A stretch of 54,892 nt of DNA from Deltaproteobacteria bacterium (GTDB taxonomy: Bacteria > Desulfobacterota > DSM-4660 > Desulfatiglandales > HGW-15): assembly GCA_019313825.1 (NCBI GenBank), contig JAFDAM010000005.1, positions 1 through 54,892 of the forward strand, written 5' to 3'. Below are positions 1 through 54,892 of the stretch, in pieces. Numbering within the stretch: the stretch's first letter is position 1; the number at the start of each line of letters is the position of its first letter. Position numbers and translations under genes: made by a program. Below the pieces are notes generated by a model that worked only from the letters and a program-made list of their open reading frames with translations, had not been told where the DNA came from and did no database searches.

Positions 1-179
1 GTTTTCTCTTCAGTCGAAAACGACAGCCAAGCAAAATTCGCCAATACTTTCTAGGAAAAAGCGTTCTGTATGCAGCAGCCTAAATGTAAACTATTTAATG
101 CTCCCCGTAATAGAAGAGGATAGCATCTATCAAGACCTGATTGTCTATGGCACCAAATAACAAAAGGAGGTATATTCCA

Positions 180-1781
180 ATGCGCCCCGAAGACAAATTC
201 TTCCGTATCTCAGATGACGCTAAAATCTGGCAGAAGTATTGCGGCTTCCTGGATCTCTCCCTGGAGGAGTTCATGGAAATGCAGGAGCATTTGCTACTGG
301 ATGAGATCGAGCTTGTGGCTAACAGCCCTTTGGGCAGAAAGATTATGCAGAACCAAAAGCCCTCAAGTGTAGATGAATTCCGCAAGGTTGTTCCCCTGAC
401 CACCTATGAGGATTATGCCCCCTATCTTGGGCAACAGAATGAGGATGCTCTGGCGGTAAAACCCCACATCTGGGCGCATACCTCGGGCGCGGGAGGAACC
501 TTCAAGTGGGTGCCTCTCACTGAGAGGAGCCTCGACATATGGGTTAGGAACGGAATAGCTATGATGATCCTTGCATCAGCTAGCAGTAAAGGGGAGGTCA
601 ATATTCAACCAGGGATTCGACTGTTCCATAATACACCGCCCAGACCCTATGGCTCGGCCATCGTCACCTACGCCATGGCTGAACGGTTCTCTATGCAAGA
701 CATGCCCCCCCTAGAGGAATCGGAGATGATGGCGTTTCCGCAGAAGATTGAAAAGGGCGTCAGTATGGCTTTGCTAAAGGGGATAGATGTTATTTACTCT
801 CTCAGTAGCGTCTTAGTCAAGATTGGGGAGGGCTTAGGCCAGCGCAGCGGAGAGAGGAAGTTTTCCCTTGCGATGCTCCACCCGGCCTTGCTCTTCCGCA
901 TAATCAGGGCCAAGCTGCGCGCGAAAAGGGAGGGGAGAGCAATGCTGCCCCGAGACCTCTGGAACCCAAGGGCTGTCCTCTGCGCGGGAACAGACACCTC
1001 TATTTACCGGGATAAGATAGCCTACTACTGGGGGAAAACACCCTGCGAATTCTATGTCTTCACTGAAGGGGGGCCCTTAGCTCTGGAGGGGTGGAACAGG
1101 AAAGGGCTGGTCTTTATCCCGGACCTGGGTTTCCTGGAGTTCATCCCCGAGAAGGAATGGTGCAAAAGTCGGGAAGATAAGGAATACCAGCCCCCAACCG
1201 TTCTCTTGAATGAGCTTGAGGAGGGGAAGACCTATGAGGTTGTCACCACCAACTTCCACGGCATGCCCTTCCTGAGATACCGACCGGGAGACTTGCTCAG
1301 AGTAGTCGCCCTGAGGGATGAGGAGACGGGCTGTCAGCTCCCCCAGATGGTCTTCGCCGGGCGGGTGGGTGATATCATCGATGTTCTCGGGATTGCCAGG
1401 CTGGATGAACGCACCGTCTGGCATGCTATAGCTGGTACCGGGGTCGACTTCGAAGACTGGACAATGCGCAAGGAGCAGGAGGAAGGTAAGCCTGTCATTC
1501 ACCTCTACATTGAGCTGAAACAAGGAGAGAAAAGAACGGCGGAGGAGCTGCGGTATCTCGTCAACGAGCAGATCAGGGTTATGGATCGCCATTATAAGGA
1601 AGCTACCACCGACCTGGAACCGAATCCCCTGAGGGTGAGCCTCCTCCCCCAGGGCAGCTTCCAGCGTTATTTCGAAGAGAAAAAGAAAGAAGGGGCCAGC
1701 ATGGCACATCTCAAGCCCACCCACATGTGTGCTTCGGATGAGGTTATGGAAAAGCTCCTTCACCTGAGCAAAGGAGGGTAA
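180..1781 (+). CDS. GH3-family acyl-adenylating enzyme
   Basis: The 533-aa product resembles the GH3 (auxin-responsive promoter) branch of the ANL adenylate-forming superfamily, which activates carboxylic acids with ATP and passes the acyl group to an amine or thiol. The P-loop-like motif TSGAGGTFKWVPLT lies near residue 102, and the FLRYRPGDLLRV motif, typical of GH3 proteins, near residue 366. No signal peptide or membrane helix is seen, so it is probably cytoplasmic. I chose the ATG at 180 because AAAGGAGG sits 9 bases upstream; an in-frame ATG at 141 lacks a ribosome site. The stop codon overlaps the start of the sensor kinase gene (TAATG), which implies translational coupling. The substrate cannot be read from the sequence; a phenylacetate-CoA-ligase-like role is the main alternative. 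Confidence 0.8.
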   Translation: MRPEDKFFRISDDAKIWQKYCGFLDLSLEEFMEMQEHLLLDEIELVANSPLGRKIMQNQKPSSVDEFRKVVPLTTYEDYAPYLGQQNEDALAVKPHIWAHTSGAGGTFKWVPLTERSLDIWVRNGIAMMILASASSKGEVNIQPGIRLFHNTPPRPYGSAIVTYAMAERFSMQDMPPLEESEMMAFPQKIEKGVSMALLKGIDVIYSLSSVLVKIGEGLGQRSGERKFSLAMLHPALLFRIIRAKLRAKREGRAMLPRDLWNPRAVLCAGTDTSIYRDKIAYYWGKTPCEFYVFTEGGPLALEGWNRKGLVFIPDLGFLEFIPEKEWCKSREDKEYQPPTVLLNELEEGKTYEVVTTNFHGMPFLRYRPGDLLRVVALRDEETGCQLPQMVFAGRVGDIIDVLGIARLDERTVWHAIAGTGVDFEDWTMRKEQEEGKPVIHLYIELKQGEKRTAEELRYLVNEQIRVMDRHYKEATTDLEPNPLRVSLLPQGSFQRYFEEKKKEGASMAHLKPTHMCASDEVMEKLLHLSKGG

Positions 1782-4700
1782 TGAATCTATACCTTTCAAT
1801 GCCAGTAGTTGGCTTTATTATCACTCTTATCCTGTCTTTTTTGGTGATATGGAGGCAGCGTAGAAGCTTTGCTCACCGGCTATTCTTCTTTTTTCTTCTT
1901 TCGGTGGCACTCTATTGCATAACCCTCTTTTTCATGCGTGCCAGCCCTGATTTTGAGAGCGCCCTCCTCTGGGAAAAGGCAATGATAGCCATGGTCCCTA
2001 CCCTTTCTCTTTTCTTCCTCCACTTTACCTTTGCCTATACTGGCATAAGACCGAAAAGAGGCGTCATCCCTGTACTCTACGTGCTTCTGCTCGTGGTATT
2101 TGTTCTCTCCCCAAGCGACTTGTTCATAAGAGGTATGTCGAGAGACACCTACGGGTATTACCCCCTTTCAGGACCACTTTTCCGCCTCCTTATGCCAGCA
2201 ACCTATCTTCTTCTGACGTATGCTCTTATCAACCTTATCAAAGCATATAGAGCCTCCAATGTGCATGAGGAAAGGAACTGTTACCTTTACATTTTTATCG
2301 GCATGGGTTTCGCTGCCGTTACGGCGATACCTGATGTTCTCTCTGCTTTGGGGATCATCCTCCCCCCCATGGGAGTCATCGGTACCCTGCTTCTTTGTAT
2401 CTTCACCACCATAGCGATCTTGAAATACCACCTGCTGGATATCCACGTCGTATTCCGAAAGGGTATGGCCTACGTTCTGGTAAGTGCCGCAGTGGCCATA
2501 CCCTATGCAGGATTATTATATTTGATGAGTTACATGTTTGAGGCAATACTGCAGCCATGGTGGGCACACACTTTCATTATATTATTGTTAGCCATTATCC
2601 TGCGACCGCTATATAGCTGGTCACAACAGTTTGCAGACCTGCTCTTTTACCGAGATAGATATGATTACCTCAAGGCACTGGAGCAATTCACTCGTGAAAC
2701 TCAAACTCTCACGAGAGTTGAGAAGATAGGCTCTACCATGGTTGAACTGGTCAACGGCGCATTGCGAAGCTCAAGTGCCTGCCTGTTACTGCCGGATGAA
2801 AACACTGACGGTTTTACTGTTGTATCTTCTGCCTGCTTGGACAGACCTCCCTCTGGAATTGTGCTGAGGAACAACAGCCCTCTTGTCAAATGGTTGAAGT
2901 TTCACAAGGGCATTCTGTTTTCTGAAGAGATCCACATTATTCCTCAATTGCAAAGCTTAACGTGCAGAGAAGAGGATAACCTTGAACAGATGAGAGCAGA
3001 GCTTTTTGTTCCTATCAAGAGTCGAGAGGGTGAATTATCGGGATTGCTGGTCTTAGGGCCAAAGATTTCCCAACAGTCCTATTCCAGTGAAGATACACGG
3101 TTACTTTCCACCCTGGCCGGTCAGATGTCCATGAACATAGAGAATGTAAAGTTATACAGCGATGTCCTACGATCGAGGGAGAACCTGCAAGTATGGCTGG
3201 GTAGCATGAGTGATTGCGTATTGATTGTAAGTGCAGACCATATTGTACAATTTGTAAACACAGCGGCAGAAGAGAAGTTTGGCATAAATAATGGTCAGGT
3301 ATGCTGGAGTAGCCTGGGTAAAGGCTCAAGGTGTTCTGATTGTCCCATGGAGCATGCTTCCCACAAAAACAGGGGAGGATCACAATTCACAAACATTATT
3401 TGGGACAGAGAATTCGATGTGGCGGCAGCCCCGCTTTCAAACCCTGACGGCAGCCTGTCCATTATTGAAGTACTAAGAGACATCACAGAGCGCAGGCAGG
3501 CAGAGGAGGCGGCACGGGTTAGCGAAAAAAGATTGCGAGACCTGTATGAAGAGGCCCCAATTGCCTATCTTACCGTTGACCTAAAAAGAATAATCGGCAA
3601 TTGCAACAGGATGGCTGAAGAGATATCAGGATACGATCGAGAGGAATTAAACGGTAAGGACGTGATGGAACTGTTTTCTGAGACACATGACGGCAAAGAC
3701 AAGGCTAATGCGATATTTGAAAGGTTTCTCCGGGGTGAGAGAATTCGCAATGAACAAATCCGGATCATTAAGAAGGATGGTACCTTGACCTGGGGCAGCC
3801 TGACCTTAAACGGTATACTGGATGAGGATGAAAATATAATCGCAAGCAGGTGTATGATAAGTGATATTAACCATCGTGTTGAACTTGAAGCCCAGTTTCT
3901 ACAGGCCCAGAAGATGGAAGCCCTGGGAACTCTGGCAGGAGGCATAGCTCATGACTTCAATAACCTGCTCATGGGTATTCAGGGCCGCGCCTCCCTGATG
4001 CTGATAGGTGCTGATTCTTCCCATCCCCATTTTGAGCATCTAAAGGAGGTGGAGGAATATGTCAAAAGCGCGGCGGGTCTTACCGGACAGCTCCTCGGTT
4101 TCGCCAGGGGCGGTAAATACGAGGTCATATCCACTGACCTGAATGAACACATAAAGGCTCAGAATCGTATGTTCGGCCGCACCAAGAAAGAGATTACTAT
4201 TCGCGGAAAATATGAAGAGGATCTGTGGAGAACAGAGGTTGATCAGGGACAGATCGGGCAGGCTCTGTTGAACATCTATGTCAATGCCTGGCAGGCGATG
4301 CCCGGCGGTGGAAACCTCTACATTGAAACAAAAAACATTATTCTGAATGAGGGCTTTGCCGGCGCATATCAGGTAGAACCCGGCAGGTATGTAAAGATAT
4401 CCATTAGGGATACCGGGATCGGGATGGATGAAGAGACAAGAAATAAGATATTTGATCCATTCTTTACCACCAAGGAGATAGGCAGGGGAACAGGGCTGGG
4501 CCTTGCCTCTGTTTACGGCATTATCAAGAATCATGACGGCTTTATTGATGTCCACAGCAAGAAAGACGAAGGGAGCACCTTTGATATCTATCTGCCGGCA
4601 ATAGAAGAAAAGAGTATAGAACAAAAAACAAAGAGCGATATCAGTCTTGAGATCATCAGAGGCACGGGGACGGTACTTCTTGTGGACGACGAAGATATGA

Positions 4701-5044
4701 TTATCGATGTGGGGGAGAAGATACTTAAGGAGATAGGCTACGAGGTACTGACAGCAAGAAGCGGGAAGGATGCCTTGGAGATAGTCGGTAAAGCAAAGGA
4801 CCACCATGCTCCTTCACCTGACATAGTCATCCTGGACATGGTCATGCCTGACATGAACGGTAGTGAGGCCTATGACAGGATAAAGGAGATCAGCCCTGAC
4901 ATTAAAGTTCTTCTTTCAAGCGGATACAGTATTGCCGGGCACGCTGCCGAGATATTGAAACGGGGTTGTGACGGCTTCATACAGAAGCCGTTTAGTATGA
5001 GAGTCCTTGCCCGGAAGATCAGGGAGATTCTGGATACAGGATAG
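1781..5044 (+). CDS. Hybrid sensor histidine kinase (7TM-GAF-PAS-PAS-HisKA-HATPase-REC)
   Basis: This 1087-aa membrane kinase has seven or eight hydrophobic helices in residues 1-260 (histidine-kinase 7TM type). A GAF-like region follows at about 300-463, then PAS domains at about 467-575 and 586-700. The HisKA motif [11 protein letters not shown] carries the presumed phospho-acceptor His724. The HATPase_c domain spans about 815-940 ([20 protein letters not shown]). A C-terminal receiver starts with VLLVDDED near 964, with the likely acceptor Asp1019 in [12 protein letters not shown] and the conserved lysine in QKPF. The first PAS has a C-x10-C-x2-C group ([14 protein letters not shown]) that could bind metal or sense redox. 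No DNA-binding output domain is present, so signalling would go through the receiver or an unseen phosphotransfer partner. The start overlaps the GH3 stop by one base. Confidence 0.92.
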
Positions 5045-5157
5045 TATTACGGCGCTTTTCAACCAACCAGACCACATCTACAGGAATAAACAGACCAGAA
5101 TCTTTATCCTTATAAAGAGAAGCCGTCGAATCTTTATTTTGTAATAGGGTTTTATTC

Positions 5158-6210
5158 ATGAAAATTACGCGCAGAGATTTTATCAAAAGCTCTCTTTTCA
5201 TGGGTACCTCTCTCTTTATATCCCCCTTACCCCTCCATGCCGCTCAAAAAGGGACAAAACCATGGAAGCCTGCCTATGAGAGACTGGAGCAAGAAGGTGG
5301 ACTGGCTCAAAAGATCAAACAGGCCTACGCCATATTCGAAGAATGCCGACTCTGTCCCAGACAGTGCGGGGTAAATCGTCTGAAAGGAGAAAGGGGATTC
5401 TGCCGGGCACCGGCAAAACCCGTGATCTACAGCATGCAGCCCCATTTTGGAGAAGAGATATCACTTGTCGGCCAAAATGGTTCCGGCACCATCTTCTTTT
5501 CCAACTGCAACCTCCGCTGCGCCTTCTGTCAAAACTGGCCTATCTCACATGAGGGAAGAGGAAGAGAAGTTCAAGATGAAGACGTGGCGGATATGATGAT
5601 CAAGCTTCAGGATATCGGCTGCCATAACATCAACTTTGTCACTCCGACTCACGTAATGCCCAATATCCTTAATGCCGTGAGAATTGCCTTAAAAAAAGGG
5701 CTTCATCTTCCCCTTGTTTACAACACCAGCGGGTACGAACGCTTGGAGATATTGAGGCTACTGGACAATATCGTAGACATCTATCTGCCTGACATGAAAT
5801 ATATGGATGCCTATAAGGCGGAAAAATATTCATCCGGCGCTTCAGACTATCCGGAAGTCGCGCAGCAAGCCATAATCGAAATGAACAGCCAGGTCGGGGA
5901 ACTACTGACCGATGAAAAAGGAATTGCCCTTCGCGGCCTGATGATCCGACACCTGGTTATGCCAAACCGGGTGGCCGGGACAGAGAAATTCGTCAGGTGG
6001 GTATCTGAGAGTCTTTCCAGATCGACCTATGTAAACATAATGGCTCAATACCGCGTGGAATACCAGGCCTTTAATTATCCGGAGATTGCACGGGGAATCA
6101 CTGTGCAGGAATTCCTGGAAGCAATGAAATGGGCTGAAAAATCCGGTTTGACCAACCTTGACCCTCAGTCCGTGGCGATCAAGAACATTTATTTAAAGCA
6201 CCGATCATAG
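5158..6210 (+). CDS. TAT-exported PflX-like radical SAM protein
   Basis: The 350-aa protein begins with the twin-arginine-like leader MKITRRDFIKSSLFMGTSL and a hydrophobic stretch ending near ALHAAQ-type residues, so it is predicted to be exported folded. An N-terminal Cys group (CRLCPRQC, about residues 63-70, then GFCR) precedes the radical-SAM motif CNLRCAFC (Cys117, Cys121, Cys124). The surrounding HFGEE and GSGTIFFSNCNLRC sequence is typical of COG1313, the PflX-like activase relatives. Radical SAM enzymes cleave S-adenosylmethionine with a 4Fe-4S cluster; the target here is unknown. No glycyl-radical enzyme is nearby. The gene stands 113 bp downstream of the kinase and converges on the AmrS-like gene. 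A TAT leader on a radical-SAM enzyme is unusual, because SAM and low-potential electrons are cytoplasmic; the leader may instead be an uncleaved anchor. Confidence 0.8.
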   Translation: MKITRRDFIKSSLFMGTSLFISPLPLHAAQKGTKPWKPAYERLEQEGGLAQKIKQAYAIFEECRLCPRQCGVNRLKGERGFCRAPAKPVIYSMQPHFGEEISLVGQNGSGTIFFSNCNLRCAFCQNWPISHEGRGREVQDEDVADMMIKLQDIGCHNINFVTPTHVMPNILNAVRIALKKGLHLPLVYNTSGYERLEILRLLDNIVDIYLPDMKYMDAYKAEKYSSGASDYPEVAQQAIIEMNSQVGELLTDEKGIALRGLMIRHLVMPNRVAGTEKFVRWVSESLSRSTYVNIMAQYRVEYQAFNYPEIARGITVQEFLEAMKWAEKSGLTNLDPQSVAIKNIYLKHRS

Positions 6211-6219
6211 TAAAATATC

Positions 6220-6336
6220 GGTAAAGTTTAAAAGTGTGTACATTATCAGTTTCATGAGGAAATGTTTTTTTTAAAATGATTAAATCATGTGATGCTCATT
6301 TCTTCAAAGCGATATTTAAAATCCTGTGCTGTCCCT
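6220..6336. repeat. Partial copy of palindromic element (left arm)
   Basis: About 97 bases match the left arm of the complete element at 13980-14280: both begin GGTAAAGTT, then carry AAAGTGTG, TATCAGTTTCATGAGGAAATG and TCTTCAAAGCGATAT. After GATAT this copy jumps to TTTAAAATCCTGTGCTGTCC, which resembles the centre of the other copy, so the inner palindrome arm has been deleted and the right half is missing. It fills the gap between two convergent genes and may act as a transcription barrier. Confidence 0.75.
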
Positions 6337-6354
6337 ATCTTATAGCTCGCACGT

Positions 6355-7563
6355 TCAGTCCCAGATTCCGGGTATGGGCTTTCCGCAATATCCGCACTTC
6401 CCTTCCTTCACACGCATCTCAGTAATCATGTATCCTGTCCGCTGGATTACTATCTTCCCGCACCTGGGGCAGTATGTATTCCAACCCTCGTGCCCGGGCA
6501 CCTTCCCTATATAGACATATTCTAGACCAATAGATATAGCCAGGGCCCGAGCCTTCTCCAGCATAGAAACCGGCGTTAAAGGTAGACGCTGGAGCTTATT
6601 CAGAGGATAGAACCGGGAGAAGTGGACGGGTGTATCAGCGCCCAGTTCTCTTTTCACCCAGAGGCACATCTCCTTCACCTCCGACATCTCATCATTCTTT
6701 GTGGGGATCATGAGATTAGTGATCTCTAAATGTATCTTCTCCTGTTTAAGCGTCTTCAGGGTCTCGAGTACCGGGGCCAGTTCACCGTTTGACAATTCGC
6801 GATAAAAATTCTCCGTGAATCCCTTTAGATCTATCTGTGCCGCATCAAGCACCCTGCACAGGTTTCGAAGCGGTCCCTGATTGATGAAGCCATTGGAGTG
6901 TATCACATTCATAAGGCCGGCCTTCTTTGCAAATGAGGCGATATCTGACATGTATTCATAAAAGACAGTGGGCTCCGCATAAGTGTATGATATGCAAGGT
7001 GCACCCATCTCATTGGCCTTCTTCACCATAATCTCCGGCGGAATGTCATAGCTGTATACATCTTCAGGGGAAGCCTGGGATATCTCCCAATTCTCGCAAA
7101 ACTTACACTGGAGATTGCACCCCGCTGTTGATATGGTCAAAGAATTACTACCTGGAAGGAGATGGAAAAATGGTTCTTTCTCGACCGGATCCAAATGAAC
7201 CACGCAAGGATTCCCATAAACCAGACTGTATAATCTCCCATCCCGATTTTCGCGTACCCTGCAAAAGCCCCTCTTCCCCATGGAGATACGGCATCGTCTG
7301 GGACAAAGCTCGCACTGGGTCTCTCTCCCCCCAAGAGGGGAATAATAGGGTGACAGCTTTGTTTTAATAAGACCTTTTTGGGCTATTTGCGCCGCTAGAC
7401 TTTTTGGAAAGCCGATGAGGTGAGTGAAGCAAAGGGCGCAGAAACCCGTTCCGCACAACTTCAAAAAATCGCGCTTTGTTAATTTGCGCACAGTGATGCG
7501 CTCACACGCCCCACTGTCTTGCGTGTGTAATATAGTGGAATGGTCCGTCAGGTTTTCAATCAT
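6355..7563 (-). CDS. amrS: AmmeMemoRadiSam-system-type radical SAM protein with TAT-like leader
   Basis: The 402-aa product is a COG1180 (PflA-related) radical SAM protein. It has an N-terminal Cys group CELCPRRCRI, the cluster motif CNLQCKFC followed by ENWEISQ, and a C-terminal four-cysteine group (YCPRCGK ... CGYCGKPIPG) that probably binds zinc or a second cluster. This layout fits AmrS of the AmmeMemoRadiSam system, whose chemistry is not established from this window. The usual partners (AMMECR1 and Memo domains) are absent here. Residues 25-50 (VRKLTKRDFLKLCGTGFCAL) look like a twin-arginine leader with KR instead of RR. The first ATG (7563) gives about 24 residues before it and has no good ribosome site; a GTG at 7491 would start directly at the leader. 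It converges on the PflX-like gene. Confidence 0.8.
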   Translation of the reverse strand: MIENLTDHSTILHTQDSGACERITVRKLTKRDFLKLCGTGFCALCFTHLIGFPKSLAAQIAQKGLIKTKLSPYYSPLGGRETQCELCPRRCRISMGKRGFCRVRENRDGRLYSLVYGNPCVVHLDPVEKEPFFHLLPGSNSLTISTAGCNLQCKFCENWEISQASPEDVYSYDIPPEIMVKKANEMGAPCISYTYAEPTVFYEYMSDIASFAKKAGLMNVIHSNGFINQGPLRNLCRVLDAAQIDLKGFTENFYRELSNGELAPVLETLKTLKQEKIHLEITNLMIPTKNDEMSEVKEMCLWVKRELGADTPVHFSRFYPLNKLQRLPLTPVSMLEKARALAISIGLEYVYIGKVPGHEGWNTYCPRCGKIVIQRTGYMITEMRVKEGKCGYCGKPIPGIWD

Positions 7564-8481
7564 GTTGATAACTCAATTTTATTCCGGCCGATAATACAGG
7601 ATACCAGCCGCCCGCTTCGTCTCGTGGAGTGACGTTTTCCAGCGCTTAAACAAGTTCGCCCCTTCAGATCCCGCTTCAGCGGGACACGCCCCTTTCCAAT
7701 CGTAATCTTGGGTTAATATGCCGTCCAATAAAAATCGATTTTGGCCAAGAGTGATCCAGAAAGAAAGATATATAGATTACCATATTAAGACCACGTTTAC
7801 ATACAATTTTGACGATTTCTATCCTGATATTCAGTGCCTGTCATAGAATATTCCCCGCACCGCGGGGGAAGAAGGACGCGGCATTGTTTAGACCCAAAAG
7901 AGGTGTCTTTCTCAAAGGACGTAATGGCCGTCTCTTCCAGGCGATATACAATAAGGCATAAGGCTAAAGGCGCAAGGAAGGTTTTGATTTTTCCTAACTA
8001 TACCTAATACATCAGGCCTTGAGCCTTACACCTTGTCGAAGATCCCGGTTTATAGGGGAGCCCTGGGCCTTCATTCTTTGGCCCCTTCCTCAAAAGGTAG
8101 CCCCGCCCGGGCGGGGTCGCTTTGAAGAGATGATCATTGCCGTATTAGTATTGATCTTTTCAGGCAGACCTAATTCTCCTTGGCTCCCACAACATGAGAT
8201 CTTTGCATGATTAGCAAAGGCCAATCCCCCCATAACATACCAACATTTGCGATGATTAAAATAATCCAACATCTACGTCAAATTAATGACATTTTGTTAA
8301 GCATTATGGCGTATAATGTACTCTTAAACAATGGAATAGCCGGCTTATCAGCACAACATTCTGTATTTATTTAAAAATTCAGCAGAAAATAATCTGGCAC
8401 GGAAATTGATAGTAATACCTATATCGAGATATGCCGGACTTCACTGAAGAGACCGCAAATCATAAAACTGATGGTAAATAG
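7564..8481. other. 918-bp non-coding stretch with GC-rich hairpins
   Basis: I see no credible gene here. Small hairpins recur: ATCCCGCTTCAGCGGGA near 7670, TTCCCCGC/GCGGGGGAA at 7851-7870, and the perfect palindrome CCCCGCCCGGGCGGGG at 8101-8116. Around 7950-8035 there is a weak degenerate tract (CATAAGGCTAAAGGC, CCTTGAGCCTTACACCTT) like the periodic tracts elsewhere in the window. The 3-prime end is AT-rich and probably holds the promoter of the 8482 gene. Confidence 0.6.
8395..8410 (+). promoter_or_regulatory. Possible sigma-54-type promoter
   Basis: TGGCAC-N5-TTGAT matches the sigma-54 -24/-12 consensus (TGGCAC-N5-TTGCA) except that the near-invariant C of the GC doublet is A. It lies about 70 bases before the ATG at 8482. 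No enhancer-binding regulator is encoded nearby, so this is a weak call. Confidence 0.25.
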
Positions 8482-8964
8482 ATGAGTAAAAAGGAAAAAA
8501 TAACCGGTCAGAGAATAAATGCCACGGCAGACAAAGAGCAAGAGTACATCACCTTCTCATTATCCAAGGAGGAGGACGAGATCGGCATACTAACGATTAA
8601 GGAGCTTATTGACAAAACTACAAACATGGTCTTCCTTTCTCACAAGGAAAGGCTATTATCAGAACCGATCACCTATATTGTCCCTGCAGTATGGGGGAAA
8701 AAAAAGCATGGAAAACTCACAATCAACCAGCAGGAGATACACAATAATATCGCTCCCATGATAAGCAACATTATGAAGATATTCAAGTTTAAGGAGATAA
8801 ATGAGGCTCAAAGATTTACCATTGAATACCTTATTCGTGGATTGGTTATTTCAAAAATCACATATATGGTTGAGGCATTTAAAAATCGACCAATAGACGA
8901 GATTCAATCCGGTGAGGGAAATGCCGATCTCCTTGACAGTCTTGAGATATTGGGAAATGCATAG
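8482..8964 (+). CDS. Hypothetical 160-aa protein
   Basis: I do not recognise this protein. It is highly charged and lysine/glutamate-rich at the N-terminus (MSKKEKITGQRINA), has no signal peptide or membrane helix, and contains no cysteine pairs or P-loop. The middle (IKELIDKTTNMVFLSHKERLLSEPITYIVP) and the end (EAQRFTIEYLIRGLVISKITYMVEAF) look mainly helical. The ribosome site before the ATG is poor. It is a single-gene unit that converges on mltG, with a small hairpin in between. Codon use looks normal for the window, so a real gene is likely, but its role is unknown. Confidence 0.6.
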   Translation: MSKKEKITGQRINATADKEQEYITFSLSKEEDEIGILTIKELIDKTTNMVFLSHKERLLSEPITYIVPAVWGKKKHGKLTINQQEIHNNIAPMISNIMKIFKFKEINEAQRFTIEYLIRGLVISKITYMVEAFKNRPIDEIQSGEGNADLLDSLEILGNA

Positions 8965-8967
8965 ATA

Positions 8968-8987
8968 ATGATACGCCCATGTATCAT
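8968..8987. terminator. Hairpin between convergent genes
   Basis: ATGATAC and GTATCAT form a perfect 7-bp stem with a 6-base loop, 4 bases after the 8482 gene and 30 bases before the mltG stop. There is no T-run, so intrinsic termination is uncertain. Confidence 0.35.
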
Positions 8988-9016
8988 CATGCCATAGTCC
9001 TATCAGAAGATCTTCC

Positions 9017-10033
9017 CTATCTCGATCGCCGTCTCTTCTGATATTTCTGCACTGCCCGATTATGTTCTTTCAGGGTTTTTGAAAAATAGTGGGACCCGTC
9101 ATTCTTTGACACAAAGTACAGATAATCGGTCTGGGCAGGATAGAGCACGGCCTTGATAGCCTCCAGACCGGGACTGGCAATGGGCCCGGGAGGAAGGCCC
9201 CGTATGACGTAAGTGTTATAGGGGGTTGGTTCGGAAAGATCTTTTCGTGTCAGGTTGCCGCTAAAGTCCTTGATACCGTATATCACGGTAGGATCGCTAT
9301 CCAGTCTCATCCTTTTCTTCAAGCGGTTTAAAAAGACGCTCGCGATAATAGGTCTCTCTTCTGCGCGACCGGTCTCCTTCTCAACAATGGATGCAAGCGT
9401 AACCACTTCTTGCACGGTCATGTCCGATTTCAATACCTTCTCTTTATAGGGTTCTATGACCTCCTGAAAACGATTAATCATCGCATTCATTACTGATTCG
9501 GCGGATAAGCCCCGGCCGAACTGGTATGTATCGGGGTAGAGATAACCCTCCAGGCTTGTCCCTGATATATCGTACCTCTTTAACACATCCGGGTCATCCG
9601 TCAACGCAAGAAACTGCTGTTTGCTAATAAAACCTTTCGCCGCTAATAGTTCGGCGATCTGCTCCCTTGAAAAGCCTTCGGGAATGGTGACAGGGTGGGT
9701 TATAATGACACCTCTTGTCAATATCTCAAGTATCCTGATGGGCGCCATACTGGGACTCAGCCGATACTCTCCGGCCTTGATCTTTCTGCTGTATCCCATG
9801 AGTCTGGCCCAGAGCATAAATAGTATCTTGCTCTTTATAACCTCTTCCCTCTCCAGGCTGTATGCCACTTCTCTGAGAGACATGCCTTCACGAACGATAA
9901 TAATCTGATCATGTTCTCCTTTTTCAGCGGGCCTTACGAAAAAAAGGCCGAATCCCATGATAAGGAAGGCCAGCACAATGGTGAAAAGGCCAGTAAAGAC
10001 AATGAGAATTCTCTTTAGGGAGATATTAGACAT
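9017..10033 (-). CDS. mltG: Endolytic murein transglycosylase MltG
   Basis: The 338-aa protein belongs to the YceG/MltG family, which cleaves nascent glycan strands at the inner membrane and so ends peptidoglycan polymerisation. One N-terminal membrane helix (residues about 8-30, ILIVFTGLFTIVLAFLIMGF) anchors it in the inner membrane. A LysM-like region follows (IIVREGMSLREVAYSLE), then the catalytic domain with VVTLASIVEKETGRAEER, whose first glutamate is the usual catalytic residue, and the ASVFLNRL and LDSDPTVIYG motifs. Length is normal for the family. Its start overlaps the stop of the upstream prenyltransferase gene by 8 bases, so the two are probably co-transcribed. Confidence 0.95.
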   Translation of the reverse strand: MSNISLKRILIVFTGLFTIVLAFLIMGFGLFFVRPAEKGEHDQIIIVREGMSLREVAYSLEREEVIKSKILFMLWARLMGYSRKIKAGEYRLSPSMAPIRILEILTRGVIITHPVTIPEGFSREQIAELLAAKGFISKQQFLALTDDPDVLKRYDISGTSLEGYLYPDTYQFGRGLSAESVMNAMINRFQEVIEPYKEKVLKSDMTVQEVVTLASIVEKETGRAEERPIIASVFLNRLKKRMRLDSDPTVIYGIKDFSGNLTRKDLSEPTPYNTYVIRGLPPGPIASPGLEAIKAVLYPAQTDYLYFVSKNDGSHYFSKTLKEHNRAVQKYQKRRRSR

Positions 10034-10928
10034 TTATATAACGGCTCAAAAAAAGGCCTAAGACAAAGAGGAGACCCTGGACGATAGCCGTCTGTACGGT
10101 TAAGGCCTGGGCAGGTATAAGGCCCTCGTAAGAAAGATACTCCTTCCAGGCAATCCTCATAGCCTTAAAGGCCAATGGAAAAGAGATAAAAGCGATCATG
10201 GTCAAGTAGGAGAAACCCATGACACCGACAAGCAGGATAATCGACACAAAGGAGAGCAGCATAATCAGGCAGTAGAAGTATCTTGCGATCTTCGGACCTA
10301 TCCTTACCACAAGGGTTCTCTTGCCCGCGTCCCTATCAGCCTGATAATCCGGGAACTGGTTTATCCAAATGATTCCCATGATGAGAAAGCCCATGGGAAC
10401 ACCCATGACAAAGGCCTCAAGGCTCATGCTCTCTGACATGACACAGTAGGAGCCGAGAGTGACCAGAGGGCCAAAGGCAAAGAAGATCACAATCTCGCCC
10501 CATCCCCTTGACATAAGCTGAAGCGGGGGAGCGGAGTAGGCCCAGCCTGCAAAGAGGCCCAGGAGGCCAAGAAGAACCGCAGGGAGCCTGCCGTAATATA
10601 TGAGCAAGATAGCCGAAAAAAGGGCGAGGGCAAAAAAGAAAAGGGACATCACCAGGACAATCCCGGCCTTTAGTTCGCCATCCTGGATGACCCGGCTCCC
10701 TCCACTAAAGGGTGTCGGGCGCACATTGATGGGATCGCTGCCCCTGGCATCATAATAGTCATTGAGGAGGTTGGCTGCCAGATGGAGCGCTGCCACACCT
10801 ACCACGGTAATAATAAAAAGAGAGAAGGAGAAATGCTTCTCTGTAAAGGCAAATACCGCGCCTATTAAGACAGACACGACAGATACGGATATAAATGGCG
10901 CTCTTAGCGCCTTGATATATACATTCAT
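10026..10928 (-). CDS. menA: MenA-like UbiA-family prenyltransferase
   Basis: This 300-aa polytopic membrane protein has the UbiA-family metal/diphosphate motif NLLNDYYDARGSD near residue 53 and a second acidic motif, NQFPDYQADRDAGKRTL, near residue 190. It carries about eight or nine hydrophobic helices. The arrangement and the neighbouring RPTPFSGGSRVIQDG sequence fit 1,4-dihydroxy-2-naphthoate polyprenyltransferase (MenA), the membrane step of menaquinone synthesis. No other men genes are nearby, so a different aromatic acceptor cannot be excluded. The gene overlaps mltG and has a 155-bp gap upstream that contains a TTGAACC-type periodic tract. Confidence 0.82.
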   Translation of the reverse strand: MNVYIKALRAPFISVSVVSVLIGAVFAFTEKHFSFSLFIITVVGVAALHLAANLLNDYYDARGSDPINVRPTPFSGGSRVIQDGELKAGIVLVMSLFFFALALFSAILLIYYGRLPAVLLGLLGLFAGWAYSAPPLQLMSRGWGEIVIFFAFGPLVTLGSYCVMSESMSLEAFVMGVPMGFLIMGIIWINQFPDYQADRDAGKRTLVVRIGPKIARYFYCLIMLLSFVSIILLVGVMGFSYLTMIAFISFPLAFKAMRIAWKEYLSYEGLIPAQALTVQTAIVQGLLFVLGLFLSRYINV

Positions 10929-10975
10929 TTTATTGGATCCTTTAGTCTTTTTTAAAATAAATATCGTAACTACTC

Positions 10976-11036
10976 AGGTTATAAGGTTCACGGTTCATCG
11001 TTCTCCAATCTTGAACCTTTGAACCTTGAACCTGAA
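10976..11036. repeat. Degenerate TTGAACC-type tract
   Basis: A tract of drifting 7-8 bp units (GGTTCACGGTTCATCGTT, then CTTGAACCTTTGAACCTTGAACC) in the gap upstream of the menA-like gene. The same unit recurs near 15950, 18665 and 47785. Confidence 0.7.
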
Positions 11037-11083
11037 AAGTACATATTATTATCTAAAAATAAAAAATTCAACAAAGATGCGGG

Positions 11084-11737
11084 CTACCTTTCCCAACCTG
11101 CAAGGGGGCAGCTTTCACAGAGGGGCTTTCTGCGGCAATACTCTTTGCCGGTTTTAACGATCAATGCGTGGAATTCATTGAAAAGCATCACATCTTCCGG
11201 AAGATTATCCATGAAGAGTTCCTGGAGATCATAATAGGTGGCCTGATCATCCGCCAGACCATGTTGATTTAAGATACGGTGGGTATAGGTATCAATGACG
11301 AACACAGGACGTTGTGCCGCATAGAGTACGATACTGTCCGCTGTCTCCGGTCCGACCCCTTTTACGGTAAGGAGTCCCTCTCTCAACCCCACTGTCTCTT
11401 CGTTCAGGAGGCCTTTGAGGTCACCCTTATATCTTTTCACGATAAAGTCTATCAGGTTCTTTAATCGTCCGGCCTTGACGTTAAAATACCCGGCCGGCCT
11501 TATCTTTTCCGCAAGACTGGTCCGTGAGATGGCCCGGAGGGCCTCCACGGAAAGGAGGTTCTCCTTCTTAAGGTTTCCAATGGCCTTCTCCACGTTCTTC
11601 CAGTTTGTATTCTGCGTGAGGATGGCCCCGGTCATAATCTCCAGCACAGTCTCTCCCGGCCACCAGTATTGGGGGCCGAAATGATTCAACAGGAGATCAA
11701 ACATCTCCTTCAACCTCTGACCGGTTGAGCTTTGCAA
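11084..11737 (-). CDS. Endonuclease III-like (HhH-GPD) DNA glycosylase
   Basis: The 217-aa protein has the helix-hairpin-helix-GPD fold of base-excision glycosylases. VKGVGPETADSIVLYAA is the hairpin motif and FVIDTYTHRI holds the catalytic aspartate. The lysine that gives E. coli Nth its lyase activity is replaced (GPET where Nth has GRKT), so it is probably monofunctional, like MagIII-type 3-methyladenine glycosylases. The C-terminal iron-sulfur motif is incomplete: YCRRKPLCESCPL has three cysteines and the protein ends before a fourth. I prefer the TTG at 11737, which follows GGGAGG at a good distance; a GTG at 11743 is the alternative. It lies divergent from fusA. Confidence 0.85.
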   Translation of the reverse strand: MQSSTGQRLKEMFDLLLNHFGPQYWWPGETVLEIMTGAILTQNTNWKNVEKAIGNLKKENLLSVEALRAISRTSLAEKIRPAGYFNVKAGRLKNLIDFIVKRYKGDLKGLLNEETVGLREGLLTVKGVGPETADSIVLYAAQRPVFVIDTYTHRILNQHGLADDQATYYDLQELFMDNLPEDVMLFNEFHALIVKTGKEYCRRKPLCESCPLAGWER

Positions 11738-11761
11738 GAACACCTCCCTCTCTCTTTATTG

Positions 11762-11807
11762 CCTTGACAGGCAAGGCAGGATACCTTAGATTTACGCTTC
11801 ATGTCAA
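11762..11807 (-). promoter_or_regulatory. Promoter and leader hairpin of the glycosylase gene
   Basis: On the minus strand TTGACA (11807-11802) and TATCCT (11783-11778) are 18 bases apart, a fair sigma-70 match. Just downstream GCCTTG/CAAGGC (11762-11777) forms a small hairpin between the promoter and the start codon. Confidence 0.5.
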
Positions 11808-11899
11808 CGTGGCAAAGGCATTAGAAGATTGCGCCCATAATTCTTTCTCAGATATTAGGCGTAGGTAATCAACAGGGAACAGAATTTGAAAGACCGGAT

Positions 11900-13930
11900 A
11901 TGTCATCGATACAAAAACTTACAAAGACACGTAATATAGGAATCATCGCCCATATTGACGCTGGAAAAACCACAATTACCGAACGGATACTCTACTATAC
12001 CGGCAAGGTACACAAGATGGGTGAAGTCCATGATGGAGAGGCCACCATGGACTGGATGCTGGAGGAGAGGGAGAGGGGTATCACCATCACCTCTGCTGTA
12101 ACCTCCTGCAACTGGCTTGGGCACACTATAAATATCATTGATACACCCGGCCATGTGGATTTTACAATCGAGGTAGAACGATCACTCAGGGTCCTGGATG
12201 GGGCCATAGGTGTCTTTTGTGCTGTCGGTGGGGTAGAACCCCAGTCAGAGACCGTCTGGCATCAGGCCGATCGGTACAAAGTGCCCAAAATGGTCTTTGT
12301 TAATAAAATGGATCGTATCGGCGCTGACTTTTTCCGTGTCATTGAGATGACGAAGGATCGTCTTGGAGCCGATCCTCTGATCCTGCAGCTACCATGGGGA
12401 TCTGAAGAGAATTATCAGGGAGTTATTGATCTGCTGAGCATGAAAGCCGTTATATGGGAAGAGGAGACCCTAGGCGCTGAATTCAAGGAGATGCCGATCC
12501 CTTCAGAACTGATGGAAGAGGCATCAAAATACAGGGAGATGCTCTTAGAGACCGTGGCAGACAAAGACGACCGGATAATGGACAGGTATCTATCTGATGA
12601 GGATATTGATCCAAAGGAGTTAAAGCGGGCGATACGAACCGCAACCATTAATCTTGAAACGGTTCCCGTCTTCTGCGGCGCCGCCTTGCGTAACAAGGGC
12701 ATACAGCCCTTGCTTGACAGCATCATTGAATATCTTCCTTCCCCCCTTGATGTACCGCCCATCACAGGGGATGTGCCTGCCACCGGAAAAGAGGAAACGA
12801 GACCTGCCAATCCTAATGGGCCTTTTTCCGCCCTGGCATTTAAGGTCATGATGGACCGGGGCAGAAAGATGACCTACGTTCGGATATATTCCGGTTCAGT
12901 AAAGGCAGGGGATACTGTCTATAATCCCGGGAAAAAGGTTAAGGAAAAAATGGCGCGGATCTTAAAGATGCATTCCAATAAGAGGGCGCGGATAAATCAG
13001 GCCTCAGCCGGCGATATCATAGCGGTCATGGGTCTGAAGATAGCCGCCACAGGAGATACTCTTTGCAGCGCATCAGACCCAATCCTGCTTGAGCCCATTC
13101 AGATTACTGAACCTGTTATATCCGTGGCAGCAGAGCCCAAACGGGTTCAAGACCAGGACAAGCTCATGGATGCCCTCAGGAAACTATCCGATGAAGATCC
13201 CACCTTTCGGTTCAGGATTGATGATGAGACCGGGCAGACAGTCATCTCAGGTATGGGGGAACTCCACCTGGAGGTCATTATTGGGCGTATCAAACGGGAG
13301 TTCTTTGTCGAGACCAACCAGGGAAAGCCCCAGGTGGTTTACAGGGAGACTGCGGTGAAAAAGGTGGTGCACGAGGAGGTCTTTGAAAAAGAGCTGGCCG
13401 GACAGCAACATTTTGCCGGTGTCAAAATTGAGATATCTCCAAGACAAAGAGGCGAAGGGAATCGCTTTGTCGATCGTTGTGAAAACCCGGATCTTACCGA
13501 AGAGTTCATCAATGCCATCAGGGAAGGCATTGATGAGGCAACCAACAACGGTGTTATCATGGGGTATCCCGTTTTAGACACGGAAACCTCCCTCCTGGAT
13601 GTCCGGATACGCGAGACATCCGACGCCATGGCCTTTAATGTGGCAGCCGGAATGGCCTTTCAGAACTCCTTTCAACAGGCTGATCCGATCCTTCTTGAAC
13701 CCATTATGGAGGCTGAGATACTGGTCCCCGAGGCGTTCATGGGAGATGTCATCGACGATCTGAATACCAGGCAGGGAAAGATCTCTCAGATTACCAATAA
13801 AGGAACGATTCAGGTGCTGACAGCCTGTGTCCCCCTTTCCAAGATGTTCGGCTATTCCACTTCCCTTCGTTCCGTCTCACAGGGCCGGGGCACCTTCAGC
13901 ATGCAGTTCAGCCACTATGACAAGTCCTGA
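11900..13930 (+). CDS. fusA: Elongation factor G
   Basis: The 676-aa GTPase moves tRNAs and mRNA through the ribosome. The P-loop AHIDAGKTT is near residue 18, the switch sequence [11 protein letters not shown] near 56, DTPGHVDF near 80 and NKMD near 134. The domain order fits EF-G through to the C-terminal elements ([23 protein letters not shown]). It stands alone, not beside rpsL, rpsG or tuf. This suggests either a dispersed str operon or a second EF-G paralogue, such as one specialised for ribosome recycling. Its length is slightly short of the usual 690-700. The upstream ribosome site is weak (GAAAGA). Confidence 0.93.
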
Positions 13931-13979
13931 CCAGGCATTTTAAGACTCTGCTTTGCATGCGAATCGTGTGTAAAAACCT

Positions 13980-14280
13980 GGTAAAGTTAAAAAGTGTGCA
14001 CACTATCAGTTTCATGAGGAAATGATTATTTTTAAATAATTAAATCATGTGATGCTCATTTCTTCAAAGCGATATCTATTACCGGGGTTGCATGTGACCA
14101 AATATTTGGGGTTTTTTAAAGTCCTGTAGTAACTGCCATATGTCCTGTGGCGCAAACCCCAAATATTTGATCACGGCAAGGTATGGGTGGAATTCTTTTG
14201 TGAGATATCGCTTTTCAGAAACAATCATCACATTCTCAATGGAGCATTTTTCGGGTATGTACACACTTTTGAACGTTACC
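13980..14280. repeat. Complete palindromic element, copy A (about 301 bp)
   Basis: The ends are inverted repeats of about 22 bp (GGTAAAGTTAAAAAGTGTG on the left; the right end, CACACTTTTGAACGTTACC, reads back as its near-complement). Inside are AAAGCGATATCT / AGATATCGCTTT, and then the innermost arms ACCAAATATTTGGGG / CCCCAAATATTTGAT. CCAAATATTTGG is itself a perfect palindrome. The core is related to copies at 32530 and 41797, and the left arm to the partial copy at 6220. It has no transposase and looks like a MITE-style or structured-RNA repeat. Confidence 0.8.
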
Positions 14281-14417
14281 AAAAAATTTAGGTTCTCCAG
14301 AAGAATCTGTGTGCAAATATATTTAACGGAAATAGACAAGTAACTGAATTTTTGGTTTTATTAGGAGATATACGGGGTATGGAGTCTTTTCTTCGATTAT
14401 CAAAGGAGGAATAAATC

Positions 14418-14993
14418 ATGGATCTTTATGAAGCCATAGAAAAGAGAAGGACAACCCGGCAATTCAAAGGCCCTGCCAGCGAAGAGCAGTTAAAACGAAT
14501 AATCGAAGCCGGAACAAAGGCCCCTTCACCCGGGAATAACCAGTGCTGGGAGTTTGTCGTTGTTGATGACCCGGAGCTAAAGGATAAGATCGGTGAAATG
14601 AAATACGTCCTGTCAAGGGGAGACAAGTCGAGGGAAGAACCGGTCTCTCCTGAGAAAGAGGAGGATGCCTCGGGGCAGAAATCCTGTATCACCAGCTCCA
14701 GTCTGATCCTTATTTATTATGACACCGGGACCATGGGAAAACTCGGCGCCAGGACAAATGCCGCCGCTGCCTGGTCATGCATTGAGAATATGCTCCTTAC
14801 CGCAACAGCCGAGGGAATGGCCTCAAAAATTACCACCTACTGGGGAGAGATGCCGGATGCCATCGCCAGCCTCGTAAACGCTCCGAAAAGAATGGAATTA
14901 GCGGCTGCCATCTCCATAGGAACAGCCGCGGAAGAGCCGTCACCGAGAGACCTCAGGCCCGATGGGAGCTGGCTTCACCAAAACCGTTTTTAG
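14418..14993 (+). CDS. Nitroreductase-family flavoprotein
   Basis: The 191-aa protein has the N-terminal signature of FMN-dependent nitroreductases: MDLYEAIEKRRTTRQF, then IIEAGTKAPSPGNNQCWEFVVV, where the Arg-Arg-Thr and Ser-Pro-Gly-Asn-Asn-Gln residues usually contact FMN. The middle AAAAWSCIENMLLTATAEGM matches the dimer-interface helix. It probably reduces a nitro, quinone or other electrophilic substrate with NAD(P)H in the cytoplasm; the substrate is unknown. AAAGGAGG lies 8 bases before the ATG. The gene follows the palindromic element and converges on the DUF169 gene. Confidence 0.9.
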   Translation: MDLYEAIEKRRTTRQFKGPASEEQLKRIIEAGTKAPSPGNNQCWEFVVVDDPELKDKIGEMKYVLSRGDKSREEPVSPEKEEDASGQKSCITSSSLILIYYDTGTMGKLGARTNAAAAWSCIENMLLTATAEGMASKITTYWGEMPDAIASLVNAPKRMELAAAISIGTAAEEPSPRDLRPDGSWLHQNRF

Positions 14994-15033
14994 AGAGAAG
15001 GGAACGATAAAGGGGCATAGAGAGATGAAGTCA

Positions 15034-15879
15034 CTACTTTGACGCCCTATGCATCTTCAATATCTCTGCCATTTCAGCATAGAAAGGCGGCAACCATCCC
15101 TCAGGCGCTACCTGATATCTTGTAGGCGTTCCCATGTTCGGACGATCCATTCCAACAAGCAGTTGTTCCACCTTCTCCATGGGAATCGAAATCACGAGTT
15201 CACTGGGTAGACCTATAGCCGATGCTATGTCACCATAACACGGATTGCTTATCCAGAAATCGCCGTTCTGAATGGGTGGTACGACGTAATTAACACAACC
15301 GCCTTCTGATGCGATCTTACACTGTACCGATTCACCCCACTGATATGATATTCCACTGAGCACTAGGTTCAGTTGAACCGGATTAATAAAAAGAATAGCC
15401 AGATCCGGCCGAAAACCGGCCCTCATCAAGGGAGCCGAAATTATGCCTACATATTGATCAGGTTCAAACCGGGGAACCTCTGAGGCCCATTTAAGGGCGA
15501 TTTCGTGATCCTTTGCGCCCATGGGATAACGTGTCTTTCCGTCGAGAAAGGCCTCCAATCCCGCGTTATACGCGTCCATATCCCCGCCTGTAATTCCATA
15601 AGCTATTACGGGTTCAAAGCACCACATATCATCCTTCTTTTGCGCGATCATCTCTCCTGTCCTGCGCGAAAGCGCAAAGCACTGGCATGTGTTAAGGTAG
15701 CACCCGAAATCCCTTAACGGCCTCTTTGCCTGCTCAGGGATATTATCGTCCTTTGTTAGCATCTTCACGGCTAGGGGATAAGATGACGACATCCTTAATA
15801 TCCTCTCAAACTTCTCTGCGTATGTCTTATAAACAGGTTCCAAAGGTTCACACGTTGTCATCATCGCTTTAAATGCCAT
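15034..15879 (-). CDS. DUF169-family protein
   Basis: The 281-aa protein fits the DUF169 family by its CYLNTCQCFALSRRTGEMI and QCKIASEGGCVNYVVPP sequences. The function of the family is unknown; members are common in methanogens and sulfate reducers. Several conserved cysteines could bind a metal or cluster. The start at 15879 is chosen because AGAGGAGAG precedes it; the open frame extends upstream to 15945 without a ribosome site. It lies just downstream of the AOR gene on the same strand, separated by 246 bp, so co-expression is possible but unproven. Confidence 0.8.
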   Translation of the reverse strand: MAFKAMMTTCEPLEPVYKTYAEKFERILRMSSSYPLAVKMLTKDDNIPEQAKRPLRDFGCYLNTCQCFALSRRTGEMIAQKKDDMWCFEPVIAYGITGGDMDAYNAGLEAFLDGKTRYPMGAKDHEIALKWASEVPRFEPDQYVGIISAPLMRAGFRPDLAILFINPVQLNLVLSGISYQWGESVQCKIASEGGCVNYVVPPIQNGDFWISNPCYGDIASAIGLPSELVISIPMEKVEQLLVGMDRPNMGTPTRYQVAPEGWLPPFYAEMAEILKMHRASK

Positions 15880-15941
15880 ATTTCTCTCCTCTTGATCAGT
15901 TTTAGGTTTATTGTTGCCACACAGTTTATCAGGTTTATGGT

Positions 15942-15990
15942 TCATAGCTTTACAACTTTGAACTTTGAGCCCTTGAACCGTAAACCTGAG
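15942..15990. repeat. Degenerate TTGAAC-type tract
   Basis: ACTTTGAACTTTGAGCCCTTGAACC-like units of 7-8 bp lie upstream of the DUF169 gene. The rest of the 15880-16125 gap shows no gene. Confidence 0.6.
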
Positions 15991-16125
15991 CAGTTATGTT
16001 TCAGCCGATCCTACTATAATGCTGACTTCCTATCCCTATCCCATAGCTTTTTTCCTCCAATGTTCCAATAATCCTCCCTATCGTTAAATATACCCCGGCC
16101 ATAAGGAAGACCGGAGTTAAAGGTT

Positions 16126-18036
16126 CTATAGCAATCTTCCCGTCTCTTGGAGCTTCTCCGCAATGTCATCCATGTCCAGATCTCTTAGACACTTACCTGT
16201 CTGCCAGCCGGTCTCCTTATCCCATTCATGAAGCTCATAGAACCTGTCCAGCATCTCATCCCACTTTTCCCCATCACACCTCTGCCCTGCATATGGTCCG
16301 GATTTAATCGGCTCCTCCATGTATCTTGCTGGAGGAAGATCATCTTTCCTGTCAAAACCCGCGTGGATGGTGTTAAATGCCTTCTCAAGATTATATGAAC
16401 GTCTTCCCATCAACATGAGTTCCTCTTCCGTCAAATCAATACCCATGGCCGAGCTTATAAGTTCGGCATAGTCCGATGGCTCAAGCGCATATGCTCCGGT
16501 GAATGTCCCCATATAGACGCAGACACCCGTCATATTCTCTATCTCCTGGGCTCGCACCTGCCAGAAGACTGCTTCAGGGATGTTCTCATATCCATTTGCT
16601 GTCCATGTAATATCCCTCGGACCGCTGTTACGGGGGGAAGCTACAGCACCCCGCAGATGTCTGCCGGCAACAGGCGACGTCGACACACCGAAACCAAACC
16701 CCTTCGTGACCCTGTAACCATCAAAGGTATCCTGTCCTTTCATGTGGATGGCGAACTTTTCCGATCCTCTGCCCAGCTTGCGCGATGCCTCCTTGACTCC
16801 ATCTGCCAGGAGATCACCGAATCCTTCACGATAGGCGATCTTCCTCTCTAATTCCATCATTGCATCCGCGTTCCCCCATTCAAGCTCCAGGCCATCGGTA
16901 TCTTCTTTGGTAAGCAGACCATTCTCAAAACACTCAAACGCCCATGATGAAACCACTGAAGCCATATCTCCATCCAGACCTAACTGATTGGCCATAAGAT
17001 GGTATCTAAGGGACGCGGCAGGATCATCTACATCCATCCTCATTGACCACCCGGCAGAATTCATCCAGTATCCTATTCCTTTTGTATCTCTATATCTACC
17101 CTCCCCTATCTCGTAGTAAGGCATGCAACCGGCAGGACAGCCGATACAGGCCGTCATATTCTTCCTGTATCTGGGGACACCTGTCTTCTTGCCCGCGAGT
17201 CTTCTTTTTTTCTCCATCGGCCAGTATTCGTCCTGCCCGTTTCTGACGAGTGAAGCCATATCAAAGAGAGGGCTCTCGGGGAAATAGGCCCCTTCTATTA
17301 CCCCCTTCCGCATTGATCCGATATAATGAGAAGCCATGACCTTTTTGAAGGCCCTGTTTGCCGCGTCAAGGAATCTGTCCGGCCGGGCTATCTTGATTGC
17401 CCCATGTCCGCGCACAGCCAAGGCCTTAAGGTTCTTACTCCCCATTACGCACCCTACGCCGGAGCCTGCCGCCGCCTTGGCACAGTCAACAATGATACTT
17501 GCGCCCCTGACAAGGTTTTCGCCTGCCGGACCTATGGACGCCACTTCTATGCTGTCATCGCCCAGATCCCTTTGCAGGATCTCTTCTGTCTCATAGGTTG
17601 TCTTGCCCCAGACGGATCCCGCGTCTCTCAGTTCAACACTCCCGTCCTGTATCCAGAGGCAGACAGGACTCTCCGCCCTGCCTGTAATCACTACATGGTC
17701 AAAGCCCGCGTATTTCAATTCCACGCCGAAATTACCGCCAACATTAGCTGAGCCCTTTCCATTATTGAACGCGTTCTTTGTGTCAATCGAGACCCTGCAC
17801 GCGCCCGGCGCAAGCGTGCCCACGAGGCACCCGGCGCCAAAGATAAGCATATTCTCAGGATCTGACCATCTGGTTTCCGGGGCCGCCTCATTCAGCAGGA
17901 TATAACTGTTTATAGCCCTGCCACCAATAAATCGTTCCGCGTACTTCCCTGTATCTTCGAATGATATCCTCTTATTGCTCAGGTCTACCCGCAGTATCTT
18001 ACCTGCCAGGCCGCCGCCAATCCTATCCATGCCCAT
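16126..18036 (-). CDS. aor: Tungsten aldehyde:ferredoxin oxidoreductase
   Basis: The 636-aa protein is of the AOR family, cytoplasmic enzymes with a tungsten-bis-pyranopterin cofactor and one 4Fe-4S cluster that oxidise aldehydes (or reduce acids) with ferredoxin. The N-terminal GGGLAGKILRVDLS and FIGGRAINSYIL sequences are typical. The cluster motif TACIGCPAGCMPYY and the distal cysteine in MTGVCVYMG are both present. The start at 18036 follows GGAGGTGAGA at good spacing, and only two bases separate it from the stop of the ferredoxin gene, so the pair is one operon. The physiological aldehyde cannot be told from sequence. Confidence 0.93.
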   Translation of the reverse strand: MGMDRIGGGLAGKILRVDLSNKRISFEDTGKYAERFIGGRAINSYILLNEAAPETRWSDPENMLIFGAGCLVGTLAPGACRVSIDTKNAFNNGKGSANVGGNFGVELKYAGFDHVVITGRAESPVCLWIQDGSVELRDAGSVWGKTTYETEEILQRDLGDDSIEVASIGPAGENLVRGASIIVDCAKAAAGSGVGCVMGSKNLKALAVRGHGAIKIARPDRFLDAANRAFKKVMASHYIGSMRKGVIEGAYFPESPLFDMASLVRNGQDEYWPMEKKRRLAGKKTGVPRYRKNMTACIGCPAGCMPYYEIGEGRYRDTKGIGYWMNSAGWSMRMDVDDPAASLRYHLMANQLGLDGDMASVVSSWAFECFENGLLTKEDTDGLELEWGNADAMMELERKIAYREGFGDLLADGVKEASRKLGRGSEKFAIHMKGQDTFDGYRVTKGFGFGVSTSPVAGRHLRGAVASPRNSGPRDITWTANGYENIPEAVFWQVRAQEIENMTGVCVYMGTFTGAYALEPSDYAELISSAMGIDLTEEELMLMGRRSYNLEKAFNTIHAGFDRKDDLPPARYMEEPIKSGPYAGQRCDGEKWDEMLDRFYELHEWDKETGWQTGKCLRDLDMDDIAEKLQETGRLL

Positions 18037-18038
18037 TT

Positions 18039-18275
18039 TTATCTCACCTCCCTCAACGCTCCGTAGAAGCAGTATTCCACGCACAGGGGCCTGGGCTCCT
18101 CCATACAGGAATCGCAGGTTGAATCAATAAACCATGAAATCTTCGCTGTCCTGTTATTCCTTGAAACCTTTATACTGGACAACTCTGGCGAGAAGACCTT
18201 TTCATGGTGGAAAGAACATACAAGTTCACAGCTCCGGCAACCAAAACACGCCTTTTCATCTCTTATTATCTTCAA
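18039..18275 (-). CDS. AOR-associated 4Fe-4S ferredoxin-like protein
   Basis: The protein has two cysteine groups, CFGCRSCELVC and CDSC-x7-C-x3-C (ending CVEYCFYGAL), so it can hold two 4Fe-4S clusters. It is the likely electron partner of the AOR encoded two bases downstream. The TTG at 18275 gives 78 residues and starts LKIIRDEKACFGC, as related ferredoxins do, with AAAGGGGAC upstream. An ATG at 18362 would add 29 residues (MVIYQNGKLYIEG...) that have no ferredoxin similarity and no ribosome site. Confidence 0.8.
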   Translation of the reverse strand: MKIIRDEKACFGCRSCELVCSFHHEKVFSPELSSIKVSRNNRTAKISWFIDSTCDSCMEEPRPLCVEYCFYGALREVR

Positions 18276-18457
18276 TCCCTTGTCCCCTTTTATTAAAATA
18301 ATTACTGATAGATACTTGTCATATCCCTCTATGTATAACTTGCCGTTTTGATAGATAACCACGGATAGATGTACAGAGAGCGTGGCTTCAAAGTCTATAA
18401 TGAAATGAATTAAGAACTTGCTTTTTGATAGGAAGTATAGGAATATAAGGTTAGCGT

Positions 18458-18488
18458 GTCAACAATTAATATATTATATATTGTTAAC
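18458..18488. promoter_or_regulatory. 31-bp AT-rich palindrome, possible operator
   Basis: GTCAACAAT and ATTGTTAAC form a nearly perfect dyad around an AT-only centre, between the divergent ferredoxin-AOR operon and the isochorismatase gene. The symmetry and position suit a dimeric regulator, but no regulator gene is adjacent. Confidence 0.4.
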
Positions 18489-18499
18489 TACTTAGGATA

Positions 18500-18700
18500 T
18501 CAGACGGGTTCAGAGGTTGTGGGTTCACATCAAACCCGCCTGCCATACGTCGTGCGGGTCTAAACCGTTGATTCGGGGACAAATCCAGCTATAGCGGGAC
18601 TGCCATTTGTGGTTTCATCAAATACCTGCTGTCCTACAAGCAAGGATAACGAAATAAAGCAGCCTTGAACCCCTGAACTCTGAAACTGTGAACGCTTACT
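18500..18700. repeat. Degenerate tract upstream of isochorismatase-like gene
   Basis: Drifting short units (GGTTCAGAGGTTGTGGGTTCA at the left, CTTGAACCCCTGAACTCTGAA at the right) flank a small CCCGCC...GCGGG hairpin near 18535. No gene is seen between 18363 and 18713. Confidence 0.55.
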
Positions 18701-18713
18701 AGGAGGTAAATGA

Positions 18714-19370
18714 ATGCCGCAAAAGATCTTAATGACATTGGATGAACAGATTGATCCCAAGCATACAGCCCTGATCGTCATCGACCCTCAAAAGGATTTT
18801 TGCGACCCGGATGGAATCCTGGCCAAGATTTTCAGGCAGGACGTTTCCCGCGTTCCCGGCGCGGTCAAACGATTAAATCCCCTTATTGAAAAGGCCAGAC
18901 AGACAGGAGTATCTGTCATTTGGGTCAGGGCATTTGCGGCAAAAGATAAAAGGAGACCAAACGCAATGGCCCTGCGTGGCAGGGGCGGTGATATCGTTGT
19001 GACAGAGGAAGGCAGCGAAGGGGCGGACTGGTATTCAGATATAGTCAAACCTTTGCCAACCGAACGCATAATTACCAAGTGGAATTACGACGCGTTTGAA
19101 GATACGGATCTGGACCTTCTGTTGAGCAGTAAAGAGATCTCCACCCTTATATTTACCGGATTTGCCACCAATGTCTGTGTCGAGACAACCGCAAGACACG
19201 GCTTCATTAAAGGATATTATATTGTTTTAGTCTCAGACTGCACCGGCTCATATACTCAGGAGGAACACGATGCCGCCCTTATTAATATTGAAAAGCACTT
19301 TGGCAAGGTGGCTACGAGTACTGAGATCATGGAAAGCTGGGAGGCTACAATTAGGGTTTCCCTCCAATAG
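18714..19370 (+). CDS. Isochorismatase-family cysteine hydrolase
   Basis: The 218-aa protein has the isochorismatase-like alpha/beta fold. The presumed triad is Asp in ALIVIDPQKDF, Lys in IITKWNYDAF and Cys in GFATNVCVETTARHG. The family includes nicotinamidases, amide hydrolases and isochorismate hydrolases; the substrate here is not clear. AGGAGG is 7 bases before the ATG. It is divergent from the ferredoxin-AOR operon across a 350-bp region that contains a palindrome. Confidence 0.9.
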   Translation: MPQKILMTLDEQIDPKHTALIVIDPQKDFCDPDGILAKIFRQDVSRVPGAVKRLNPLIEKARQTGVSVIWVRAFAAKDKRRPNAMALRGRGGDIVVTEEGSEGADWYSDIVKPLPTERIITKWNYDAFEDTDLDLLLSSKEISTLIFTGFATNVCVETTARHGFIKGYYIVLVSDCTGSYTQEEHDAALINIEKHFGKVATSTEIMESWEATIRVSLQ

Positions 19371-19682
19371 TGCCAAGATTCTCCTTCAGCATTTTCAGGA
19401 AGCTTCTGGCAGCGATTGAGAGATAGCGGGTTTCATATAAGTGCCGGAATTTACAATGACACATGTTTATTCGAAAATGCAGGTTGCCCTTGATAAACCA
19501 ACATTGCTTTATTGTAAGCATATTACTCTGTCAACTATTTGTACCAATAAATCAATTCTTTTCAAATATCTTTGATCCTCCATAACTGTGATTTTATCTT
19601 GACAATATTAACATATAAAAGTAAGTTTAATTGCAAAGTAACTTCCAAATAACAGACAACCATTATATATGGAGTTTCTGTA
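19371..19682. other. 312-bp gap before ihfA
   Basis: No gene is seen. TGCCA...TGGCA near 19371-19411 can form an imperfect hairpin after the isochorismatase-like gene. The right half is AT-rich and has a TTGACA at about 19598 that may belong to the ihfA promoter, although a well-spaced -10 is not clear. Confidence 0.5.
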
Positions 19683-20006
19683 ATGGCTCTCACCAAAGAT
19701 GACATCATCGACAGTATCTATAACAATTGCGGATATTCCAAAACTAAATCCTTTGAACTTTTCAAGTCCATCCTTGAAACCATCAAAAAAACCCTTGAAT
19801 CCAATGAAGATATTCTGATCTCAGGATTCGGAAAATTCCGGGTAAATGAAAAGCATGCGCGGAAAGGAAGAAATCCCGCGACCGGAAATGATCTGACATT
19901 AAGAGCCAGAAGAACGGTCACATTTAGATGTTCCCCATCACTCCGAACGAAGATGAATGGGAGTAATTATAAAACTCGCGAACAATATCAGAGACCTCAT
20001 ACCTAA
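19683..20006 (+). CDS. ihfA: Integration host factor alpha subunit
   Basis: The 107-aa protein is of the HU/IHF family, small dimeric proteins that bend [23 protein letters not shown] at the start, [15 protein letters not shown] in the middle and the beta-arm [18 protein letters not shown] match IHF-alpha closely; the Asn-Pro at the arm tip intercalates between bases in this family. The C-terminus (after about residue 93) is longer than usual and unlike relatives, possibly because of rearrangement at the edge of the island that follows. IHF is a common cofactor of site-specific recombination, and an integrase remnant lies 45 bp downstream, but pheST, the usual neighbour, is absent. Confidence 0.88.
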
Positions 20007-20050
20007 GAGATAAGCATCGAGACTATATACTCCTTGGCTTTCATTTGCCA

Positions 20051-20239
20051 CGCATCCGCACTATCCAGGAACTCCTTGGTCACAAAAACGTCAGCACGAA
20101 CATGATTTATACACATGTCTTGAACAAAGGAGGCCACGGAGTGCGAAGCCCGGTCGATGAACTTTGCTCCGGTTTATACAGTCTGTCTTTGCCGTTTTAT
20201 ACAGACTGTATAAACCTTGTTATGTGCATAGAGTCATAA
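20051..20239 (+). pseudogene. C-terminal remnant of an integron-type tyrosine recombinase
   Basis: Only the last part of the enzyme remains: [22 protein letters not shown] carries the LLGH motif and the nucleophile tyrosine in MIYTHV, and the following [15 protein letters not shown] is the tail typical of IntI and related integrases. The N-terminal and core catalytic region is missing and no ATG precedes the fragment; the frame opens at a TTG right after the ihfA tail. The end of the frame runs into a palindrome. It is non-functional. A phage integrase of the same subfamily is the alternative. Confidence 0.8.
20171..20216. repeat. Perfect 16-bp inverted repeat after the integrase remnant
   Basis: GGTTTATACAGTCTGT (20171-20186) and its exact complement ACAGACTGTATAAACC (20201-20216) are separated by 14 bases. 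No T-run follows, so it is probably not an intrinsic terminator. Its position just behind the integrase tail suggests a recombination site, operator or terminal repeat. Confidence 0.75.
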
Positions 20240-20265
20240 TGGGCTTAGTCATAACGGGACAAAAG

Positions 20266-20395
20266 GCGGGCTAACAATGCACTTCACCAGACGCGCTGGA
20301 CCTTGGCGGTTACAGTCTTTCCGGTTCCACGAAATATTCTGGCTTTTTTATGGGTCTTCTTATTCTGCCCGCTGGTGATTACGACGTTCTCCGAC
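20266..20395. repeat. attC-like site 1
   Basis: The left end GGGCTAACAATGCACTTCACCAG has the CTAACAA box and TTCACC arm seen in many integron attC sites. The right end CTGGTGATTACGACGTTCTCC supplies the complementary arm (CACCAG with CTGGTG) and a GTT box. The length, 130 nt, is within the attC range. It lies between the integrase remnant and the ORF6N gene. The GTTRRRY consensus is imperfect. Confidence 0.5.
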
Positions 20396-20416
20396 AAAAG
20401 AAAGGATTGAAGTGAA

Positions 20417-20971
20417 ATGCCGGAAGGACAAAAAGATCTTATTGCTGAAAATCGAATATTAAGAATCATAATGGTCATTCGCGGCAAAAAGGTAATATTG
20501 GATTCAGATCTTGCTGAACTATATGGGGTAGAAACGAGACGCCTTAACGAACAAGTCCGAAGAAATATAGAAAAATTTCCAAAAGATTTTATGTTCCAAT
20601 TGACCAAAGAGGAGTTTGACAACTTGAAGTCGCAAATTGCGACATCAAGTTCCGGCTGGGGAGGTCGGCGAAAACCGCCCTTGGTTTTTACGGAACATGG
20701 AGCCCTGCAGGCCGCTAATATGCTCAATTCAGCACAGGCGAATAAAATGAGCGTCTTCATTGTAAGAACATTCGTTCGGCTCCGTGAAATGGTTTTGACA
20801 AATGAGAAACTGGCCAGGGAAGTTGAACAGTTGGAAAGACGAATGAGCGATCACGATGAGATTTTGATAGAATTGGTTCAAGAAATACGGAAATTGATAG
20901 AGGCCCCAATACCAGAAGGGAAAAAGCGTTCAATAGGCTTCATTGGATCTGATAAACGAAAAAAGAAATAA
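20417..20971 (+). CDS. ORF6N (KilA-N-like) domain protein
   Basis: The 184-aa protein has the ORF6N DNA-binding domain of phage and mobile-element proteins: IIMVIRGKKVILDSDLAELYGVE, then RRLNEQVRRNIEKFPKDFMFQL and LVFTEHGALQAANML. A C-terminal coiled-coil-like stretch (REVEQLERRMSDHDEILIELVQEI) is present. The family is linked to phage regulation, but its exact role is unknown. It is a single-gene unit between two attC-like hairpins, as expected for a gene cassette. Its AT-richer coding compared with the dcw genes fits transfer. Confidence 0.85.
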   Translation: MPEGQKDLIAENRILRIIMVIRGKKVILDSDLAELYGVETRRLNEQVRRNIEKFPKDFMFQLTKEEFDNLKSQIATSSSGWGGRRKPPLVFTEHGALQAANMLNSAQANKMSVFIVRTFVRLREMVLTNEKLAREVEQLERRMSDHDEILIELVQEIRKLIEAPIPEGKKRSIGFIGSDKRKKK

Positions 20972-20975
20972 AGAT

Positions 20976-21054
20976 GCGGAGAACAACCTCACTATCACGG
21001 ACTGGCAATTCCGCTACGCTCCATTGTCATCCGGTTATACGAAATGTTATCCGC
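20976..21054. repeat. attC-like site 2
   Basis: Outer arms GCGGAGAACA and TGTTATCCGC pair except at one base. Inner arms CGGACTGGCAAT and ATTGTCATCCG pair with a small bulge around the loop TCCGCTACGCTCC. The AAC and GTT boxes, two-stem design and 79-nt length fit an attC recombination site between the ORF6N and higBA cassettes. This is the best of the four candidates. Confidence 0.6.
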
Positions 21055-21082
21055 GCAACAATTGTATTAAACTCCTTTTCTC

Positions 21083-21111
21083 TTGACACCCGTTACGTAT
21101 CTGGTTACAAT
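21083..21111 (+). promoter_or_regulatory. Sigma-70 promoter of higBA
   Basis: TTGACA (21083-21088) and TACAAT (21106-21111) are exactly 17 bases apart. Transcription should start near 21118, only two bases before the ATG, so the toxin mRNA may be nearly leaderless. GTTAC occurs twice between and beside the boxes and could be part of the HigA operator. Confidence 0.75.
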
Positions 21112-21119
21112 ATGAGCGT

Positions 21120-21398
21120 ATGATACAAAAATTCAAACATAAAAGATTGAAGAAATTATTTGAATATGGCGTTTCCTCCGGTGTCAAACAGCAGCATGTA
21201 ACGCGCCTAAGACAAATCCTGGCACTCCTTGAAACGGCTGAAATTCTTGATGATATGGCTTTGCCAGGCTTAAATCTATATGAACTTAAAGGTAAACGAA
21301 AAGGAACTTGGTCCGTGCAGGTGACTGGTAACTGGCGAGTTACGTTTAAACTTCAAAAAGGAGATGTCTTCGATGTTAATTATGAAGATTATCATTAA
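21120..21398 (+). CDS. higB: HigB-type toxin (RelE/ParE superfamily)
   Basis: The 92-aa protein matches the HigB family of ribosome-dependent mRNA interferases. [17 protein letters not shown], then [21 protein letters not shown], then [24 protein letters not shown] are typical, including the C-terminal histidine and aromatic residues. The toxin gene comes before the antitoxin gene, the normal order for higBA. It is 11 bases from higA, has its own strong promoter and is flanked by attC-like hairpins, the standard layout of an integron toxin-antitoxin cassette. The pair looks intact. Confidence 0.92.
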
Positions 21399-21409
21399 AG
21401 GAGTACATC

Positions 21410-21694
21410 ATGTCTATGCATAATCCACCTCATCCCGGCAAAATAATAAAGGAATTCTGTATTGAACCACTTGATCTAACTGTCACAAAGGCAGCGGAAT
21501 CTCTGGGTGTAACTAGAAAAACCCTCTCAATGCTCTTAAACGGAAAGTCAGGTATTAGTCCTGAAATGTCTTTGAGACTTTCAAGGGTTTTTGGCCGTTC
21601 ACCAGAAGGTTGGTTAAGGCTTCAAATACAATATGATTTGTGGAAATCCCGTAAAACCATAAATATCACTCATCTCAAGAGGTTAGCAGCCTGA
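21410..21694 (+). CDS. higA: HigA-type antitoxin (HTH, Xre family)
   Basis: The 94-aa protein has a helix-turn-helix: [39 protein letters not shown]. The HPGKIIKEF start and the [19 protein letters not shown] end are characteristic of HigA antidotes. It should neutralise HigB and repress the shared promoter. AAAGGAG precedes the ATG. It is co-transcribed with higB. Confidence 0.93.
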
Positions 21695-21706
21695 GCGGTA
21701 ATTCCT

Positions 21707-21791
21707 GCGGATAACATCCGCATGGAGAAAGAAGGCTCATTCCTCGCCGCTTCTCATGCGGCGCCAGTTGGGGCTAAAGGATAATGTTCGG
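21707..21791. repeat. attC-like site 3
   Basis: Outer boxes GCGGATAACATCC and GGATAATGTTCGG carry AAC and GTT cores, and CCGCATG / CATGCGG form an inner stem. The spacing between inner and outer right boxes is longer than in a standard attC, so the call is weaker than site 2. It overlaps the 3-prime end of the reversed yoeB pseudogene. Confidence 0.4.
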
Positions 21792-22041
21792 TAGTGGTAG
21801 CGCAACTGGGCGATATGAATTGCATTTTCAGATACTTTATAAACGAACCTGTGTTCATCAGTGATTCGTCGGGACCAGTAGCCGGAAAGAGCATGTTTAA
21901 GCGGTTCAGGTTTTCCAACACCCTCAAATGGATTTCGTTTCGTTTCTTTGATGAGGGTATTGATACGACGAAGAACCTTTTATAGGTTTTCTGCCATAAG
22001 AGATAATCATCCCAGGCGTGTTCAGAAAAGATGAGCTTCGC
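21737..22041 (-). pseudogene. yoeB: Inactivated YoeB toxin gene
   Basis: YoeB sequence is clear but broken. After the expected first codon it reads KLIFSEHAWDDYLLWQKT, then shifts frame, then continues INTLIKETKRNPFEGVGK ... LSGYWSRRITDEHRFVYKV and ends near IAQLRYHYRTLS. A one-base deletion in the A-run at about 21976-21981 explains the shift (total length is one base short of a whole frame). In addition the expected GTG start reads GCG at 22041-22039. The toxin is therefore dead unless the indel is a sequencing error, and the start would still be lost. Confidence 0.8.
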
Positions 22042-22289
22042 TCTAAAAGTTCCTTTTCGGTGCCTTTGTCGTTTTCAGGTTGGGCGATAGATTTAATCAA
22101 ACGCCTGGTTTTCTTTGGTGACCGTAAGAGATAAGCGGTTTCTTCAAGGGCTTCATAGTCCTCAAGTGACATAATGACCACAGAATTAGAAGTTTTACGT
22201 GTTATGATTACCGGCGCGCGGTCTTTACATACTTTTTCCATTGTCTTTGCAAGGTTTTGCCTGGCGGCTGTATAAATTATAGCTTCCAT
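21924..22289 (-). CDS. yefM: YefM/Phd-type antitoxin with C-terminal extension
   Basis: The N-terminal 83 residues match YefM: MEAIIYTAARQNLAKTMEKV, ITRKTSNSVVIMSLEDYEAL and EETAYLLRSPKKTRRLIKSI. The ATG at 22289 follows GGAGG at 7 bases. Relatives stop after ...GTEKELLE, where the stop codon overlaps the yoeB start as GTGA. Here that TGA reads CGA, so translation continues 38 codons through yoeB DNA in another frame and yields a 121-aa product with a nonsense tail. DNA binding may persist, since the operator is intact. It is transcribed against higBA, an inverted cassette orientation. Confidence 0.85.
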   Translation of the reverse strand: MEAIIYTAARQNLAKTMEKVCKDRAPVIITRKTSNSVVIMSLEDYEALEETAYLLRSPKKTRRLIKSIAQPENDKGTEKELLERSSSFLNTPGMIISYGRKPIKGSSSYQYPHQRNETKSI

Positions 22290-22300
22290 AAAGCACCTCC

Positions 22301-22318
22301 TGTACAAATTGTTGTACA
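22301..22318. promoter_or_regulatory. YefM-type operator (paired TGTACA)
   Basis: Two TGTACA hexamers (22301-22306 and 22313-22318) lie 12 bp centre to centre, just upstream of the yefM ribosome site. This equals the core motif and spacing known for the E. coli yefM-yoeB operator, so autoregulation is likely. Confidence 0.8.
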
Positions 22319-22334
22319 TATAAAAATGATGTTG

Positions 22335-23444
22335 TCAAGCGCCTATTTGGAACCCCAAGCCCTTGAACACCGACTGGCTTTTCGCTACGCTCAAGCCGAC
22401 GGGGTTAAGGGCGAAGTTGGCGTGTAGAAGTAGGAAATCAACGCTATATCGGTTTCGATCATATGTCACAAGTGAACTGGGTGTTACCCTGGCAGGACGT
22501 TCCGCATATCCATCAAAGAGCGGGGGTAGATTCATCAGGAAGGGTTTCTCCTCTTCGTAGACCTCCCAGACGGTCTTATCGCTCTGCGCAGGATGCTTGT
22601 GTGTCTTTGCCCAGTTGATGCATTGCTCTTGAAGGATTTCATTCAGTTCTCTAAAATCTTTCACTTTGATTTTCGGGGTAAAAAACCGCCTTCGAACTAA
22701 ACCAACCTGATTTTCAACCTGGCCTTTCTCCCAACCCGCAGCTGGTGTACAGCTAATAGGTTCAAAAAGATAATGGGAACATATTTGGATAAACCGACTG
22801 TTGAAGTTTCTTTCTTTTCCTCCTAAGATCTTGTTCACGACTGTCTTAAGATTGTCATAGATGCCTTTTCTGCATACACCGTCGAAGAACTTAAAGGCAC
22901 GGATGTGGGCGTCAAAGACCATATCCTGGGTCTCCCGGGGATAAGCAACACAAAGAAACAGGCGGCTGTTACACAACCGCAGATGGACCACTTTTACCTT
23001 ACAACGCATACCTCCCAGCTCAACCCACTCGTGGCTCCAGTCAAACTGAAAGGCTTCCCCTGGTTCAAATATCAAAGGAATAAACACCTTCTCCGACAAG
23101 GTTCTTCGCTCTTTGCGCCACCTCCGAACATATCTCCTCACGCTGTCATAGCCTCCATTGTAACCGTTCAGTTGGAGTTCCTCAAAAAGCATCTGAGCTG
23201 TCCTACGGAGCCTCTTCGGTAGTTTCTCATCCTCCTCCATAAGGGCGTCAAGTGCCTCCATAAATGGTCCAAGTTTCGGCCCTGGCTGGTTACTCCGTTT
23301 GTAATGAAAAGCTGTTTCCTGGACCCTAATCACTTTCCTGACCGTGTTTCTCGATAGGTGCAGATCCCTCGCTGTCTGACGAATCGATTTACCATCTCTA
23401 TGTACTGACAATCGTATTTTCCGAATAGTTTCCACTGTAAGCAT
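22335..23444 (-). pseudogene. istA: Truncated IS21-family transposase (IstA)
   Basis: The 369-aa product has the IstA layout: an N-terminal helix-turn-helix (DGKSIRQTARDLHLSRNTVRKVI), then the DDE integrase core with EAFQFDWSHEWVEL, VAYPRETQDMVFDAH, GICRKGIYDNLKTVV-like residues, and AAGWEKGQVENQVG with the glutamate. It breaks off after YDRNRYSVDF; the last about 30 residues come from unrelated, attC-like DNA, where intact relatives continue for over 100 residues. The partner gene istB is missing. The start at 23444 has AAGGAGG upstream. It is unlikely to transpose. Confidence 0.88.
22359..22432. repeat. attC-like site 4 at the IS21 breakpoint
   Basis: GCCCTTGAAC and GTTAAGGGC form outer arms, and TGGCTT / AAGCCG with a TTCGCTACGCTC loop form the inner stem. 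The IstA frame reads into this hairpin, so the IS end is lost here. Confidence 0.45.
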
Positions 23445-23558
23445 TCCTTTCTGCCTCCTTCTGTCATATTCCTGACAGAATAGAAGGCTCACAGGGGTGG
23501 GTCAATTTTGGACGCCGATTTGGCCTATTGGTGGGTCATTATTGCATGCCGATTCACA
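22440..23558 (-). mobile_element. IS21-family remnant
   Basis: The element keeps its left end and most of istA but lacks the right end and istB. At the left end, imperfect 24-bp direct repeats (23497-23520 and 23531-23554, sharing GTGGGTCA and GCCGATT) are the multiple transposase-binding sites typical of IS21. The terminus probably reads TGTGAATC inward from 23558. It cuts directly into the reductase pseudogene. Confidence 0.75.
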
Positions 23559-24463
23559 AACAAAATACACAGATTTGAACTATTCACCAACGGAAAGGTC
23601 GGTACAGTATCACTGCAACGCCCTGACCTTATAATAGAGCGCAATAAACTGATTCAGCGTCTGGCAGATCAGGCAGAAACTGATGGCGCAAAGCTTTTGA
23701 CCGGGCGCCGCTTCTTGAATCTTAAACCTAATGGTAAAAGATTAAAATTCGATCTGTCATCCAACGGCAATGGGGATTCAGTTGCGGATTCCGCCGCTGT
23801 TGTCGTGGGGGCTGTTCACAACAGCCGACCGTCCCTCTTTTTCAGGCTGTTGTGGAATTACCTGAGGATATGCCTTCCGATACAAGCAGGGTATGGTTCA
23901 TCCTAGAAGAAACGCCATATTTATACTGGCTTATCCCCCACTCTCCCACACACGGGGTCCTCGGCCTGATCGGTACTGAAGAGGAAAAGACCAGGAAGGC
24001 CCTGGGACGTTTACTTGAAAAGAAAAATATGGAGCCAATTGAGTTTCAATATGCCCATATTCCGCTATATGCTCAATGGATTCCCATTCATAAGAAAGTG
24101 GGAGATAGCCATATCTGTCTGGTGGGTAACGCAGCCGGTCATGTGAAAGTAACCACTGTGGGCGGTCTCTTTACCGGATTTCGTGGAGCACGGGGTGTTG
24201 TTGAAGCGATCCTCAATGGTGGATCCAGTCGTGAGTTTAGTGCATTACGCCGGGAATTGAATCTTCATCATCTTCTCCGCAGAATGCTCAACAGATTCAC
24301 ACAGCACGAATACGTCAGGCTCCTTGATCTGTTGAATCCTTCCGCACAAAAAACGCTGGGGCAGTTTACACGGGATGAAACCCCTAAACTGATCTGTCAT
24401 CTATTCCGCAAACAACCCCGCCTTCTACTCTTCGGACTGAAGAGTCTTCTTTCCGTAAAATAG
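23559..24463 (+). pseudogene. Geranylgeranyl-reductase-like FAD oxidoreductase, 5-prime truncated and frameshifted
   Basis: From 23559 the frame reads RFELFTNGKVGTVSLQRPDL and IIERNKLIQRLADQAETDGA, the middle part of geranylgeranyl-reductase-type flavoproteins, up to AAVVVGA. The frame is then lost near the T5 run at 23838-23842 (one-base deletion) and resumes as QAVVELPEDMPSDTSRVWF ... YWLIPHSPTHGVLGL ... ICLVGNAAGHVKVTTVGGL to 24463. The N-terminal FAD dinucleotide-binding motif (GxGxxG) is gone, replaced by the IS21 end. The family reduces isoprenoid double bonds in lipids or quinones. Confidence 0.8.
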
Positions 24464-24464
24464 T

Positions 24465-24501
24465 TAATCCACAGATTACGCAGATTTTCACAGATTAAGA
24501 T
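24465..24501. repeat. Left inverted flank of the GxxExxY gene
   Basis: TAATCCACAGATTACGCAG followed by ATTTTCACAGATTAAG. These CACAGATT-type units are the complement of the right flank at 24864-24895. Confidence 0.75.
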
Positions 24502-24870
24502 ATGAGAGATGAAAGAACTTATAAGATTATTGGTGCGGCTATGGAGGTGCACAAGGAATTAGGTTGCGGTTTCCTCGAAGCCGTATATCAAGAGGCATTA
24601 GAGAGGGAGTTTAGGTCACAGGGAATACCGTTAAAGTCTCAACCAGTTATTGAGATTAAGTACAAGGGTGAACTACTCGATAAAAAGTATCAACCTGATT
24701 TTATATGTTTTGATGAAATAATTATAGAAATCAAAGCTATTGCAGCATTATCAGGGTTAGAAGAAGCGCAGCTAATCAACTATCTAAAGGCCACCGGTCT
24801 GAAGGTTGGACTATTATTAAACTTCGGGGCAAGATCTCTCGAGCATAAGCGATTAGTCTATGGTTTTTAA
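24502..24870 (+). CDS. GxxExxY-family protein
   Basis: The 122-aa protein belongs to the GxxExxY family (TIGR04256): the name-giving motif appears as [13 protein letters not shown] near residue 21, followed by [18 protein letters not shown], a pattern like the PD-(D/E)xK nuclease core (Asp, Glu-x-Lys). [19 protein letters not shown] and LEHKRLVYG are also typical. Its function is unknown; a nuclease-like fold is an inference. The start is directly behind a CACAGATT repeat and the stop overlaps its inverted copy, so the gene and its flanks form one compact unit that looks mobile. Family members are often multicopy. Confidence 0.9.
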
Positions 24871-24895
24871 TCTGCGTTAATCTGCGGATTGATTA
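24864..24895. repeat. Right inverted flank of the GxxExxY gene
   Basis: TTTTTAATCTGCGTTAATC followed by TGCGGATTGATTA, the complement of the left flank. The gene's stop codon lies inside it. Confidence 0.75.
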
Positions 24896-24900
24896 CTGCT

Positions 24901-25824
24901 CTAAGATAGGCTTTGCATAATGATATCCTTTGCAGGGACCGATTGATCCCATATCTTCAGTACGCGAAGGTCCCGAACAAGCATGAAACGGGGTACTTTA
25001 CTTTCACCGAGCAGGTGTAAAAAAGCGTCTATATCTATCTGTCCCAGAGGAAAGACAGGCTGAAAATCCTTCTCAAATTCCATGCGCTGCCATTTCTCAT
25101 TTGGGGTTAGCGCTATTACTGTAGGCAGGTCATTTTTTTCGGCCAGGTCGTTTAGATCAGGCACCCCCTCTTGACAGTGATGACAATCCGTTAGCATGAA
25201 GACGATCAGGTACTCACCGTTTTTCAGATTGATATCCTTCAGGCCCTGAATCTCCAGACGGCCGAGCTCGATCTCGATGGCATCTAATTCAGGGTTGTAG
25301 ATCCGTGAGACCGGGTAACCAAAGGTTATGGGCAATATCAGTCCGACGATACAAGCGATAATGACAGCCCAGACCCTGGCTCGTGGTTGCGGTACTGTAA
25401 CATGTCCGTGACCTATCCATGCCAGGCAGACGGCTGCAAACAGGACCAGATCTTCCACTATTCCTTCCGCAGGTGTCCTTTTTACCCAGACACCGAAGCA
25501 TCCGCAGTCTTCTATCCCTCCTATAAGCCAGGCCCAGCTGTTTACCCCCAAAAAGAAAAGCATCAATAGCGCTGTTATTGCGAGGATCAATCTCGGGCGA
25601 AAGGAGACGAGCAGCGCTATGCCCAGTGCGAATTCAAACGCAATCAATCCCCAGGCTATTAACGCGAGTAGGCTATAGTGGGATATGAAGCCGTAGTCCC
25701 TGATCTGGCGGATAAACAGCTCCATATCTGTCCCCTTTAACAGACCGGCTGTTAAAAAAATAAGACCCAGGACTCCGGTCAGAAGGCGGGGTGCCCATAG
25801 ACGCCAATTATCAATCTTGAACAA
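24901..25824 (-). CDS. MauE/DoxX-type membrane protein fused to a thioredoxin-like domain
   Basis: The 307-aa protein has an N-terminal MauE/DoxX-like four-helix membrane domain (LLTGVLGLIFLTAGLLKG, with EDCGCFGVW carrying a cysteine pair near residue 108). A fifth hydrophobic segment lies near 150-170 and a C-terminal thioredoxin-like domain starts near 205, with the redox motif TDCHHCQEGVP. Such fusions are thought to pass reducing power across the inner membrane to periplasmic thiols. The only in-frame start is TTG at 25824 after a weak site. The 3-prime end abuts the GxxExxY flank, and upstream is a 400-bp tract region. Its redox partner is not evident. Confidence 0.8.
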   Translation of the reverse strand: MFKIDNWRLWAPRLLTGVLGLIFLTAGLLKGTDMELFIRQIRDYGFISHYSLLALIAWGLIAFEFALGIALLVSFRPRLILAITALLMLFFLGVNSWAWLIGGIEDCGCFGVWVKRTPAEGIVEDLVLFAAVCLAWIGHGHVTVPQPRARVWAVIIACIVGLILPITFGYPVSRIYNPELDAIEIELGRLEIQGLKDINLKNGEYLIVFMLTDCHHCQEGVPDLNDLAEKNDLPTVIALTPNEKWQRMEFEKDFQPVFPLGQIDIDAFLHLLGESKVPRFMLVRDLRVLKIWDQSVPAKDIIMQSLS

Positions 25825-26039
25825 TCCCTGTGCGGATTTTGTGAAGAAGGCCTTTAAACCAAAGATGCTTATTCTCCCTGTTTATACTGTTTCTCAGTTT
25901 CTCAATGTTTTTTCGGCTCTTCATATAAATGTATAATAACACGTCAATATAATGTCAAGAAAGGTGATTATCCTTGCAGGATTTACCCCGCTAAATCTTT
26001 TTTTATATTTAACGGGACAGGCAGGATGATCCCCTTGCG

Positions 26040-26215
26040 CCATGTTTACCCGCCTCTGGCGGGCGCTCTGCGCTCTGATCTCTGGTTTTGATACTGATCT
26101 CTGACCTCCGATCTCTGAGGCTCTGATCTCTATTCCTCTAATCCTTAATCCTGTACTCCTGATGTCTCATGCAATTAATAATTAACCATTAACTATTAAC
26201 TACCTCCTACGAGCT
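26040..26215. repeat. Periodic tract with an 85-bp block shared with 42040-42124
   Basis: The tract starts with the hairpin ACCCGCCTCTGGCGGGC, then CTCTGATC-type units, CTAATCCTTAATCCTG and TTAACCATTAACTATTAACT. Bases 26068-26152 match 42040-42124 at all but two positions. The rest of 25825-26226 is AT-rich and has no gene. Confidence 0.85.
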
Positions 26216-26226
26216 AATCGCTCTGC

Positions 26227-27486
26227 CTAGAAATAGGACCGTACTTCAACATTCATCGACCATGGATATAATCCGAATTCGCTTTTGATCTCGGCACCTT
26301 CCGGTTTATCTCCCAGGGGCACGCCGAGATTTATTGTAAGCTCGGCTTCATCAGAAAGGGAGTAGACGCTATTGAATGACAGTAGGCAGGAATGGTCTGT
26401 CAGGTTGGCAATTGCCAACATCTGCGCGTTCATCAATGGTGTGAATTCATAGCTTATGCCGAAGGCGGTGTAGTTGCGACCCAGGTAGCCACTCTCGCCC
26501 TGTGATGTAGTGCCAATGGTGCTATATTCGGCAACAGAGCCGGCGCCGCTGCTGTGATAGAAATGCTCCAGCCTCATGTTCAGGCTGCTCTCCCAACGGT
26601 GTTCGATCCCAAAGGACAGATCCGTGCGGGAGAACAGTTGAGGATCATCGGGATAGGTGATATGGCCTTCCGATCGCACGCCCAACCACTGGAAAAGCTC
26701 ACCCTGCAATGACCCGCCGATAACGTCATCATCACGAACCACGCCGCCGAGTATGGCCCACTCAAAGTCATGAAAGACCGTGGAGACGCGTCCAAGATAT
26801 GAAGCACGGTCACTGTCCGGATAGTCTTTCCAGCCCGTGTCGCCGGAAGGATCGCGTCTGTAACCGAGTACCCCGATCAATGACAGCTGCGAAAGGTCGC
26901 CAAGCCGGACCTCGGCACGGGCAGCATCGACACCCGGCTTGTACACGCGATAGAAGGTCTGGGCCGCAAAGGGGGCAAAGAAGTCGTTGGGTGTGAAATA
27001 GAACGTGGTCGCCAGATTGACAGGCTGGCGACCGATGATCAAGTCAAGACGATCGTGCGACCAGCGGGCGTTCAGCCGATCTATGGCCAGGTGCGCGTAC
27101 CTGTCGTTGCTGAAACTCCCTTCCGGGGAGGAGTTGCGTTCCACATCCAGCGGGGTGCCCAGGCTGGCCTGTCGAGACACCATGGAGTTGGGGATAAGGG
27201 TCTGGTAGGCGTTTAATTCGAAGCCAAGGTGTTGACCTGCCTGTGCATGCATGATCAGGCGGGCGATGGCTGCCACACCGCTCTCTATCTCGTCTTCATA
27301 GAAAAATTTATTGTCCGGGTATTTATTGGCAGTGCCGAATACACGGACAAGGCCGCGCAGATCGATTGATCCTTGGTCGGTTTGCCGTTCGTACAGGGCG
27401 TGGGCAGGGATCGAGAACGTTATTAATAAAAGCACGACACTGAAGAGGAGCATCGGAGTTTTTAGAGGGGTTGCGGAATGATTCAA
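26227..27486 (-). CDS. Outer-membrane beta-barrel protein
   Basis: The 419-aa protein has a signal peptide (LLFSVVLLLITFSIPAHA, cleavage near ALY) and a body of alternating polar and hydrophobic strands. It ends in VEVRSYF, the C-terminal phenylalanine of BAM-inserted barrels. The sequence DLIIGRQPVNLATTFYFTPNDFFAPF resembles DUF1302-like and porin-type proteins, but I cannot assign a family firmly. Its ATG overlaps the stop of the ABC ATPase gene (ATGA), so the barrel belongs to the transporter operon, presumably as the outer-membrane acceptor or exit. No TolC-like or membrane-fusion gene is present. Confidence 0.8.
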   Translation of the reverse strand: MNHSATPLKTPMLLFSVVLLLITFSIPAHALYERQTDQGSIDLRGLVRVFGTANKYPDNKFFYEDEIESGVAAIARLIMHAQAGQHLGFELNAYQTLIPNSMVSRQASLGTPLDVERNSSPEGSFSNDRYAHLAIDRLNARWSHDRLDLIIGRQPVNLATTFYFTPNDFFAPFAAQTFYRVYKPGVDAARAEVRLGDLSQLSLIGVLGYRRDPSGDTGWKDYPDSDRASYLGRVSTVFHDFEWAILGGVVRDDDVIGGSLQGELFQWLGVRSEGHITYPDDPQLFSRTDLSFGIEHRWESSLNMRLEHFYHSSGAGSVAEYSTIGTTSQGESGYLGRNYTAFGISYEFTPLMNAQMLAIANLTDHSCLLSFNSVYSLSDEAELTINLGVPLGDKPEGAEIKSEFGLYPWSMNVEVRSYF

Positions 27487-28178
27487 TGGCGAACCTCGTC
27501 GGAATCTATATTGCCGTCCCGCAGGCGAATGAGACGGTGGGCAAGATCCATCACTCTCCGGTCATGGGTGGAAAACAGAAAGGTAGTAGCATAGTCCCGG
27601 TTGAGCTGTTGCATAAGATCCAGCAGGGCGTTTGCCGTGGCGGAATCCACATTGGCCGTGGGTTCGTCTGCCAGCACAATGGCCGGTTTAGTGACGATGG
27701 CACGCGCAATGGCAACCCGCTGCTGTTGGCCTCCGGACATCTCATCGGGACGTCGGTTTTCCAGGCCCTCCAGCCCCACCTGTTTCAGGATGGCCATTAC
27801 CCGGTCCCGGCATTCACGATCCGGTACGCCCTGTAATTTCAAAACGAACTCAGCATTTTCATAGGCGGTCATAACCGGTATCAGGTTATAGGCCTGGAAC
27901 ACAAAACCGATGCGGTCACGGCGTATGACAGAGACTTGTGAGCGGGCGAGAGCAGCCAATTCGTTATCCTCCAGAAAGACCCTTCCGCTGGTGGGGACAT
28001 CCAGCCCGCCGATAAGGTTCAAGACCGTGGTCTTGCCGGAGCCAGATGGGCCGCAGAGGGCGGCGAAGTCGCCCTTTGCGATATCGAACGACATTCCATC
28101 CACCGCGCGCACCTCTACTTTACCCTGTTGGTAGATCTTGGTGGCGTCTTCAAGACGAACAATTGTATGATCCTGCAT
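27483..28178 (-). CDS. LolD/MacB-type ABC transporter ATPase
   Basis: The 231-aa ATPase has Walker A GPSGSGKTT near residue 40, the Q-loop FQAYNLIPVMTAYENAE, the signature MSGGQQQRVAIARA (Met in place of the usual Leu) and Walker B IVLADEPTANVDS with the H-loop STHD. It groups with LolD and MacB, which drive mechanotransmission-type transport with FtsX-fold permeases. It is the fourth gene of the operon with two permeases and a LolA-like protein upstream, 187 bp after the nearest permease, and overlaps the barrel gene by 4 bases. Confidence 0.93.
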   Translation of the reverse strand: MQDHTIVRLEDATKIYQQGKVEVRAVDGMSFDIAKGDFAALCGPSGSGKTTVLNLIGGLDVPTSGRVFLEDNELAALARSQVSVIRRDRIGFVFQAYNLIPVMTAYENAEFVLKLQGVPDRECRDRVMAILKQVGLEGLENRRPDEMSGGQQQRVAIARAIVTKPAIVLADEPTANVDSATANALLDLMQQLNRDYATTFLFSTHDRRVMDLAHRLIRLRDGNIDSDEVRH

Positions 28179-28194
28179 ATCTTTACCTTTCTAT

Positions 28195-28365
28195 AAGGAG
28201 AAAGAGCATAGCGCAGAGTGCATAGCGTCTTAATATTTTACTCTATGCTCCATGCTCCATGCCCTTTGCGCTCTAATCCTCTAATCCATAATCCTGTAAT
28301 CCTCCAATATGCTATCCCCTATCATCTATGAGCTATGCTCTATGCGCTTTGCGCCATGCGCTATG
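28195..28365. repeat. Periodic tract (CTATGCT/CTCTAATCC type)
   Basis: Repeated 7-8 bp units such as CTCTATGCTCCATGCTCCATG, CTAATCCATAATCCTGTAATC and CTATGCTCTATGCGC fill the gap between the permease and ATPase genes of one operon. Confidence 0.85.
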
Positions 28366-29604
28366 CTAAATAGTCTTCAGACTTTCCACCGGTGCGATAC
28401 GTCCCGCGCGCCAGGCAGGGTAGAGCCCTGACAACAGGGTAAGACCGAACACACCGGTAAGAATGGCAATGATGCTTTCTTTATAAAGCCTGATCTTTAA
28501 CACGGGATCCACAAGTACGCCGCCCGCGCTGTAATCATCTCCAATGGCACCGCTGAAATCGATGCCTACACTGTAAAGGTAGGCGTACCAGGGGGTGGTG
28601 ATAATGATCCCGATTACTATCCCCAGGATCGCGAGCCAGAAGGATTCCACAAGAACCAGCCTGAACAGCGTCTTTGGAGACATGCCGATGGCCATCATGA
28701 CGCCGAACTCACGTGTACGTTCCAGCACGCTCATAAGCAGGGTGTTAAGGATACCCGCCGCGATCAGGAGGCCTATCAGAAACTGACTGATATAGTTACT
28801 GCTTCTGTCCATGGTGATGATACCAGCAAGGTCTGCCTGGGTCTCTTTCCAGCTCAGGACCTCTATACGGGGGTTTCCGATCGCCCGGTCGATCTTCTTT
28901 CGCATCCGTTCGGTATAGCGCTGGTCATGGATGATGACTGCCACAAGCGTGGCGTCCTGTGCGTCATAGTGTAATGTTGAACGCACGCTATTGATGGGCA
29001 GGAGCACCATGGCACCGTCCACTTCATCCACCCCTGTCTTGAATATACCTGAAACACGGGCGATCTCGCTTACGATCTCTCCATTGATATCGGTTGTGGT
29101 ATAGACCAGTTTCTTGCCCATACGCAGGTTGAGCTTTTTGGCCATCTTGCTTCCCACCACTATAGCGCGGCCGCCCGGTCCCGGGAAAAGCTCTCCCTTT
29201 GTCATGGAGCGAATCAACAGGTTATGATCAGCAGATTCCCGGGCAGGATCAATGGCTATGAACATACCACCTACAGCCTTGCTGGCGCTCGCAAACATGG
29301 CCTGGCCCATGATCCTGACAGTGGCGCTGTCCACACCAGGCATTGCCACAACTCGTTCCAGGATCTGACCACTGTCTTGCATCCTTTTATCCAGAGAGGG
29401 GGTCTGGTTGTAGCCGTTCGGCTCTATGGTGATATGCCCCAGGCCCATACTGGCGCCCGCGTTAATCATGTTGGTGTACCCGTAGTCACCCGTGCCGGTA
29501 AAGGTAACGGCGAGTAAAACACCGAAACCGATGGAGAGAGCGGTAATAAGTGTGCGGCGCTTCCTTCGCCAGAGGTTACGCCATGCCATCTTGCCGAGCT
29601 TCAT
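28366..29604 (-). CDS. FtsX/LolC-type ABC permease (second)
   Basis: The 412-aa permease has one N-terminal helix (TLITALSIGFGVLLAVTFTG), a large periplasmic MacB_PCD-like domain (residues about 45-270) and three C-terminal helices (FLIGLLIAAGILNTLLMSVLERTREFGVMMAIG, LAILGIVIGIIITTPWYAYL, IIAILTGVFGLTLLSGLYPAWRAGRI). This is the topology of LolC/LolE and MacB. The coupling sequence RTREFGVMMAIGMSP is typical. It is 19 bp downstream of a second permease gene, so the transporter is probably a heterodimer. Confidence 0.9.
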   Translation of the reverse strand: MKLGKMAWRNLWRRKRRTLITALSIGFGVLLAVTFTGTGDYGYTNMINAGASMGLGHITIEPNGYNQTPSLDKRMQDSGQILERVVAMPGVDSATVRIMGQAMFASASKAVGGMFIAIDPARESADHNLLIRSMTKGELFPGPGGRAIVVGSKMAKKLNLRMGKKLVYTTTDINGEIVSEIARVSGIFKTGVDEVDGAMVLLPINSVRSTLHYDAQDATLVAVIIHDQRYTERMRKKIDRAIGNPRIEVLSWKETQADLAGIITMDRSSNYISQFLIGLLIAAGILNTLLMSVLERTREFGVMMAIGMSPKTLFRLVLVESFWLAILGIVIGIIITTPWYAYLYSVGIDFSGAIGDDYSAGGVLVDPVLKIRLYKESIIAILTGVFGLTLLSGLYPAWRAGRIAPVESLKTI

Positions 29605-29623
29605 TTCCTATCCCTCTTAAACA

Positions 29624-30844
29624 TTAGCGATGATGTATGGCCTTGACCGGTTGAATGACCGCCGCCTTTATAGCCGGATAGATCACGGCCAGTACTGCAA
29701 TAATAAACAGAAAGGCGATAGGGTAAATCAAGGCCTCTTTTGTTACATAGGTGCACCAGATAGGATCCATTGCAACGCCGCCGAATGACGCACCCTGTGA
29801 AATGGACGAGAGATCAATACCGTTATTCTGTAGATAGTGTGCAATCGACCAGCCTGATGCCAGCGCGATAATGCCCGCTGTAACCACCTGGACCATGGTC
29901 TCCGCATAGATCAGCAGTGTGAGTTGAAAGGGCGTAACGCCGATCGCCTTCATGATACCGAACTCGCGTATTCGTTCAAAAACACTCATTAACATGGCAT
30001 TGAGCACTATCATGGCTACAGCCACGTAGGTGATCAGGATCATGATAATAATCTGGACGTCGGCAATATCAAGAATCCTGGCAATGGCCGGTCTCAGTTC
30101 GCGCCAGTTTTTGGTTTCATATCCCGGTGCAAGCGCAGCCACCTGAGAGGCCGCGGCCTCAAGATCGCGACTGCGGTCAGGGCGCATTACCGCGATCTCG
30201 TGCGCTCCTTCGGGAAGGACCATCAAATCACGGAAGGTACTTTCCGGCATGAAGAAACCGCTGCGATCCACATCTTCTCCGACGGACTTGAGTATGCCCC
30301 TCACCCTGTAGAGATCATTCGCCATGGAACCGTCACTGGCCTGACCGATAATGATAACCTCGTCGTCGGGTCGGACGTTCAGCGTGCGTGCCATTTTTCT
30401 TCCGATCACCACGCCTTTCGGGTCCGAATCACTAAGCCAGTTCCCTTCCATGACATGCTGGTGGATCTGGGTCACCGTGGCCTCGTTTATCATGTCTATG
30501 CCTCTGAGTTGTACGCCCGCTGAGGCAGAGCCCGCGGCAGCCAGTCCGAAGCTGTATAACCGTTTGGTAGCATGGAAGCCGGCCCGCTGTATCCTGCTCA
30601 GCATGCCGGAGGCATCATCTATTCGTTTATATAAGTCAGGATCATCGCGGTAACCTTCGGCATGAATCTGTATATCTCCAAGGTTCATGGAAACAGCATT
30701 GCGTTCACTGGTCTGGAGCAGTCCTGCCATCAATGCGGCGAACAGGATCATGATAAATCCGGCAAAGCCCATGGCCAGAGTGGTGACCAGTGTGCGGCGC
30801 CAATTACGGAACACGTTGCGTGATGCGATAGAGAGGATTTTCAT
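29624..30844 (-). CDS. FtsX/LolC-type ABC permease (first)
   Basis: The 406-aa permease has the same four-helix layout as its neighbour: an N-terminal helix (RTLVTTLAMGFAGFIMILFAAL), a periplasmic domain and C-terminal helices including VFERIREFGIMKAIGVTP. The two permeases are paralogues but clearly diverged. The ATG at 30844 follows TTGAGG; the open frame begins 12 bases earlier at a TTG. Upstream is a 500-bp tract region before the LolA-like gene. Confidence 0.9.
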   Translation of the reverse strand: MKILSIASRNVFRNWRRTLVTTLAMGFAGFIMILFAALMAGLLQTSERNAVSMNLGDIQIHAEGYRDDPDLYKRIDDASGMLSRIQRAGFHATKRLYSFGLAAAGSASAGVQLRGIDMINEATVTQIHQHVMEGNWLSDSDPKGVVIGRKMARTLNVRPDDEVIIIGQASDGSMANDLYRVRGILKSVGEDVDRSGFFMPESTFRDLMVLPEGAHEIAVMRPDRSRDLEAAASQVAALAPGYETKNWRELRPAIARILDIADVQIIIMILITYVAVAMIVLNAMLMSVFERIREFGIMKAIGVTPFQLTLLIYAETMVQVVTAGIIALASGWSIAHYLQNNGIDLSSISQGASFGGVAMDPIWCTYVTKEALIYPIAFLFIIAVLAVIYPAIKAAVIQPVKAIHHR

Positions 30845-30889
30845 GGACAACCTCAAAGGGTTTGTCTATATGAACAAGGTCTAAGGTTT

Positions 30890-31345
30890 AAGGCATACGG
30901 GAAAATCGCATAGGGCATAGAGCATGGAGCATAGAGTAAAACATAATGACGCTATGCGCTTTGCGCTCTGCCCCATGCGCTATGCTATGAGCTAAACGCT
31001 TTTCGCTCTGCGCCTCCTTTTTTGATACTGAAATTCCGATATAATTCTTAAGGAATATCATTTTGTTTTTCCCTTACGCCCTACGCTATGCGCTATGCCC
31101 TCTGCGCTCTGCGCCTTGCTCTATAATCCACTAATCCTTAATCCTATATTCCTGTAGTATCATCCTATTCTCTATTAACCATTTACTATTCACAATTAAC
31201 TAAATTCTATCAGCTATGAGCTAACCGCTCTGCTCTCTGCTCTATGTTTACCCGCCTCTGGAGGGCGCTCTGCCCTATACTATGAGCTATCAGCTATGGG
31301 CTAACCGCCATGCTCTATGCGCCATGCGCTATGCCCTATGCGCAC
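30890..31345. repeat. Long periodic tract (about 455 bp)
   Basis: The gap holds mixed degenerate units: GCATAGAGCATGGAGCATAG, CTATGCGCTATGCC, CTAATCCTTAATCCT, TTAACCATTTACTATTCAC and CTATGAGCTATCAGCTATG, with an ACCCGCCTCTGGAGGGC remnant hairpin near 31250. No gene is seen. Confidence 0.88.
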
Positions 31346-31348
31346 TGT

Positions 31349-32131
31349 CTATTTCCGCTTCAAGTGCGCGAGGGAGAAGAAGGCATCGTTCAGTTTGATG
31401 TCCAGCTCCAGTTTTTCATAGATTAGTTCCGTGTATTCATCCGGCTTATCAGCGGGGACCACGCGCATGACAGTCGGCCTCGGCCTGTCAGCCAGTTGCT
31501 CTATCTTGCTGAATGTAATGGTGCGCGTGATATTCATGTCCTCATCGTAATAATACTCTATCACCGGTAGAAAGCCTTCTGCAAGTACCGTCAGAACGAC
31601 CTTGCCCCAGACAACGGCAGCATCGGGCTTGGGTATGAGTGTGAAATCGATGATATCCCGGCTGTCCCTCTTGCCTTCGAACGTAACGGCAGGGTCATAG
31701 TCCTCTTCCATGCGAGATTCCTTCACCAGATCATCGTTGGTGAAGTGACTGCCCATCCATGAACCCATCATCATACCCGAGGTCAGGCGTATGGTGCGAT
31801 CGGTCCGTGGAAGATAACTGTAAATGCTATTCCCGGACTTTAATGTGGCAGTACCCTTCTCCTTGAGCGGGGAGAGGATGCGCACAAGGGTCTTCTCCTT
31901 CCCCTTGGACCAACCCTCGAGCTTTATATTGCGGGTGTAATGGGCGGTCTTGACCTGCATGGTCAATATGGTGTGGGAGGAACTGCCGCGCCACATATCG
32001 TCCACATGACGAAGGATCTCCTTTGCCCTTGCTCTGGCCTCATCATCCTGTTGCGCGAATGATGAGGATGCGGGGGAAAGGATGAAGATAATCGCGGAAA
32101 AGATCATGAGAGAGATGATTGTTGTGCGCAT
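31349..32131 (-). CDS. LolA-like outer-membrane lipoprotein-sorting protein
   Basis: The 260-aa protein has a signal peptide (TTIISLMIFSAIIFILSPASS, cleavage near FAQ) and then EILRHVDDMWRGSSSHTILTMQV ... IKLEGWSKGKEKTLVRILSPLKEKGTATL, typical of the LolA-like family (PF17131-type, COG2834). These periplasmic half-barrels carry lipids or lipoproteins. It is the first gene of the permease-permease-ATPase-barrel group on the same strand, though tracts separate the genes. A role as periplasmic shuttle between the ABC transporter and the barrel is the natural inference. Confidence 0.88.
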   Translation of the reverse strand: MRTTIISLMIFSAIIFILSPASSSFAQQDDEARARAKEILRHVDDMWRGSSSHTILTMQVKTAHYTRNIKLEGWSKGKEKTLVRILSPLKEKGTATLKSGNSIYSYLPRTDRTIRLTSGMMMGSWMGSHFTNDDLVKESRMEEDYDPAVTFEGKRDSRDIIDFTLIPKPDAAVVWGKVVLTVLAEGFLPVIEYYYDEDMNITRTITFSKIEQLADRPRPTVMRVVPADKPDEYTELIYEKLELDIKLNDAFFSLAHLKRK

Positions 32132-32154
32132 GGTATTCCCCTTGGTTAATCGGC

Positions 32155-32500
32155 AATGACTATCTCTTCAAGGCGCAGGGCGCATAGAGTAAAACACAAA
32201 GACACTTTGCACTCCGCGCCCTCCCCAACGTTCTCTGTCGTCCGCCTTCTGTCCTCTGATGTGCTCCGTAAAATTCATGTTAATAACAGCTTGCCAAGTT
32301 AAATTCATGCTAATGACAGCGAAGCGTATTTAACAATGGCGAAGTGTATTTCACTGGGGTCTTCTGCATTTTTCGCTATGCGCTAGGCGCCCTGCGCTTT
32401 GCGCTTTGCCCTCTAATCCTAATGTATCATGCAATTAACCATTAACCAATAACTATTAATTGCTCGCTATGAGCTATAAGCTAACCCCTCTGCTCTCTGC
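32155..32500. repeat. Periodic tract and small tandem repeats
   Basis: CATAGAG-, CTCTGCG- and ATTAACC-type units recur. In addition AAATTCATG(T/C)TAAT(A/G)ACAGC occurs twice with a 30-bp period (32271 and 32301), and GCGAAG(C/T)GTATTT twice just after. No gene is seen. Confidence 0.8.
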
Positions 32501-32529
32501 GCTTCCTTTGGAGACATTGCTTGCAATCC

Positions 32530-32717
32530 GGCCATGTCCATCTCTTCAAGACGATATCTACCACCTTTTTGAGAAGCGGCCAAATATTTGGGCTTTGCCG
32601 GGCAAGTTGCTAATTCCAAGGAGTTCATGGGCATAAAGCCCAAATATTCGGCCACGGTCCCGCCATGGCGGGATGGAATTTCTAAAAAGATATCGTCTTT
32701 CGGAGACAGACATAGCC
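32530..32717. repeat. Palindromic element, copy B (188 bp)
   Basis: Ends GGCCATGTC / GACATAGCC-type, then AAGACGATATCT / AGATATCGTCTT, then inner arms GGCCAAATATTTGGGCTTT / AAAGCCCAAATATTCGGCC. A perfect TCCCGCCATGGCGGGA hairpin is inserted in the right half, absent from copies A and C. A minus-strand open frame in it encodes GFMPMNSLELATCPAKPKYL, similar to the frame in copy C. Confidence 0.85.
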
Positions 32718-32841
32718 TGCTGCGCTATGCTATGAGCTATGAGCTAATTCCTATCAGCTAACCCCTATGAGCTATGAGCTATGCCCTATCAGCTATCAGC
32801 TATGAGCTAAACTCTTTTCGCTGTGCCCTATGCGCTCTGCG
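32718..32841. repeat. Periodic tract (CTATGAG type)
   Basis: GCTATGAGCTATGAGCTAAT and CTATCAGCTATCAGCTATG units run up to the stop codon of the radical-SAM gene. Confidence 0.85.
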
Positions 32842-34590
32842 CTATGCACTACATACCCCGCATCGATCGCAATCTCCCACCTGGCAGATGTCGGACTCCT
32901 TTTCCTTTAAGGCCAGCCTGTATTCCTTGATAAGATGCTCTTTATGGATGCCGTGTTCTATGAAATCCCAGGGAAGGATCTCATCAAGCTCCTTCGGGCG
33001 ATAGACAAAAAAATCCGGATTAAGTTCCGAATGTCGAAAAGATTTGGACCAGTCCCCGTTATATCCATGAGATAAAAGGAGTATTGAACCCACCCTCCTG
33101 TCTCCCATGGAGAGCAGGGATTGTACGTATGCCCATTTGGGCACGTCGAAATTAACCTTGACTCCTCCCTCCTTGGCCAATACCTTCCTTAACCATCTCT
33201 GCTTCTCCTTAAGACCAGAGAGATCCTCCATGGGGAACCACTGAAAGGGGGTGAATGCCTTGGGTATAAAGCAGTTAACGCTGAGTCTTATCAGTCCTAT
33301 CCTTCCGCGTGCCCTGGATTCCTTGACCATATGGTGCTTGATCTTTTTGACCAGCCCCAATATCTCAGCCACATCATCCTTAGACTCTGTGGGCAGGCCT
33401 ACCAGAAAATAGAGCTTGATGGAAAAGTCTCCAATGCCCGCGATCATCCTGACGGCCCTTGTAATCTGATCCAATGAGAGATGCTTGTTAATCACCCTGC
33501 GCAGCCTGTCGGAACCGGCTTCAGGCGCTATGGCCAGAGTCCTCTGGCCCGCGTTCTTAAGGTGTTCAAGTATCTCCCGGGTAAGTGAATCCGCCCGAAG
33601 GGAGGAGACAGAGAAACTGGCTCCCGTTTCTATTGTCTTGCTGAATATTTTCTCTATCCCCGGAGTATCCAGTATGGAGGCGCTCAGGAGACCCAGGCGG
33701 CTACACTCATCAATGGCGCCATACAGGCAGGTTAAAAGATCGGATTCGCTGTGAACCCTGGGGGGCCTGTACACATATCCTGCCGCACAGAAACGACATG
33801 AACGGCCACAGCCTCTTCCCAGTTCGATAAGGACCCTGTCCGCGAATTCGGTCCCGGGGGTTAAGATAGAGGATTTATTGACCGGGAGATCCTGAGACCT
33901 CCGGTATGGCGCCTCTATTTTTTCAGGCACAGCGCTGTCAATGGGATCCCTTGATCTGATGGTTCCGTCCTTGTGATATTCGATGTGATAAAAGGACGGG
34001 ACATATACGGACCTGATGTCTCGCGCCAGGACCTTTAATGCCTCTTGCCTGTCGGTGCGGAGATCTTTCAGATCTTTAAAGAGGCCTATGAATTCATCTA
34101 TGTCTTCCTCGGCCTCGCCCAGCAGGAAAAGATCAAAGAATGAGGCCAGGGGTTCCGGATTCAAAAAGGTGGTTATGCCTCCTGCCATGATAAGGGGGTG
34201 GAATTCGTCCCTGTCTTCAGACAGCAGTGGGATCTTGCCCAATTGAAGTATCTTCAGGATGTTGGGATAGTCATTCTCGAAAGAGAGAGAAAAGGCGACA
34301 ATGTCGAATCTCTGAAGCATGGACTGTGACTCCAGAGAGAGGAGACCCTTTCCTGTTTCAAGATAGAGTGAGGTTTCTTGATCTTCAGGCAGGAAGACTC
34401 TTTCCGCGACAACATCGTCTCTGCTGTTAAAAAGGCTGTATACGACCTGGAACCCAAGGTTGGACATGCCAACGCGGTAATGATTGGGGTATGTCAGGGC
34501 TATTGATATCCTGCCGCCCCAATCTTTTTTTATTACTCCTCTTTCGTTGGCAAGCCTTGCCCTATAAAGGGAAACGATCTTGTCCGACAC
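32842..34590 (-). CDS. TIGR03960-type radical SAM protein (B12-binding-like N-terminus)
   Basis: The 582-aa protein has an N-terminal region that resembles B12-binding-type domains (FQVVYSLFNS, ESQSMLQRFDIVAFSLSFEND, MAGGITTFLNPEPL). The radical-SAM motif GCGRSCRFCAAGYVYRPPR follows near residue 260, with the SAM-binding LYFLVGLPTES. It ends in CQVGDCDRCGVCSA, a cysteine group that could bind an extra cluster. The family often occurs split or fused to a DUF2344 domain and is of unknown function; the DUF2344 part is not here. It is 108 bp downstream of ftsZ, possibly in the same transcript. Confidence 0.87.
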   Translation of the reverse strand: MSDKIVSLYRARLANERGVIKKDWGGRISIALTYPNHYRVGMSNLGFQVVYSLFNSRDDVVAERVFLPEDQETSLYLETGKGLLSLESQSMLQRFDIVAFSLSFENDYPNILKILQLGKIPLLSEDRDEFHPLIMAGGITTFLNPEPLASFFDLFLLGEAEEDIDEFIGLFKDLKDLRTDRQEALKVLARDIRSVYVPSFYHIEYHKDGTIRSRDPIDSAVPEKIEAPYRRSQDLPVNKSSILTPGTEFADRVLIELGRGCGRSCRFCAAGYVYRPPRVHSESDLLTCLYGAIDECSRLGLLSASILDTPGIEKIFSKTIETGASFSVSSLRADSLTREILEHLKNAGQRTLAIAPEAGSDRLRRVINKHLSLDQITRAVRMIAGIGDFSIKLYFLVGLPTESKDDVAEILGLVKKIKHHMVKESRARGRIGLIRLSVNCFIPKAFTPFQWFPMEDLSGLKEKQRWLRKVLAKEGGVKVNFDVPKWAYVQSLLSMGDRRVGSILLLSHGYNGDWSKSFRHSELNPDFFVYRPKELDEILPWDFIEHGIHKEHLIKEYRLALKEKESDICQVGDCDRCGVCSA

Positions 34591-34698
34591 AAACTTGGCT
34601 CCATTGAATAGATCCCGAGGAACGATTGCCTGATCATCTCGCTCCTCCCAATGACAGCATGGAATTTAAATAACTATTCCCCATTCCGTTCCTGTCAA

Positions 34699-35907
34699 TT
34701 AATCGGCCTTTGCCCTTAGAAAGGTCGGGTAATCCAGATTGTCTTTGAAGAAGGCCCGTTTGAAAATACCCTTTTTACCCTGCGCAGGCGCTTCACCTGT
34801 TATTGGGGCAGGTTTTTCTTCACCGATTCTCTGGAATGTGGGGGTGTCTAGCCCGTCTATGCTCTCTCCGTTCACCTTGATTGTCCAGGGATCTTTCGCG
34901 TCCTCAGGTGTCACATCCCTTATTTTTACCACCTTATCATAATGATCTTTGTCAATACCAGTGGCTATTACCGTTATCTGAACCTCATCAGTCATGTTGT
35001 CATCAAAGACCACCCCCCAGAAGATCTCCGCATCTTCGGCCACCTCTCCTTTAATGTAATTGGCTGCCTCATCGATCTCTTCCATGGTGATGTCAGGAGG
35101 ACCCGTGATATTCATCAGAAGACCCTTTGCGCCGCTTATGGAAATGTCTTCAAGAAGCGGACTGTTTATGGCCTGCTGAGCTGCTTCCGCGGCCCTGTTA
35201 TCCCCAGCGGCCCTTCCGGTACCCATGATTGCGGTTCCCATCTCTTGCATAACCCTCTTGATATCGGCAAAGTCCAGGTTTATAAAGCCGCTGCTCATAA
35301 TCAGATCAGATATCCCTTTGACCGCGTTGAGAAGAACATCATCGGCCTTGACAATGAGTTCTTTGAATGTAGTGTTCTTGTCTCCTATTGCCTTCAACCG
35401 TTCATTGGGAATAATGATCAGGGTATCCACCTCTTTTTTAAGCTTATTAATTCCATCCAACGCCCTGTTCATCCTCTTAATCCCTTCGAATTGAAAGGGC
35501 TTTGTAACAATCGCGACAGTCAGGGCGCCGCTATCCTTGCACTCTCGCGCCACCACAGGAGAAGCCCCCGTTCCAGTTCCGCCACCCATTCCTGCCGTTA
35601 TAAAGACCATGTCCGAGCCGCTGGCTGAATCCCTGATATCGTTAATGTTTTCTTCGGCGGATAATCGGCCTATCTCGGGATCGGAACCCGAACCAAGCCC
35701 TTTTGTTATGTTTACCCCGAGCTGCAACTTGCGTGAACAGGCCGAACGTTCCAGGTCCTGGCTGTCCGTGTTGGCAGCAATAAACTCAACCCCCCGGAGC
35801 TTGGCAGCGATCATGTTGTTAATGGCATTACCGCCGCCTCCTCCTATGCCGATGACCTTTATCATAGCCTCGTATCTCTCTCTCTGATCAATGAATTCAA
35901 ATTTCAT
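34699..35907 (-). CDS. ftsZ: Cell division protein FtsZ
   Basis: The 402-aa tubulin-like GTPase builds the division ring on the cytoplasmic face. GIGGGGGNAINNMI near residue 21 and the tubulin signature GGGTGTGASPVVA near 107 bind GTP; NLDFADIKRVM carries the T7-loop residues. The C-terminal peptide LDYPTFLRAKAD is the conserved tail that binds FtsA and other partners. GGAGG precedes the ATG. It is 37 bp from ftsA. Confidence 0.98.
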   Translation of the reverse strand: MKFEFIDQRERYEAMIKVIGIGGGGGNAINNMIAAKLRGVEFIAANTDSQDLERSACSRKLQLGVNITKGLGSGSDPEIGRLSAEENINDIRDSASGSDMVFITAGMGGGTGTGASPVVARECKDSGALTVAIVTKPFQFEGIKRMNRALDGINKLKKEVDTLIIIPNERLKAIGDKNTTFKELIVKADDVLLNAVKGISDLIMSSGFINLDFADIKRVMQEMGTAIMGTGRAAGDNRAAEAAQQAINSPLLEDISISGAKGLLMNITGPPDITMEEIDEAANYIKGEVAEDAEIFWGVVFDDNMTDEVQITVIATGIDKDHYDKVVKIRDVTPEDAKDPWTIKVNGESIDGLDTPTFQRIGEEKPAPITGEAPAQGKKGIFKRAFFKDNLDYPTFLRAKAD

Positions 35908-35944
35908 AATTTACCTCCTTGTCTATAAGGCCCTGAAAGGGTTA

Positions 35945-37171
35945 TTATATTACGTCCCTAAACCATCTTTTCATCCTGTCTGTTACACGGCTAAAGATGT
36001 TGGTATCTCTGATCCTGAACTTTTTCTTGCCATTACTGCTTTTTGCGCCATAGAGCACGAGGCCGACGGCGGTTGCATACATCGGTTTGTTTACCACCTC
36101 CACCAGACCGCCTATGCCCAGGGGATATCCTGTGCGACAGGGCACATTGAATATCTGCTCAGCGATCTCCGTGACCCCTGAGAGTTCGGCAGAGCCTCCT
36201 GTTATTACTACTCCCGAATTGACCATTTCATGATATCCAGAGCGGATCAGTTCATTATGAATAAGGGTAATGATCTCCTCAACCCTTGGTTCCAGAATCT
36301 CTCCCAGGATCTGTCTGGACAAAATCCTCTTTTTTCTGCCTCCTACCCCGACCACCTCTATCGTCTCGTCCTTTCCGATCATTGAGGAGAGTCCGCACCC
36401 ATATTTCATCTTTATCTTTTCCGCCTCCAGTCTCGGCGTCCTGAGTCCTATGGAGACGTCATAGGTTAGATTATCTCCACCCAGAGATAGCACGGATGTA
36501 TGTTTGATGGCCCCTTTTGAAAAGACGGCCATGTCCGTTGTCCCGCCGCCAAAATCGATCAGCGCCACTCCCAGGTTACGCTCTTCTTCAGAGAGCACAG
36601 CCTCACTGGATGCCAGCGATTCGAGGACAATATCGCACACATCCAATCCCGCCCTGTTGGCGCACTTGATAATGTTCTGGGCCGAGGTTACCGCACCGGT
36701 AACAATATGGATCTTTGCCTCCATACGAACGCCGGACATCCCCAATGGGTCCACGATGCCGTCCTGATCATCAACGATAAACTCCTGTGTCAAAACATGG
36801 ATTACCTCCCTGTCCATCGGGATGGCCACCGCACTGGCAGCCTCGATCACCCTGTCGACATCTTTCTTTGTAACCTCTCTCTCCTTGAGGGCAATCACTC
36901 CGTGGCTGTTAAAGCCCTTGATGTGACCGCCCGCAATACCGGCATATACTGCGCTTATTTCGCAGCCGGCCATGGTCTCTGCTTCCTCTATGGCCTCTTT
37001 GATGGAGTTCACAGTTTTCTCGATATTGATCACAACGCCCTTTCTGAGTCCCTCGGACGGGTGGCTGCCTATCCCGATTATCTCAATTTCGTCGCCTGGC
37101 ACGACTTCACCCACCACGGCGCACATCTTGGTCGTTCCGATATCCAGACCTACAATGATTTCTCCTGCCAT
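35945..37171 (-). CDS. ftsA: Cell division protein FtsA
   Basis: The 408-aa actin-like protein tethers FtsZ to the membrane. GLDIGTTKMCAVVGE is the first phosphate-binding motif, LIDFGGGTTDMAVF the second and VVITGGSAELSGV the adenosine motif. The C-terminal amphipathic helix DRMKRWFRDVI is the membrane anchor. Position between ftsQ and ftsZ is canonical. Confidence 0.97.
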   Translation of the reverse strand: MAGEIIVGLDIGTTKMCAVVGEVVPGDEIEIIGIGSHPSEGLRKGVVINIEKTVNSIKEAIEEAETMAGCEISAVYAGIAGGHIKGFNSHGVIALKEREVTKKDVDRVIEAASAVAIPMDREVIHVLTQEFIVDDQDGIVDPLGMSGVRMEAKIHIVTGAVTSAQNIIKCANRAGLDVCDIVLESLASSEAVLSEEERNLGVALIDFGGGTTDMAVFSKGAIKHTSVLSLGGDNLTYDVSIGLRTPRLEAEKIKMKYGCGLSSMIGKDETIEVVGVGGRKKRILSRQILGEILEPRVEEIITLIHNELIRSGYHEMVNSGVVITGGSAELSGVTEIAEQIFNVPCRTGYPLGIGGLVEVVNKPMYATAVGLVLYGAKSSNGKKKFRIRDTNIFSRVTDRMKRWFRDVI

Positions 37172-37199
37172 TTATTTAACCTCTTGTTTGAAGAATTCA

Positions 37200-37275
37200 T
37201 GTAACTATTCAGGTTGTTTAGTCTGTAGGCTAAAGGCTATCTGGTTTAGGCTATAGCCTATCTACCTAAGCAGTT
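37200..37275. repeat. Short periodic tract in the ftsQ-ftsA gap
   Basis: TAGGCTAAAGGCTATCTGG and TAGGCTATAGCCTATCTACC units fill most of the 113-bp gap. GGCTATAGCC is a perfect small palindrome. Confidence 0.65.
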
Positions 37276-37284
37276 ACGAATTCA

Positions 37285-38106
37285 TTAACCTTTCTTGAAT
37301 GAAACCACGGCCCCATTCCTGTGATTCAGATCTATTGCTTTTACCATATGGATGAGTCCTGTCCTTTTGAGATGCCTGACGATCTTATTTAACTCACCCC
37401 TTTTGGTCTCAAGTTCACTCCCCTTTATATTGATAACAGCCCGCATGGAGATGGAATACAGGGATATATCTCCGTTTCTGTTGACATTTATCTCGGAAAG
37501 CTTCTCAAGTGACCAGGGCCCTGTTTCCGATTCGAGGATATCCAGGATACGGGCCGCGAACTTCAACTGTTCCCCCCTGTCACTGCCAATCTGTGAGACA
37601 CCTGTTATGACAGGATAGTCCATGTCATCGGTCTGGTCAGCTTCCTTGAAAATAGTCCCCCATCTGTTCATAAAGGAAAGCTTGTCAACCGCAACCAATG
37701 CCCGTGGCACCTCCTTTTCCGCCTGAATGATTAGTGTATGGGGAAATCGTTTTTCCATCTCCACTGATCTGATCCATGGATGGGTTTCTATTTTCTGTTT
37801 CAGTTCATTAAGATTGATGCCCAGGAGACTCATATCCGTACTCAATTGCGATATCTCATGAAGCTCACGCTTTAATCCTTCATCAACACCTGTCACAATA
37901 ACCTGTTCAAGTCTGATGTGGGGAGACGTAAGCAGATATTGATAGAGAGACAGAAACAACATGCTCAGAGCGGCCAGACCAATCAGCAGGAGGGAGAGCT
38001 TGAAAGAGAAGGAGCAGACCCGGCGAATAAACCTCCACACCTTTGAAGAGTTCTTTTCCCTCTTCCTCTTGACCACCTGTTTATTTAAGATCGATTTTCT
38101 CTTCAT
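37285..38106 (-). CDS. ftsQ: Cell division protein FtsQ
   Basis: The 273-aa protein has a basic cytoplasmic tail (MKRKSILNKQVVKRKREKN), one membrane helix (LSLLLIGLAALSMLFLSLYQYLL region) and a periplasmic POTRA domain (HIRLEQVIVTGVDEGLKRELHEI) followed by the beta domain. It links FtsB/FtsL to the divisome. I use the ATG at 38106; the frame opens one codon earlier at a TTG. It follows murB by 29 bp; ddl, often found between them, is absent. Confidence 0.92.
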   Translation of the reverse strand: MKRKSILNKQVVKRKREKNSSKVWRFIRRVCSFSFKLSLLLIGLAALSMLFLSLYQYLLTSPHIRLEQVIVTGVDEGLKRELHEISQLSTDMSLLGINLNELKQKIETHPWIRSVEMEKRFPHTLIIQAEKEVPRALVAVDKLSFMNRWGTIFKEADQTDDMDYPVITGVSQIGSDRGEQLKFAARILDILESETGPWSLEKLSEINVNRNGDISLYSISMRAVINIKGSELETKRGELNKIVRHLKRTGLIHMVKAIDLNHRNGAVVSFKKG

Positions 38107-38138
38107 CAACGAACTTGGCTCCGCTTGGCCCGTCCCGC

Positions 38139-39050
38139 TTATATGCCTACTACTCTTATCTCCGGATCGAGCTCAATACCTGTCTCTTCCCTTACTTTCT
38201 CACGGGCCAGAACCATGAGGGCCAGGATATCCTGCGCTTTGGCTCCACCCGTATTCACAATAAAATTCGCGTGCTTTGGGGATATCAATGCGCCCCCTAT
38301 CCTTTTTCCTTTCAACCCTGCCCGTTCTATAAGCCTCCCCGCATAATCTCCTGGCGGGTTCTTAAAGACAGACCCGCCGTTAGGATATTCAAGCGGCTGT
38401 GTCTCTTGTCGGCTTTTCAGATAATCCGCTATTCTCCCTGAGATGATCTCCGGTTTTTCCTTATTCAATTCAAACCCGGCACTGAGAATCACGACTCCTT
38501 TTCCAAGGGACAGATCCCTGTAAGAGAATTTGAGCTCTGAACGATCCATTGTGGTTAGTACTCCTTGGCCGGTTAATACCTCGATCCTTTGGACCATACT
38601 CCCTATTTCTTTTCCAAAGGCCCCCGCGTTCATGGCAACTGCTCCGCCTACAGTGCCCGGTATTCCGGCAAGGAACTCCAACCCGGTCAGACCATTATGG
38701 CTGCAATATGACAGGAGATCGCCGATAGTCAGTCCTCCCCCGGCCAGCACTGTCTTATCATCCCCGGTATCCTTCTCAACGGCGGCCAGTTTCCCCCGCA
38801 GGATAATAACGACTCCTCTATATCCGCCGTCTCTTACCAGTAGATTGCTGCCCTTCCCGGCAATCAGGTGGGGGATATTCTCCGCACCAAGGTATGAGAC
38901 CATCTGTCGGAGATGGCCTAATTCCCCTGGGAAGCAGACGGCCTCTGCCTTGCCCCCTACGCGAAACGTGGTGTGCCGGTCCATTGAGCAGTCGAACCGA
39001 ATGTCTTCAGGGGCTATCTTAAATAATCCGTCTCGCTGTCTTTGGTCCAT
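38139..39050 (-). CDS. murB: UDP-N-acetylenolpyruvoylglucosamine reductase
   Basis: The 303-aa FAD enzyme reduces UDP-GlcNAc-enolpyruvate to UDP-MurNAc with NADPH. HTTFRVGGKAEAVCFPG and GKGSNLLVRDGGYRGVV bind FAD; the GIPGTVGGAVAMNAGAFG motif and the YRDLSLGKG region fit the short (type II) MurB class, and PNGGSVFKNP carries the catalytic serine. It lies in canonical order after murC. Confidence 0.97.
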   Translation of the reverse strand: MDQRQRDGLFKIAPEDIRFDCSMDRHTTFRVGGKAEAVCFPGELGHLRQMVSYLGAENIPHLIAGKGSNLLVRDGGYRGVVIILRGKLAAVEKDTGDDKTVLAGGGLTIGDLLSYCSHNGLTGLEFLAGIPGTVGGAVAMNAGAFGKEIGSMVQRIEVLTGQGVLTTMDRSELKFSYRDLSLGKGVVILSAGFELNKEKPEIISGRIADYLKSRQETQPLEYPNGGSVFKNPPGDYAGRLIERAGLKGKRIGGALISPKHANFIVNTGGAKAQDILALMVLAREKVREETGIELDPEIRVVGI

Positions 39051-39064
39051 TTCCGCTTACAGCT

Positions 39065-39130
39065 GATTGCTCAAAGCTCATAGTATGAAAAGGCGTTTTG
39101 TCTTCACTATTAGCTATGAGCTGTCAGCTC
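39065..39130. repeat. Periodic tract in the murC-murB gap
   Basis: CAGCTGATTGCTCAAAGCTCAT and ATTAGCTATGAGCTGTCAGCT-type units. Confidence 0.6.
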
Positions 39131-39133
39131 CTC

Positions 39134-40510
39134 CTAAAGCTTCTCCAGAAGCTCATCACCCACTCGGTGGATATCTCCCGCGCCAAGGGTCATTACCATA
39201 TCCCCTGGTTTGACAATATCGGCAAGGAGGGAAAGGACCTTTTCGCGCTTACGGCACAGCATTACCTCCCTGTGGCCATGTCCTCTTATCCCCTTAAAAA
39301 GCCATTCCGCATCCACTCCTTCAATTGGTTCCTCTCCTGCCGGGTATATGGGCGCGACAATGAGTATGTCGGCCTGGTTAAAACATATAACAAAGCGTTC
39401 AAACAACGCCTTGGTACGGGTGTATCTGTGAGGCTGAAATACGACTACCAGCCGTTTTTTCGGCCAGCATTTCTTTGCCGTTTCAAGGACGGCCGAGATC
39501 TCCGTGGGATGGTGCCCGTAATCATCGATAACCAGGACCCCGCCCTTTTCACCTTTTATCTGGAAGCGTCTCTCCAGACCTCCCAGGTTCTTCAGGCCCC
39601 TTCTGATATCCTCCATCCCTATCTCAAGCTCGATACCCACTGATATGGCCGCAAGGGCGTTAAGGACATTATGAATGCCCGGCATAGCCACAACCACACG
39701 ACCCAATGACCTGTTATGAAAGGTGACCTCGAAGTCGGCCTCATATCTGCTACCGTTAATATCCCTTGCCCTGATATCCGCCTGTGAGGACATGCCGTAT
39801 GTGATATATCTCTTTTTTAACCGGGGAATGATGTTCTGGATCTCTTCATTGTCCATGCACAATATGGCTGTCCCATAGAAGGGGATCTTGTTTATGAAGT
39901 CTGTAAATGTGGATCGAATGGCATTCATATCTTCATAGAAGTCAACATGTTCAAGGTCGATGTTGGTCACCACCGCGATGGTTGGGGAAAGGGCCATGAA
40001 AGAGCCGTCGCTCTCATCCGACTCCGCTACCAGGATATCGCCCTGGCCCAGTTTGGCATTAGATCCTCCCCATATATCAAGCCTTCCCCCTATAACCACT
40101 GTGGGATCAAGCTTTCCGGCAGTCAAGATAGCGGCAATCATGGAGGTGGTAGTGGTCTTACCGTGCGCTCCTGCCACAGCCACTCCGTATTTGAGTCTCA
40201 TCAGTTCCGCTAACATCTCGGCCCTGGGGATCACGGGGATGTATCTGTCCCTAGCCTCCATTATCTCCGGGTTGTCATTAGGCACGGCAGATGAGTAGAC
40301 CACCACGTCAGCCCCTTCAATATTCTCCTTCCTGTGGCGGGGAAAGACCTTGCCCCCGAGATCGGCGAGCTTGCTTGTAACCTGTGATTTCTTGATATCA
40401 GAACCACTTACCCTATAGCCGAGGTTAAGCAGGAGTTCGGCGATCCCGCTCATGCCGATGCCTCCTATGCCCACGAAGTGGATATGTTTTACCTTGCCGA
40501 AAGAAGTCAT
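39134..40510 (-). CDS. murC: UDP-N-acetylmuramate--L-alanine ligase
   Basis: The 458-aa cytoplasmic ligase adds L-alanine to UDP-MurNAc. [18 protein letters not shown] is the N-terminal substrate-binding motif, [11 protein letters not shown] the ATP loop near residue 110, and [10 protein letters not shown] and [10 protein letters not shown] are C-terminal signatures. Length is normal. It is separated from murG by a short tract and from murB by another. Confidence 0.98.
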
Positions 40511-40620
40511 GCTTTTGTTGTTAGTTATCAGTTAAAAGTTGCCGGTTATCAGTTATCAGTTATCGGTTACCTGCTATCTGTTTTCTATTCACCATTCACT
40601 ATTCACTGTTCACTATTCAG
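40511..40620. repeat. Periodic tract running into the murG 3-prime end
   Basis: GTTATCAGTTATCAGTTATC and TTCACCATTCACTATTCAC units fill the murC-murG gap and extend past the murG stop, so the last murG codons (NSEQ) are encoded by tract sequence. Confidence 0.85.
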
Positions 40621-41748
40621 TCCCGCCATATCTTCCAATTGATCCACGATTACTTTTACTGCGTCAGGCCTCCCCACTCTCAGCGCCTGCTCTCCCATCC
40701 TTTTCAGGGCAGCCCTGTCATCCATATATCTCATCAGGAGTTCCGCAAGCCCATCAGCGCTTAGATCATCTTGAAGAACCATCTCCGCGCCCCCAACCTT
40801 GACCAGTATCCGCGCATTGGTGTCCTGGTGCCTGTTCGCCGCATAGGGGTAAGGTATCAGGACTGAAGGCATTCCCAGACCGGCCAGTTCGGCGACAGTA
40901 GTGGCTCCGGCCCTGCTCACGACAATATCGGCCTGCTGATAGGCTCTGGGCATCTCCTTGATAAAGGGGATGATATCCCCCTGGAGTCCCCTGCGCCGGT
41001 ATTCCTCCGCAACCCGGGCGAAATCCGTGTTGCCGGTTTGATGAATAACATGCGGATCTTTCCCCTTGTCCTTTAATATCTCCAATGCCGACACAAATGC
41101 CCTGTTTATTGCGCTTGCTCCCTGACTTCCTCCCATGACAAGGATGGTGAATCTCTTATCAATTTTTTCTAAGTGTTCCCTTTTCTCAAGGATCTCCCTG
41201 CGTATCGGGTTCCCGGTTAAATAGATAGTTCCGCCGGGAAAATGATCCCGGCTCTCCTCGAATGAGATAAAGACCCTGTCCACGATCCTGCACAGCAACC
41301 GGTTTGTTAATCCCGGGAAGGAGTTTTGCTCATGAACGGCCGTCGGTATACCCATTATCCTGGCCGCCAGGCAGGCCGGCCCTGAAGAATATCCTCCTAC
41401 ACCGAGCACCAGATGTGGTGATAATCTCCTTATGATCCAAATAGACTGCAAAAGACTGTACGGCAGTCTCAATATTGCTATGATCCCCCTTTTCCAGCCG
41501 CGGCCCTTTATGCCTTCCACGCTGATGGCCACCTGATGAAATCCGGAACGGGTCAGGATGTCGGATTCGATCTTTCGATGGCCCGTGATAAAGAGTATCT
41601 CTGATCTCGCGTGTCTCTTTGCAACCTCGTTTGCGATGGCCAATCCCGGAAAGAGGTGTCCGCCTGTGCCGCCGCCGGCAATGATTACCCTTGGTTCATC
41701 CGGGTCTTTATCTTCAGAACCCTGGTGCTGTGCCATAAGTCCTTTCAT
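40603..41748 (-). CDS. murG: Lipid II synthase MurG
   Basis: The 381-aa GT28 glycosyltransferase transfers GlcNAc to lipid I on the inner face of the membrane. IIAGGGTGGHLFPGLAIA is the N-terminal glycine loop, GGYSSGPACLAARIMGIP and VHEQNSFPGLTNRLL are classic motifs, and GGSQGASAINRA and VVSRAGATTVAELAGLG form the UDP-GlcNAc site. An extra about 19 residues precede the core start; ATG at 41736 is an alternative. A 479-bp insertion with a palindromic element separates it from ftsW. Confidence 0.97.
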   Translation of the reverse strand: MKGLMAQHQGSEDKDPDEPRVIIAGGGTGGHLFPGLAIANEVAKRHARSEILFITGHRKIESDILTRSGFHQVAISVEGIKGRGWKRGIIAILRLPYSLLQSIWIIRRLSPHLVLGVGGYSSGPACLAARIMGIPTAVHEQNSFPGLTNRLLCRIVDRVFISFEESRDHFPGGTIYLTGNPIRREILEKREHLEKIDKRFTILVMGGSQGASAINRAFVSALEILKDKGKDPHVIHQTGNTDFARVAEEYRRRGLQGDIIPFIKEMPRAYQQADIVVSRAGATTVAELAGLGMPSVLIPYPYAANRHQDTNARILVKVGGAEMVLQDDLSADGLAELLMRYMDDRAALKRMGEQALRVGRPDAVKVIVDQLEDMAGLNSEQ

Positions 41749-41796
41749 TTAGATTCCTGAAACCTTGTCATCCTGCGCCAGCTATATTTGAGATCC

Positions 41797-41978
41797 GGCC
41801 ATGCCCATTTTTTCAAGGCCATATCTATTCTCTGAGTAGCTCGCGACCCAATATTTGGGCTTTGCCGAACTCATTGCAGATTCCTGAGGGCTCAAAGGCA
41901 TAAATCCCAAATATTGGGTTGCTGTAATGTCCGGTGGAATCTCTTTTGAGATATGGCCTTTCAAAAACAGGCATAGCC
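41797..41978. repeat. Palindromic element, copy C (182 bp) inside the dcw cluster
   Basis: Ends GGCCATGCCCATTTTT / AAAAACAGGCATAGCC, then AAGGCCATATCT / AGATATGGCCTT, then inner arms GACCCAATATTTGGG / CCCAAATATTGGGTT. The arms differ from copies A and B yet keep pairing. It lies between ftsW and murG. Confidence 0.88.
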
Positions 41979-42024
41979 TCCTTTTTTAATCCTAAATTCC
42001 GATATAAGGCTTAAAAACTATTTC

Positions 42025-42227
42025 TATGCGCTCTGCCCTCTGCGCTCTGATCTCTGGTTTTGATACTGATCTCTGACCTCCGATGTCTGAGGCTCTGATC
42101 TCTAGTCCTCTAATCCTTAATCCTTTAATCCTTTAATCCTTAATCCTATATTCCTGATGTATCATGCTATCAGCTATGAGCTAACCGCTATGCGCTATGC
42201 TCTATGCGCCCTGCGCCTTTCTTTCAT
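42025..42227. repeat. Periodic tract in the ftsW-murG gap
   Basis: CTCTGCCCTCTGCGCTCTG, TAATCCTTTAATCCTTTAAT and GCTATGCGCTATGCTCTATG units. Bases 42040-42124 repeat 26068-26152 with two differences. Confidence 0.88.
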
Positions 42228-43331
42228 CTACCTCCTCGCCGAGATACTCAAGAGTATCCCTATGCCCAAAAGAGTGACTATCAGGGATGAACCGCCATAA
42301 CTGAGCAGGGGCAGTGTCAATCCCTTGGTAGGCAGGAGGCCCATTACAACACCCATGTTTATAATCACCTGGAGTCCGATCATTGTGCTTATGCCAAGGG
42401 CAAGATAACTGCTGTACAGATCACTAGCATCAAGAGCTATCTTTATGCCCCGCATGATCAAGATGGCGAAGAGGATGATTATTGTGAACATCCCTAACAG
42501 CCCCAGTTCCTCAGCCACAATGGAAAGGATGAAATCGGTATGGGGCTCGGGCAGATACAGGAGTTTCTGCTTGCTGTTCCCAAGACCCACACCAAAGATT
42601 CCTCCGGAACCAAAGGCCAGAAAGGAATGGATGATCTGAAAGCCCAGTCCCTGGGGATCGTCCCAGGGCTTAAGAAAGGCCCACCACCTCTTTAACCTGT
42701 AATCCGCATGCCAGATTAACCACAGGACCATGGGCGTTGCCATAACCACCATTATAAAAATCTGGATGAGATTGAGTCCCCCAACGAAGAGGAGTATCAT
42801 AAGCCAGCAGCCGATTATTACCGCGGTCCCCAGATCAGGCTGAAGCAGGATCAGTGTTATAAACGCACCCGCTACAACCAGATGGGGCAAAAGACCCTTT
42901 GAAAAATTGCTCATATTCGGGCCCTTTTTCGACATGGAGTAGGCGATGTATATGGCCAGGGTCAACTTTGCAAGCTCTGAAGGCTGAATAGCAAAGCCCG
43001 GAACCCTCAACCAGCGGTATGCTCCTCCAACCTTTTTGCCCAGTCCGGGGATATAGATCGCCACCAGGAGGGCAAAGCTGATGAAAAGGAGAGGATAGAC
43101 GATCTTGCTGTATAGGGTGGCCGGGATATTTTTTGCGATTATCAAAAGACAGAGACCCATGAGGCAAAAAAACGCCTGCCTCTTCAGGTAGAAGTAGCCG
43201 TCACCCAGTTTGTGTGCCGCAAGAAAGGAGCTGGAGCTGTAAATGGCCACCAATCCAAATCCCAACAACAGGATAGTTGGAATGAGGATAAGATAGTCGT
43301 ACCCAGCCAGCCCTTGCTTACTATGTGCCAT
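42228..43331 (-). CDS. ftsW: Cell division protein FtsW (lipid II polymerase)
   Basis: The 367-aa SEDS protein has about ten membrane helices and polymerises glycan strands at the septum with FtsI. VAIYSSSSFLA, FAIQPSELAKLTLAIY, LLQPDLGTAVI and the C-terminal GLTLPLLSYGGSSLI are family signatures. It overlaps the murD stop by 11 bases, so it is translated with the upstream half of the cluster. Confidence 0.97.
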   Translation of the reverse strand: MAHSKQGLAGYDYLILIPTILLLGFGLVAIYSSSSFLAAHKLGDGYFYLKRQAFFCLMGLCLLIIAKNIPATLYSKIVYPLLFISFALLVAIYIPGLGKKVGGAYRWLRVPGFAIQPSELAKLTLAIYIAYSMSKKGPNMSNFSKGLLPHLVVAGAFITLILLQPDLGTAVIIGCWLMILLFVGGLNLIQIFIMVVMATPMVLWLIWHADYRLKRWWAFLKPWDDPQGLGFQIIHSFLAFGSGGIFGVGLGNSKQKLLYLPEPHTDFILSIVAEELGLLGMFTIIILFAILIMRGIKIALDASDLYSSYLALGISTMIGLQVIINMGVVMGLLPTKGLTLPLLSYGGSSLIVTLLGIGILLSISARR

Positions 43332-44682
43332 TATTGAGCCTTTCCACCAGTTCCGTGAATATCCTTCCCCTGTCCGCGTAATCTATAAACATATCAAAGC
43401 TGGAGCATGCCGGTGCCAGCAGGACACCATCGTTTGACTCGGCCGAAGAAAAGGCCTGAGATACGGCATCTTCCATATCCTCAGCCAATGCAAAGGGGAT
43501 AATCCCTTTAAAGGATTCTGCAATAAGATCTCCGGCTTCACCCAACAGGATCACCTTTTTCACCTTTTCCTTTGAGGCCGTGACAAGCGGCGAATAGTCT
43601 CCCCCCTTGTGGCGACCGCCGGCAATAAGAATCAACGGTCTGTTAAAGCTTGCGATAGACCGTACCGCGGCATCCACATTGGTGGCCTTGGAGTCATTGA
43701 AAAAGTCCACCCCGCTGATATTCCCGACCAGTTCCGTACGGTGGGGCAGGCCCTTAAAGCTGTTCATGGCATCCTGTATCGTGTTCGGCGCAAGATCCAG
43801 GGCCAGTCCCGCAAGGACCACGCTCATAAGGTTCTCCAAGTTATGCGTACCCGGCGGTTCAAATTTTCGGATATCAAGATCATGAGATTCCTTCCCGGGC
43901 AGACAAGCGACCAGCCTGTTCCTTTCCATGTAGGCATGAAGGTTATCTCTTTTTTCTATGCCGTAGCGAAGAACAGATTCCGGTCCTTCCGGCCGGAATC
44001 GGGCCAGCCTTTCATCATCATCGTTTAAAATGGCATACTGGCCCGGGCCCTGATCCTGAAATATCCTCAGTTTGGATTGGACATAGGCCTCATAATCGGG
44101 ATATCTGTCCAGGTGGTCGGGAGATATATTCAGTAAAAGCGCGACCTTCGGGCAGAACCTTTCCATACTGTCCAGTTGGAAACTGCTTACCTCCACCACT
44201 GCGTAGTCCGCATCCTGTTCCGTGGCAGCATAATCCATAAGCGGTGTCCCGATATTACCGCCAACAAAGACCTTTGCCCCTGATCCCTTTATCATGGCCC
44301 CCAGCAGGCTTACGGCGGTTGATTTCCCGTTGGTCCCGGTCACGGCCACCAGAGGTGTGTCAACCAGACGCATGGCCAGTTCCATTTCGCCCAGGACCGG
44401 AACCCCAGTTTCTCTGGCAGCCTTTAAATGCCCTATGTCGAGAGGGACACCGGGACTAACTATTATCATGTCCGAGTTTAAAAATGTCTCTTCCCTGTGT
44501 CCTCCCACTTCAAGTTTGATCCCTAATTCCCGTGATTCGTTCAATAAGTCCTGATTAAGTTCTGCTTCTGCCTTGATGTCGCCAATAGTAACCTCAGCGC
44601 CCTGGCTGGACAGCCAGCGTGCGGCTGACAGCCCTGATCTCCCCAAGCCGACTACCAGGACGCTTTTACTGACGAATTCCAT
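43321..44682 (-). CDS. murD: UDP-N-acetylmuramoylalanine--D-glutamate ligase
   Basis: The 453-aa ligase adds D-glutamate to UDP-MurNAc-Ala. VVGLGRSGLSAARWLSSQG is the N-terminal nucleotide-like motif, VAVTGTNGKSTAVSLLG the ATP loop, and FNDSKATNVDAAVRSI and LIAGGRHKGGDYSPL are murD-specific. Start and end overlap the neighbouring genes (17 bases with the small gene upstream, 11 with ftsW). Confidence 0.98.
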   Translation of the reverse strand: MEFVSKSVLVVGLGRSGLSAARWLSSQGAEVTIGDIKAEAELNQDLLNESRELGIKLEVGGHREETFLNSDMIIVSPGVPLDIGHLKAARETGVPVLGEMELAMRLVDTPLVAVTGTNGKSTAVSLLGAMIKGSGAKVFVGGNIGTPLMDYAATEQDADYAVVEVSSFQLDSMERFCPKVALLLNISPDHLDRYPDYEAYVQSKLRIFQDQGPGQYAILNDDDERLARFRPEGPESVLRYGIEKRDNLHAYMERNRLVACLPGKESHDLDIRKFEPPGTHNLENLMSVVLAGLALDLAPNTIQDAMNSFKGLPHRTELVGNISGVDFFNDSKATNVDAAVRSIASFNRPLILIAGGRHKGGDYSPLVTASKEKVKKVILLGEAGDLIAESFKGIIPFALAEDMEDAVSQAFSSAESNDGVLLAPACSSFDMFIDYADRGRIFTELVERLNNGT

Positions 44683-44839
44683 GCTGTTTCAGATCTCTTA
44701 TTAAAAGATGATAAAAACACCTTTCATAGATGGTACTCAGCCTCCTTGAGAATCTCGTGCTCATTCCAAAGTCAACCAAGCGACAGTAGACATGCAAAGG
44801 ATTGGCAATGTGTTGAATCCATGAATTGTAGGATTTCAT
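44666..44839 (-). CDS. Small basic protein between mraY and murD
   Basis: This 57-aa frame (MKSYNSWIQHIANPLHVYCR ... RRLSTIYERCFYHLLIRDLK) has a strong ribosome site (AGGGGGG) 8 bases before the ATG, begins 20 bases after the mraY stop and overlaps murD by 17 bases. These facts support a real translated gene in the cluster. It is basic, rich in aromatic residues and probably helical, with no membrane segment. I do not know its function; a cell-wall-related or translation-coupling role is only inferred from position. Confidence 0.65.
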   Translation of the reverse strand: MKSYNSWIQHIANPLHVYCRLVDFGMSTRFSRRLSTIYERCFYHLLIRDLKQHGIRQ

Positions 44840-44859
44840 AATCTGTCCCCCCTGTGATA

Positions 44860-45939
44860 TCATCTTAACTTGAGAGTGCTAATGGATAACAGTGCGAGAA
44901 TAATTGCTATGATCCAGAAACGAACAGTTACCTTGCTTTCGGGCCACCCCTTCAATTCAAAATGATGATGGATGGGTGCCATGCGAAAGATCCTTTGCCC
45001 TCCGGTCACCTTAAAATAGACTACCTGGAAGATAACCGAGAGCGCCTCAAATACGAATAGTCCACCTACCAGGATAAGGACCAGTTCCTGCTTGGTTATC
45101 ACTGCCACTGTTCCCAGGACAGCGCCTAACGGCAGGGACCCTACGTCGCCCATAAAGACTTCAGCAGGATGGGTGTTGTACCATAGGAAGCCTAGACCGG
45201 CCCCTACAATTGCGCCGCACAGTATGGACAGCTCCCCGGTTCCTGCGACATAAGGGATCTGAAGATATGATGCAGTCTTTATATTTCCGGCCAGATAGGA
45301 GAATACAAGATAGCTGGTAAAGGCTATAATTATCGGTCCTATGGCCAACCCATCCAGTCCGTCGGTAAGATTCACTGCATTGGAGGAGCCGACAATAATA
45401 AAAATGGCCAGTGGGATGTACCACAACCCGAGATCAGGAGTAACGGTCTTTAAGAAAGGGAGATTCAGACGCGAATCATAACCGGGGTAGTAGTAAAGGG
45501 TAATTGCCGCAACGAGTGCGACAGCTATCTGAAGCAAAAACTTGGCCTTGGCACTCAGGCCGCGGCTGTTTTTACGAAGCATTTTCAGGTAATCATCAAC
45601 AAAACCGATGACCCCGAAACAAAAGATTACGAAGATGGTCAGCCAGACGTAGATATTAGTAAGCTCTGCCCACAGAAATACAGTTACCATTATGATCGGC
45701 AGGATAAGACAACCGCCCATTGTGGGCGTGCCCGCCTTATCTTTGTGGTTGGGTGGCCCGTCTTCTCGGATATACTGCCGCATCTGCATGGCGCGGAGCC
45801 TGTTGATTGCCCAACCGCCAAAAATGAAGACCACGACAAGGGAGGACAGGGCGGAGAGGATTGTCCTGAATGTTATGTATCGAAAGACATTCAGCCATGA
45901 ATAATCTGAATGAAAGAAATAGATTATTTTATAAAGCAT
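44860..45939 (-). CDS. mraY: Phospho-MurNAc-pentapeptide transferase MraY
   Basis: The 359-aa polytopic membrane enzyme makes lipid I from UDP-MurNAc-pentapeptide and undecaprenyl phosphate. [25 protein letters not shown] (the aspartate pair), [10 protein letters not shown] and [13 protein letters not shown] are the invariant motifs. Length matches the family. Its start overlaps the stop of the broken response-regulator gene by 11 bases. Confidence 0.98.
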
Positions 45940-46361
45940 TTATAATTCTACCCTTCCTGGGTGACCCGATCGCTGCCCTTTTCTTCTTCTGGTGCGGGGC
46001 AAGGGCTGAAGAGACCGCCTCTAAGAATTTGTTTATATGAAACGGCTTGTTCAGCTGGGAATACACGGGAGGAATCTCCTTTTTAAGAGTCTTCTGATTA
46101 AAAGGTTTCCCTGTCATGATAATGACCCTCTCCTTTCGACCAGCCATCTTCAATCTTTCTCAAGAGATCAATCCCATCAAGGCCCGGCATATTGATGTCC
46201 GTGATCAGCAGATCAAAGCGACGATTTTTCATCTGTTTTAGAGAGTCCTTGCCGTTCTTGGCCAATGTGACCTTAAAACCCTCGGCTGTCAGAACATCAC
46301 TCAGAAGATTTCTTATACCTGCCTCATCATCTACCACCATGATTTCTTTTAATCTTGGCAT
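45929..46361 (-). pseudogene. Single-domain response regulator with frameshift, inside the dcw cluster
   Basis: The N-terminal part MPRLKEIMVVDDEAGIRNLL ... RRFDLLITDINMPGLDGIDL is a receiver domain with the acidic pair and phospho-acceptor Asp (ITDINMP). Frame is lost after LLRK near 46154 and resumes as LKMAGRKERVIIMTGKPF ... NKPFHINKFLEAV, which carries the conserved lysine. One extra base explains it; removing it gives a 143-aa protein. It starts one base after murF and overlaps mraY, so it is built into the operon. It could be a pseudogene, a programmed shift or a sequencing error. Confidence 0.8.
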
Positions 46362-46362
46362 G

Positions 46363-47784
46363 TTAACCCTCCCCTGACCATCTCTCCTTCAGGCCTTCGG
46401 ATACCCGTTCAAGGCCCATCTTTCGGGAGCCCTTTAAGAGAATCAGGTCACCGTCTTTCATGACATCCGTTATTCTTTGCTTCATCTCGTCATGAGATTC
46501 GACCACTATGGCCCTGCCTGTTGGAAATCCCTTATCCAATGCGCCTGTTACCATCTCCCTGGAATGGTCCCCCATGGAAAACAGATAGGATGCGCCAAGT
46601 TCCGCCACCATGCCTCCCGCCTCAAGGTGCGCGGAAACCGTTTCATTACCAAGCTCCAGCATCTCTCCTAATCCTATGATCACCCTCCTTCCATGGGCAG
46701 CCAGTTCCCTTATCGAATCAATGGCTGCCTTGAGAGACGATGGGTTTGAGTTGTAAGTATCATCCACGATGGTAATATCTCCCGGCAGATGGATAAGCAT
46801 AAATCTGCCCTTTATCCCTTTAAAACCTCTAAGCCCTTTGGATATGTGGTCGAAGGGCTCTTTCATGCAGATGGCAATGGCTGATGCGGCCAGGGCATTA
46901 AAGAGATTCTGAGATCCAGGGACCCGGAGTTTGATCGGGACCGAGTTTCCATGGTATTGAAGCTCAAAGGAGAGCCCTTTATCTCCAAGGTTCTGAATTT
47001 TTTCGGCCCTAATCTCATTGCCTGATCTGATCCCATAGGTAACTGTCTTTTTGCGGAACCGCGACGCCGTTTTCATCAGAAGTTCATCTTCACCATTTAA
47101 GATTACCTGACCCTCTGAAGATATCTTTTCCACGAGTTCCGTCTTTGCCCTGGCCACGCTCATAATGTCACCCAGGCCTTCCAGATGGGCCCTTGCCACG
47201 TTAGTAATAAGGCCAATATCCGGGTCAGCTATCTCTGTCAGTCGACCGATCTCACCCGGAACATTCATGCCCATCTCCAGAACCGCCCTGCGATCTCCCT
47301 CTTCAAGCCGTAACAGGGTGAGGGGCAGACCGATCAGGTTGTTTAGGTTCCCTCTGTTCTTCAGGGTCCTGGCTCCGATACCCAGGATGTCCGCGGTCAT
47401 CTCTTTGGTGGTTGTTTTTCCCGCGCTTCCCGTGATGGCCGCAACCCGGACGTCGTGCTGTTTTCTCCACCATGCCGCAAGATCGCCGAGTGCCTTTAGA
47501 GTGTCTGTTACGGCAATTGTAACGAGGCCGCTGTCTGCCGACACCTCAGATACCCGGTCCTTCTCTATTACTATGCCGGAAGCCCCTTGCTTAACAGCCT
47601 TTTCCACAAAATCATGGCCGTCAAATCTCTCGCCCTTGAGGGCCAGGAAGATCTGGCCCGGGGTTATCTCCCTTGAATCAGTGCTGAGGCCTGAGAGAAT
47701 CGACCCTGCATGCCCGGAGATCAGTTCTCCCTGCATTGGAGAAACGATCTCCCCCGCGGTTATTTCGCCCCATTTAGTTGTCAT
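46363..47784 (-). CDS. murF: UDP-MurNAc-tripeptide--D-Ala-D-Ala ligase
   Basis: The 473-aa ligase adds D-Ala-D-Ala to complete the pentapeptide precursor. The ATP loop is AITGSAGKTTTKEMTA, followed by NLNNLIGLPLTLL, EMGMNVPGEIGRLTEI and DDTYNSNPSSLKAAI, all MurF signatures. The start is uncertain: ATGs at 47811, 47790 and 47784 are in frame, none with a good ribosome site, and the first lies in a TTGAACC-type tract; I prefer 47784. It is tightly followed by the response regulator gene. Confidence 0.96.
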   Translation of the reverse strand: MTTKWGEITAGEIVSPMQGELISGHAGSILSGLSTDSREITPGQIFLALKGERFDGHDFVEKAVKQGASGIVIEKDRVSEVSADSGLVTIAVTDTLKALGDLAAWWRKQHDVRVAAITGSAGKTTTKEMTADILGIGARTLKNRGNLNNLIGLPLTLLRLEEGDRRAVLEMGMNVPGEIGRLTEIADPDIGLITNVARAHLEGLGDIMSVARAKTELVEKISSEGQVILNGEDELLMKTASRFRKKTVTYGIRSGNEIRAEKIQNLGDKGLSFELQYHGNSVPIKLRVPGSQNLFNALAASAIAICMKEPFDHISKGLRGFKGIKGRFMLIHLPGDITIVDDTYNSNPSSLKAAIDSIRELAAHGRRVIIGLGEMLELGNETVSAHLEAGGMVAELGASYLFSMGDHSREMVTGALDKGFPTGRAIVVESHDEMKQRITDVMKDGDLILLKGSRKMGLERVSEGLKERWSGEG

Positions 47785-47828
47785 CGACATTGAACCTTGA
47801 GCATTAAGCATTTGTCATTGATCTTTGA

Positions 47829-49334
47829 TCAGTTTGTTGCCAAGGCAACCTCTTTTCTGTCATCAAAATGCCGCTTCTCAGTACCGATTATCTGGTAGTC
47901 CTCGTGACCTTTGCCTGCAATCAGGACAAGATCTTTCTCATCCGCAATCGCTATGGCCTTTTGGATGGCCCTCCGTCGGTCCACTTCTATGCAATATCCG
48001 GGTCCTGCGACCTCGGCACCATTTGTCCATTTCTCCTTTGTCATGCCGGATTGTTGAACCCCTTTTTCTATCTGGGCGACAATGGATTCAGGATCTTCGG
48101 TGCGTGGATTGTCTGACGTAATAAAGGCGATGTCGCTTTGCTGTCCCGCCACGAGCCCCATTTTATCTCTCTTTCCCTTATCCCTGTCGCCGCCGCACCC
48201 GAAGACCGTTATCAATCTCCCCTCTGTCAGAGGGCCAAGCGTCTCCAATGCCTTCTGGAGGGCATCAGGAGTGTGGGCATAGTCAACCACCACTGTCAGC
48301 CCTCGTCGGTTTTGCACCAATTCCAGCCTGCCGGGGATCACTTTTAGTCGTTCTATCCCTTCAACCACTGCATCGAGATCCATATCCAATGATATGGCCG
48401 TAGCCGTGGCAGCCAGGATATTGTAGATGTTTATCCTCCCTAAAAGAGATGACTGTATCTCTCTCTTTCCCTTTGGGGTTACAAGCCTTGCCCTCAGTCC
48501 GGTCTTGTCCAGTGATATGAAATCAGCTTTTACCTGTGATTTAAGTCCAAGGCCGTAAGTCACCACGTCCGCCCTGGTAAGGGCCACCAGTTCTTCTCCT
48601 TTGGGGTCATCCGCATTAATAATGGCGACACTCTTTTCATCCGGTCCGCCCTTTTTCAGCCCACGAAACAGGAGGCTCTTTGCCTGAAAATATTCCTCCA
48701 TGGTATTGTGGTAATCCAGGTGGTCCCTGGAAAAATTAGTAAATATCGCCGCCCTGAACGGACAACCCAGTGTTCTCCTCTGATCAAGCGCATGAGAGGA
48801 GACCTCCATGACCACATGGGTTACTCCTTCATCCGCCATCTCCCTCATAAGCCGCATGAGATCAAGTGATTCAGGCGTTGTGACCTGAGCGGGAACGGTC
48901 TTGCCCGAAAAACGGTAGTTGATGGTCCCTATTACTCCCGGCCTGGCACCTGTGGCTGAGATCATCGACTCAAGCAGATAGCTTGTTGTTGTCTTTCCGT
49001 TTGTGCCCGTAATCCCGATAATATCCATCGTTCGGCACGGGTTTTCATAGAATCGGGTCGCGAGTCTTGACAGGGCCTCTCTTGAATCAGGGACCTTTAT
49101 CTTTGAAATATCTCCCAAAGGTCCTTTAAAATCTTCGGCAATTAGCGCCACGGCCCCATTTTTAATCGCATCCTGTACATAATCGTGACCGTTTTGATTA
49201 TGCCCCTTTATGGCCACAAACAGGTATCCGGGCGTGATCCTGCGTGAGTCGTAGCTCAACCCTTTGATCTCAAGTTCCGGGTCTCCGTTCAGATCATATT
49301 TAAGAAACCCTTTTATTAACCGGCCCAGCTTCAT
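47829..49334 (-). CDS. murE: UDP-MurNAc-Ala-D-Glu--meso-diaminopimelate ligase
   Basis: The 501-aa ligase adds the third amino acid of the stem peptide. GITGTNGKTTTSYLL is the ATP loop and VVDYAHTPDALQKAL a family motif. The ITSDNPRTEDP sequence contains DNPR, which marks enzymes specific for meso-diaminopimelate rather than lysine. This supports a Gram-negative-type wall. It is 11 bases after ftsI. Confidence 0.98.
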   Translation of the reverse strand: MKLGRLIKGFLKYDLNGDPELEIKGLSYDSRRITPGYLFVAIKGHNQNGHDYVQDAIKNGAVALIAEDFKGPLGDISKIKVPDSREALSRLATRFYENPCRTMDIIGITGTNGKTTTSYLLESMISATGARPGVIGTINYRFSGKTVPAQVTTPESLDLMRLMREMADEGVTHVVMEVSSHALDQRRTLGCPFRAAIFTNFSRDHLDYHNTMEEYFQAKSLLFRGLKKGGPDEKSVAIINADDPKGEELVALTRADVVTYGLGLKSQVKADFISLDKTGLRARLVTPKGKREIQSSLLGRINIYNILAATATAISLDMDLDAVVEGIERLKVIPGRLELVQNRRGLTVVVDYAHTPDALQKALETLGPLTEGRLITVFGCGGDRDKGKRDKMGLVAGQQSDIAFITSDNPRTEDPESIVAQIEKGVQQSGMTKEKWTNGAEVAGPGYCIEVDRRRAIQKAIAIADEKDLVLIAGKGHEDYQIIGTEKRHFDDRKEVALATN

Positions 49335-49345
49335 TAGTGTTTCCC

Positions 49346-51304
49346 CTAGGCGGGCGGTCTGAAACTGACCTTTACCGAGGTCATCTTTTTCAGAGAAGAA
49401 CCGGGCCCTGGGTCCTGTTTAACAGCCAGGCCGCTTCCTTCAAGCAACACCTTTAGACCCTGAGAACTGCCCCATCTCAGGACCTCCCGCATACTCTGAC
49501 CCCTGAAATCGGGCAGCAGACCGTTGTTCTCTGTCTCCGGTCTCAGTCCGGGGTCAAATTTTGGGCCTTCAATATCATCTGTCTCCAATCTTTCTTCTGT
49601 GGCGGCCAATCTCAATTGCGGATAAACCCGCAGGTTATTAAGGGTCCATGCGCCCACTTCCCGAAAAACAGGACCAGCCACCAGTCCGCCGTATGTGTTC
49701 CCTTTCGGCTCATCTATCATGACCAGAATCACCAGTCTGGGCCTGTTCGCGGGCACAAAACCGACAAAGATGGCCACGTAATCTTTATCGGAATACTTCC
49801 TTGTTAAGGGGTCGACCTTCTGGGAGGTCCCTGTCTTGCCGGCAACACTGTATCCTGTTATGGCTGCCAGGGGTGCTGTTCCCCTGTCACTGACGACACC
49901 TTCCAATATCTTCGATACTTTCCTTGTTGTCTCAGTGGACAATACCCTCCTGATCATATGGGGGTGGTTCTTTTTCACCACAAGACCGGATTGGTCTGTG
50001 ATCTCCTTTACAACAAACGGCCTCATCAGCTTGCCCCCGTTGGCGATCGAAGCCATTGCCGTTGCGATCTGCAGGGAGGTCGATGATATGCCCTGGCCAA
50101 AAAAGATCGTGGCCCGGTCGATCTGCCTGGCCTTATTTACGGGCCTGACAAATCCTCTCCGCTCTCCTATCAGGTCTATGCCTGTCTTGCTTCCAAACCC
50201 GAATCTTTTCAGATATTCACTGAATTTCTTGTAACCTAGCTCCTGACCGATCTTAACAGCGCCGATATTGCTTGACAGGACGATGATGTCTTTGACAGGC
50301 AAAGAGCCGTATTTTTTGGTGTCATGTATTACATGATTTGCCACCTGGTATTCCCCCTTTTCACAGTAAAACCTCGTATTGGGAGATACGGTACTTTGCT
50401 CAAGGGCCGCGGCCAGAAGAAAGATCTTGATGGTAGATCCTGGTTCATAACAGTCCGTAATCGTGCGGTTTCTCCATTGATAAGGACGATATTGCCCGAA
50501 TATGTTGGGGTTGAAGGTGGGAACAACGGCCATGGCCAGGATCTCTCCTGTCTCAGGGTCCATGATCAGACACTGTCCGCTCTTCGCCTTTGCCTTCTTT
50601 ACCGCCGCATCAAGGGCCTGCTGGGCCTTATACTGGATATCCTTGTCGATGGTCAGGACAAGATTGTGCATATCGAGATTTTGACTGGTCGGCCTGCTGA
50701 TATAAAAAGGGCGTCCCAGCGCGTCACGCATCTGGACAAGGGTGTGTTGAGGTCCCTTCAAAAGCCCGTCATACCTCTTTTCAAGGCCCTCAAGGCCCTG
50801 GTTGTCTACGCCTGAAAACCCTAACAGATTTGAGGCTATCTCCCTTCCCGGATAATACCGCCTGGTCTCCGTGGTAAACCCAATCCCTTCCAGTCCCAAT
50901 GACTTAATCTGTCTGACTTTTTCAGGTGATACCCTTCTTTTTATCCATACAAAGGAGCTTTTCTTATTAAGGAGAGGCAGAATACGGCTCTGTTTTTCAT
51001 TCAGGTTTAGGGCTAAATGGTCAGCTGTCTGAGCCTTATTCTTTACAAGGTTGGGGTGCGCATAGATTGAGCCCACCTCAATGCTGACTGATAGTTCATG
51101 CCTTTCCCTGTCATAGATAGTACCCCGTTTGGGAGGAATTTTTATCTCCCCCTTGTAACTGGCGCGGGCTATGGCCTCTAATCTATCTCTCTGGAGGACC
51201 TGAAGCTGGAAGTCTCTTGACAGGATAATTCCCAGTCCAATCAGGAAAAAAGCAGCCACAAGATAGATTCGAAACCTGATCCATTTTTTGTCCTGCACCT
51301 TCAT
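49346..51304 (-). CDS. ftsI: Septal penicillin-binding protein FtsI with PASTA domain
   Basis: The 652-aa class B PBP crosslinks septal peptidoglycan with FtsW. It has a membrane helix at residues about 12-30, a dimerisation domain (PPKRGTIYDRERHELSVSI), and the transpeptidase active sites EPGSTIKIF (catalytic Ser), LSSNIGAVKIG (SxN) and VAGKTGTSQKV (KTG). The C-terminus (LLPDFRGQSMREVLRWGSSQ ... SLKKMTSVKVSF) is one PASTA domain, absent from E. coli FtsI but usual in this type of bacterium. The start overlaps ftsL by 4 bases (ATGA). Confidence 0.96.
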   Translation of the reverse strand: MKVQDKKWIRFRIYLVAAFFLIGLGIILSRDFQLQVLQRDRLEAIARASYKGEIKIPPKRGTIYDRERHELSVSIEVGSIYAHPNLVKNKAQTADHLALNLNEKQSRILPLLNKKSSFVWIKRRVSPEKVRQIKSLGLEGIGFTTETRRYYPGREIASNLLGFSGVDNQGLEGLEKRYDGLLKGPQHTLVQMRDALGRPFYISRPTSQNLDMHNLVLTIDKDIQYKAQQALDAAVKKAKAKSGQCLIMDPETGEILAMAVVPTFNPNIFGQYRPYQWRNRTITDCYEPGSTIKIFLLAAALEQSTVSPNTRFYCEKGEYQVANHVIHDTKKYGSLPVKDIIVLSSNIGAVKIGQELGYKKFSEYLKRFGFGSKTGIDLIGERRGFVRPVNKARQIDRATIFFGQGISSTSLQIATAMASIANGGKLMRPFVVKEITDQSGLVVKKNHPHMIRRVLSTETTRKVSKILEGVVSDRGTAPLAAITGYSVAGKTGTSQKVDPLTRKYSDKDYVAIFVGFVPANRPRLVILVMIDEPKGNTYGGLVAGPVFREVGAWTLNNLRVYPQLRLAATEERLETDDIEGPKFDPGLRPETENNGLLPDFRGQSMREVLRWGSSQGLKVLLEGSGLAVKQDPGPGSSLKKMTSVKVSFRPPA

Positions 51305-51669
51305 GGCAAGATAATAATCTGCTTAGGTAATGCTTCCCTGAGGCCCAAACGTCGTGCGGCCTCTTCCAGGCTCTGTGGAGATTTTAGTGTAGCAAGCTCA
51401 AGCTTCAGCTTCTGATTGAGCTCTTTGAGCTTTAACTCCTGCTGCTGTAAACGACTCAAGTTGAAACCTATTTGGGTTTCTTCAAAGTTAGACCAGACAT
51501 AGCTGATACCGCTACCGAGAAAGATAAAAAGCATGATGGTTATGAGGATGATCTGGCGATGGGAAAAGTAGAAACTGTTTCTCCTCTTGACCCTGGAGTT
51601 ATTTATTCTGATCCCTGTCCGGGCATTTCGTTTTCTCTCAACCTCTGATGGTCTTATCGGCCTTACCAT
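51301..51669 (-). CDS. ftsL: Cell division protein FtsL
   Basis: The 122-aa bitopic protein has a basic cytoplasmic N-terminus, one membrane helix (IILITIMLFIFLGSGISYVW) and a periplasmic coiled coil (LQQQELKLKELNQKLKLELAT). It forms the FtsQLB complex that activates septal synthesis. Identified mainly by position between rsmH and ftsI and by topology, as usual for this divergent family. Confidence 0.9.
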   Translation of the reverse strand: MVRPIRPSEVERKRNARTGIRINNSRVKRRNSFYFSHRQIILITIMLFIFLGSGISYVWSNFEETQIGFNLSRLQQQELKLKELNQKLKLELATLKSPQSLEEAARRLGLREALPKQIIILP

Positions 51670-51670
51670 T

Positions 51671-52618
51671 TTATATCCTTTCTGATGCCCTCAGCATTGC
51701 GCTGCGAGCCCTTGGATTGTCCTTTGTCTCTCCCTTGTCCGGCCTGATCCCTTTCCTGTTTACACGCTTGAAAAGGGGTGTCTTTCCGCAGGCGCATTCG
51801 GGAAAATCCGGAGGGCAGGTGCACCCCTTTTCCCAGCCTGCCATTTTCTGTTTAACCATTCTGTCTTCAAGGGAATGATAGGATAAAAAAACCAACCTTC
51901 CCCCCTTGGCAAAAAGGGGCGGGACTTTATCTAAAAAGATCTTTATGTTTTCTGTTTCTCTGTTTACCGCGATTCTCAGGGCCTGAAATGTACGGGTAGC
52001 CGGATCTATGACTCCGGGACGGTAAGAAGAGGGGATTACCGATCTAACCAGTTCCGCGAGTTGGAGGGAGGAGGTAATAGGCCCTTTTTTACGTTCCCTC
52101 TCGATCGATCTCGATATTATTCCGGCCCTCTTCTCTTCGCCATAATCCCTTAATATTCTTTTAATCTCATTTGCCGAAAGGTTGTTTATCATCTGTTGAG
52201 CGGTTACCTCATCACCGGGGTCCATCCTCATGTCCAGCGGTTCATCCCTGTTAAAGCTGAATCCCCTTCCTGATTGCTCGATCTGATAAGAGGAAAATCC
52301 CAGATCCAAGAGAATACCGTTGACTTTCTCGATTCCCAGACCCTCAAGGATCTCGCTCAATTCAGCATAGTTCGCGTTGATCAGTGTGACCCTCTCTCCA
52401 AGGTGGCTTAATCGTTCCCTGGAAAGCCTGACAGCTTCCGGGTCCCTGTCCAGACAGATCAAACGCCCTTTTGAAGATATCTCCTTTCCAATCGCTTCGC
52501 TGTGTCCCCCGCTTCCAACCGTTGCATCAACGTAGACGCCTTCGGAGACCGTAACAAGGAATCTTATGACCTCATTAACCATTACCGGTTTATGAGGGTA
52601 ATCCAGGGTTTTACTCAT
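51671..52618 (-). CDS. rsmH: 16S rRNA (cytosine-1402-N4)-methyltransferase
   Basis: The 315-aa methyltransferase (formerly MraW) modifies C1402 in the ribosomal P site. HKPVMVNEVI, the SAM loop VDATVGSGGHSEAI, ILLDLGFSSYQIEQSGRGFSF and LSYHSLEDRMVKQ are diagnostic. Its ATG is the base after the mraZ stop, and its stop is one base before ftsL. Confidence 0.98.
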   Translation of the reverse strand: MSKTLDYPHKPVMVNEVIRFLVTVSEGVYVDATVGSGGHSEAIGKEISSKGRLICLDRDPEAVRLSRERLSHLGERVTLINANYAELSEILEGLGIEKVNGILLDLGFSSYQIEQSGRGFSFNRDEPLDMRMDPGDEVTAQQMINNLSANEIKRILRDYGEEKRAGIISRSIERERKKGPITSSLQLAELVRSVIPSSYRPGVIDPATRTFQALRIAVNRETENIKIFLDKVPPLFAKGGRLVFLSYHSLEDRMVKQKMAGWEKGCTCPPDFPECACGKTPLFKRVNRKGIRPDKGETKDNPRARSAMLRASERI

Positions 52619-53056
52619 TTAGATACCCAGTTCGGAGAGGGACTGACTGGCTTCCGGAAAACTATCCTTGGCCCTGAGGAATTCCTCTTCCCATTTCTCC
52701 CTGTCCCAAATCTCAAACAGTTTTAACTCTCCGACGAGTACTATATCTTTTTTTAATCCCGCGATCTCTCTCAGATCAGGAGGAATTGTGATCCTGCCCT
52801 GCTTCAGGGAGCATTCCTGCGCGCCTGAGATAAAATAGCGGCGATATGTATTGACAGCATTATCCATCAGGGATAGACTGGCGGCCTTCTCCTCAATCAT
52901 TCTCCAATCATCCTGGGAAAATGCCCATAGACATTGGAGATAGTTGGTTACCACAAGGCAGTTTTGACCCTTTATTTTCAAGGTCTCCTTGAAACGTGCC
53001 GGAATGGCTAACCGCCCCTTTTCATCAAGGGTATGCTTTGAACGTCCTCTAAACAT
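52619..53056 (-). CDS. mraZ: Transcriptional regulator MraZ
   Basis: The 145-aa protein has two AbrB-like DNA-binding repeats (DEKGRLAIPARFKETL and LKQGRITIPPDLREIA). MraZ forms rings and binds short repeats upstream of its own operon to control the dcw cluster. Three AAAGTG repeats 17-42 bases upstream of its start fit this. First gene of the cluster. Confidence 0.97.
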   Translation of the reverse strand: MFRGRSKHTLDEKGRLAIPARFKETLKIKGQNCLVVTNYLQCLWAFSQDDWRMIEEKAASLSLMDNAVNTYRRYFISGAQECSLKQGRITIPPDLREIAGLKKDIVLVGELKLFEIWDREKWEEEFLRAKDSFPEASQSLSELGI

Positions 53057-53072
53057 GAGTAAGATTACCTGC

Positions 53073-53098
53073 CACTTTATGCCACTTTATTTCACTTT
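53073..53098 (-). promoter_or_regulatory. Three MraZ boxes
   Basis: AAAGTG occurs three times with an exact 10-bp period (CACTTT on the plus strand at 53073, 53083 and 53093). This is the unit and spacing of MraZ boxes described in other bacteria. The boxes lie at or just after the predicted transcription start, so binding should repress. Confidence 0.82.
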
Positions 53099-53105
53099 TT
53101 GACAC

Positions 53106-53133
53106 ATTCTATCGAAAATTCAGGATTTGTCAA
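53106..53133 (-). promoter_or_regulatory. Promoter of the dcw cluster
   Basis: On the minus strand TTGACA (53133-53128) and TAGAAT (53111-53106) are 16 bases apart, a strong sigma-70 promoter. The start of transcription would fall near 53099, at the edge of the MraZ boxes. Confidence 0.75.
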
Positions 53134-53372
53134 GGAAAAAAATTTAAAAATTCCACTAAATGCAAACACTTGAGTAAATGTGTGTTCATATCGGAAATTT
53201 TCTGAACATAGTATTTAACTCTTGAAACTTGCTAAAAAAACAGTATGGATTTATAAAATTGTTATTGGTCAGCTATAATCCTGTGGAAGAATGGTCCGAG
53301 GGGGTCTCTTGAAAGGAGAAAAAGAGGGCTCCTAAAAAAGAATCTGCTGGTATAAATTGATTAAGGCGGCAT

Positions 53373-53885
53373 ATGACTTTCAAAGAGATCTCCATTGATA
53401 GCCCGATCCAAGAGAAGGTTGTCTGGGCTGAAAACTGCTATCAGGCAATGAAGGCTCAGCTCCTTGGGGATGAAAAGATCGCAGATCTTTTGATAAGGTA
53501 TAGAGAGGCCGCGCTCGTCTCCCATGGAGAGATGGACAGGACGGGCGTGGTGAATGAATGTAAGGACTGTGAAGAGAGAGAAGGAGGTTCATGCTGCGGA
53601 GAAGGCCTGGAAGACAGATACAACGGTATCCTTCTTCTGATCAACCTCCTGCTGGACCGAAAACTTCCCGAACAGAGGCATGATACCCTGAGTTGCTATT
53701 TCCTGGGACAGGGAGGCTGCCTGCTTCTGGCACGTCATGTCATCTGCGTAAACTATATCTGCAGTAAGATAACGGAAAAATTTGATCCAACAAAGCTTGC
53801 GATGCTTCGGGAGAAGGAAGGAATCGAGCTTGAGATCCTCTTCCTTTTACATGAACGGGTTAAAGAGGTACGGGCAAAGCTCTGA
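53373..53885 (+). CDS. Cysteine-rich protein of unknown function
   Basis: The 170-aa protein has clustered cysteines: NECKDCEEREGGSCCGEGLE, LSCYFLGQGGCLLL and HVICVNYICSKI. The pattern suggests a bound zinc or iron-sulfur centre, somewhat like YkgJ-type proteins, but I cannot name a family. Outside the cysteines it is mostly helical with no signal peptide. It is divergent from mraZ across a 316-bp AT-rich region. The start follows TAAGGCGG, a weak ribosome site. Confidence 0.7.
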   Translation: MTFKEISIDSPIQEKVVWAENCYQAMKAQLLGDEKIADLLIRYREAALVSHGEMDRTGVVNECKDCEEREGGSCCGEGLEDRYNGILLLINLLLDRKLPEQRHDTLSCYFLGQGGCLLLARHVICVNYICSKITEKFDPTKLAMLREKEGIELEILFLLHERVKEVRAKL

Positions 53886-54465
53886 CTCAAAACGACGCGT
53901 GGGAGAGTATTTTCCTCAATTGCTTGGGATGAAGTGATACTGGCTGTTTGATGCTTGTCGCAGCAAAGCGTAGATCCCGCTTTGCGGGGATGCTGGATAA
54001 TAATGTATTGCTTTATTTTAATATCCAGAGACCAATCTCCAGCATCTCGTGATAACTAAGGTGGGAATCATTTTAATATATAGACTTTTAATATGCTACC
54101 CTCACCCAAATCCACCATCTAATTTCCACATCATCAATGCGGACAAAGGATTTTGGTCTGTCCCTGGGCACCAGCAAGGGATTAGATGTAAGGCGCCTAT
54201 CGAAGATCCCGCTGACTTGTGCGGGGGGAACTGCGACTGAGGCGTCAGCTCCTTTCAGTCGCGCAAAGCGCATAGCGCATAGCGTCTTTATGTTTTACTC
54301 TATGCTCCATGCTCTATGTTTACCCGCCGTCATTGTGGCGGGCCCTATGCGGTTTTACACATACGCCGCATTACACATACGCCGCAGGGAGGAGCCATCG
54401 AAGGCAATCCCGATAGGAGCGGGATAGATGATGCCTTGATGGTGAATCAGGGGGAGTAATTATTA
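53886..54465. other. Non-coding stretch with hairpins and a periodic tract
   Basis: No credible gene is seen. Notable pieces are an ATCCCGC/GCGGGGAT hairpin near 53970, ATGCTGGA / TCCAGCAT arms (about 53980 and 54037), GCGACTGA / TCAGTCGC near 54233-54262, and a tract from 54268 to 54345 (GCATAGCGCATAGCG, CTATGCTCCATGCTCTATG, then ACCCGCC...GGCGGGC). Confidence 0.6.
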
Positions 54466-54494
54466 TTGACAACCTAACTAATCCTTGTTAGAAA
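54466..54494 (+). promoter_or_regulatory. tRNA promoter
   Basis: TTGACA (54466-54471) and TAGAAA (54489-54494) are 17 bases apart, 14 bases before the tRNA-Arg. Confidence 0.6.
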
Positions 54495-54508
54495 TCTCCA
54501 TGTTGATT

Positions 54509-54582
54509 GCGCCCGTAGCTCAGCTGGATAGAGCGCCGGGCTTCGAACCCGTAGGTCGCAGGTTCGAGTCCTGCCGGGCGCG
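54509..54582 (+). tRNA. tRNA-Arg (anticodon TCG)
   Basis: The 74-nt cloverleaf has acceptor arms GCGCCCG / CGGGCGC, D-arm GCTC / GAGC, anticodon loop CTTCGAA (anticodon TCG) and T-arm GCAGG / CCTGC with TTCGAGT. The outermost anticodon-stem pair is a C-T mismatch. CCA is not encoded. Confidence 0.95.
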
Positions 54583-54597
54583 CTTTCAATGATACAA

Positions 54598-54673
54598 GGG
54601 CCTGTAGCTCAGCTGGCAGAGCAGTTGACTCTTAATCAATTGGTCGGGAGTTCGAATCCCCCCAGGCCCACCA
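54598..54673 (+). tRNA. tRNA-Lys (anticodon CTT)
   Basis: The 76-nt tRNA has acceptor arms GGGCCTG / CAGGCCC, anticodon loop CTCTTAA (anticodon CTT), T-loop TTCGAAT and an encoded CCA. The T-stem GGGAG / CCCCC has one A-C mismatch. It is 15 bp after tRNA-Arg and likely co-transcribed. Confidence 0.95.
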
Positions 54674-54681
54674 GTTACATC

Positions 54682-54727
54682 AAGGACTTTGTTCCGCTAT
54701 ATGGCGGAATTAAGTCCTTTTTCTTTT
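54682..54727 (+). terminator. Rho-independent terminator after the tRNAs
   Basis: AAGGACTT / AAGTCCTT enclose an inner TTCCGC / GCGGAA stem, followed by TTTTTCTTTT. Confidence 0.88.
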
Positions 54728-54787
54728 CGTGTGTGAAACACTTAAGGATAATCTTGTTTTGGATGTATTGAATGGTCGTTGTCCGGC

Positions 54788-54892
54788 GCAATAAATTCTG
54801 CGACTGTTTGCAATAGAAAATGCGACAAAAATTAGGAAGTAATTAGGATGGGAAAAAGGGCAAACTTATCTTGTATGAAATCAAGGGGTGAC
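54788..54892. mobile_element. Possible end of an IS21-type element, cut by the window edge
   Basis: GCAATAAATTCTGCGAC (54788-54804) and GCAATAGAAAATGCGAC (54810-54826) are direct repeats with a 22-bp period, as at IS21 ends. A frame starts at the ATG at 54848 (MGKRANLSCMKSRGD) after AGGAAG and runs off the window. Confidence 0.4.

Follow-up and report, generated by a model that had tools for sequence, protein, structure and literature searches.

The DNA analyzed here, called the window below, is a stretch of 54,892 nucleotides representing contig C102 of a 2.27-Mb genome in 158 contigs that is rated 64.6% complete. It contains two genes for radical-SAM proteins, ORF A and ORF B, that face each other across a short gap (Table 1). 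A first-pass annotation had reported this convergent pair and had placed both genes correctly.

Table 1. Positions of the two radical-SAM genes and of their sequence features in the window.
Feature	Positions	Strand	Description
ORF A	5158..6210	+	350 aa; PflX-like radical-SAM protein with Tat-type leader; PF04055, 49.1 bits
Leader of A	5158..5241	+	Residues 1 to 28; cleavage after LHA is a by-eye guess
Twin-arginine motif of A, TRRDFIK	5167..5187	+	RR in 34/34 relatives with complete N terminus; motif pN/pS, 0.05
N-terminal cysteine motif of A, CxxCxxxC...C	5344..5403	+	C63, C66, C70, and C82 invariant (4-row alignment)
Radical-SAM cysteine motif of A, CNLRCAFC	5506..5529	+	CX3CX2C in 34/34 leader-type A proteins
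Gap between A and B	6211..6354		144 bp separating the convergent genes
ORF B	6355..7563	-	At most 402 aa; TIGR04337 (AmmeMemoRadiSam radical-SAM enzyme) with Tat-like leader; 353.2 bits
Radical-SAM cysteine motif of B, CNLQCKFC	7096..7119	-	CX3CX2C in 31/31 pair-type B proteins
N-terminal cysteine motif of B, CxxCxxxC...C	7261..7314	-	C84, C87, C91, and C101 invariant (3-row alignment)
Leader of B	7390..7491	-	Possible GTG start to SLAA c-region; leader codons constrained, upstream pN/pS 1.00
Twin-arginine motif of B (KR variant), TKRDFLK	7459..7479	-	[KR]R in 28/28 relatives with complete N terminus

A exceeds the 29.5-bit cutoff of PF04055, the sole model that it matches above cutoff, and B matches PF04055 at 65.8 bits. 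Each protein also carries CX3CX2C, so that both belong to the radical-SAM superfamily as defined by these two features. The 31 intact motifs counted for B were recognized with a stricter pattern in 27 cases and with the plain pattern in 4. B exceeds the 220-bit cutoff of TIGR04337 (AmmeMemoSam_rS), which makes it a member of that family, and it is the only protein above this cutoff found in the source genome. We take A to be a putative member of the PflX-like group, COG1313. A sequence search for relatives with solved structures returned only pyruvate formate-lyase activating enzymes for B and found none for A. A structure predicted for A from a 4-row alignment had a mean pLDDT of 49 and was set aside.

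When 85 genomes of the class were searched, the full-length, leader-type relatives of A showed 68 to 81% identity and aligned from residue 1 or 2. Many of these genomes also encode a second paralog with about 50% identity, for which the alignment begins at about residue 36. The leaderless paralog in the source genome (contig C62) is a PflX-like radical-SAM protein about 50% identical to A and shares both cysteine motifs with it, but A alone has an RR leader and belongs to a separate, leader-bearing group. A scan of genome contigs for A yielded three loci, all in metagenome-assembled genomes deposited as "Deltaproteobacteria bacterium." The Myxococcota label of these genomes was set aside, since it merely reflects how NCBI files that name.

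Conservation of the leaders and of the gene pair

Tat-type leaders had been assigned to both proteins by the first-pass annotation, and the comparison bears this out, with the qualification that B has the KR variant and not RR. KR is a known natural variant of the Tat motif. The leader of A reads MKI-TRRDFIK-(hydrophobic)-LHA and has the features of a Tat substrate, namely, a conserved RR, a hydrophobic stretch, and an Ala-type cleavage site (read by eye). The motif (as the KR variant in B), the hydrophobic stretch, and an Ala-type c-region are features that these leaders have in common with Tat substrates that contain Fe-S clusters. None of the Tat-signal family models matched A or B at E values up to 0.1.

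The 34 A relatives counted in Table 1 consist of the 20 sequences used for pN/pS, the N-terminal fragment L084, and 14 sequences from outside the class; L306 was merged with L107, which has the same leader. Among the 28 B relatives, 20 have KR and 8 have RR, and the broken or cut rows L008, L024, L061, and L082 were excluded from the B motif counts. The chance level is far lower: when the other ORFs of 200 aa or longer in the context loci (n = 184) were inspected, 3 had a [KR]R-type motif within the first 40 residues, 1 of them in the RR form. Judged by these comparisons, the leaders of A and B are not a product of chance.

Codon constraint was measured as pN/pS for close pairs of sequences with pS between 0.02 and 0.6. 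For A, 20 rows (17 from the class plus L106 to L108 from named metagenome-assembled genomes; identity of at least 64%) provided 59 pairs, and for B, 18 rows (16 from the class plus L106 and L108; identity of at least 58%) provided 34. Sequences cut by contig ends (L064 for A; L061 and L008 for B) were omitted. The seven-residue motif is the most constrained part of A (Table 1), pN/pS rising to 0.20 in the mature part, 0.53 in the h- and c-regions, and 1.02 in the upstream frame. The corresponding values for B were 0.13 in the motif, 0.18 in the mature part, 0.45 in the h- and c-regions, and 1.00 upstream. A fixed motif, a free hydrophobic stretch, and nothing coding before them form the pattern that would be expected of a Tat signal.

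A start codon lies within 8 codons before the motif in all 20 A relatives; in 19 of them, an ATG precedes the motif by 3 codons, and the other has a GTG. The start of B is uncertain, since an ATG, GTG, or TTG is found within this distance in only 8 of 18 relatives. The frame 10 to 33 codons before the B motif has the look of noncoding sequence, and the GTG at 7491 is therefore favored over the ATG at 7563 as the start. In a tree of 62 TIGR04337 sequences, all 45 rows labeled as leader bearing fall in a branch of 49 rows, whereas 13 leaderless rows lie apart, with support of 100/100. The four other rows in the larger branch are L061, which is truncated by a contig end; L095 and L100, whose leaders have RG or RS; and L039, a leaderless long branch.

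B adjoins leader-type A in 17 of the 20 class loci examined, including the window. In two of the exceptions (L081 and L084), B is absent and A is close to the end of its contig; in the third (L082), the neighboring B is broken. Outside the class, all 14 leader-type A proteins have RR, and a leader-bearing B lies in the 1.5-kb flank of 10 of them; these 10 pairs are convergent (4), divergent (5), or tandem (1). The L106 and L108 pairs are also divergent. Because the orientation varies among pairs, convergence is not essential, and a role of gene orientation was rejected. At L078 (genome G042), a gene for a signal-peptide Memo directly precedes A and B, which stand side by side. More distant leader-type A proteins (48 to 57% identity) also have RR leaders, and three of them (L311 to L313) adjoin a related gene for a spermidine-synthase-like protein. 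As far as gene neighborhoods can tell, A and B form a unit.

AMMECR1, Memo, and a spermidine-synthase-like membrane protein

In the AmmeMemoRadiSam system (TIGR04335, TIGR04336, and TIGR04337), B corresponds to the radical-SAM member. The first-pass annotation had described the usual partners, AMMECR1 and Memo, as absent nearby. This is true of the neighborhood, as there is no gene for either in the window, but not of the genome, in which genome-wide searches located one AMMECR1 (contig C60) and two Memo proteins (contigs C47 and C54). AMMECR1 scored 210.8 bits against TIGR04335 (cutoff, 99), and the C47 Memo scored 288.1 bits against TIGR04336 (cutoff, 26), so that all three families are represented above cutoff in the source genome. 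The search elsewhere in the genome, proposed as a check on the annotation, thus found both partners, and AMMECR1 and one Memo have the appearance of signal-peptide proteins: AMMECR1 has a long hydrophobic N-terminal stretch that ends about 30 residues before the domain, and the C47 Memo has a signal-peptide-like start before its domain. The C54 Memo is without a leader. In contrast to the known system, the components here bear export signals, and A and a spermidine-synthase-like membrane protein are additional; the gene proximity of AmmeMemoRadiSam is also lacking in the source genome, where the genes are distributed over C102, C60, and C47/C54.

Signals were called with a plain hydrophobicity rule that also marks 36 of 184 background ORFs, so that single cases are weak and the pattern across genomes is what counts. 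Memo proteins of the C47 type (at least 50% identity) pass this rule in 16 of 17 cases in the examined loci. A leader-bearing TIGR04337 protein is present in 53 of the 55 class genomes with a leader-bearing or fused AMMECR1 versus 0 of the 8 with a leaderless AMMECR1 (Fisher P = 1e-8, uncorrected for kinship). AMMECR1 was matched in 68 class genomes, and 65 of them entered this tally; two of the 65 have a cut-off AMMECR1 together with a leader-bearing TIGR04337. Both exceptions, counted as having a leader-bearing AMMECR1 without a leader-bearing TIGR04337, are borderline: in G076, one protein carries an ITRKEFLK leader (by reading), and in G066, the AMMECR1 frame has no start before the hydrophobic stretch. 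Two of the eight genomes with a leaderless AMMECR1 (G034 and G081) have no full-length TIGR04337 whatever.

TIGR04335 was matched in 278 of the 297 sampled genomes of the phylum, many times in long frames. Among 20 long-frame loci chosen from other classes, which encode Memo-AMMECR1 fusions, 17 have a signal-like N terminus by reading (L280, L283, and L285 do not); TIGR04337 neighbors occur at 4 of these loci, each with an RR leader. Outside the class, AMMECR1 proteins that stand alone were leaderless in all 13 cases with a complete N terminus. At L181 (genome G063), a Memo-AMMECR1 fusion with a lipoprotein-like signal adjoins a leaderless TIGR04337, and the same genome encodes another TIGR04337 that has a leader.

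Operon regions were mapped for 21 loci (L086, L090, L093, and L167 to L184), most of which were picked because both matches lie on one contig. In 15 of them, the gene for AMMECR1 is directly followed on the same strand by those for a membrane protein (about 700 aa) and a leader-bearing TIGR04337. At L175, AMMECR1 was hidden by ORF picking, hence its place outside these 15. The remaining loci that do not fit include L180 and L182, which are cut by contig ends; L184, which has only the spermidine-synthase-like protein and TIGR04337; and L181, with the fusion and a different gene order. At the source genome locus, AMMECR1 is followed by the membrane protein but by no TIGR04337. From this incomplete genome, it appears that B may serve the AMMECR1 operon. 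A and B themselves do not lie beside AMMECR1 in the source genome.

The membrane protein, encoded by the gene after AMMECR1, matched PF01564 at 61.2 bits (cutoff, 22.9), NF037959 at 42.7 bits (cutoff, 40), and PRK03612 at 139.3 bits. It thus resembles membrane polyamine aminopropyltransferases (NF002956 PRK03612 and NF037959 MFS_SpdSyn) but differs from them in scoring below the PRK03612 cutoff of 472 bits, in having hydrophobic segments on both flanks of the domain, and in being linked to an exported-looking AMMECR1 and TIGR04337. Over 46 rows, we counted 14 hydrophobic segments; the even loops hold most of the basic residues, and the domain falls in one of the odd loops. By the positive-inside rule, applied as a simple calculation and not with a topology program, the odd loop lies outside, and the spermidine-synthase-like domain is thus predicted to be periplasmic.

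Probable export and possible function of the set

Building on the leaders and their constraint, the intact radical-SAM motifs, the co-occurrence, and the operons, all displayed by the sequences themselves, we infer that A and B are probably Tat-exported [4Fe-4S] radical-SAM proteins of an extracytoplasmic branch of AmmeMemoRadiSam. A shared exported or membrane-anchored role had been suggested in the first-pass annotation. The comparative data favor it, since the motif is constrained, the pair is kept across families of the phylum, and the partners have export signals; the KR of B does not.

We propose that A and B would fold and gain their cluster in the cytoplasm and would then be exported by Tat. 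AMMECR1 and Memo would reach the same compartment by means of Sec-type signal peptides or, in some relatives, as lipoproteins, and the set would be completed by a multi-helix membrane protein whose spermidine-synthase-like domain faces outward. Tat carries proteins that are already folded and loaded with cofactor and is thus a fitting route for radical-SAM proteins with clusters; Sec-type signals suit AMMECR1 and Memo. Most likely, the set would modify a substrate in the cell envelope by radical chemistry. SAM, or a molecule derived from it, would have to cross the membrane, possibly by means of the spermidine-synthase-like membrane protein or in concert with it; this protein is the natural candidate. 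The electrons would come from the respiratory chain. A whole extracytoplasmic radical-SAM pathway of this kind, shared by many families of one phylum, in which A, B, AMMECR1, Memo, and the membrane protein modify an envelope component with periplasmic SAM or a derivative of it, is a tentative proposal that we regard as possible rather than probable.

The cytoplasm is the assumed site of radical-SAM enzymes, since it provides SAM and low-potential electrons. These enzymes need SAM and a low-potential reductant, and to our knowledge, neither is known in the periplasm. If SAM is unavailable outside, radical-SAM cores may act as electron carriers. A and B would then be exported but would no longer perform SAM chemistry, their clusters being periplasmic electron carriers or metal sites. 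This would solve the problem of SAM and reductant, the evidence of export (the leader constraint, the RR in all 34 A relatives, and the co-occurrence of AMMECR1 and TIGR04337) speaks for it too, and Tat export of Fe-S proteins is common. However, CX3CX2C is intact in every relative examined, the mature parts are strongly constrained (pN/pS of 0.18 to 0.20), and B lies well above the TIGR04337 cutoff; we consider this reading of A and B unlikely.

TatC was found in 71 of the 85 class genomes and in 15 of the 19 with leader-type A. It was not found in the source genome, which is 64.6% complete, or in three of the other 18 class genomes that encode a leader-type A (G003, G006, and G045, the last of which has a completeness rating of 95%). 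A TatA/B/E match is present in the source genome. The single-contig genome G007 has a leader-bearing TIGR04337 of the operon type and no TatC match. Among the leader-bearing TIGR04337 proteins outside the pair group (n = 62), 54 have RK and one each has RG, RS, and RI, in a census that takes only rows fitting a loose motif and thus cannot reveal motif-less leaders. RK is a poor Tat motif, and the RK branch may depend on a different route or have a signal that has weakened.

The missing TatC in the source genome and in G045, together with the KR and RK variants of B-type proteins, would suit leaders that are membrane anchors, with the catalytic domain of A or B staying inside, where cytosolic SAM is accessible. 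Such a topology is improbable, though, because a basic n-region followed by a single hydrophobic stretch predicts that the C terminus is outside, the Ala-containing c-regions resemble cleavage sites (by eye), and the AMMECR1 and Memo partners have Sec-type or lipoprotein-like signals. It is very improbable that the leaders are a start-site artefact, that is, upstream in-frame sequence added to ordinary cytosolic enzymes: although a start at the ATG at 7563 would place 28 mostly unconserved residues before the B motif and a start codon close to the motif is lacking in 10 of 18 B relatives, purifying selection acts on the leader codons of both A and B, the frame upstream is neutral, and the cytosolic paralogs are leaderless, in the case of B across a fully supported branch.

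Among openly licensed papers, searched by titles and the beginnings of abstracts, we found none on a Tat-exported, exported, or periplasmic radical-SAM enzyme or on an exported AmmeMemoRadiSam system, so that one may have been published. One paper mentions radical SAM once, as a neighboring gene (PMC10924467), and another mentions Memo-Ammecr1 systems, citing Burroughs et al. 2019 for their contexts (PMC7159879).

If A and B do belong to a conserved exported set, either SAM chemistry would take place in the periplasm or the radical-SAM fold would have been reused without it. Such a set would also assign the trio of AMMECR1, Memo, and a radical-SAM protein to a compartment and a gene neighborhood and provide it with a partner in the membrane. 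In humans, relatives of AMMECR1 and Memo have links to disease.

Neighbors of the PflX-like genes

In the window, the GH3-family gene is followed by the hybrid histidine kinase gene, their ends touching at 1781. In three other genomes (L106-L108), ORF A, the PflX-like radical-SAM protein with a twin-arginine (RR) leader, is directly followed by a protein that resembles FAD oxidoreductases and has a rhodanese-like part at its C-terminus, identified by eye from the sequence; the ORF in this position is shorter in L108 than in L106 and L107.

Coordinates of neighboring and related genes
Feature	Location	Positions	Strand
GH3-family protein	Window	141-1781	
7TM hybrid histidine kinase, PAS and receiver domains	Window	1781-5044	
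Membrane protein, 700 aa, spermidine-synthase-like domain	Same genome, contig C60, locus L086	3869-5971	-

The spermidine-synthase-like gene and distant PflX-like proteins

The spermidine-synthase-like gene lies directly 3' of a signal-peptide AMMECR1 gene, and its relatives repeatedly adjoin leader-bearing radical-SAM proteins of both kinds (ORF A type and TIGR04337). A second, more distant PflX-like group with RR leaders (L311-L318) shares 48-57% identity with ORF A; in L311-L313 a spermidine-synthase-like gene lies beside the group member, and some members (L314, L317) carry a lipoprotein-like cysteine after the leader.

Leaders in AMMECR1-associated systems

Memo-AMMECR1 fusion proteins of L181 (G063) and L237 (G047) begin with signal-peptide-like sequences; that of L181 is lipoprotein-like, and the adjoining TIGR04337 protein has no leader. 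In operon-type TIGR04337 leaders of L095 (G003) and L100/L221 (G017), glycine or serine occupies the place of the second basic residue, as if the Tat motif were in decay.
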